A stretch of 36,561 nt of DNA from Pedobacter sp. (lineage in GTDB: Bacteria; Bacteroidota; Bacteroidia; Sphingobacteriales; Sphingobacteriaceae), in assembly GCA_004210715.1 (NCBI GenBank), contig SEDB01000009.1, positions 1 to 36,561 of the forward strand, given 5' to 3'. The notes under the pieces were generated by a model. The model searched no databases. It had not been told where the DNA came from and worked only from the letters and a program-made list of their open reading frames with translations. Every line of letters begins with the position of its first letter. Position 1 is the first letter of the stretch. This document shows, one piece after another, positions 1 through 36,561 of this stretch. The position numbers and the translations under genes are program-made.

Positions 1-227
1 TGTTTTTTGCCTGTATCATGGTAATTTTGAATATATCCATCATGGCGGGCTTTATCTGGCTGAGGCATTAAAATGGAAACATTTTTGCCCACCAATTCGG
101 CTTTTGAAAACCCAAAAAGTTCGAGTGCCGCTGGGTTAAGGTGCTCAATGATCCCGCGATCATCTATCGTAATAATTCCATCAATGGCATTTTCAATTAT
201 CGCATCTAAAAACTTTGATCTATCCAT
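1..227 (-). CDS. PAS-domain sensor protein, FixL-like, N-terminal part (runs off the window)
   Basis: I translated the minus strand from ATG at 227. It gives 75 residues beginning MDRSKFLDAIIENAIDG, a classical PAS N-terminus, followed by ITIDDRGIIEHLNPAALELF and then the segment MPQPDKARHDGYIQNYHDTG. The last part matches the F-helix region of FixL-type PAS domains (MPEPxRxxHDxYIxxY). The gene leaves the window at base 1, so the output domain (probably a histidine kinase) is not visible. The His of RHDGYI aligns with the haem-ligand His of FixL, but many non-haem PAS domains share the motif. No signal peptide is present, so the visible part is cytoplasmic. An AAGG lies about 10 bases upstream of the ATG. 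PAS identity is quite sure; kinase identity is inferred. Confidence 0.8.
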   Translation of the reverse strand, partial: MDRSKFLDAIIENAIDGIITIDDRGIIEHLNPAALELFGFSKAELVGKNVSILMPQPDKARHDGYIQNYHDTGKK

Positions 228-283
228 GAATTTCAGCCTTGCTATTTATTGGTGGTAAATATAAAAATTTAGAGGTGCTTGTT

Positions 284-2065
284 TTAATTTATGCTCAGCT
301 GGTTAAGTTTTATCTGAGATATTTCCAAAGACTGAAAGCAATCTTTGATATTGGAAAATTTTAATTGATAGGATTGTTTAAAAAGTTTACGATAATACTC
401 GATTCCCTCATTCAATTGCATTTTGAAATTCGTAAGCTGTTTTCGTTTTTTATCACTCAAACCTCCCAGCTGATTGTTTATTTCTGCCTGTAAATAATCG
501 ATATACAAATTCAATTCATTAATAAATACATGTGGACGCACACGATTGGCTAATAAATTAACCTTCCCATAAATATGTCCAACCATTTCATCAAATGAAT
601 ATGAACCGCTAAAATAGGCCAAATTTGGTCCCGGGCAAATGGCTACAGCCTTGCTTTCTTTAGGCTTGATTATTTCATTTTTGATGTAGGCAGAAGCACA
701 CAGCCCTTCGCACAGGCAAACCTTTTCGGTTACCTGATCAAAAGCCTCCTGATATTTTTCTACAGATAAATCAGCAGACTGCAACTCCTTTATTTTCAGA
801 TTTTGATATTCCCTTGAGGCTGTACAAATGGGCACTGTTGTAAATTCGGTATTATTGCAAAGGTATTTCTTTGCACAGGGACTTCCCGGACGGCCTTTCT
901 GAATGCGTTCGATTCTTTGCAAATTGGAAGAGGAATTTTTAAAATTATTAAAGCGCACCCCAAGCGGTGATGAATTACTCAAATAGAAGTCCTCTTCTTT
1001 TGATTTTACCAGATGGTTCAAAGTTTCAGCATCAACATTTGTTACTTCTGGAACGAGCAAAAATGGACTTCCCCAACCAGTTGTATTTAAATTATAATGT
1101 TTGAGCAGAAAACTTTGTTCTTCAGCAGTTCCAATTCCACCCTGAACGCTAAAGCGTTGTTCAGGTGCCTGTTGAATTGTTATTGCTTTTTGATATAACG
1201 CGGCTTGGTAAGAAATAAAAAGTTCGTTAATTAACGCAATTTTCTTTGTTTTAAACTCTTCTAAGATCGGCCCTAGCAGATAGCCTTCGGTAGCAAAAGC
1301 ATGACCACCACAGTTTAAGCCTGATTCAATTCTAAATTCCGAAATCCAAATGCCTTTTTTTGCTAAAAACTTAGCCTGTATAGCTGCAGAGCGAAAATCG
1401 CTTACTTTCAAAATGATTTTTTTTTTAAACTGTCCTTTGTGATCTGGCTGAAAATCATGAAAATTTTCTATATAACTGTATAATCTAGGGTTCATCCCTG
1501 CGGACAAGATCACTGCAGCATTTGAAGTGCTATTTGCAAATCCCCTTAAAGCAGCCAAAGCATCTGTATTTTCATCGCCTGCATAGGCACCATTAACAAA
1601 GTTCATCTTATCAACCTTTGCCATGATATTTACGTCAGCATTTCCTACTTTCATCGCCTTGCGTAAAATACTTTGAAAAATCCGCTTGCTTTCTCCTTCA
1701 GGATAGTCCATCATCAATTCATAACCATGTTTTAAAGGTGATGAATCGGGTAAGAGTTCAAAATATTTACAAATTTCGCTACCAGCTGTAAATTCAGTTT
1801 GCCTTAGATGCTCAAATTGTTCGTTAACTGTTTTGTCGATTAAGTTGAGGTAAGCTGTAATTCTTTGTGCCCTGTAATCGACATCCTTTTTAGAGATAGG
1901 CTTATAATCAATGTCATTTTGTTTTTGATGGTACTCACGCATCCGTTCTATCAATTCATCATCAACGATCGATAAAGTGGAATGAATACCGTAACGGGCA
2001 ACTTTTAGAGGTGTATCAATAGAATAACCTAAACCTAAAACGGGGATGTGAAAAGTATGCTGCAT
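284..2065 (-). CDS. Conserved hypothetical protein, nitronate-monooxygenase-like region plus Cys cluster
   Basis: This 593-residue protein starts MQHTFHIPVLGLGYSIDTP. I do not recognise a characterised function. Mid-protein segments resemble FMN TIM-barrel oxidoreductases of the nitronate monooxygenase / PfaD type: an S-G-L-N-C-G-G-H-A stretch followed by a long helix, later QGGIGTAEEQ, and then WGSPFLLVPE. This is motif-level resemblance only. A second half carries a cysteine cluster, C-x5-C-x10-C and then C-x-C-x3-C (VCLCEGLCASAY), which could bind Fe-S or zinc. No signal peptide or membrane segment is seen. Just upstream sit a perfect TAnnTTTG box and a 6-bp palindrome. The gene is monocistronic, with its own spacing to both neighbours. 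It is certainly a real gene from its length and conserved-looking sequence; its function is open. Confidence 0.75.
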   Translation of the reverse strand: MQHTFHIPVLGLGYSIDTPLKVARYGIHSTLSIVDDELIERMREYHQKQNDIDYKPISKKDVDYRAQRITAYLNLIDKTVNEQFEHLRQTEFTAGSEICKYFELLPDSSPLKHGYELMMDYPEGESKRIFQSILRKAMKVGNADVNIMAKVDKMNFVNGAYAGDENTDALAALRGFANSTSNAAVILSAGMNPRLYSYIENFHDFQPDHKGQFKKKIILKVSDFRSAAIQAKFLAKKGIWISEFRIESGLNCGGHAFATEGYLLGPILEEFKTKKIALINELFISYQAALYQKAITIQQAPEQRFSVQGGIGTAEEQSFLLKHYNLNTTGWGSPFLLVPEVTNVDAETLNHLVKSKEEDFYLSNSSPLGVRFNNFKNSSSNLQRIERIQKGRPGSPCAKKYLCNNTEFTTVPICTASREYQNLKIKELQSADLSVEKYQEAFDQVTEKVCLCEGLCASAYIKNEIIKPKESKAVAICPGPNLAYFSGSYSFDEMVGHIYGKVNLLANRVRPHVFINELNLYIDYLQAEINNQLGGLSDKKRKQLTNFKMQLNEGIEYYRKLFKQSYQLKFSNIKDCFQSLEISQIKLNQLSIN

Positions 2066-2068
2066 AAT

Positions 2069-2093
2069 CTGAAATTAACTTTCAGCAAACTTA
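2069..2093 (-). promoter_or_regulatory. -7 box with a palindrome at the expected transcription start
   Basis: On the minus strand TAAGTTTG (2093-2086) fits the Bacteroidota -7 consensus TAnnTTTG. A perfect 6-bp inverted repeat, CTGAAA-5 nt-TTTCAG (2085-2069), follows at once and ends 3 bases before the ATG at 2065. It would cover the transcription start and the ribosome landing site. It could be a repressor operator or an mRNA hairpin. The nearest -33-like TTTG is only 14 bases upstream, which is short. Confidence 0.35.
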
Positions 2094-2175
2094 AAAACAG
2101 CACCTAGCAAAAATGACGACACAAGTTACCTTAAAAAGTAATCTGTATCATTTTTTTAATCAAAATTATTAAATT

Positions 2176-3252
2176 TTAGTTTTTATCTCCCACATCAAGT
2201 GGTTTGCGATTGCCTTTATCATCAACCACGTAAGCCTGTTTACCGTTAAAAATAACCGCTTTCCGGTTACCTTTATGCTGGTTAACATCAACGCCAATAA
2301 TTTTGTAATTGTAATAGGCGGCAATATTTTGCTCCGTAATGGTATGGCCAACCAAAATTTGTTTTACTCCGAATTTTTTCAAGGTAGAATCTACCGTCGC
2401 AACCTCGGTTCGATCATCTCCGAAATAACCTCTATACCAAAATGGACCTTTACTGCTCATGAATTTCTTGCCTTCTTCATCGAGCTTTTTAGTAGAAATT
2501 CCGTAATAACTTCGGCATTTATCATTTATTTGTGCCAAGGATAAATCGGTGGCATTAATTTCAGGAGAAATCCCTGCATGAAGGAAAAGCTTATCGCTAA
2601 TTTTTTCAATAGCGTTTTTACTTCTCAACCACTTCCCGATTTCTGTATCTTCAGCAATCAACTCTTCATATTCAAGACCTAATAATTTAGCTGAAGCCGG
2701 ATATTTTGGAGCTAAATAACGTAAATCTCCGGCCATATTCATCACGTCGTGGTTACCTAAAAGTACATGCACAAACCCGCCTTTTTTAACGGCATCTTCC
2801 TCCAATTTGTAAAGTAACCACAAATAAGGAACAACTTCCTTTCCTCGATCGAAAAGATCACCGCATATTACCAGATGACCTTTACCAAAAATCCAGTTGT
2901 ATTTTTCATCCATAACTTGATTGGCAATCATCAGAGCTCTAAATGCTTCAAATTCACCTTCGATATCGGAAAGCACCAGCATTTTCTCAACTGATTTATA
3001 GCTGGAAGGTTGCACCACATAACTGGACCGAAGCTTAAAACTAAAATCCCAGTCTTTGTGCTTTGCAAAACGAACCTGGATTGGATCTTTTTCATTCAAA
3101 GTATCTGTTTTACTCTCGTCATTTAAAATATAACGGGAAATAATTTTCTTGTCTAAACGAGAAACATAAGGTCCATCTTGCTCAACTTGCGCCGCAGATG
3201 AAAGACTATAAAGCAGTATAATATTGAGTGTTAAGTATTTTATAAGATTCAT
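2176..3252 (-). CDS. Exported metallophosphoesterase (calcineurin-like, PPP type)
   Basis: This 358-residue protein has a signal peptide (MNLIKYLTLNIILLYSLSSA, cleavage near AAQ) and would act in the periplasm. The calcineurin-like metal motifs appear in order: SDIEG (residues 95-99), GDLFDRG (131-137), GNHD (166-169), HAG (225-227) and GHT (302-304). This spacing and the DRG element are typical of the PPP-like (Shewanella-like/symerythrin-independent) phosphatases that hydrolyse phosphomonoesters with two metal ions. In motif I the usual Asp-x-His-Gly reads Asp-Ile-Glu-Gly, so one metal ligand is Glu98 rather than His. The gene follows the FAD/Fe-S dehydrogenase with only 14 bases between them and is probably co-transcribed. 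The substrate cannot be told from sequence. Confidence 0.88.
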   Translation of the reverse strand: MNLIKYLTLNIILLYSLSSAAQVEQDGPYVSRLDKKIISRYILNDESKTDTLNEKDPIQVRFAKHKDWDFSFKLRSSYVVQPSSYKSVEKMLVLSDIEGEFEAFRALMIANQVMDEKYNWIFGKGHLVICGDLFDRGKEVVPYLWLLYKLEEDAVKKGGFVHVLLGNHDVMNMAGDLRYLAPKYPASAKLLGLEYEELIAEDTEIGKWLRSKNAIEKISDKLFLHAGISPEINATDLSLAQINDKCRSYYGISTKKLDEEGKKFMSSKGPFWYRGYFGDDRTEVATVDSTLKKFGVKQILVGHTITEQNIAAYYNYKIIGVDVNQHKGNRKAVIFNGKQAYVVDDKGNRKPLDVGDKN

Positions 3253-3266
3253 TATTAGAAATTAAT

Positions 3267-6092
3267 TTAAATACATTCATTAAGCATATAAACAATAGAC
3301 TCGTAGTTTTTTCCTACTGCTTCAGACATAGCAATTTCACAGGTTTTGCCTGAGGAATAGTAACCATCATACTCAGCTTTTTTAACTTCTGTGGCTTCTG
3401 GCAGTGTTGCGGAAGCTGTCAACTCAGGAAATAAGAACCCTCTATCGCCGGCCATACCACAACAACCAGCATGAACTGGCATCATCACTTCATTGGCCAA
3501 CTGATTTGCTATTTTTACAAACTTGCCTTCAATACCCATTTTTTGCAATGAGCAAACAGGATGCAACGCTATTTTATCTTTCTTTTTCACGATGTTCGCA
3601 TTTGGAAGCAAATAATCAAGGATATAATCCACACTATCTATAATGGTCAAGGCATCAAATTTCTTTTTATTCTCATCTGTCAATGATGGCCTGCATTCTT
3701 GCAAAGTATAAGTACATGAGGTTATATCAAGCACAATAGGACTTTTGCCCCTGCCACTCCATTCCCAAAGTTTGCTGATGGTATCATTTACAGTAAATCT
3801 AAATGCATCATTGAAACCTTTTGAAGAGAAAATCTGTCCGCAGCAGGTGCCTTGAATATTGTTTGGGATTTTAAAATCAATACCCGCTTTTTGTGAAACA
3901 TCAATAAAAGTTTCAATGATATTTTTTTGTCCTTCCAATGTTCCACCCATTGTTCTGCTAATGCATGTAGGATAGTAAACTACCGATGGCGCATTTTCAT
4001 GACTTAGTTTATGTTGGTATTGATTAAATGATCTGGTTGGTTTAATCTGGTTTGACCATAAGGGCACGCCAGGAATGATTTTTTTGAATCCTTTGGTCAG
4101 GTTTGTCATTGTATTCGATCCGAATACGTTATTAATACCTGAGGCTACCGTAATCCCAAACTTAACTACTGATGTTACCGGTTTAAAGTTTTTAGCTACC
4201 GTTAAGGCCAAACCATTTGCAAATTTGCTATGGCTTTCTCTTCGCAATCGTTTAACCAATGAGCCTGTATTGATATCAACTGGGCAAGCAGTGGCACACA
4301 AACCATCAACAGCGCAGGTGTCCAATCCATCGTATTGATACTCATTTAGAAGTTCCTTATAATTACTCGTTTCATTATTTCTTTTCAACTTGAGCAATTC
4401 TCTTCTGACCACAATTCTTCTCCGTGGCGTTAATGTGATGTTTCTACTTGGACATTTATACTCGCAAAAGCCACACTCCATACATTTATCTACCTCTTCT
4501 TCTACTTGAGGTAAATCCTTTAAATTTTTGATATGAGCATTTTTATCCTCATTAATAATTACCCCAGGATTAAGAAGATTACGTGGATCAATAAGATTTT
4601 TTAGTGTTTTCATCACCTGATAAACACCATCGCCCCACTCTGTAGCTACGAAAGGTGCCATATTTCTTCCTGTGCCATGTTCTGCTTTCAAAGCTCCTTT
4701 GTATTTCTCGGTCACCAGAACCACCACCTCTTGTAAAAAGTTGTTGTAGCGTGTAATTTCAGCTGTGGTTTCGAAAGCCTGCGTAACCACAAAGTGAATA
4801 TTACCATCTTTAGCATGACCAAAAATGATGGCATTGTCGTATTGATATTTAGTAAACAATCCATGTAAATCTAAAATGGCGTTGCCCAATTCGGCCACAG
4901 GAACGGCAATGTCTTCTAAAATAACGGTTGTTCCGCTTGCCCTAACCGAACCAACTGATGGAAACATCCCTTTTCTGATCTTCCACAAAAAAGCTTGCTC
5001 TACAGGATCATTTGTAAATTCGGGAGCAAACATCAGTTCGAGTTGATCAACAACGGAAAGGAACTGTGCCGATTTAGCATCGAGTTGAGCTTGTGTATGA
5101 TCCTGATATTCCACCAACAACACCGCTGCTTCTTCAGGCAATGATTTTAATATCAAAGGAACGCCTTTAATATCTTCAACCGAACGCAACGAAGCACGAT
5201 CCATCAATTCAACGGCTTCAGCACCTGAGGTTGTTAAGGGAACAATTGCGTTACAAGCAGCAAAGATGTTTGGAAAATATAATAACGCTGTCGTTTTCAA
5301 TGGGTAATCATCAACTGTATCAAGCACAGCTTCAGCAATAAAACCAAGTGTTCCTTCTGCACCAACCAGCACATGGGCCATTATATCCAGTGGATGTTCA
5401 TAATCTATAAAAGCATTTACAGAATAACCAACAGTGTTTTTTGTTTTATATTTACCCCTAATTAATTGATGAATCTCTGGGTTTGAGTCGATTTGCTTTT
5501 TTAAATCGGCAATACCATTAAAAATCTCAGGGCATTCATTTTCAAAGCGAATGTAATCTGCCTGTACTTCGGTAGCATATTGCATCCCATTTGGAAGCAC
5601 AAACTTGATGAATTTCAAGGTATGGTAAGAATTTTTGCTCACCCCACAACACATGCCGCTTGCATTGTTGGAAAGGATTCCACCCATCATGGCAGAGTTG
5701 ATACTTGCAGGATCCGGGCCTATCTTTTTCCCATATTTCTTTAATTCGGAATTTACCACTGAACCGGTCACGCCTGGATGGACACGCACCTGATTTCCGC
5801 CATTCTCCACCCTAACCAGGTTCCAAAACTGACTTAAATCAACAAGAATTCCATCAGAAACTGATTGGCCAGAAAGACTTGTACCAGCTGCCCGAAAGGT
5901 AATTGGAATTTTATTTTGTTGTGAAAATCCAAATAAAGCGATAACTTCTTCGATCGAAATTGGCTGAACAACAGCTTTAGGTCTTAGATAATAAAAGCCT
6001 GCATCTGAGGCATAAGATACCAAATCAATCAATCTTGTTTTAACCCTATCTTCAGCAATTATTTTGCTCAGTAATTTTCCAATCTCGTTCAT
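3267..6092 (-). CDS. FAD-binding and Fe-S D-lactate/glycolate-type dehydrogenase (GlcD-GlcF fusion)
   Basis: I place the start at the ATG at 6092 (MNEIGKLLSKII); one codon upstream is only a TTG. The 941-residue protein fuses a vanillyl-alcohol-oxidase-type FAD domain (about 30-215, with TSLSGQS and the GGILSNNASG loop), an FAD-oxidase C-terminal domain (about 270-520, GHAKDGNIH and EHGTGRN), two 4Fe-4S motifs (Cys537-x2-Cys-x2-Cys-x3-Cys-Pro and Cys593-x5-Cys-x3-Cys-Pro) and two CCG heterodisulfide-reductase-like domains (Cys750-751, Cys877-878). Such fusions oxidise D-lactate, glycolate or a related 2-hydroxyacid and pass electrons to quinone. No signal peptide is present, so it is cytoplasmic or at the inner face of the membrane. 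It probably heads an operon with the phosphoesterase downstream. Family is sure, exact substrate is not. Confidence 0.93.
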   Translation of the reverse strand: MNEIGKLLSKIIAEDRVKTRLIDLVSYASDAGFYYLRPKAVVQPISIEEVIALFGFSQQNKIPITFRAAGTSLSGQSVSDGILVDLSQFWNLVRVENGGNQVRVHPGVTGSVVNSELKKYGKKIGPDPASINSAMMGGILSNNASGMCCGVSKNSYHTLKFIKFVLPNGMQYATEVQADYIRFENECPEIFNGIADLKKQIDSNPEIHQLIRGKYKTKNTVGYSVNAFIDYEHPLDIMAHVLVGAEGTLGFIAEAVLDTVDDYPLKTTALLYFPNIFAACNAIVPLTTSGAEAVELMDRASLRSVEDIKGVPLILKSLPEEAAVLLVEYQDHTQAQLDAKSAQFLSVVDQLELMFAPEFTNDPVEQAFLWKIRKGMFPSVGSVRASGTTVILEDIAVPVAELGNAILDLHGLFTKYQYDNAIIFGHAKDGNIHFVVTQAFETTAEITRYNNFLQEVVVLVTEKYKGALKAEHGTGRNMAPFVATEWGDGVYQVMKTLKNLIDPRNLLNPGVIINEDKNAHIKNLKDLPQVEEEVDKCMECGFCEYKCPSRNITLTPRRRIVVRRELLKLKRNNETSNYKELLNEYQYDGLDTCAVDGLCATACPVDINTGSLVKRLRRESHSKFANGLALTVAKNFKPVTSVVKFGITVASGINNVFGSNTMTNLTKGFKKIIPGVPLWSNQIKPTRSFNQYQHKLSHENAPSVVYYPTCISRTMGGTLEGQKNIIETFIDVSQKAGIDFKIPNNIQGTCCGQIFSSKGFNDAFRFTVNDTISKLWEWSGRGKSPIVLDITSCTYTLQECRPSLTDENKKKFDALTIIDSVDYILDYLLPNANIVKKKDKIALHPVCSLQKMGIEGKFVKIANQLANEVMMPVHAGCCGMAGDRGFLFPELTASATLPEATEVKKAEYDGYYSSGKTCEIAMSEAVGKNYESIVYMLNECI

Positions 6093-6123
6093 CAATTTAT
6101 CTAAGATAATTCTCTAAGGAAAA

Positions 6124-6154
6124 CAAAGATAGCTTAAACATTTGTGCAATAAAA
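6124..6154 (-). promoter_or_regulatory. Promoter of the FAD/Fe-S dehydrogenase operon
   Basis: The minus strand shows TATCTTTG (6131-6124), a perfect match to the Bacteroidota -7 element TAnnTTTG. A T-run (TTTT at 6154-6151) lies 19 bases upstream, in the place of the -33 TTTG element. Transcription would start near 6117, giving a leader of about 25 bases to the ATG at 6092. Confidence 0.5.
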
Positions 6155-6225
6155 AAGCATGTTGTAATTATCAACTGAGATTTAATTATTTAAAATTCAG
6201 CGCAGAATAAAGCCTTAACTAATGA

Positions 6226-6259
6226 GAAAAGCTGCAAGAAACATCCGTTATCCTGCAGC
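6226..6259 (-). terminator. Rho-independent terminator at the end of locus A
   Basis: On the minus strand an 8-bp stem (GCTGCAGG with CTTGCAGC, one G-U pair, 13-nt loop) is followed by TTTTCTC. It lies about 30 bases after the DUF3347 stop codon and would end the locus A transcript before the dehydrogenase promoter. Confidence 0.5.
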
Positions 6260-6287
6260 AATCAATCATTAACTATTATTTAAACTC

Positions 6288-6824
6288 TTATTTTTCTGCG
6301 ATTACTTCACCACAGGTAAGCATATTTTTTGGATAATATGGATTTTCAATTTTCTTATCAGCACTAATCCATGTCGTCCCCATCATTGGACATTTTTGCT
6401 GGTAAAGCATCATGTTCTCAGGCTTTACCTTATCGATAATTGACCAGAATTGAACTGATAACTTTTCCATCAGTTTTCTTTGCTCATTAATTGATGGGGC
6501 AACTGCAATACTGTCTGCTAACGCTTTGATACCTTTACGGGCAGTGGTAGCTGCATTCATTTCCTCCAAAGTCAACTTTTTAAATTTAAACTTCTCAAGA
6601 GCTGCAGAAAATCCTGATGCAGATGTTGCTGTTTTTTTTGAATCAGAAACTACTAGACTATTTTTTATTGCTAAATAACCAGCAACTAAAGTCTTCTTTT
6701 GCTCCTCTCTTTGTTGAGCCAATTCTGGTGTGGCCACTTCTTGCGCAGATGTTTTAACCTGAGCACTTGTGGTAATGTTAAAAGCAGTTATTAAAATTAT
6801 TGTAGTGATGATGGAATTCTTCAT
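6288..6824 (-). CDS. DUF3347 domain protein, exported
   Basis: This 178-residue protein has an N-terminal signal peptide (MKNSIITTIILITAFNITTSA, cleavage before QVK). The rest is one DUF3347 domain. It has the helical part LVAGYLAIKNSLVVSDSKK (about 47-64), then KLMEKLSVQFWSIIDKV, and the diagnostic end with CPMMGTTWIS (Cys145) and NPYYPKNMLTCGEV (Cys171). In Bacteroidota this domain is often found alone or at the end of CusB-like copper-efflux adaptors, and its Cys/Met residues suggest metal contact; this is family knowledge, not shown here. It starts 2 bases after the stop of the broken protease and is the last gene of locus A. Locus B has no counterpart. Confidence 0.85.
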   Translation of the reverse strand: MKNSIITTIILITAFNITTSAQVKTSAQEVATPELAQQREEQKKTLVAGYLAIKNSLVVSDSKKTATSASGFSAALEKFKFKKLTLEEMNAATTARKGIKALADSIAVAPSINEQRKLMEKLSVQFWSIIDKVKPENMMLYQQKCPMMGTTWISADKKIENPYYPKNMLTCGEVIAEK

Positions 6825-6826
6825 TT

Positions 6827-8873
6827 TTAAGGATTTAGGATTGTTTTCTTTAAAATTTTATCAATTTCTATACGGATATCGTTCAGATGTAGTTGATCTA
6901 TTTCTGAGGTTAATGGAATTAGCGCTTCCACCTTTTTTCTGATGGCTTTTATATGGGCAATGGCTTCCAACCGAACATCACTACGTTGCGCACTACTCAT
7001 CATCTTTCCGTCAGCAACATCTTTTGGATTGATCAACATGCCTAATTTTTCTATGTAAGATCGTTGTAAACTCCTTAGATAAGTATTTTGTTGAACGTCG
7101 GGCGAGGTTTTTTTCCAAACTGTTGGCAATAAATCATTCAAGAATTCGCTAACCGGGTACGGATCGGTGGAAGTTAACGCTTTCTGACTCAAGTTATACA
7201 GCATGCCAGCGCTCAAAAACATGTTTAACATCTGCGACTGCTGATCGGAGATCTGTTCCATCGGTTTCAAATCGATATATTTTGCAATTTCTGCAGGATA
7301 CATCCAAAGTGGTGCTTCGAAAACTTGCCGTCCTACATATCCCACTACGCTTTTAACCTTCGCTTTCGGAACCTCCGCATAAACCACTCCTTTCTCATCC
7401 ACACTTCTTTTGGTTACGTAGCGATTGCCGATATTTTTCATTACATGATACAGATAACGGCTATATTGCTTCACCACTTCCTTATGCAATTCTTCCAGAT
7501 TATTATACTGGTCACCAGGCTCATACGTCCATTGATTTAAATGAGCCACTACCCTTTTCAAATTTTTGATTCCATAATCACTTGCGGCAATTGCATCATC
7601 TCCTAAATCCTCAGATTGGCTCCTCGGATCTTCATCTTTTCCTTCCCCACCAAACCATAATCTTGGATTTTTGGTTAACGTATCAGTTGTGATTTTACTC
7701 AACAGCTGCTCTTCTGCATATTCATCTTTTTCCGCATCAAAGTAGCGGTAACCCCAGTTAATTGCCCATTTGTCGTAAGCCCCTATTCTGGCATAAATTC
7801 CTTTGGGCGAAATATTATCTTCCGGCTGCGCCACGTAATTAAATCTGGCATAATCCATAATAGAAACTGTATGACCATTTTTCTCCACCCATGCCTTGTC
7901 GCGTAATTTCTCAACGGGCGTTTGGCTGCTCGCCCCCATATTGTGCCTTAAACCAAGGGTATGTCCAAGTTCATGTGAAGAAACAAAGCGAATCAGTTGC
8001 CCCATCAGCTCATCATCAAATTGCATTTTCTGCGCCCTTTTATCCAATGGACCAGCCTGAACCATGTACCAGTTGTGCACCAGTTTCATCACATTGTGAT
8101 ACCATAAAATAGCCCACACGTTCATCAGAAATCCTTTTCCGCATGGGCACTTTCGGCAATAAAATAATAGACGTATTCAATCTTAACGTAACCGCTCCGG
8201 TAAGTGCACCCGCCGGAATACCAAGACCGGCACTGGCGTAGGTTTTAGTCGTCTTAATTTCAGTATTAATCGGATAACAGGCAATACGCTCTATAAATGA
8301 GCGATCATCGGCTAAACTGTTTAACTTTTTCGATGATTTTTCATCTGCAGGAATAGAAACTACCGGGATATCCTTTTTGAAAAAATCGGTTACATCAATC
8401 ACATAGTTTCCAGTTATTGGATTTTTTGCCTTGATATCAAAACTTGCCACAATAGGACTCTCCTGCGATTGCATCACCGCCTGATAAATAGGGCCATCCG
8501 TATTTTTAGTTTCCTGGCGGTAAACAACTCCTTTTAAAAAGAGGTTATTGTTGTTTCCTTTTTGAAAGTAAAGCGTCTGTTCATTTACCTTCTCCCCGCC
8601 GAAACTTCCAAAGCCCTGAGGCGTGGTAATATATCGGGTAACGGCAAGTAAGTAACGGCCTAACAAAGTATCAGGCACTTCGAAAAACCACTTCTGATCT
8701 ACCTGACGAACATTAAAAAGCCCATCTTGCCCAATTGCCGAAGCCGGAATGACCTTGGCATATTCTACTGGTGCTTTCTTTGCAGAACTGTCAGGTTTTG
8801 TAACCGGTTTTTGTCCAAATGCTGTTAGCGAGAGCGCAAATGAAATCGGAAATAAAATTTGTTTAGAATTCAT
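6827..8873 (-). pseudogene. Zinc-dependent metzincin-like protease of locus A, broken by internal deletion and frame change
   Basis: Two reading frames make up one former gene. The N-terminal part (8873-8040, signal peptide MNSKQILFPISFALSLTAFG) matches the start of the locus B protease through the segment RKRISDERVGYF. The C-terminal part (in frame from 8125 down to 6827) resumes at WYHNVMKLVHNWYM and keeps the zinc site HELGHTLGLRH, the Met-turn SIMDYARFNY and the downstream DUF4953-like region. Compared with the intact 856-residue paralogue, about 134 codons between these points are missing and the frame shifts. The join lies near 8104-8110. A continuous protein cannot be made. An ATG at 8125 could in principle start the C-terminal piece, but it would lack a signal peptide. 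The gene sits 1 base after susD and 2 bases before the DUF3347 gene, so it was part of the operon. Confidence 0.85.
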
Positions 8874-8874
8874 C

Positions 8875-10305
8875 TTAAAACGGAAGTTTTTCGTCGGTAT
8901 TTAATGTAAGGTTTGGATTTTTCTTTAATATGCTAAGCGGAAAAGGAATTACATATAACCTTGAAGTTGGCAAAAGCGTATAAGTTTGCTGAGGAACAGT
9001 TTTATTAACCAAAGGATAAGTACGAACAACTGTTTTAGCGTATTCTGTTTCAGTGTTCAATCTTTTCAAGTCGAAAAATCTATTAAAACCTAACACCATC
9101 TCTTTTCTGCGTTCATTGATGATGATCTCCATTGTTTCTTTTCTGGTAGCGGGTACAGGTAATTTAATTGTGCCTGACAAGATGCGTTTTTCTCTAAGGG
9201 TGTTTACCACAGCCATTGCACCCGCTAAATCATTTTGACGAGCTAAACATTCAGCCTGCATTAAATAAACTTCAGTAGTTTTTAAGCCTACGGTTGGGTA
9301 AAAGAAACGGGTGTAGGCCACGTTATAATAAGCCGCACCAGAACCAATATCTAAAAAGCTTGCGCTTGTAGTGTTGAAAAACATGTTAAAACGGGCATCA
9401 TTGGTTCCAAATAAATTTCTCAATTCCGGACTAATTAACCAGGTATATCCAAAGTTGGTTTCGTTATAACCCTGAATATATTGATAACTCAACACCTCAG
9501 GATTATTAGGCGCAATAATTGGTTTTACTGCTGGTCCACCTTCTGTGGTGGTATATTTTACCAGATCAAAAATTTGGTTATTGTAGGAAAGCGATTTTTC
9601 GCAAGCTTCTTTTGCCTGTGCAATTTCTCTTTTAAACAAATGGATTTTCGCTTTCAATGCCCAGGCAAACGCCAATGATGGATGATATGGATCTAATGGT
9701 TGTGCCTGTAGGAAAGGAATGGCTTCATCAATGTCTTTTTGGATAAAGTCATAAACTTGTGCAACAGTTGATTTAGTTGGCTGCGCTTCCAAATCATATT
9801 TATCCATGATGCAAATTCCGCCATCGGCAGCAGCAGTTGCCGGATTGTAGGCTTTTGCATAAACATTTACCAATAAAAAATGATCAAATGCTCTTAGCGC
9901 TTTGGCCTCTGCTTTAGCCAATGCTTTTACATTGTCGTCGCCTTTACTGGCATCAACTGATGAAATAATGATATTCCAGCGATTGATGTATAGGTAGGCA
10001 CGATCATAAAAATTAGAGGAGTTAACCATCGATACTCGATCGATATTTTCGTTGAAGCTGAAATTCACCGTGTTGATATTTGGTGTAATTCCAATAAAAT
10101 TGGATTCTTTTAGCCACATATCATCCACCAGATATTGGAAATTTGAGATCAGATACGCCCGATTAGGGAAGGAAACTAACTCATAAAAATCCTGAGCTGT
10201 TTCTACAATTTGTGATCCCCTTGGGGTAATGTCAGTATATTTTTTACACCCAGAAATAGTAAATACGATTAAAAAAGATGCAATGATTAATATATATTTT
10301 TTCAT
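8875..10305 (-). CDS. SusD/RagB-family outer-membrane lipoprotein (locus A)
   Basis: This 476-residue protein has a lipoprotein signal with lipobox IVFTISGC (Cys20), placing it in the outer membrane. The SusD features are present: the N-terminal DITPRGSQ region, TPR-like helices (KALAKAEAKALRAFDHFLLV, about 125-145) and the C-terminal SusD/RagB half with EVYLMQAECLAR, LREKRI and NERRKEMVLGFNRFFDLKR. The ending NPNLTLN is also typical. SusD proteins form the substrate-binding lid on a SusC channel. It lies 4 bases after susC, and its stop is separated by one base from the protease start, so the three are translationally close. Its ligand is unknown. The gene itself looks intact, unlike its two neighbours. 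Confidence 0.93.
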   Translation of the reverse strand: MKKYILIIASFLIVFTISGCKKYTDITPRGSQIVETAQDFYELVSFPNRAYLISNFQYLVDDMWLKESNFIGITPNINTVNFSFNENIDRVSMVNSSNFYDRAYLYINRWNIIISSVDASKGDDNVKALAKAEAKALRAFDHFLLVNVYAKAYNPATAAADGGICIMDKYDLEAQPTKSTVAQVYDFIQKDIDEAIPFLQAQPLDPYHPSLAFAWALKAKIHLFKREIAQAKEACEKSLSYNNQIFDLVKYTTTEGGPAVKPIIAPNNPEVLSYQYIQGYNETNFGYTWLISPELRNLFGTNDARFNMFFNTTSASFLDIGSGAAYYNVAYTRFFYPTVGLKTTEVYLMQAECLARQNDLAGAMAVVNTLREKRILSGTIKLPVPATRKETMEIIINERRKEMVLGFNRFFDLKRLNTETEYAKTVVRTYPLVNKTVPQQTYTLLPTSRLYVIPFPLSILKKNPNLTLNTDEKLPF

Positions 10306-10309
10306 GATG

Positions 10310-13300
10310 TTAAAAAGTTAAATTAATACCCAATAAAAATGATTTCGGATTTTGTAGCGTTCTGGTTCCGGAATTGAGCGAGAATGATTCAGGATCAATA
10401 TCATCACCAGCAGCACTGGCGTACCACAAATTATTAACCTGTGCCGTAAATTTTGCAGAAGGAATATTTAATCGCTTCAGAAATTGTTTAGGAACATTGT
10501 ATCCCAAAGAAATGCTTCTCAATTTAATGTAATCAGCTTTCACCACATTTACATCTGCATTCTTCCACATCCCTGATATTGACTGTGCCCTTAATCTCAT
10601 AGGTTCTGCATAGTCAACGTAAAGTCTTGGTAATTCTGGAATTATTCCATTTTTGTAACGTTGGGAGATATCTAAATCCGTTATATTATCCGAATCCAAA
10701 GCTGTCATGTCTTTACGCATTACATTTCCACCTGAAAAAACAAATAAAGCATTTAAATCAAAATTTTTATAAGATACACGCTGAGAAAATGAGCCATTGT
10801 ATTTAGGAATAAGCGTTCCCATATTTACCAGTGCTGCGTAATTATTGATTTCTTTACTTGTAGATACAATTGGATTGCCACTTGCGTCAAACTCTAAAGT
10901 TGCTTTTCCATTTTCATCTAAGAAATAGGGATAACCATTCACCATGCCACCATATCGGTAAGCATAAAGGGTATTATAATCCGTTCCTTCGGTATAATAT
11001 GTGGATGGTGATCCAACATAATTACCTGCTGTAGAAAGTGCTCTAGTTACTTTACCTATTTTGCTACGGTTAAAGCCAAGAACAAAAGTTGAACTTAAGG
11101 AAAGATCACCCGACTTAAACCAATCGCCATTAACCGTAAATTCAATCCCCCTGTTTCTCAGAATACCATTATTAATAACCAGAGAGGCAGTACCAACGGT
11201 TGGATCTAATTCAGTTGATACCATTAAATCCGTACTTTTTCTATCGTAAAAATCTATTGTACCGCGTAAACGATTGCCTAATACTGCTATATCCAAGCCT
11301 AAATTATATGTTTCCGTTTTTTCCCATCTAAGCTTTGGGTTTGGTAAACCCAAAATATTCAAATATTGCAATGACGTAAATAAATTATCATTTACTCTTC
11401 TAGCAGTTAAAAACTTGGTTGTTTCAGTATTCTGGTTTCCATTTACGCCATAAGTAGCACGAAGCTTAAGCAAGTTAATCCAACCCAAAGCTTCTATAAA
11501 TTTCTCATTACTGGCATTCCAGCCAAAACCAAGTGACCACAATGGTCTGCTTTTGAATTCTGGATCAGCGCCAAAGAAATCTGCCTGGTCAATCCTAAAA
11601 CTTCCGGTTACATTGTAACGATTTAAATAAGTATAGGATGCATTTGAATAATAGGAAAGATTTCTATGCTTGGTTTCTTGAAATGTCCGACTTGCAAATC
11701 CAAGATATACGTTACGCCCAAAAATATAACTCGGCAACCCTGTTTGACTTAGCGATTGATTATTAACGACTGTTGAAGTCAAGGTAAGCGGATCAAAACC
11801 GTATCTGATATCGTTCATCCCTATTGGAGAAAATGTCTGGCGCATCTCAGTACCAGCAATTGCTGATAGGGAGTGTTTACCTTCATCAAATGATCGATCA
11901 AAACTGAGTTGATTTCTAAAGGTGTAAGAGTTACGCTGTGTCATACCTTGACTAATTCTTCCGCCAGTTGGCAAACCATAAGTGTACGCATTAGTAGCTG
12001 GAGTGTAGCCTACCATTGCGTTGTATGCAGCTCGCATTTTGTAAGAGTTTACATCATAATATTGCTCCGTTTTGGTAGTCCCCATTTCATATTGAACCTG
12101 ACTAGAAAAGTTTAGGCCGTCCATGATTTTTGCATTAATATTTGCAAATGCTCTTAACGCAACCGTATTGGCATTGGTTATACCTTCATTTAAAGATTCT
12201 AAAATATTGAACCGATAAGATTTATATTGAGGTGTATTTTGCAAAGCTGCAGCCACCGCACCGTTAATTTGTGAACCTGCAATACCATCAGCTAAATTTA
12301 CATAATTGGCATAATTTAAACTTCCATCTCCATTTACTATCGAAGCATACCTCGGTGAAATCGTTTGATAGTTATTGTAGTCACCATCGGTTGCTACAGC
12401 GGTAGAATATGAACCGTTAAAACCTACATTTGAAGTTAACCACTTTTTGATATTGTAAGTATTCTTAAAATAAAGAGTAACCTTTTGGTTGTTATTTCCA
12501 ATTACTCTTTCTGCAGAACGATCGTAATTAATAGAAGCAAAAGTGTTCGACTTTGAACTTGCAGAACTCAACGATAAATTATAACGTTGACGAAAAGCAT
12601 TTTGCCAAACGTTATCGCGATATTGTTCGTAATAATCCGCATTTTTAAAATTTCCAATTTGCTGATTAAATTGATCTGTTGTAACCTTTCCTGCATCTCT
12701 ATCGCGAAATAATTGGTAAAGCGGACTATAATATTTGATGCTTCCATTTGCAACAGTTCCATAAGCAGCAAACATCGTTTCGGTATTGGCATACCTAGCT
12801 CTTTCCCTATTATATACATCTGTTTCAAAATCTACTATATCGGGAGTTGATGCATAATGCATACTTCCGAAAGTTGGCTTGGTATCAATAAAAAAATCTG
12901 TATTTAATGATATTTTTAGAGGTGTGTTTCCTTTCTTAGTAGTTAAAACGATTACACCATTTGCCGATCGTGAGCCATAAATAGAAGCTGCAGCTCCATC
13001 TTTTAAAACGGTAACCGATTCAATGTCATACGGATTGATATCTTCTAAAGCTGTTTCTGTTGGTAAACCATCAATAACAACTAGAGGGGCATATGCTCCA
13101 GGAGTTACAGAAAGCGTAGCTTGACCTCGTAACACTGGCTGGTCTGGTTCGCCACCACCGAATGCATTTTTCCTGTAAACCAATCCTGCTACCCTACCTT
13201 CCAGTGCACTTAGAATATCGACATTGATATTTTCATTCAACTTTTTGTTATCAATTATTGTTGCTGCGGCTGTTGAGCGTTCTTTACTTATTGTCTGGAA

Positions 13301-13552
13301 ACCATTCACCACAACATCAGCCAATAATGAAGAATTTGACTTCAATCTTATTGTTACAATTTTCAATGCTGCAGCCTTATCAATCTTTTGTGTTTCTGAC
13401 AAATAGCCCATATAACTAACCTCCAGTGAATTATACACATCGGATAAGTTAATATTAAAGTGCCCATTACCATCTGCCAACGCATACCTGGTGGTTCCTT
13501 TTAATTTTACCGATGCGCCAGGCAGCGGCCCGCCGATACTGTCTGTAACCAT
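10310..13552 (-). CDS. SusC/RagA-family TonB-dependent transporter, 5'-truncated (locus A)
   Basis: A 1080-residue SusC-type barrel begins at MVTDSIGGPLPGASVKLKGT, inside the CarboxypepD_reg domain (residues 1-75). The TonB-box-like DVVVNGF (79-85), the plug with PLVVIDGLP (156-164) and DGAAASIYGSRSANGVIVLTT follow, and the barrel ends in a C-terminal Phe. No signal peptide and no STN domain precede it, unlike locus B SusC, which has about 170 extra N-terminal residues. The ATG lies 9 bases after the fecR stop and in the same frame. The codons between (Asp-His-Gly) still align with the start of the domain, which shows that homology extends past the ATG. As it stands the protein should not reach the outer membrane. 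It is likely a functional pseudogene, or a deletion fused to the fecR end. Confidence 0.85.
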   Translation of the reverse strand: MVTDSIGGPLPGASVKLKGTTRYALADGNGHFNINLSDVYNSLEVSYMGYLSETQKIDKAAALKIVTIRLKSNSSLLADVVVNGFQTISKERSTAAATIIDNKKLNENINVDILSALEGRVAGLVYRKNAFGGGEPDQPVLRGQATLSVTPGAYAPLVVIDGLPTETALEDINPYDIESVTVLKDGAAASIYGSRSANGVIVLTTKKGNTPLKISLNTDFFIDTKPTFGSMHYASTPDIVDFETDVYNRERARYANTETMFAAYGTVANGSIKYYSPLYQLFRDRDAGKVTTDQFNQQIGNFKNADYYEQYRDNVWQNAFRQRYNLSLSSASSKSNTFASINYDRSAERVIGNNNQKVTLYFKNTYNIKKWLTSNVGFNGSYSTAVATDGDYNNYQTISPRYASIVNGDGSLNYANYVNLADGIAGSQINGAVAAALQNTPQYKSYRFNILESLNEGITNANTVALRAFANINAKIMDGLNFSSQVQYEMGTTKTEQYYDVNSYKMRAAYNAMVGYTPATNAYTYGLPTGGRISQGMTQRNSYTFRNQLSFDRSFDEGKHSLSAIAGTEMRQTFSPIGMNDIRYGFDPLTLTSTVVNNQSLSQTGLPSYIFGRNVYLGFASRTFQETKHRNLSYYSNASYTYLNRYNVTGSFRIDQADFFGADPEFKSRPLWSLGFGWNASNEKFIEALGWINLLKLRATYGVNGNQNTETTKFLTARRVNDNLFTSLQYLNILGLPNPKLRWEKTETYNLGLDIAVLGNRLRGTIDFYDRKSTDLMVSTELDPTVGTASLVINNGILRNRGIEFTVNGDWFKSGDLSLSSTFVLGFNRSKIGKVTRALSTAGNYVGSPSTYYTEGTDYNTLYAYRYGGMVNGYPYFLDENGKATLEFDASGNPIVSTSKEINNYAALVNMGTLIPKYNGSFSQRVSYKNFDLNALFVFSGGNVMRKDMTALDSDNITDLDISQRYKNGIIPELPRLYVDYAEPMRLRAQSISGMWKNADVNVVKADYIKLRSISLGYNVPKQFLKRLNIPSAKFTAQVNNLWYASAAGDDIDPESFSLNSGTRTLQNPKSFLLGINLTF

Positions 13553-13561
13553 ACCATGATC

Positions 13562-14713
13562 TTACTCTTCTAATACAATCTTATTCGCTTTTAGATTAAA
13601 TTGGTGGCCGGTGGCTTTCGAAATATCTTCCAAAACTTCATCAATATCCGCCTTGCGGGATATTTTGATGTAAAGATTTTTCTTCGGTAAAACTGCCAAA
13701 TCTACTTCAACATTATACCACCTGGCTAATTTCTGCATTACAACAGCGAGCGGCATATCGTTAAACAAAAAGTCACCTTTGGTCCATGCGTTGAAATCTT
13801 CAGCTGAAACGTTTCTTACATCCAATTTGCTGTAACCTGCCAAAACCTGTTGATTAGGGTTTAAAACAACTTTACCACTTGTGTTAGAAAACTGAATACT
13901 GCCTTCCAACAATGTTGCTTCTATGCCTTCTGTTTCAGGATAGCTACTTACATTAAACTGTGTTCCTAAAACTCTAATTTCACTGCCACCAACGGTAACA
14001 ATAAATGGCTTATTAGGATTTTTTGCAACATTGAAGAAGGCCTCCCCTTCTACATAAACCTTCCTTTCCGACCCACGAAAATCTGTCGGAAAAGTCAATT
14101 TAGAGCCCGCATTAAGCATTACAATTGAGCCGTCGCCCAATGTAATTTTGTATTCCCCACCTCTTGGCGTTTCCAAAGTGTTCAATTGAGATGCAGTTGC
14201 AGAATCGGCGTTTACAGCCATGTAAACAATTGATCCGTCAGCCTTTTTACTGATTTGAATTCCGTGTTGCGCATAAATCACCCCATTTGTAGTTGATCCG
14301 AGTGTAGCCTTTCTCCCATCGAAACTTAATGTGGCAATAGCAGAACCCGGAACTACTTCATGAGACGGATTTAAAAACCTAAACAGCAGCAATCCAATTG
14401 AAAAAACCACTAAAATGGCAGCAGCAATTTTAACAATTTCAGTTGATCTGGCCATTTTAAGCACTTTACTTTCAGGCTTGGTAAATAGCTGTTTAGTAAG
14501 ATTTAAATGAACGGCATCAAGTCTAGACTGATCATTCATACTGAAATCTTCGGCATCTTTTTCAAATTCAGCACCAATTAAACTTTCCAATTCCTGCTGA
14601 TCAGCATTCCCGAAATAATCAAAAAGTTGATTCAATTCGGCAGCATTGCTCTTTTCGGCAATAAATTGTTTGAATAATTCTGGTTTTGAAGTGTTTTTTT
14701 CCATCGTTGTCAT
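13562..14713 (-). CDS. FecR-family anti-sigma factor (locus A)
   Basis: This 383-residue protein has a cytoplasmic N-terminal region (1-90), one membrane helix (about 93-114, IVKIAAAILVVFSIGLLLF), a periplasmic FecR domain (about 180-275, with TPRGGEYKITLGDGSIVMLN and VEGEAFFNVAKN) and a C-terminal DUF4974 domain (about 315-381, MPLAVVMQKLARWYNVEV). It would hold the neighbouring ECF sigma factor inactive and receive the signal from the STN domain of a SusC. Here the downstream SusC has lost its STN domain, so the signal path appears cut. The start MTTM is chosen because it follows the sigma gene by 56 bases; a second Met lies at codon 4. The C-terminus looks complete, ending at the expected point of the domain. 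Confidence 0.93.
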   Translation of the reverse strand: MTTMEKNTSKPELFKQFIAEKSNAAELNQLFDYFGNADQQELESLIGAEFEKDAEDFSMNDQSRLDAVHLNLTKQLFTKPESKVLKMARSTEIVKIAAAILVVFSIGLLLFRFLNPSHEVVPGSAIATLSFDGRKATLGSTTNGVIYAQHGIQISKKADGSIVYMAVNADSATASQLNTLETPRGGEYKITLGDGSIVMLNAGSKLTFPTDFRGSERKVYVEGEAFFNVAKNPNKPFIVTVGGSEIRVLGTQFNVSSYPETEGIEATLLEGSIQFSNTSGKVVLNPNQQVLAGYSKLDVRNVSAEDFNAWTKGDFLFNDMPLAVVMQKLARWYNVEVDLAVLPKKNLYIKISRKADIDEVLEDISKATGHQFNLKANKIVLEE

Positions 14714-14769
14714 TATATAATATGCACGAGATGGATGAACACACTATTCGTACTTTAATTTTTTTTATT

Positions 14770-15372
14770 TTATTTTTTGAGATAAGCTGCGATGCAGAAA
14801 ATAATGAATTCCTGTGCATGAAAAAAGACGTATCGTTTGATGTATTTTGTGGCGCTAACCAGTTGATTACTCACCGTTGATGGACTTAATGATAGCATTT
14901 CTGCAGCTTCCTGGTAAGTTTTCCCCTCAATTCTACAGAGCTTAAAAATTTCTTTACGTTGTGCAGGAAGCTTTTCTATTGCCTCATTCAGCAAGGAAAG
15001 GCGTTCCTTATTAAAAATATAATCTTCTGTTTGGTTGTAGAACTCCGCAAAGGTTTCCAGCAGATGCTTTTGCATTTTGACATCAAGCGCTAGTTTGCGG
15101 TAATAGGCATAGATTGTATTCTGGGCAACAGTAAAAATCCAGCCTTTGAATGATTTGCTCAGATCGATTTCTGTTTTGTTCAACCAGACTTTTAGAAAAA
15201 CATCCTGCATCAATTCATCAACAACCTCGGTTGATTTGATCATTCGCTGCATTTTTGGAAGCAACATTTTACTGTACTTAGCATAAATGAAATCGAAAGC
15301 CTCCCTCTGCCCAACTTTCAAGTCTTCGAGGTATCTTAATTCTTCGCTATCGTTCAGATTATCAAGGGACAT
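14770..15372 (-). CDS. ECF-subfamily RNA polymerase sigma factor, FecI-like (locus A)
   Basis: This 200-residue protein shows sigma70 region 2 (about 22-90, AFDFIYAKYSKML, VVDELMQDVFLKVWLN and FKGWIFTVAQNTIYAYYRK) and region 4 (about 130-185, LPAQRKEIFKLCRIEGKTYQ and the helix-turn-helix AAEMLSLSPSTVSNQLV). It is a Bacteroidota FecI-like sigma factor, paired with the FecR gene just downstream, and would switch on the locus A import genes. The C-terminal tail FFHAQEFIIFCIAAYLKK is hydrophobic, a common but unexplained feature of this family. The start MSLDNLND is supported by a perfect -7 box only 6 bases upstream, which would give a nearly leaderless mRNA. Confidence 0.93.
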   Translation of the reverse strand: MSLDNLNDSEELRYLEDLKVGQREAFDFIYAKYSKMLLPKMQRMIKSTEVVDELMQDVFLKVWLNKTEIDLSKSFKGWIFTVAQNTIYAYYRKLALDVKMQKHLLETFAEFYNQTEDYIFNKERLSLLNEAIEKLPAQRKEIFKLCRIEGKTYQEAAEMLSLSPSTVSNQLVSATKYIKRYVFFHAQEFIIFCIAAYLKK

Positions 15373-15377
15373 TTCCG

Positions 15378-15385
15378 CAAATCTA
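15378..15385 (-). promoter_or_regulatory. Candidate -7 box of the locus A sigma gene
   Basis: TAGATTTG on the minus strand fits TAnnTTTG exactly and ends 5 bases before the ATG. Transcription would begin at or next to the start codon. I see no -33 TTTG at the right distance, so this is tentative. Confidence 0.3.
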
Positions 15386-15468
15386 CGAATTAAGCCTATA
15401 AAATCTTAATATTTGCTTACTCCCGGAAGTAGAATAATTGCTATTAAAAAGATGTAACTTAAAATAAC

Positions 15469-15514
15469 AAAAAAATGAATAAGCTAAACCGTTTGATTTA
15501 ACGATTTAGCTTAT
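15469..15514 (-). terminator. Rho-independent terminator of locus B
   Basis: On the minus strand a 13-bp stem (ATAAGCTAAATCG with CGGTTTAGCTTAT, one G-U pair, 10-nt loop) is followed by TCATTTTTTTG. It starts about 9 bases after the amidohydrolase stop and cleanly separates locus B from the sigma gene of locus A. Confidence 0.75.
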
Positions 15515-15522
15515 GAGTAATG

Positions 15523-16764
15523 CTATTTCTTTATGATTATCCCACGCTGAACTACCATATAAATATTTTTCAATGATGTAATATCCAACAAGGGATTCTC
15601 TTCTAATATCACTATATCGGCCCTTTTGCCAACTTTAATGCTACCACGGTTTTTCTCCTGCCCAATTACTTCTGCCGATATTTGTGTAGCCGAATACAAT
15701 GCTTCTGCAGGTGTAAAACCACATTTATTTACAAAATAATCTAATTCGTCTATTAAACGTGGGTAAGATCTGTTCAAATCAACAATCTGATCAGTTCCGG
15801 TCGAAATTTTCACCCCTTGCTCATGAATTCTTTTTAGCAGAGCAAATACCCAGGGATCTTTTGCCTCAGAAACACACAATGTTGCATCCAAAATGGCGTG
15901 ATGTTTTTTCATCGCTTTGCAAAATGGAATAATATCAATGCCTGCAATAATACTATCTTTATAAGCCATTGGCGTAGTTCTGCGGTAAAAAAGTGAGTCA
16001 GTGCGCATGGTTTCGAGCATGGAAACGTGTGAAAGCACTTCCATCCCTGCGTTTACAACTTCAACCGGTTTGGCAGGATACAACATGGTATGTCCCCAAA
16101 CTTTTAGCTGATGCCTTTTCGCAGCGACAGTAACGTCGGCCAAAAAATCTTTATCAAATGAATGATACAATTTAACGCCGGTTGCACCACAAGCTTTGGC
16201 TTCAGCCATTGCCTTGTCTAAATCATCACCTGGCATTAAACGCTGTTCCCAGGATGAATATGGATCTTTTCTAATATTTTGACCACGGTTGTAATACCAG
16301 TCTCCTGCCATAAACGAGGAGAAAAAAACATCGGTACCCATTCTGTTTCCCTTTCTAATTTCCGTTTGTGCCTGCAGGAGTGCTCCTCCATCTCCCCCTG
16401 CATCTCTCGCACTGGTAATGCCATGTTTTAAATAGTATTCCAGGTGACTGTAAGTTTTTTCAATGGAGTTTTTGTGTGGGGCAGTTACATGAATATGTGT
16501 ATCGATTAACCCCGGAATAACGTACTGACCATTTAAATCCAATATCCTGGCATTTTTTAGTTTATTTGGAAAACGACCAATTTTAGCAATGTTTCCGTTT
16601 TTGATCGTGATCGATTTATCTTTTAAAATCTTGCCGCTGGAGACCTCGACGATATTTACATTTTTTAAAATTAAAATGGAATCGGTTTCTTGAGAGCTGC
16701 CTTTGGCCTTTGCAAAAGCTAAGGTAAAAAGCAGGTAAAGCGATAATAAAAAAGTCTTTTTCAT
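15523..16764 (-). CDS. Exported metal-dependent amidohydrolase (imidazolonepropionase/prolidase-like)
   Basis: I chose the ATG at 16764 because it begins a signal peptide (MKKTFLLSLYLLFTLAFAKA). An in-frame extension of 22 codons to 16830 runs through a hairpin and encodes nothing sensible. The 413-residue protein has the amidohydrolase fold with metal ligands in order: HIH (His90, His92), Lys198 in TGVKLYH, His225 in VWGHT, His246 in LSHVS and Asp325 in STGTDQ. The Lys is the likely carboxylated bridge of binuclear family members. Relatives of this type cleave Xaa-Pro or other dipeptides, or cyclic amides. As the last gene of locus B it would finish the breakdown of imported or surface-cut material in the periplasm. 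Its real substrate is unknown. Confidence 0.9.
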   Translation of the reverse strand: MKKTFLLSLYLLFTLAFAKAKGSSQETDSILILKNVNIVEVSSGKILKDKSITIKNGNIAKIGRFPNKLKNARILDLNGQYVIPGLIDTHIHVTAPHKNSIEKTYSHLEYYLKHGITSARDAGGDGGALLQAQTEIRKGNRMGTDVFFSSFMAGDWYYNRGQNIRKDPYSSWEQRLMPGDDLDKAMAEAKACGATGVKLYHSFDKDFLADVTVAAKRHQLKVWGHTMLYPAKPVEVVNAGMEVLSHVSMLETMRTDSLFYRRTTPMAYKDSIIAGIDIIPFCKAMKKHHAILDATLCVSEAKDPWVFALLKRIHEQGVKISTGTDQIVDLNRSYPRLIDELDYFVNKCGFTPAEALYSATQISAEVIGQEKNRGSIKVGKRADIVILEENPLLDITSLKNIYMVVQRGIIIKK

Positions 16765-16790
16765 AGTTTGTTGGTAAATTACTGTCAATA

Positions 16791-16822
16791 AAAAAGCGCA
16801 GCGGCATCCACCAACTGCGCTT
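16791..16822 (-). terminator. Terminator-like or attenuating hairpin between thioredoxin and amidohydrolase genes
   Basis: On the minus strand an 8-bp perfect stem (AAGCGCAG with CTGCGCTT, 13-nt loop) runs into TTTTTATT. It lies in the 94-base gap between the TlpA-like gene and the amidohydrolase. It may reduce read-through so that the last gene is expressed less, or mark the mRNA end with a separate start after it. Confidence 0.55.
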
Positions 16823-16858
16823 GTCATCATTAACTATTATTCAAAATATTGTTGGCAG

Positions 16859-17938
16859 CTATTTTAAAAGTTCTTTTAACTTTTCTTCGAGCGCAGCACC
16901 TCTTAAATTACGGGCTACGATTTTGCCATTCGCATCAATTAAAAAGTTCGCCGGCAAACTTTTAACGCCATACCGATCTGCAGTTTTTCCATTTGTAGAC
17001 TTTGGATCGTTTAACTGTTTCCAAACTAACCCATCTTGTTGCACTGCTTTTATCCAGTTTTCTTTCGAACTATCCATTGATAAACCAACAATGGTAAAAC
17101 CTTTGCTATTGTACTGCTTGTAGGCTTTTATCAGATTTGGATTTTCTAACCGGCAGGGACCACACCAGCTGGCCCAAAAATCAAGCAAGATATATTTATC
17201 CTTAAAATCCTTAAGACCGAAGATTTTTCCATCTGCGTCTGCCAATGCAAAATCGATCGCATTTGATCCTACGCCAGTATTAAAATTGGCATCAGTAAAC
17301 GTTTTAATCCGCTTACCATATGATGAACTTTTTACTTCTGTAGATAACAGATCATAATTTTCGGAAGCCTTTGCCCGATTTGGATAAGTTACATATTGAT
17401 CAAAAATTGCGATTGCCGTAGCAACTTGAGTAGAGTTTGCTTTAACAAACCTGGCAAACACACTATCTCTTAAAATTTGTTGCTTATCAGCAAACTTTTT
17501 ACGTGCTTCTTTATCTTGTTCTTCATTACCAGTTATTTCAGGTCTTTTGCCCGGAATTGCATACAATGATGATTTCAATTTATCTAGCACATCATTTTCT
17601 TTGGAACCTGTGATTTTTAACTCATAAAATTTAGACATATCGCCAGTGATGTTTAGCGAGCTACCTTTTTCCATCAAAAATATCCGCATTTGATTATTTA
17701 TGGAATTGGTTAAAGTACAGCGAACTGATTCGCTTAGCAAAATATCCTTCGAGAAAACATCTGAGTTGGCCAAAGCTGAATCCTGACTGAGCACATCATC
17801 CAATTCATAGGCGAATATTACTTTTCCCGTCTTTAATCCACTAATATTTGCTGTTACATGCACAGCAGATTGTGCATGTAAGTCAGCTATAAAACTTAAG
17901 ATTAAAATAAAGGCCCCAAATAACCTGATTTTGTTCAT
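16859..17938 (-). CDS. TlpA-like thioredoxin with DUF4369 N-terminal domain
   Basis: This 359-residue exported protein has a signal peptide (MNKIRLFGAFILILSFIADLHA, cleavage at AQS). The N-terminal 25-120 region fits the DUF4369 beta-domain common in Bacteroidota TlpA proteins. The middle is helical and charged. The C-terminal third (about 222-358) is an AhpC/TlpA thioredoxin domain with the active site WCGPC (258-262) in YILLDFWASWCGPCR, followed by the cis-Pro segment KSLPANFLIDANG. It would reduce or exchange disulfides in the periplasm, either in imported peptides or in partner enzymes. It follows the protease by 4 bases and is clearly in its operon. A role in opening disulfide-linked peptides before hydrolysis is my inference. 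Confidence 0.92.
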   Translation of the reverse strand: MNKIRLFGAFILILSFIADLHAQSAVHVTANISGLKTGKVIFAYELDDVLSQDSALANSDVFSKDILLSESVRCTLTNSINNQMRIFLMEKGSSLNITGDMSKFYELKITGSKENDVLDKLKSSLYAIPGKRPEITGNEEQDKEARKKFADKQQILRDSVFARFVKANSTQVATAIAIFDQYVTYPNRAKASENYDLLSTEVKSSSYGKRIKTFTDANFNTGVGSNAIDFALADADGKIFGLKDFKDKYILLDFWASWCGPCRLENPNLIKAYKQYNSKGFTIVGLSMDSSKENWIKAVQQDGLVWKQLNDPKSTNGKTADRYGVKSLPANFLIDANGKIVARNLRGAALEEKLKELLK

Positions 17939-17942
17939 GATA

Positions 17943-20513
17943 TTAATAATTTAACCCTGGAATTGGACTTTCATTCACAATTTTATCTAACATGTGTTTT
18001 AGATATTGAAAGTGAATTTTGGTGTCTTGATCTTTTGCTGTAAACGCTCCTTTACCAATATCTCTGCGTAGATCTTTAAGGTGTGCAAAAGCAAGCGCTT
18101 TCACATTCGAATACAACAATACATCAGTTGGCGTAACGGAAGCTAAAATATTATCAGTAGATCCCTGTAAGGCAAAACGTTTGTTATACATGGTAATGAT
18201 ACTGCCAACATACATTTTTTGCAAAGCCCGGCGATATTCATCTGTTGATTTACCGGTTTTTAGCTCACTAAAAATCCCATTTTTTAAATCATTTAACCAT
18301 TCTTTTGGTGAGTATGAACCTTTACCATTATCCCTTTGATTAATCATCATTCTATAAAGGCGTGATTGCGAAGTTACAGATGCTACTACACCTTGTTGTA
18401 CAGTTTGCACCGCATTGAAACTAAAACCAGGATCAATTTTATTCAGAATTTCTTTATTGGCTAACCATTTAGGAGTAGTAAATACCTGATCATTATAAAA
18501 TCTTATAGCTTCTTTTTGTTTTGCCAAGCTTACGGCCTGATAAACAGCACCTGGCTGATCAGTACTTTTCTCCGTAACCATTACACCACCTAGATATTTT
18601 AAAACGTGAAATGCGTAGCGGCTATACTGTCCAACTGCTTCTTTGTACATTTCATCTAAATTGCCATAACCTTTTCCTTCCTCTTTTGTCCAGTTGATTA
18701 ATTGCGGAACAATTCTTTTAAGGTTTTTGATGCCATACAGACTTGCTTTGATTGCATCATCACCTAAATCCTCTGATTGCGAACGCGGATCGTGATCTCT
18801 GCCCTCGCCACCAAACCATAAGCGTTTGTTACTGGCTAAACTATCAATTGTTATTTTGTTTAATATTTTAGCTTCTGCCTCAGCACTCGGCTGATCAAGA
18901 ATTGGTTTATATCCCCATTGAATTGCCCATTTATCATAATCGTTAATTCTTGGGTAAATTCCTTTTGCGCTAATATTATCTTCAGGTTGTGCTACATAAT
19001 TGAATCTGGCATAATCCATAATGGATGGCGTATGGCCATGTGCTTCTACCCAGGCTTTATCACGCAATTTTTCAACAGGAACAGTACTGCTCGCCCCCAT
19101 GTTATGACGTAAACCTAGTGTGTGACCGATTTCGTGAGAAGAAACGAAGCGGATTAACTGTCCCATCAATTCATCATCGAATTTATTTTTACGGGCTCGG
19201 GGATCAATTGCTCCAGCCTGAATCATGTACCAACGATGAACCAAATTCATCACATTGTGGTACCATCCGATATGACTTTCAATAATCTCCCCGGTTCTTG
19301 GATCTGCGATGTTTGGACCGTAAGCATTTTGCTGAGCTGATGCGAAATAACGGATTACCGAAAAACGAGCATCATCTAAACTCATGGTTGTATCTGCCTC
19401 AGGCCATTCTTTCGCCACAATTGCATTTTTAAAACCAGCCTGTTCGAAAGCTTTTTGCCAATCATTAACCCCAGCAATTAAAAATGGCCGCCATTTCTTC
19501 GGCGTTGCCGGATCGATGTAATAAACAATCTGTTTTTGCGGTTCCACTAGCTCTCCTTTTCTGAATTTTTCCAAATCTTCAGCCTTTGGCTCTAATCTCC
19601 AGCGGTGGATAAAAGCTTCCTGTTCTACTTTTTGCTGGTTATCATTGTATTTGATATTGGCACTGGCGAAGAAACCCACACGTGGATCATACAAACGTTT
19701 TCTCAATGGATTTTCAGGAAGGCGGATAAAAGACGTATTCATTCCTAAAGTAACGGCACCCGCTTCACTTACAGCCGGAAGCCTAACCCCGGTTGCAGTA
19801 TAGGTTCTAATGGTTCTAACTTCGGTATTGATCGGAAAACTTTTCACACTCTCAATGTAAGAGCGGTCTGCCGCTTGCATTCCAAGACCATAGGCTTTTT
19901 TATTTTCACCATTAAAAGCCAGCAAAGGCGATTCACTCATTAAAAAATCTGTAACATCAATTACAACGCCTGATGAATCTTTACTTTTTGCTTTGATGGG
20001 AAAAGCAGCCAGAATTGGGTTCAAATTTGAACTTTCTACTGCTTTTGAAATCATATCGGTAGAATCGGCAATACTCACTGTTGCCGAAACTTTTAAAAAC
20101 AATTTATTGTTTGGTCCTAATTCCCAGTAGATAATTTTTGAAGCAACTTCTTCGCCACCATAATTGCCAGCACCAGGAGTAGATTTGCTCAAACGGTTAA
20201 CCGCTAGAATTTCTTTCTTCAAAAGCTTGTTAGAGATTTCAAAAAAGTATTTATCATTCAGTTTATGAACAGTAAACAATCCTTTTTGAGTAACCGCTTT
20301 GGCCGTAATAATTTCAGCATAAGGCTTAATTGCAGTTTTAGTACTGTCGGCCTTTGGTTTTGCAGCCAGCGCTGTAGCTGCAGCTTTTGCTGCCGCAGCT
20401 TTCTTTTTGTTGTTTTTAAAAATGCTACAAGAGCTTGCAGTAGTAATAAGCAAAGCGGTAGCTAACAGCAGGCTTTTAGGCCCGGCGTTAAGGTTAAATA
20501 TGTTATTTTTCAT
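17943..20513 (-). CDS. Zinc-dependent metzincin-like protease lipoprotein, DUF5117/DUF4953 type (locus B)
   Basis: This 856-residue intact protease has a lipoprotein signal with lipobox TASSC (Cys29), followed by an Ala/Lys-rich linker (about 33-52). The N-terminal part corresponds to the DUF5118/DUF5117 region (GLFTVHKLNDKYFFEI, RVGFF, RYFASAQQNAYGP). The catalytic zinc site is HEIGHTLGLRH (His460, Glu461, His464, His470), the HExxHxxGxxH metzincin signature, with a Met-turn at Met499 in SIMDYARF. The large C-terminal part (to about 850) matches the DUF4953 region. It likely sits on the outer membrane and cuts proteins or peptides for the SusC/SusD pair. It begins 7 bases after susD. The broken locus A gene is a close paralogue: the stretch around the zinc site is almost identical. 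Confidence 0.93.
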   Translation of the reverse strand: MKNNIFNLNAGPKSLLLATALLITTASSCSIFKNNKKKAAAAKAAATALAAKPKADSTKTAIKPYAEIITAKAVTQKGLFTVHKLNDKYFFEISNKLLKKEILAVNRLSKSTPGAGNYGGEEVASKIIYWELGPNNKLFLKVSATVSIADSTDMISKAVESSNLNPILAAFPIKAKSKDSSGVVIDVTDFLMSESPLLAFNGENKKAYGLGMQAADRSYIESVKSFPINTEVRTIRTYTATGVRLPAVSEAGAVTLGMNTSFIRLPENPLRKRLYDPRVGFFASANIKYNDNQQKVEQEAFIHRWRLEPKAEDLEKFRKGELVEPQKQIVYYIDPATPKKWRPFLIAGVNDWQKAFEQAGFKNAIVAKEWPEADTTMSLDDARFSVIRYFASAQQNAYGPNIADPRTGEIIESHIGWYHNVMNLVHRWYMIQAGAIDPRARKNKFDDELMGQLIRFVSSHEIGHTLGLRHNMGASSTVPVEKLRDKAWVEAHGHTPSIMDYARFNYVAQPEDNISAKGIYPRINDYDKWAIQWGYKPILDQPSAEAEAKILNKITIDSLASNKRLWFGGEGRDHDPRSQSEDLGDDAIKASLYGIKNLKRIVPQLINWTKEEGKGYGNLDEMYKEAVGQYSRYAFHVLKYLGGVMVTEKSTDQPGAVYQAVSLAKQKEAIRFYNDQVFTTPKWLANKEILNKIDPGFSFNAVQTVQQGVVASVTSQSRLYRMMINQRDNGKGSYSPKEWLNDLKNGIFSELKTGKSTDEYRRALQKMYVGSIITMYNKRFALQGSTDNILASVTPTDVLLYSNVKALAFAHLKDLRRDIGKGAFTAKDQDTKIHFQYLKHMLDKIVNESPIPGLNY

Positions 20514-20520
20514 GTTTCGT

Positions 20521-21927
20521 TTAGTAACCCGGATTTTGGATTAGGTTAGGATTGGCATCAATAGCATTATTGGGTAACGGAAGTAATTTGGCTGCTGGCC
20601 TATAGCTGGTTTTCAAGGCACCAAGAACGGCATCAGCCTGTCCAGTTCTTTTTAAATTATACCAGCGATGTGCTTGTTCGCAAAAAAACTCCTTTCTGGT
20701 TTCCAATAAAATTTCATCCAATAATATAGTTTGTGCGGTAGTTGTACTTAATGCAGTTTGCGCCCTTGAACGGATAACATTTAAATCGCTCAAAGCTCCA
20801 CTCAAATTATTGCCAATTCTGGTTCTTGCTTCAGCCCTAATGAGATACTGCTCGGCCAATCTTAAAACTGTAGGCGATTCTACTACTCCAGCGGCAACAG
20901 CCAAGGCATTTGTGGTATATTTATATTTATAAGGCAGCACCTTAACAGCACCAGCAACGATGTAATTCGTCATCCAACGCTGACGACGAAGATCAGTGCT
21001 AGCAAAAAGATTTAAAAATGCCGGACGAATTTCAAATTGTGGGTCGGTGCCGGTAAATGGCAAAAATGTTCCGGCTTCAACTGTATATTGATTTATTACC
21101 GCCAATGGCGATGACATCTGCCAAATACTTTCAGTGTTATTTTTTGTCCATACTCCGGTAGCAATATTTGCAGAAGGAATCATAACATATAAACTGGAAC
21201 CTATTACTTCTGAAGCATTACTCTCCGCAGCAGCATAATTTTCGGTAAATAAGCTTACCCTGGCCAATAACGAAGCTGCCACAAATTTATTAACGCCTAA
21301 TCTGGCATTGGATGACGCAGAATAATCAGCCAAAAGATCGGCTTTAGCTTCGGTTAGATCAGCTGTAATTTGAGCATAAACATTTGCCACAGCTTCTTTG
21401 GGTAACATGGAACTTACACCCACATCAGTAGTTAAAACCAAGGGAACTCCACCAAAGGTATTTACTAAATTGAAATAGCAATAGGCCCTGATTACTTTTG
21501 CTTCAGCCGTGAATTGTTTTTTTACGGCAGCAGATGTACCCTGGTATTTTTGCAAACCTTCTATAATCGAATTAGCTCTGTAGATAATGGCATACCAATC
21601 TGAAAAAATTGAGCTCTGTGCGGAGCTTACCGTAGTGTATGAATTATCGAAAAGTTCCCGATATGTGGTATTGACACCTATATACAACAGGTCATCTGCC
21701 TGAATTGAACTGTAAACCGGAACGAATGTATTTTGGGTAGACGTTGATGCTAAACCTGTATATAGTCCAGATAAAGCATTAGCAGCCAATTTATCAGAAG
21801 AAAACACAACCGATGTTGTAATTTCATTCAAAGGTGGGTCGATTTCCACTGTTTTTTCGCAGGCAGAAAAAACCAGTGTGGCTAATGTGATGCTGCTCAA
21901 CAATATTTTATGAAATGATTTTGTCAT
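20521..21927 (-). CDS. SusD/RagB-family outer-membrane lipoprotein (locus B)
   Basis: The start at 21927 (MTKSFHKILLSSITLATLVF) gives a proper lipoprotein signal with lipobox VFSAC (Cys23). The longer frame up to 21966 overlaps susC and adds only 13 unlikely residues. The 468-residue protein shows SusD hallmarks: an N-terminal EIDPPLNEI region, helices with FTAEAKVIRAYCYFNLVNTFG, and a C-terminal half with LRLAEQYLIRAEARTR, LNVIRSRA, ILLETRKEFFCEQAHRWYNLKR and the end NPNLIQNPGY. It would bind substrate at the surface and close over the SusC channel. It starts 10 bases after the susC stop. It is only distantly similar to the locus A SusD, so the two loci probably prefer different ligands. Confidence 0.94.
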   Translation of the reverse strand: MTKSFHKILLSSITLATLVFSACEKTVEIDPPLNEITTSVVFSSDKLAANALSGLYTGLASTSTQNTFVPVYSSIQADDLLYIGVNTTYRELFDNSYTTVSSAQSSIFSDWYAIIYRANSIIEGLQKYQGTSAAVKKQFTAEAKVIRAYCYFNLVNTFGGVPLVLTTDVGVSSMLPKEAVANVYAQITADLTEAKADLLADYSASSNARLGVNKFVAASLLARVSLFTENYAAAESNASEVIGSSLYVMIPSANIATGVWTKNNTESIWQMSSPLAVINQYTVEAGTFLPFTGTDPQFEIRPAFLNLFASTDLRRQRWMTNYIVAGAVKVLPYKYKYTTNALAVAAGVVESPTVLRLAEQYLIRAEARTRIGNNLSGALSDLNVIRSRAQTALSTTTAQTILLDEILLETRKEFFCEQAHRWYNLKRTGQADAVLGALKTSYRPAAKLLPLPNNAIDANPNLIQNPGY

Positions 21928-21937
21928 GATTGAAATT

Positions 21938-24900
21938 TTAAAAAGTGAATTGTAAACCTGCAACAATGGTACGCAATGGTGGAGTAGCTACGCCCTGCGA
22001 CTCCGGGTCGAAACCTTTATAGCCCGTAATGGTCCATAAGTTTTGCGCCTGGGTAAATACCCTGATATTTTCGGCGTGTACTTTTGATAGCCACTTAGCT
22101 GGTAAGTCGTACGATAAGCTCACGTTTTTAAGTCTAATGAAGGAAGCATCAACTACATTTGCATCAGACCCTGTCCAATTGCTATAGCCAAAATAAGCAG
22201 CTCTACCATTTACCCCGGCAGTTCCGGCAGTTACCAGATAATCTTGAGATCCTAAAGCCAGGTAATCATTAACTACACTAGCTGCCGAGTTATACATATA
22301 TCCAGGAGGATAAAAGGATGCGTTAGCCAAACTTCTTCCCTGCTGTTTAACAAATTGAAATGTAAAATCAAGATTAAAGTTTTTATAAGTAATTGAGTTA
22401 TTTAAGCCACCAAAGAATTTTGGATAAGTGGTACCAATATAATATCGATCTCCCCTCCCAATTTCTGATAATCCGGTAGTAGGAGAAGCTGTACCTCCAG
22501 TGCCATTTAAATCTGCAAATGCTGGTAAATTCGTATTAGGATCAATGCCTAAAAACTGGTAACCGGCAATAAAACTGATGGGTTTACCAACTAAATAAGT
22601 GGTATAATATGATGTTTTTTCAATTCCTGGAAATGACAACAACTTGTTTTCATTTTTGCTGATATTGAAAGATGAGGTCCAGGTGAAGTCTTTGCTCTTA
22701 ATGTTTGTACTAATTAAGCTCACTTCTACACCAGAATTTTGGACATTTGCAGCGAGGTTACTTTGATAACCTGTAAAACCTGCTTGCGGACTTAGTGGAT
22801 AGGTGATCAACTGGTTTCCGCTCCTGTTTCGATAATATGAAGCAACTAATGATAATCTATCCTTAAAGAAACCTAATTCTAAGGCAACTTCCAATTTCTT
22901 GGTTGTTTCCCACTGATAATCATCATTGGCTATACGTGAGGGATTTAAGCTGGAATTTCCATTATAAACTGCCGTTGACGTTGAGTAAGTGGCCAGGTAA
23001 GCGTAATCACCAATATCATCGCTACCAACAGTGCCATAACTTCCGCGAAGTTTACCAAAACTGAACCAGTTAGTTTTGTCTTTTAAAAATTCTTCTTCAG
23101 TGAAAATCCATGCTGCACCTAATGAACCGAAATTACCGAACTTTTTGTTTGGTCCAAACCTTGATGAACCGTCTCTTCTAAAATTTGCGTTTAAAATGTA
23201 TTTGTTTTCTATATTGTAATTTACTCGACCAAAAAGCGAAGCATATTTAAACTCTTTTGATGATGCACTTGTGCTAATAGTAGTGGCTGAAGATAAGTTT
23301 GTTAGAAAATCATCTGAAGGAAAGCCTGTTGCACTAGAGTAATAGGGTTGTTCAGATTTTCTATACTGGTAAGTTCCACCCGCCAGCACATTCAACAATC
23401 CTCTCCACACTTTACGGTTGTAAGTAATTTGTGGTTCTACAATATAGGTATTGGTGTAAGTGTATGCAAAAGCAGCAGTACCCGATGTAGGTACAGAAAA
23501 TGCAGTATTTAATGAACTTAATGGCCTTATGGTTGTTTGCTTCATATCAGTTTTGCTATAACCAAATGAAGATTTGATATCCAAACCATCTAAAATATTG
23601 TATTTCAGATTTAAGTTTGATGATAAATTACTGCTTCTATTATCATTGGTTTGATATAAAAAGCCAAGTGGATTATTTAAACCCGAAACCCAGTATAAAC
23701 TTCCATCAGCTTTATAAAGCGGATAATTTGGGGGTAAATTGTAAGCATAATTGGCTAAATCCGTTGTAGAAATATCATTTTTATCTGTAGAATAAATAGC
23801 GGAAAAACCCATATTAAATTTTTGATCCAGGGAGCTATGATTAAGATTTACATTAAAACCACCGCGTTGATAGGATTGATCGCCAGGAAACACATTTCCT
23901 TCCTTATGGTAAGTACCGCTGATGTAAAAATTAGTACGATTATCTCCTCCAGAAACATTCGCACTGATGTCATTCGTTCTCGCCGTTCCGCCCAAAATTT
24001 CTCTTAACCAATCTGTATTAGCAGTTTGATCCCAAACTAATAAATCCGGAGCAGTAGTTGTTGATGGCGCAGCAGGATTTGTGGTTACATTTGCAAAGCC
24101 TTTTTTACGTAACGCCAGGTATTGATCGATACCAAGCATTTCAACAAAGTGAGGAACTACCGAAGCACCCGACGAGGCATTCACACCGAATTTTGTTTTA
24201 CCTGATTTACCCCTTTTTGTAGTGATTAAAACCACTCCATTTGCAGCTCTTGAACCATAAATTGCTGTAGCATCTGCATCTTTCAATACTTCTATACTCT
24301 CAATATCAGCAGGATTAATAATATTTAATGGACTAGTTTGGCCTTCTGCTGATGGCAATCCCGTAATTCCTGATGGCGAAGCGGCCAGGTTAATTTGTTC
24401 TGACAAAAAAGGTACACCATCAACTATGTAAAGTGGTCTATTGGCTTTACCAATTGAATTTGCTCCACGAATTTGAACATTCATCCCCGCTCCTGGCAAA
24501 CCATTGGTTTGAACCACAGACACACCAGGCATTCTGGCCTGAAGTGTTTGCAAAATATTGGTTACGGGTTGCTTTTCTATTTCTTTGGCACTAATTCCAT
24601 TTTGTGAACCAGTAGTGGTTCTGCGAGTTGTGGTGCCATAACCAATAATCACTACTTCATCTAATTTAGCAGGATCCAGCTTCATCTTCACAGTCAAATT
24701 AGCAGCCGTATTTACAGTAATATTCTGTGTACTGTAGCCAATATAAATAAATTCGATAATGGTATTGGGGCCTGCTACGCCAATGGCAAAATTACCTTTC
24801 GCATTGGTTGAAACAGACTGGTTACCATTTTTAACCCGAATAGATACGCCAACCAGGGGTTCATCTTTTTCATCAACAACTTTCCCATTTACCACAAAGC

Positions 24901-25402
24901 CATCGCGTTTTCCAGATAAATTATCAGTTAAAATTTCAGGTTGCTTAAATGGTTCGGCTTCTTTTTCACTTTGAGTTTTTACAACTACAAACTGATCATT
25001 GATGACTTCATAAGTTAGTTTGTTCGCATTTAAAATCTGATCTAGAAGATCTTTTAGTTTGATATTATTGTAACTCCCGCTGATAGCACCAACATTTTTT
25101 TTGATTTGATTATTGTAAACCAATCTGAATTTGGCTCTTTGCGCAATAGTTTTTAAAACATTTTCAAGTTTTTGGTCAGAAAACTCAATGGATAATCTTT
25201 TTTCAGTAAGCTGTGCATTCACTGATGATGACCAGCTAAACTGAACAGCAATGACGATACCCAAAATTTGCAGTAAAGAAAATTTCATAATCCTAGTTAA
25301 TATGGGGAGCGCTATCGCTTTAAAGAGATGCTTATTTACCTCTTGATTAACCAGCCTAAAGTTTAGGGCACAGGCTGGCCTTTTGAACAATTTTTTGTAC
25401 AT
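21938..25402 (-). CDS. SusC/RagA-family TonB-dependent transporter with STN domain (locus B)
   Basis: This 1154-residue protein is complete. The start at 25402 gives the long basic N-terminus usual for this group; an alternative is Met39 (25288), which begins the actual signal peptide (KFSLLQILGIVIAVQFSW, cleavage after VNA). Domains in order are STN (about 68-141, RLSIEFSDQKLENVLKTI), CarboxypepD_reg (170-245), the TonB-box-like DEVVIIGYG, the plug with PLYIVDGVPF and ATAIYGSRAANGVVLITTKRG, and a barrel ending in TF. The STN domain marks it as a signal-transducing transporter that talks to a FecR anti-sigma, and one lies directly upstream. The gap to fecR (108 bases) contains a hairpin and a possible antisense transcript. 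It would import the products of the neighbouring protease. Confidence 0.94.
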   Translation of the reverse strand: MYKKLFKRPACALNFRLVNQEVNKHLFKAIALPILTRIMKFSLLQILGIVIAVQFSWSSSVNAQLTEKRLSIEFSDQKLENVLKTIAQRAKFRLVYNNQIKKNVGAISGSYNNIKLKDLLDQILNANKLTYEVINDQFVVVKTQSEKEAEPFKQPEILTDNLSGKRDGFVVNGKVVDEKDEPLVGVSIRVKNGNQSVSTNAKGNFAIGVAGPNTIIEFIYIGYSTQNITVNTAANLTVKMKLDPAKLDEVVIIGYGTTTRRTTTGSQNGISAKEIEKQPVTNILQTLQARMPGVSVVQTNGLPGAGMNVQIRGANSIGKANRPLYIVDGVPFLSEQINLAASPSGITGLPSAEGQTSPLNIINPADIESIEVLKDADATAIYGSRAANGVVLITTKRGKSGKTKFGVNASSGASVVPHFVEMLGIDQYLALRKKGFANVTTNPAAPSTTTAPDLLVWDQTANTDWLREILGGTARTNDISANVSGGDNRTNFYISGTYHKEGNVFPGDQSYQRGGFNVNLNHSSLDQKFNMGFSAIYSTDKNDISTTDLANYAYNLPPNYPLYKADGSLYWVSGLNNPLGFLYQTNDNRSSNLSSNLNLKYNILDGLDIKSSFGYSKTDMKQTTIRPLSSLNTAFSVPTSGTAAFAYTYTNTYIVEPQITYNRKVWRGLLNVLAGGTYQYRKSEQPYYSSATGFPSDDFLTNLSSATTISTSASSKEFKYASLFGRVNYNIENKYILNANFRRDGSSRFGPNKKFGNFGSLGAAWIFTEEEFLKDKTNWFSFGKLRGSYGTVGSDDIGDYAYLATYSTSTAVYNGNSSLNPSRIANDDYQWETTKKLEVALELGFFKDRLSLVASYYRNRSGNQLITYPLSPQAGFTGYQSNLAANVQNSGVEVSLISTNIKSKDFTWTSSFNISKNENKLLSFPGIEKTSYYTTYLVGKPISFIAGYQFLGIDPNTNLPAFADLNGTGGTASPTTGLSEIGRGDRYYIGTTYPKFFGGLNNSITYKNFNLDFTFQFVKQQGRSLANASFYPPGYMYNSAASVVNDYLALGSQDYLVTAGTAGVNGRAAYFGYSNWTGSDANVVDASFIRLKNVSLSYDLPAKWLSKVHAENIRVFTQAQNLWTITGYKGFDPESQGVATPPLRTIVAGLQFTF

Positions 25403-25482
25403 TTGTTTGGTTTTAGTAGTAAAGTATTAGGCTTCTAAATCTTCACAGCAGGGTGTTGCAGCACGCCTGCTGTTGCTTTTTT
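25398..25482 (+). ncRNA. Candidate antisense small RNA over the susC leader of locus B
   Basis: On the plus strand, opposite to fecR-susC, TACATTTG (25398-25405) matches the Bacteroidota -7 box. About 40 bases later an 8-bp perfect stem (ACAGCAGG at 25445-25452, CCTGCTGT at 25466-25473, extended by 3 pairs past a bulged base) is followed by TGC and six T residues, the layout of a rho-independent terminator. No plus-strand gene leads into it. A transcript of about 70 bases (roughly 25412-25482) would be fully antisense to the susC leader. Cis-antisense RNAs at this place are known from Bacteroides utilisation loci with sigma/anti-sigma control. No -33 TTTG is seen, so the promoter is uncertain. 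Confidence 0.4.
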
Positions 25483-25510
25483 CAAATAGTTTGTGGTATT
25501 ATTTATCTCA

Positions 25511-26512
25511 TTAGTTACATCCTCCTCCAGTTAAGTCAATTTGGTTTTTATTAATGGTATATTGAGAATTAGTAACAGCCGAAATTACTTTTAGGGTATT
25601 GTCTAACGACTGATCAGTTACATCAGCAGATAGATAGCAATTCGAATAGTTATTTTTCCCGGTGTTAATTTTCACATTAAATTTTTTCTCTACACGATCT
25701 TTTACTTCGCTGAAGGCAATGTTTTCAAAGTTCATGTCGTATTCTGTACCATTTAAAATCAAAACTTTTTCTGAAATCGGCGCCGGAGTTAAACGTTGTG
25801 AATTTTGGTTGCCATTTACTTCGAATTCATTTCCATGCGTAATAATAATTGGCTTTTCCAGCTCGTCTTTTGATTTGTTGGATGATGATATGGCGACTTT
25901 GCCGGTAAGTACTGTTAATTTGAATATTTTGGCTTCGATACTTTCTTTTATATTGAAACTGGTACCTAAAACCCGGGCAAGATAATTTCCGGTTCTAATT
26001 ACAAAAGGGTGTGTTTTATCTTTAGCTACCTCGAACAATGCTTCGCCATGAAGTATCACGTTGCGGGTACTGTCGTTAAATTTACTAGGATATTCCAACC
26101 TGCTGTTTCCTTTGAGCCACACAATCGAATGATCAGGTAAGTGTATTTTGGTGATCATGCCATTTGAATATGCCCGGATATTTTTAACAACCTGCTCTTG
26201 TTTTGCCGTTTTTAACCAAAGAAAAATTCCAATGCTACATACCAATAAAATAGATGCCGCAATGGCTAGATAGTTTCTAATGAATTTTGGCTGATTTACT
26301 GGAACAAATTCTATCTTAGATATCAACGACTTGTATAATCTTTCACTCAGTTGTTCTTTAGTTTCATTTTTCAACTCCCAAATTGGAATTTCAGTGGGAT
26401 TTAATGCATACCAGGCATCCAATTTTTCTTTTTCTTCAGAGCTTATCGTTCCGCTTAGCATCTTTTTTGCTAAAAAATAGATTTCGGAAGGTAATTTGTC
26501 GGCGTTTTTCAT
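25511..26512 (-). CDS. FecR-family anti-sigma factor (locus B)
   Basis: This 333-residue protein has a cytoplasmic N-terminus with the FecR-type sequence YFLAKKMLSGTISSEEKEKLDAW (1-35), a membrane helix (about 80-101, YLAIAASILLVCSIGIFLWL), a periplasmic FecR domain (about 110-215, KIHLPDHSIVWLKGNSRLEYP and VILHGEALFEVAKDKTHPF) and a DUF4974 end (about 260-328, FENIAFSEVKDRVEKKFNVK). It ends in GGGCN. It would restrain the sigma factor encoded 50 bases upstream until the STN domain of the SusC encoded downstream signals occupancy. It is only moderately similar to the locus A FecR, so cross-talk between the two systems is possible but not implied. Confidence 0.94.
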   Translation of the reverse strand: MKNADKLPSEIYFLAKKMLSGTISSEEKEKLDAWYALNPTEIPIWELKNETKEQLSERLYKSLISKIEFVPVNQPKFIRNYLAIAASILLVCSIGIFLWLKTAKQEQVVKNIRAYSNGMITKIHLPDHSIVWLKGNSRLEYPSKFNDSTRNVILHGEALFEVAKDKTHPFVIRTGNYLARVLGTSFNIKESIEAKIFKLTVLTGKVAISSSNKSKDELEKPIIITHGNEFEVNGNQNSQRLTPAPISEKVLILNGTEYDMNFENIAFSEVKDRVEKKFNVKINTGKNNYSNCYLSADVTDQSLDNTLKVISAVTNSQYTINKNQIDLTGGGCN

Positions 26513-26562
26513 GGTCTTATACCTATATAGTATAAAAAACCTTTACTAACCCTTGCTCAGAA

Positions 26563-27135
26563 TTAAAAAAAATACAAAAAAGATGTAAATCCGTTTAAAT
26601 TACCTTTAATATGCTTAACTGCTTTGGTAATATGGCCCTCAACAGTCTTTTCACTGATATCAAGCGCCGATGATATTTCTTTTGTAGAAAGACCTTGCTC
26701 CCGGCTGAGGCGAAAAACCATTTGACATTTCTCAGGGAGTTGTGCGACTAGAGTTTCAATCTGAATAATAATTTCGCTGAATGCTAAATGTTGCTCCGTG
26801 CTGTGGTCAATGAGCTGATTTTCTACTTCTTCTCCAATTTCTACATTCTCATGTTTCGATCTGGTAGCGATTTTGGCATAAATAGAATATTTCAGTGCTG
26901 CTGAGATATAGGTTCTGAAAGAATAATTTAAAACGGTTTTATGCCGGTTAGACCAGATACTAAGAAAAACTTCCTGAACAACCTCTTCTGATTCTTCCTG
27001 AACTTTTAGTTTGGTATAGGCAACCTGAAGCAATTTATCCCAATAGCGATTATAAAGAATTTTAAATGCACCTTGATTATCTTTCCTCAATTGCTCAAAT
27101 AGAATTTCATCAGAATGCTCTTCAGGAACGTGCAT
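26563..27135 (-). CDS. ECF-subfamily RNA polymerase sigma factor, FecI-like (locus B)
   Basis: This 190-residue protein has sigma70 region 2 (about 20-85, AFKILYNRYWDKLLQVAY, EESEEVVQEVFLSIWSNR and FRTYISAALKYSIYAKI) and region 4 (about 125-175, LPEKCQMVFRLSREQGLSTK and the helix-turn-helix EISSALDISEKTVEGHITKA). The C-terminal tail is short and hydrophobic. It is the first gene of locus B, with fecR 50 bases downstream, and would direct polymerase to the susC promoter of this locus. The start MHVPEEHSDE is the only good ATG, and a plausible promoter lies just upstream. I am sure of the family; the target promoters are inferred. Confidence 0.94.
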   Translation of the reverse strand: MHVPEEHSDEILFEQLRKDNQGAFKILYNRYWDKLLQVAYTKLKVQEESEEVVQEVFLSIWSNRHKTVLNYSFRTYISAALKYSIYAKIATRSKHENVEIGEEVENQLIDHSTEQHLAFSEIIIQIETLVAQLPEKCQMVFRLSREQGLSTKEISSALDISEKTVEGHITKAVKHIKGNLNGFTSFLYFF

Positions 27136-27150
27136 CGCTATACTTTTTGG

Positions 27151-27181
27151 CTAATATAAAGGTTAAATTTATATTATCAAA
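27151..27181 (-). promoter_or_regulatory. Candidate promoter of the locus B sigma gene
   Basis: On the minus strand TTTG (27181-27178) is followed after 19 bases by TATATTAG (27158-27151), one base off the TAnnTTTG consensus. The spacing is right for a Bacteroidota -33/-7 promoter. The leader to the ATG at 27135 would be about 10 bases. Confidence 0.4.
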
Positions 27182-27331
27182 TTGAAAACCACAGCTTAAG
27201 CACAACCTTTATTAAGGTACATATGTGAATTTAATGCTATATCCATAAACATTTAAAAAATTTCAACCTTAAACATAGTTTACCAAACTGAATAAGGTAA
27301 ACCACACTGAAAGGCAAATTATTTTAAGGCA

Positions 27332-28099
27332 TCACCTTACCCGATGATAAACTTTTTTACTGCTGTTACTAGTTAGCATCATCCGGCTTGGTTCTGCATA
27401 AAAAGTTACAAAAGACTCTTTTTTACTTCTGGGATCAACCAAATACAAAGATTTACCAGCGGTATACCATTCCATTTTCTGAACATTATTGCTTGCGTTT
27501 GCATCAATCATAACGCTTTTACTTCCTCCGGCACTTTTACCAGTCCAGATTAAAGCAGTTCCGTCAGCATTAAATGTGGCAAAATAATCAGTAGAAAATG
27601 AGGAATAAAATTCCCCGCTGCCGCTACTGATCACTTCCGTATTTCGCCAGGTTCCAATTAATTTTTGGTCTCTATTTTTACCAGAAGTGCTTGCGAAGAC
27701 CGTTTTTGTTTTTATCAGTTCCATTTTAACAATTTGATTGTTATACTCCGGAAAAGTGATTAAAAAATTGAGAGCGTCTAATTTTCTTTCTGCGGTAAAC
27801 GAATAAACTTTTCCGCTAATATCTTCTTTAATTTGTCCAGAGGCTAGATTACTTTGAACCAAGCCTGTAATTTGTGCCGATTCGCCGTTTATCAACAACG
27901 ATCCTGTCAATTTTGAATCTTTCGCTGTCAACACAATCGCAACATTTTTCCCACCACTTAAACCCTCATAACTGCCTGTAAATAAGGAAGGGGTTTGCTT
28001 TATTTTCACGATTGGCTTTTTTATAGCCTTATTATTTTGTGCCTCTGTTTTTACGCATGAAGAAAGCATAAATATCAAAATCAAAGTTTTATATAACAT
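27332..28099 (-). CDS. Lipoprotein with lipocalin-like C-terminal region, function unknown
   Basis: This 255-residue protein has a very short lipoprotein signal (MLYKTLILIFMLSSC, Cys15). After a Lys-rich linker come two beta-rich parts. The first (about 38-130) contains FTGSYEGLSGGKNVAIVLTA and repeated strands. The second (about 143-255) starts LIGTWRNTEVISSGSGEFYS and continues FATFNADGTALIWTG, the usual start and strand pattern of lipocalin-like domains in Bacteroidota (GxWxx, then FxxDGT). No catalytic residues are recognised. It is divergent from the SMP-30-like gene across 133 bases and is separate from locus B, whose first promoter lies about 170 bases downstream. It may bind a small hydrophobic ligand or be structural; neither is proven. 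Confidence 0.75.
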   Translation of the reverse strand: MLYKTLILIFMLSSCVKTEAQNNKAIKKPIVKIKQTPSLFTGSYEGLSGGKNVAIVLTAKDSKLTGSLLINGESAQITGLVQSNLASGQIKEDISGKVYSFTAERKLDALNFLITFPEYNNQIVKMELIKTKTVFASTSGKNRDQKLIGTWRNTEVISSGSGEFYSSFSTDYFATFNADGTALIWTGKSAGGSKSVMIDANASNNVQKMEWYTAGKSLYLVDPRSKKESFVTFYAEPSRMMLTSNSSKKVYHRVR

Positions 28100-28174
28100 A
28101 CACCACTATTTTCACACTAAGTTCATGCAACCTTGCCAAGATCGCAATACCCCAAAAGGGGATTTTTACAACAA

Positions 28175-28205
28175 TTTGTATCATTTTATTAAAATGGCTA
28201 ATTTG
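28175..28205 (+). promoter_or_regulatory. Candidate promoter of the SMP-30-like/GH43 pair
   Basis: TTTG (28175-28178), 20 bases, then TAATTTG (28199-28205), which is TAnnTTTG with one base fewer. The leader to the ATG at 28233 would be about 20 bases. It fits the Bacteroidota -33/-7 pattern well in position. Confidence 0.4.
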
Positions 28206-28232
28206 CCTAATCATCTTTCAGCTTAATTCCTT

Positions 28233-29057
28233 ATGAAATTCTTCCTTCCAATTATCTGTTTCATTCTTTCAACTCAAATTTATGCCCAACCGATTAAATT
28301 AAATAAGCAATGGGAAGCCAAAGAGCAACTTTCCGTTCCAGAATCTGTGGTTTACCTGGCCCGTAAAAAAGAACTTTATGTTTCTCTTATTGATGGAGAA
28401 GGAAATGTGAAAGATGCAAAAGGCGGCATAGCCATTTTGAATTTAGATGGAAGTATTAAAAACCCAACGTGGATTACCGGCTTAAATGCACCAAAGGGAA
28501 TGGCCATGTATAAAGGCAAATTGTATGTTGCCGATTTGGATGTGGTACATGCAATTGACTTAGGAACGGCGAAAATAATTGAGACTGTAAAAGTACCCGA
28601 TGCTGTTTTTTTAAACGATATCGCTATCGATAAAAAAGGAATGGTCTATGTTTCTGATACCAGAACAAATAAAATCCACCAAATAACCAACGGAAAAAGC
28701 AACGTTTACCTCAATGAGGTAACATCAGCCAATGGCATAAAATTCATTAATAACGAACTTCATGTTTTATCAGGCTCGCAACTTCTAAAATTCGATAAGC
28801 ATAAAAACAAAAAAGTAATAGCTGAAGGATTAGAAAAATCAGGTGATGGTTTGGAGTCTCTTGGTAATGGCGATTTTATTGTAACCTGCTGGGCTGGTAT
28901 TATCTATCACATTCAAAAAAATGGCACAAAACATAAACTTTTAGATGTTCAAGGGAAAATGAATACGGCCGACATCTGTTATGATGGAACCAATAAAATG
29001 CTTTATGTGCCCACTTTTAATGCCAACTCAGTAATTGCCTATAAAGTGCAGTTTTAG
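28233..29057 (+). CDS. SMP-30/gluconolactonase-like beta-propeller protein, exported
   Basis: This 274-residue protein has a signal peptide (MKFFLPIICFILSTQIYA, cleavage at AQ). The mature part is built of propeller blades with SMP-30/NHL features: ESVVYLARKKELYVSLIDGEG, GLNAPKGMAMYKGKLYVADL, FLNDIAIDKKGMVYVSDTRTN, SANGIKFINNELHV and TADICYDGTNKMLYVPTFNANSV. The residues Glu of PES, Asn of LND and Asp of SDT sit at places where SMP-30 lactonases bind their metal, but full conservation cannot be judged by eye. It may be a lactonase or a binding propeller in the periplasm. It is followed after 19 bases by the GH43 gene on the same strand, suggesting joint transcription and a link to sugar metabolism. 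Confidence 0.82.
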   Translation: MKFFLPIICFILSTQIYAQPIKLNKQWEAKEQLSVPESVVYLARKKELYVSLIDGEGNVKDAKGGIAILNLDGSIKNPTWITGLNAPKGMAMYKGKLYVADLDVVHAIDLGTAKIIETVKVPDAVFLNDIAIDKKGMVYVSDTRTNKIHQITNGKSNVYLNEVTSANGIKFINNELHVLSGSQLLKFDKHKNKKVIAEGLEKSGDGLESLGNGDFIVTCWAGIIYHIQKNGTKHKLLDVQGKMNTADICYDGTNKMLYVPTFNANSVIAYKVQF

Positions 29058-29076
29058 CTTAATAAAATATCATTCT

Positions 29077-30141
29077 ATGAAAAAGATATATACCTTGTTA
29101 ATATTGCTATCTGCACTTATTCAATTTTCAATAGCACAAGAAAAAAAAGCTGCAGCAAAAAATATAGCAACTGAAACAGACAGCGTTTGGATGCTGACTT
29201 ATTTCCGCCAGCGTTACCCTACCCGGATAGAGGTTAACGAAAAAGGCGAAACAGTAGAAATCCCATTACCTAACCCGATGTTAAGTGCTAAACTCCATAT
29301 TGCGCTTTCGAAAGATGGTCGCCACTGGAAAGCCTTAAATAACAACGAACCGATTTGGAATCAATTTATGCGTGATCAATACATCCACCGTGGCGCTGAT
29401 GGAACTTGGCGACTTATTGCAACCGGCGGTGGCGGTGGAGCTGAAAACAGAAAGAATTTAGGCCCAAGTGTTACTTACGCCACTTCAAAAGATTTGATTA
29501 GCTGGAAATTTGAAAAATATATCCACCTGATGAAAAATGTAAAAGACGAGACCGGAAATTTTGTTGGAAACATCTGGGCTCCCGAATTTCATTATGATCA
29601 AAACACAAAAGAATATACCATTTTCTGGTCATCTACTTTTAAAGATGCAGGTTGGAAAGAAAGTAGGCTGTGGTACTGTAAAACGAACGATTGGGTAAAT
29701 TTCAGTGCTGCAAAAGTGATGTTTGCACCACCTTATTCGGTAATTGATGGCACTTTAACTACTCACCAAGGCATTTACTATCTCTTTCACAAAGAAGAAG
29801 AGTTTGGTGCAAAAACTGGCGAACGACGTGCCATTCGGCTGGCAACTGCTAAAAATATAGAAGGGCCTTACAAAATTTTCGAAGGCCAACTAAATAAAGG
29901 GCAAATTGCACCAACCATTACTGAGGGCCCAAGCGTAATGAAAGATCCTATAAAAAAAGGCTGGTTATTGCTGTATGATTATCCTATGGTTGACCAATAT
30001 GGCATATCATCCTCAACAGATTTATTCAACTGGAAGTTAGAAAAAAACACTTCCATGCCCGATGATGCCAGACATGGAAGTGTTTCCAAATTATCAGCGG
30101 CTGAAGCAAATGCACTATTAAAAGCCTTCCCCAGCAAATAA
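29077..30141 (+). CDS. Glycoside hydrolase family 43-like protein, exported
   Basis: The start at 29077 gives the signal peptide MKKIYTLLILLSALIQFSIA; the frame extends 14 codons upstream into the preceding gene without sense. The 354-residue protein is a five-bladed propeller of the GH43 (beta-xylosidase/arabinofuranosidase) type. Likely catalytic residues are Asp100 in FMRDQYIHRG (general base), Asp224 in SVIDGTL (pKa modulator) and Glu283 in TEGPSV (acid). The family landmark WAPEFHYD is at 167-174. In relatives the base motif usually reads RDP; here it is RDQ. The enzyme would trim arabinose-, xylose- or galactose-type residues in the periplasm. Its last 100 bases carry, on the opposite strand, a strong terminator. 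It is convergent with the cupin gene, 10 bases away. Confidence 0.85.
   Translation: MKKIYTLLILLSALIQFSIAQEKKAAAKNIATETDSVWMLTYFRQRYPTRIEVNEKGETVEIPLPNPMLSAKLHIALSKDGRHWKALNNNEPIWNQFMRDQYIHRGADGTWRLIATGGGGGAENRKNLGPSVTYATSKDLISWKFEKYIHLMKNVKDETGNFVGNIWAPEFHYDQNTKEYTIFWSSTFKDAGWKESRLWYCKTNDWVNFSAAKVMFAPPYSVIDGTLTTHQGIYYLFHKEEEFGAKTGERRAIRLATAKNIEGPYKIFEGQLNKGQIAPTITEGPSVMKDPIKKGWLLLYDYPMVDQYGISSSTDLFNWKLEKNTSMPDDARHGSVSKLSAAEANALLKAFPSK
30041..30085 (-). terminator. Rho-independent terminator of the AKR-flavodoxin-cupin operon, inside the GH43 coding region
   Basis: A perfect 13-bp inverted repeat (30045-30057 and 30073-30085, 15-nt loop) is followed on the minus strand by a run of seven T residues, three of them in the stem. 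It lies about 66 bases after the cupin stop codon and would end minus-strand transcription. The same bases encode residues near the GH43 C-terminus. Confidence 0.8.
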
Positions 30142-30151
30142 TTAAAGCTCA

Positions 30152-30541
30152 CTAAGCATTGTATTGTTCATCTGTCACGGGTTCAAGCCAGTTTACCATT
30201 CCATTTTCGGTGTTTATATTAATGGCGATATGAACCATAGGTGCATCTGGTGATGCGCCATGCCAATGTTTTACACCTGGCAAGATATTGATCGCGTCTC
30301 CTACAACAAATTTTTGAATGGGTTTTCCCTCCTCTTGATAATAGCAAGTACCTTCTTTAACAATTAATATCTGGTTGGATGGATGGGTATGCCAATTGTT
30401 GCGACAACCTTTTTCAAAAGCGACATCGCTGATATTGCAGTTTGTGAGTTCATCTGCAGCAACAAGCGTTTTTAAAAATGCTTTGCCACTAAAATAATCT
30501 GCTGGCGCTGCTTTAAATCCATTACCCTCTAAGTTTTCCAT
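30152..30541 (-). CDS. Small cupin-domain protein
   Basis: The start is the ATG at 30541 (MENLEGNGFKAAPADYFSGK). The frame continues 8 codons upstream only to a TTG. The 129-residue single-domain cupin has motif 1 with WHTHPSNQ (His51, His53 and Gln57 in place of the usual Glu) and motif 2 with GVKHWHGA (His92, His94). These residues would hold one divalent metal. No signal peptide is present, so it is cytoplasmic. Its start overlaps the end of the flavodoxin gene by 20 bases, which implies translational coupling. Cupins of this kind are often found beside aldo/keto reductases and carboxymuconolactone-decarboxylase-like proteins; the reaction is not known. Confidence 0.88.
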   Translation of the reverse strand: MENLEGNGFKAAPADYFSGKAFLKTLVAADELTNCNISDVAFEKGCRNNWHTHPSNQILIVKEGTCYYQEEGKPIQKFVVGDAINILPGVKHWHGASPDAPMVHIAININTENGMVNWLEPVTDEQYNA

Positions 30542-31166
30542 TTTTTTTAACACGTTTAATTCCAATTTTTTGAAGCCATTCCGTTACTTTGGTTTCTGCT
30601 TGTTTCCTTTTAGCATCTTTAATCACCAATAATACACCATCTTTTTCAATGCCACCTTTCATACTGAAGCCCTCTAATATTTTGCTTTCAGCACAAAGTG
30701 ATTTTACGGTTTCAAACGTACTTCCGATGCCATAACCTGCGTTGGTATTGAAGGGCACAATTGTTTTTCCTTTGAAGTTATACTGGCGTAGAAAACTTTT
30801 CATTGGTGGTGGAAGCGCCATTCCCCAAGTTGGAAAGCCTACAAATACCACATCGTATTGATTAATATTTTCAATTTTTGTTTTCAATAAAGGAAGAAAG
30901 CCTGATTCGTTTTCATTTGAAACTTGTGCCACCGTAGTTTTATAATCTGCTGGATATGGTTTCTGCATTTCAATTGCTACTAAATCCCCTCCAACTTGCT
31001 GATGAATAATTTCTGCAATGGCTTTAGTGTTGTTCGTTCTCGACAAATAAACAATCAAAACTTTCTCTCTTGCTGATGCATCATGAGCAGGTTTATCCTG
31101 CGCATGGGAACAAGAATTTAAAACGCAGCAGATGAGCACTAAAGTAATGATGTTTATCGCCTTCAT
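30522..31166 (-). CDS. Flavodoxin-domain lipoprotein
   Basis: This 214-residue protein has a lipoprotein signal (MKAINIITLVLICCVLNSC, Cys19) followed by a flavodoxin fold. The FMN phosphate loop reads VYLSRTNNTKAIAEII (39-54), and later segments YDVVFVGFPTWGMALPPPMK and TIVPFNTNAGYGIGSTF match the FMN-ring loops of the flavodoxin_4 type. Flavodoxins are usually cytoplasmic electron carriers. The lipid anchor here means this one would act at a membrane in the periplasm, presumably as a quinone or disulfide reductant; that is inference. It lies 40 bases after the aldo/keto reductase and overlaps the cupin, so the three form one operon. Confidence 0.9.
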   Translation of the reverse strand: MKAINIITLVLICCVLNSCSHAQDKPAHDASAREKVLIVYLSRTNNTKAIAEIIHQQVGGDLVAIEMQKPYPADYKTTVAQVSNENESGFLPLLKTKIENINQYDVVFVGFPTWGMALPPPMKSFLRQYNFKGKTIVPFNTNAGYGIGSTFETVKSLCAESKILEGFSMKGGIEKDGVLLVIKDAKRKQAETKVTEWLQKIGIKRVKKNGKLRG

Positions 31167-31206
31167 ATTGATGTGTGTGGTGTTGAAATTTATATTGAAG
31201 TTAAGA

Positions 31207-32615
<1,409 letters not shown>

Positions 32616-33971
32616 TTATTTTTTTACCGGTGCTAAAATACCAGGATACAAAATACCATCGGTTTCCAGTTTCAAATTCAACAATTTCGCAATCAAAGGT
32701 GCAATATCTTCTTGTCCCATCAAAGATAAAACAGCACCCGCTTTAATCCCTTTTCCAAAAGCGACAAAGCCTGTTTGAATTTCTTTAAAATCAGTTGGCA
32801 AATAACCATGCGTGCCGCCACTTACCGCAGCAAGCATATCGCCTTTGGCAGACGCACCAAAACTGAATCCTTGATTTGCAGCTAAGGCCATTGCGGCTGT
32901 AGGATCACCTTGTGCTTTTTTAACCGCTTCTTTATCCAGTACGTGAAACATGTTTTGAATTCCTGTTGGCAGCTCTACCAAACCTTTTTTAATTTTTTCC
33001 AGCGTTGATTTATCTTTTGGATCTCTTAAATGCAAAAATGCAGAACCGCCACTTTGCTGAAAATATGCTTTCCAGTTCTCCTTGTTTGCATCATCGTATA
33101 AGCCAAGCTTAGCCAACATTACGTTAGGTCTAAATTGAGTATGAATATTCACAAAACCATGATCGCCAGTAATAATAAATGTTGTGTTCTTATTTATTCC
33201 AGCTGCTTCTGCGGCATCCATTATTGTTTTAATGGCAACATCAGCACCTTGTACTGCTGATCTTACCTTATCACCATCACGACCTTGCTCATGTTCAAAA
33301 TGATCGGTAAGTGCAATATGTACAGCTAAAAAAGAAGGTTTATAACGTTTTAAAATATAAGCAGCCATTCTTGCCTTATTCTGATCATTGGTAGCATAAT
33401 CGATGGTTGCGCCAAACTCTCCGAATTTTCCAATGGCATAATCCTGCACTTCGTTAAAAAGTTCTTTCGGGTTAGACTCCTGGTACATCGCTTTAATCTC
33501 GTCCTTTTTCTCGCCTTTCCCTTTTGGAAGAATTACAAATTCAGGCAAGTTATAATCAATTGGAGCACCTACAGTTACCGGCCAGCTTACCCCTGCTGTA
33601 GTTAAACCCGCATCTTTAGCTGCCGTCCAAATGGTGGGCACTTTAATATCTTTGTAATACCAAAACCATTTGCCCGAAATGCCTAAAGGCTCTACCGGAG
33701 TGTTGTAATAAATACCGTGTTTTGCAGGTAAAACACCGCTAACCATTGTAGTATGAGATGGATAAGTTACGGTTGGAAAACTTCCACGAACACCTTCGGC
33801 GTAGCTACCCGTTTTCATGCCCTGACGAACATTTACCATCGCCCACTCTGGGTTCATATAAAATTCCGGACGCAAGCCGTCAACACTGATCAACACGACA
33901 TGGTTTTCTTGTGCAGAAACTGATCCCCATAACAGTAATAATGAAAATATTACACCGATCTTCTTTTTCAT
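32616..33971 (-). CDS. Alkaline-phosphatase-superfamily nucleotide pyrophosphatase/phosphodiesterase, exported
   Basis: This 451-residue protein has a signal peptide (MKKKIGVIFSLLLLWGSVSA, cleavage at QE). The alkaline phosphatase superfamily metal site is complete to the eye: Asp31 (SVDGLRPE), the nucleophile Thr75 in YPSHTTMVSG, Asp223 and His227 (LTDHFEHE), Asp270-His271 (ITGDHGF) and a late His in SGGTHGYLP. The Thr nucleophile and the PxKHGI segment point to the NPP branch, which cleaves nucleotide pyrophosphate or phosphodiester bonds, rather than to a Ser-dependent phosphatase. It would work in the periplasm on nucleotides or other phosphodiesters. It stands alone: a terminator separates it from the upstream lipoprotein gene and the repeat element lies downstream. 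Confidence 0.92.
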   Translation of the reverse strand: MKKKIGVIFSLLLLWGSVSAQENHVVLISVDGLRPEFYMNPEWAMVNVRQGMKTGSYAEGVRGSFPTVTYPSHTTMVSGVLPAKHGIYYNTPVEPLGISGKWFWYYKDIKVPTIWTAAKDAGLTTAGVSWPVTVGAPIDYNLPEFVILPKGKGEKKDEIKAMYQESNPKELFNEVQDYAIGKFGEFGATIDYATNDQNKARMAAYILKRYKPSFLAVHIALTDHFEHEQGRDGDKVRSAVQGADVAIKTIMDAAEAAGINKNTTFIITGDHGFVNIHTQFRPNVMLAKLGLYDDANKENWKAYFQQSGGSAFLHLRDPKDKSTLEKIKKGLVELPTGIQNMFHVLDKEAVKKAQGDPTAAMALAANQGFSFGASAKGDMLAAVSGGTHGYLPTDFKEIQTGFVAFGKGIKAGAVLSLMGQEDIAPLIAKLLNLKLETDGILYPGILAPVKK

Positions 33972-34077
33972 GAATTGTATTTTTTTTTGCGAAATTATTT
34001 AAGATAAATAGGTTTAATATTTCCGGAATATTAAGAAAATGTTATGTAGCGTAATGATTACAAAGCGATTATACCGC

Positions 34078-34106
34078 AAAAAGAAGCCCCGAAATTATCG
34101 AGGCTT
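34078..34106 (-). terminator. Rho-independent terminator after the choice-of-anchor-I gene
   Basis: On the minus strand a 9-bp stem (AAGCCTCGA with TCGGGGCTT, one U-G pair, 5-nt loop) is followed by CTTTTTG. It starts 8 bases after the stop codon at 34114. Confidence 0.8.
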
Positions 34107-34113
34107 AACTTTA

Positions 34114-35337
34114 TTATATCCTATTGGGTTGAAAGAACTTTACAGTTCCATCTCCTTCACTGGCAACAACCAAAAGGCTTCTTCCATTCGGACTATCTTT
34201 TGGTTTGATAAACAATAAACCTTCAGGAGCATCTCCGGAGGCAAATAGTTGTGTAAATTTAGGTGCCGATGGGCTAGAAACATCATAAACTGCAATCATA
34301 TCTACACGTTCCATGCCAATAAAAGCCAAGGTTCTTCCATTCACTTCTGCAACGGTTACGCCTTCTACTTCAACCCCTTTGTTGTCAGAACGCTCATCAT
34401 CATATTTACCAGCATCAATTACACGCTGCTCTAAATCTTTGCCAATGTTAGCCACCAAAGCACCAGTATTGGCATTTAAAATACTTAAGCTTCTGCCACC
34501 TGTTGCGTAAAGTTCATCGTAGTCTCCATCTCCATCCGTATCGCCAAATGCTTTGCTTACCGTTAGCCTTCCTAAATTGGCATCAAGTTGTAATGTTGCA
34601 GCTGTTGGAAATTTGGTAGGATCTAATTTTAAACTTTTCACCCTAGCTTCTTCATCATAGCCTTTCCACGCCCTAGTATCCCCTTCATTTGCCAATGCTA
34701 AATAAGGTGTTCCCCCAGTTGAAAAATATGAAATGGCATCAGGAAGATAAAATGCTTTAATCGGCCAGGTACCTAATGCAATTTTGCTATCCTTATCACT
34801 CACATCAAATGCATTTTCAGCTAAGCTGATATCTCTTGTGCCTAAGGGATTAATTTTTGTGATTGTTCCGGCAACGATATCTACTTCAGCAACGCCATTA
34901 TTTTCTTGTAAAGTAACATAAGCTTTTTTCGAATCGCTGCTTACCGCAATGTATTCAGGTTCTACATCCTGAGCAAAACTGGCTTTCGGGCCATAAATTC
35001 TGAAACCTCCTGCTACCAATGCCGCTTTCTGAGATTCAAAACCTGCAAAATCCAAAGTTTTAACGCTATAATTTGATTTCACGTTGATGATCGAAATCGT
35101 ACCAACCGGATCAATTGTATAATCATCATTTGGCTCACCTTCGTTTGCGGAAAGAATGTAATTTCCATCCGGACTGAAAGTAACCATATCGGGCATTGCG
35201 CCAACCGTGATTTTTTTTACTTCAGAAAGATCCGAAGTTTTTAAAACCACTTCTTCAATTGGTTCTGAAGTTTTTTTACAGGCACTGATGGCCATTGTTG
35301 CCATTAATAAAGCAACAAAAAGGTTTTTACGGTTCAT
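34114..35337 (-). CDS. Choice-of-anchor-I family beta-propeller lipoprotein
   Basis: This 407-residue protein has a lipoprotein signal with lipobox AISAC (Cys20). The mature part is a propeller with blade motifs MVTFSPDGNYILSANEGEPNDDY, EPEYIAVSSDSKKAYVTLQENNGVAEVD, TPYLALANEGDTRAW and GVEVEGVTVAEVNGRTLAFIGMERV. These phrases define the choice-of-anchor-I group, which is found anchored in different ways in different bacteria and is often near phosphatases. A DTDGDGDYDELY stretch looks like a calcium-binding loop. The function is unknown; binding or phosphate-related roles are suggested for relatives. It is upstream of, but separated by a terminator from, the phosphodiesterase gene. A TACTTTTG box (35368-35361) lies just upstream. 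Confidence 0.88.
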   Translation of the reverse strand: MNRKNLFVALLMATMAISACKKTSEPIEEVVLKTSDLSEVKKITVGAMPDMVTFSPDGNYILSANEGEPNDDYTIDPVGTISIINVKSNYSVKTLDFAGFESQKAALVAGGFRIYGPKASFAQDVEPEYIAVSSDSKKAYVTLQENNGVAEVDIVAGTITKINPLGTRDISLAENAFDVSDKDSKIALGTWPIKAFYLPDAISYFSTGGTPYLALANEGDTRAWKGYDEEARVKSLKLDPTKFPTAATLQLDANLGRLTVSKAFGDTDGDGDYDELYATGGRSLSILNANTGALVANIGKDLEQRVIDAGKYDDERSDNKGVEVEGVTVAEVNGRTLAFIGMERVDMIAVYDVSSPSAPKFTQLFASGDAPEGLLFIKPKDSPNGRSLLVVASEGDGTVKFFQPNRI

Positions 35338-35360
35338 GGTTTACAATAATATCTGAAACG

Positions 35361-35368
35361 CAAAAGTA
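35361..35368 (-). promoter_or_regulatory. Candidate -7 box of the choice-of-anchor-I gene
   Basis: TACTTTTG on the minus strand fits TAnnTTTG exactly, 23 bases before the ATG at 35337. No TTTG is seen at the -33 place. Confidence 0.4.
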
Positions 35369-35480
35369 GACTGGGCAACGATCGATTTAAGTTCGGTCTC
35401 ATTATCATATCATTAACAAATTGTGAAGTATTACAGGGGTTAGCACTAAAAAATGTACTACTCACCATTATATAAAACGA

Positions 35481-35504
35481 TTCAACTTTAATTTTGTAGT
35501 TGAA
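35481..35504 (+). promoter_or_regulatory. -7 box inside a palindrome upstream of the SDR gene
   Basis: TAATTTTG (35489-35496) fits the -7 consensus and lies in the spacer of a perfect 7-bp inverted repeat, TTCAACT-10 nt-AGTTGAA. A dimeric regulator bound here would cover the promoter. The ATG at 35518 follows after 13 bases. Confidence 0.4.
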
Positions 35505-35517
35505 ATAAATCAAGAAT

Positions 35518-36240
35518 ATGAAATTATCTAATAATAAAATTTTAATTACGGGCGGGGCAAGTGGTATTGGCTTAGGGCTTACAGAACGATTCCTACAAGA
35601 AGGAAATAAGGTAATTATTTGTGGCAGACGTGAGAAATTATTAAAAGAAGTGGCTCAAAAACATCCTTCGGTTGTAACTAGAGCATGCGATTTAAGCAAA
35701 GAGGCTGATAGAATTGACCTTTACAATTGGATTAACGAAAATCACAGTGACCTCAATGTTTTAATCAATAATGCTGGTATCCAGAATTGGATGAATATTA
35801 CTGATGAGGACTTTTATGATAAGGCAAATGATGAACTTACAACAAATGTTTTGGCACCAATCCACTTAACAAAATTGTTTACGCAATTAAGCGATATCAC
35901 AACTATTATCAATGTTACTTCGGGCTTAGCATTTATTCCACTATCGAAAATACCGGTTTATTGTGCTACGAAAGCATTTCTGCGTTCATTTACATTGTCA
36001 TTAAGGCATAGCTTAAAGGCTGCTAATATTGAAGTGATAGAAATGATACCTCCTGCTTTGAATACCGATTTGGGAGCCAAAGGTTTACATAATGATTTCC
36101 CACCGGTGAGCGATTTTGTAACCTCAATATTCGAACAATTAAAAGAGGGCAAAACTGAACTTACCTTCGGTACAAGTGGCGATCGGGCAAAAGCGAATAA
36201 CGAAACCATTCAGGAGTATTTCAACATGATGAACCCATAA
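35518..36240 (+). CDS. Short-chain dehydrogenase/reductase, DltE-like
   Basis: This 240-residue cytoplasmic protein is a classical SDR with the Rossmann motif TGGASGIG (11-18), the NNAG motif (84-87) and the catalytic Ser135, Tyr148 and Lys152 (VTSGLA and YCATKAF). An Arg-rich CGRREK after the second strand suggests NADP(H) preference. The overall type (IKNVLAPIHLTKLF-like middle, PPALNTDLG after the active site) is that of DltE/YvaG-like oxidoreductases. Its substrate is unknown. It stands alone on the plus strand with its own palindromic promoter region, and the next gene has a separate promoter. Confidence 0.93.
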   Translation: MKLSNNKILITGGASGIGLGLTERFLQEGNKVIICGRREKLLKEVAQKHPSVVTRACDLSKEADRIDLYNWINENHSDLNVLINNAGIQNWMNITDEDFYDKANDELTTNVLAPIHLTKLFTQLSDITTIINVTSGLAFIPLSKIPVYCATKAFLRSFTLSLRHSLKAANIEVIEMIPPALNTDLGAKGLHNDFPPVSDFVTSIFEQLKEGKTELTFGTSGDRAKANNETIQEYFNMMNP

Positions 36241-36271
36241 TTTTCAGCATTCCATTCGATGGTTATCTTTG
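36241..36271 (+). promoter_or_regulatory. Promoter of the GNAT acetyltransferase gene
   Basis: TATCTTTG (36264-36271) is a perfect -7 element, with TTTT (36241-36244) 19 bases upstream in the -33 place. This is the same combination as at the dehydrogenase operon. The leader to the ATG at 36305 is about 26 bases. Confidence 0.5.
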
Positions 36272-36304
36272 CCTGAATTATTTTCTAGTAAAAATCAGTA
36301 GTCC

Positions 36305-36561
36305 ATGGAATATACCACCATTATCAAAGCATTTGAAAAACTAAGTACAGAAGAACTTTATCAGATTATGAAACTTCGCATTGAAGTGTTTATCATCGAA
36401 CAGCAATGCTTATATCAGGATGCAGATGATAAAGATCAAAAATGCCATCATCTAATGCTAATAAAAGATGAAACTCTTGTTGCTTATGCAAGGTTGGTTC
36501 CAGCCGGGCTTTCGTTTCCTGAAGTTTCAATTGGAAGGGTAATTACCAGTGCTGGAGTGAG
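36305..36561 (+). CDS. ElaA-like GNAT-family N-acetyltransferase, N-terminal part (runs off the window)
   Basis: From ATG 36305 the visible 85 residues read MEYTTIIKAFEKLSTEELYQ, then IMKLRIEVFIIEQQCLYQDADDKD, then the beginning of the GNAT beta-sheet (LMLIKDETLVAYARLVP and SIGRVI). The LRxEVFIxEQxCxYQDxDxKD block is the hallmark of the ElaA family of small GNAT acetyltransferases. The acetyl-CoA loop begins at GRVITSAGV and is cut by the window end. The acceptor is unknown. The protein is cytoplasmic, with no signal. Confidence 0.88.
   Translation, partial: MEYTTIIKAFEKLSTEELYQIMKLRIEVFIIEQQCLYQDADDKDQKCHHLMLIKDETLVAYARLVPAGLSFPEVSIGRVITSAGV

Follow-up and report, generated by a model that had tools for sequence, protein, structure and literature searches.

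The window analysed here, a 36,561 nt stretch of Pedobacter DNA, corresponds to contig C438 in an incomplete genome assembly (756 contigs, 4.19 Mb, 78% complete). Locus B of the window consists of four genes on the minus strand: an ECF sigma factor gene (26563..27135; Pfam), a fecR-type anti-sigma factor gene (25511..26512; Pfam match), a susC gene encoding a TonB-dependent receptor (21938..25402; Pfam match), which is the presumed target of the element described below, and susD (20521..21966; ORF list and Pfam). The nearest named relatives of the locus B susC were found in Pedobacter sp. R20-19 (93% identity) and P. rhizosphaerae (84%). We also noted that many FecR proteins of these loci carry a short C-terminal tail with a cysteine, often placed after glycines (GGGCN in the window, 25511-25530); besides the window, the loci concerned are L009-L011, L013-L018, L020, L047 and L052-L058.

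Reading of the sequence between fecR and susC confirmed that a promoter-like box, a hairpin and a T-run are all present on the plus strand. The predicted antisense -7 box, TACATTTG, is of the TAnnTTTG type and occupies 25398..25405, where it overlaps the susC start codon (ATG, 25400..25402, minus strand) and has these bases in common with it. Because this box is reverse-complementary to the sequence around the ATG, a coding or translational cause was possible and was tested with controls. The predicted terminator hairpin at 25445..25473 was located by folding and by hairpins at the same place in relatives; its stem arms lie at 25445-25452 and 25466-25473, with additional inner pairs, and a 3 nt spacer separates the stem from a run of six T (25477..25482). 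The transcription start was set 5 nt beyond the box, following the position of the F. psychrophilum box at -12 to -5 as given in PMC9723704, and the end was placed at the T-run. The resulting predicted antisense RNA of ~73 nt (25410..25482, plus strand) spans susC leader positions -8 to -80 with full complementarity. The initial annotation had described a plus-strand hairpin with a T-run between fecR and susC where no plus-strand gene exists to terminate, and the coordinates agree with this, as does the ORF list, which contains no plus-strand frame of at least 90 aa from 17123 to the hairpin. A perfect box some 40 bases before the hairpin had also been described; the distance from box end to hairpin is 39 nt, to which we add the overlap with the susC start codon.

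Within the window alone, box and hairpin were not striking and hardly went beyond chance. The hairpin fold had a z-score of -2.9, with 2 of 200 shuffles equally good, while terminator-like sites numbered 18 in 19.6 kb against 16.1 in shuffles and TAnnTTTG was observed 34 times against 54 expected. The two strands of 25440-25482 folded nearly equally well (-18.3 kcal/mol antisense, -17.4 kcal/mol sense), and the window's own stem contains no wobble pair. The sense leader also folded better than its shuffles (z -3.29), and a second folding comparison gave z -3.56 for the sense leader versus z -2.11 for the antisense RNA. The site owes its significance to conservation and not to the statistics of the window.

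Orthologous loci from Pedobacter and Mucilaginibacter, and from a single genome that is labelled Flavobacteriaceae, keep the hairpin, a sense-strand A-rich stretch beside it and the box, with the A-rich stretch interrupted at a single locus (L010). All eight loci of the window's group (the window, L009, L010, L011, L012, L018, L020 and L045) keep CAAATGTA at the susC start. Flavobacterium loci L013-L017 have a different hairpin at the same place and in the same layout. By eye, the susC leaders of L014-L017 seem to have two hairpins (at about 2760-2960), with CTCCTAC in both loops.

Frequencies were estimated from 100 loci of the genus (L033-L132) chosen without regard to hairpins, comprising the 10 FecR loci of the window's own genome and 90 of the best FecR matches listed, over 60 genus genomes and with the window among them. 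L043-L132 are ordered by similarity to the window FecR, with a partial match (G028 C4) skipped. We left out L036 (contig end), L037 (locus A, which has no unit) and L041 (the same place as L043, the window), which gave 97 loci with 88 distinct hairpin sequences; L036 has the hairpin with an A-run even though the locus ends at a contig end, and for L034, L035 and L108 the script placed the susC start far downstream. The fecR-susC gaps were searched with a strand-symmetric hairpin finder in which G.T and A.C carry equal cost, a score of at least 20 defining a strong hairpin. Strong hairpins were found in 82 of the 88 distinct gaps, compared with 224 of 1760 shuffles and with 27 of 70 ordinary co-directional gaps sampled from twenty genus stretches of 20 kb each, placed arbitrarily (Fisher P = 5.5e-14, a value that is too small because the sampled loci are related and paralogous). 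The remaining 6 of the 88 gaps had no hairpin at the score threshold. We had looked specifically for loss of the hairpin where susC is conserved, and the counts instead favour the expectation that the two are kept together. Among the 10 FecR loci of the window's own genome, L035, L037, L038 and L039 are without the unit and L042 is doubtful. At L035 (contig C692) a second susC of this genome also looks interrupted near its N-terminus, just past a signal-like region, as judged by eye.

The genus hairpins were strongly polarised between strands. Taking at least 5 T among the 8 nucleotides after the hairpin as a T-run, an antisense T-run followed 58 of 82 hairpins and a sense T-run none, compared with 5 and 8, respectively, of the 27 control hairpins in co-directional gaps; two of those 5 control hairpins themselves stand between FecR-like and susC-like genes, which were recognised in the control stretches by reading the proteins. 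Stem irregularities were of the A.C type (G.U in the antisense strand) 102 times and of the G.T type (G.U in the sense strand) 13 times, against A.C:G.T ratios of 248:138 in shuffles and 14:17 in ordinary co-directional gaps. Counted by locus, the wobbles leaned towards the antisense strand in 62 cases, towards the sense strand in 5 and towards neither in 15. Wobble polarity of this kind offers a purely sequence-based way of deciding which of the two strands gives the functional RNA when a hairpin is conserved. Mean hairpin energy in the genus was -17.1 kcal/mol for the antisense and -13.1 kcal/mol for the sense strand, and by a margin of more than 0.5 kcal/mol the antisense strand was the more stable in 75 of 82 hairpins and the sense strand in 4 (9 versus 15 of 27 among controls). 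The polarity is visible in orthologues of the window's own hairpin, with antisense and sense energies of -14.8 and -9.3 kcal/mol at L011 and of -15.4 and -10.2 kcal/mol at L018.

Alignment of 13 antisense terminators belonging to one susC type (from 16, with L067, L071 and L080 left out as identical or near-identical) showed 97.0% of pair cells paired and four pairs changed on both sides. The covariation score was 0.267 against 0.144 in shuffles, none of 500 shuffles being as high, and one covarying pair in orthologous terminators appears as G-U, U-G, A-U and C-G. Counting pair types gave no excess over shuffles for these 13 terminators (300 of 500 as high). Of the six-base antisense loops of the genus (n=43), 19 read UUnnnG and, by a manual count, 12 read CGnCAA, and an identical 30-base hairpin was seen between FecR-like and susC-like genes of two genomes (L233, 14136-14165; L239, 16187-16216). 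The exact hairpin loop of some relatives was tried as a genus marker and matched in only 4 of 59 genomes. A scan of the window with Rfam returned nothing at the gathering threshold, and the matches seen at the site were weak and of chance level. Ten relatives yielded at the gathering threshold only a cobalamin riboswitch and tmRNA and not Flavo-1, and on these results a known Rfam family was rejected; the riboswitch and tmRNA lie near related loci (L009, 62-260, minus strand; L015, 12-408).

Within 150 nt past the hairpin, 35 of 82 loci had an antisense TAnnTTTG, and the motif appeared a single time on the sense strand. The overlap with the start codon was scored as TAnnTTTG overlapping an in-frame ATG in the first 40 codons, using 93 unique fecR-linked susC starts (in-frame ATGs taken from the sequence) and 283 gene starts of the control stretches; the latter replaced an earlier start-codon control (9/215) that still contained susC genes. 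Perfect antisense boxes were found at 32 of the 93 susC starts and at 1 of the 283 control starts, and that single control start belongs to a sigma-FecR-susC locus. The other 61 of the 93 susC starts have no perfect box, and with up to one mismatch allowed the counts rose to 68 of 93 versus 27 of 283. No -33 element stood out in 41 aligned sequences, in line with the initial annotation, which had seen no clear one. At 30 loci with both box and hairpin the predicted RNA lengths were 70-162 nt, 28 of them falling between 70 and 134 nt. The antisense reading originally put forward for the site is supported by these data, with T-runs, wobbles and energy pointing to the plus strand and the box enriched at susC starts.

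Locus A of the same window had been described as carrying a deletion of this interval. Its fecR-susC gap is indeed only 9 nt, and its susC is without ~125 codons present in relatives, whose open frames extend over 1205-1220 aa (L253-L257). However, the description is misleading in that L254-L257, all with fecR directly upstream and gaps of 43-95 nt, contain neither a hairpin of score 20 nor a box; L253 has no fecR upstream of susC. The locus A copy lost ~125 N-terminal residues, but the antisense unit was probably never there, because four relatives with fecR beside susC are also without it. The locus A SusC (10310-13552, minus strand) starts within a carboxypeptidase-like domain 9 nt after fecR, and no hydrophobic N-terminus was seen by eye; this may reflect either a broken copy or a join made in assembly.

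To gauge breadth, we examined 79 loci in further genomes across the phylum, belonging mostly to other genera and families, as a set that has no shuffles or control gaps of its own. No susC frame was obtained for L161, L167, L183, L203, L209, L219 and L221, and three more loci (L156, L157 and L160) were excluded by hand. Strong hairpins were found at 41 of the 79 loci, of which 25 had an antisense T-run and 2 a sense T-run, and their stems contained 40 A.C against 14 G.T. By family, an antisense T-run followed 9 of 12 strong hairpins in f1, 5 of 7 in f25, 8 of 14 in f26, the only one in f22, 2 of 4 in f41, neither of 2 in f15 and not the single one in f29. No strong hairpin came from the 6 loci of families f27, f31, f32 and f34, and the 4 of f41 were all that its 17 loci yielded. 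A FecR_C search of 23 genomes of other families, aimed at reaching Bacteroides, found matches in 4, the gaps of which are outside the counted sets.

The comparisons show that a putative terminator polarised towards one strand recurs in these gaps and that the predicted box overlaps the susC start codon, both enriched over controls; from this we infer transcription, the RNA ends, pairing and repression. The hairpin, the T-run, the wobbles and the enrichment of the box suggest that an antisense transcript is under selection, one beginning immediately upstream of the susC ATG and terminating short of fecR. The plus strand probably carries a small antisense gene over the susC leader, the predicted RNA of which would repress susC. 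Transcription would begin at about 25410, driven by a promoter of the TAnnTTTG type with its -7 box on bases shared with the susC start codon; the polymerase would copy the leader backwards and stop at the hairpin and T-run before fecR. The ~73-nt RNA would then pair with leader positions -8 to -80, masking the bases directly ahead of the start codon and exposing the leader to double-strand cleavage. Expression of susCD would thereby stay low as long as the sigma/anti-sigma pair does not drive sense transcription strongly.

Several other explanations were weighed against this one. The box might be nothing but the translation-initiation context of susC, resembling a promoter when read backwards, an explanation favoured by the A-rich side upstream of the ATG, which fits Bacteroidota start regions, and consistent with the lack of a visible -33 element. 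We consider it doubtful, since only 1 of 283 other gene starts of the genus has a perfect box, and this single start also belongs to a sigma-FecR-susC locus. It is also unlikely, and slightly more so, that the terminator acts only as a one-way insulator, stopping stray antisense transcription from susCD before it reaches fecR and the sigma gene with no dedicated RNA being made. In favour of an insulator, the hairpin occurs more widely than the perfect box does (82 of 88 gaps versus 32 of 93 starts), but such a role leaves unexplained both the antisense box at susC starts (68 of 93 within one mismatch versus 27 of 283) and a box-hairpin spacing that gives RNAs of 70-162 nt.

A sense-strand element, in which the hairpin would act within the susC mRNA by stabilising it, by marking a processing site or by controlling translation, appears very improbable to us. 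In its favour are the conservation of a leader hairpin and a sense leader that folds better than its shuffles (z -3.29), but wobbles (102:13), T-runs (58:0) and energy (75:4) all favour the antisense strand, and the window has no Rfam match at the gathering threshold. A sense-strand leader RNA was our own interim hypothesis, and it was dropped because wobble and T-run polarity overturned it. Chance terminator-like and promoter-like matches in AT-rich DNA would fit window counts near or below the shuffle expectation, but recurrence and strand polarity across many loci contradict them; chance origin was rejected on the comparative result and is given almost no weight.

The presence of similar antisense signals before most sampled susC genes of relatives suggests that these genes share an off-switch of a type for which gut Bacteroides have so far been the main example. 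We regard as evenly poised the broader proposition that anti-sigma-linked susC genes of several Bacteroidota families come with an antisense gene built in, whose -7 box shares the start-codon bases and whose terminator is made one-way by wobbles that are mismatched in the sense leader, the many units per genome forming a general, unmapped layer of nutrient-uptake control outside gut Bacteroides. If true, antisense control of SusC transporters would be a property of much of the Bacteroidota, and the many anti-sigma-linked susC loci could be checked directly in strand-specific RNA data, whether existing or new.

The known RNAs closest to the predicted unit belong to the DonS family, encoded between anti-sigma and susC genes. 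The family is attributed to Cao et al. 2016. In Bacteroides, DonS RNAs are described as PUL-associated cis-antisense RNAs of 78-128 nt that lower susC expression (PMC7366714; see also PMC9723704). Ten further RNAs of DonS-like orientation are listed for B. theta, where 52% of cis-antisense RNAs carry a canonical promoter (PMC7366714), and a later atlas describes 32 PUL-associated antisense RNAs whose correlation to their PUL is both inverse and positive (PMC10994844). By the position of its signals, the Pedobacter unit is likewise oriented antisense to a susC homologue, on its 5′ side, and the DonS size range compares with ~73 nt predicted in the window and 70-162 nt over 30 loci. Going by the DonS description, the unit resembles these RNAs in orientation and approximate size and in its layout would work like one, with the difference that it lies in Pedobacter-like and other Bacteroidota and is predicted from sequence signals. 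The FopS sRNAs, described together with RbpB in B. thetaiotaomicron (PMC11697453), are similar in being short (~65-70 nt), in having a terminator and in acting near susC start codons, as predicted in the window; however, they are trans-acting paralogues with a shared seed, whereas the window RNA would be encoded opposite its presumed target. In F. psychrophilum, which like Pedobacter is outside Bacteroides and has the same TAnnTTTG promoter type, 287 transcribed regions antisense to CDSs are reported, and the passages describing them make no link to fecR-susC leaders (PMC9723704). Among the other papers listed, most of them judged by title, none pointed to an antisense RNA at fecR-susC outside Bacteroides.
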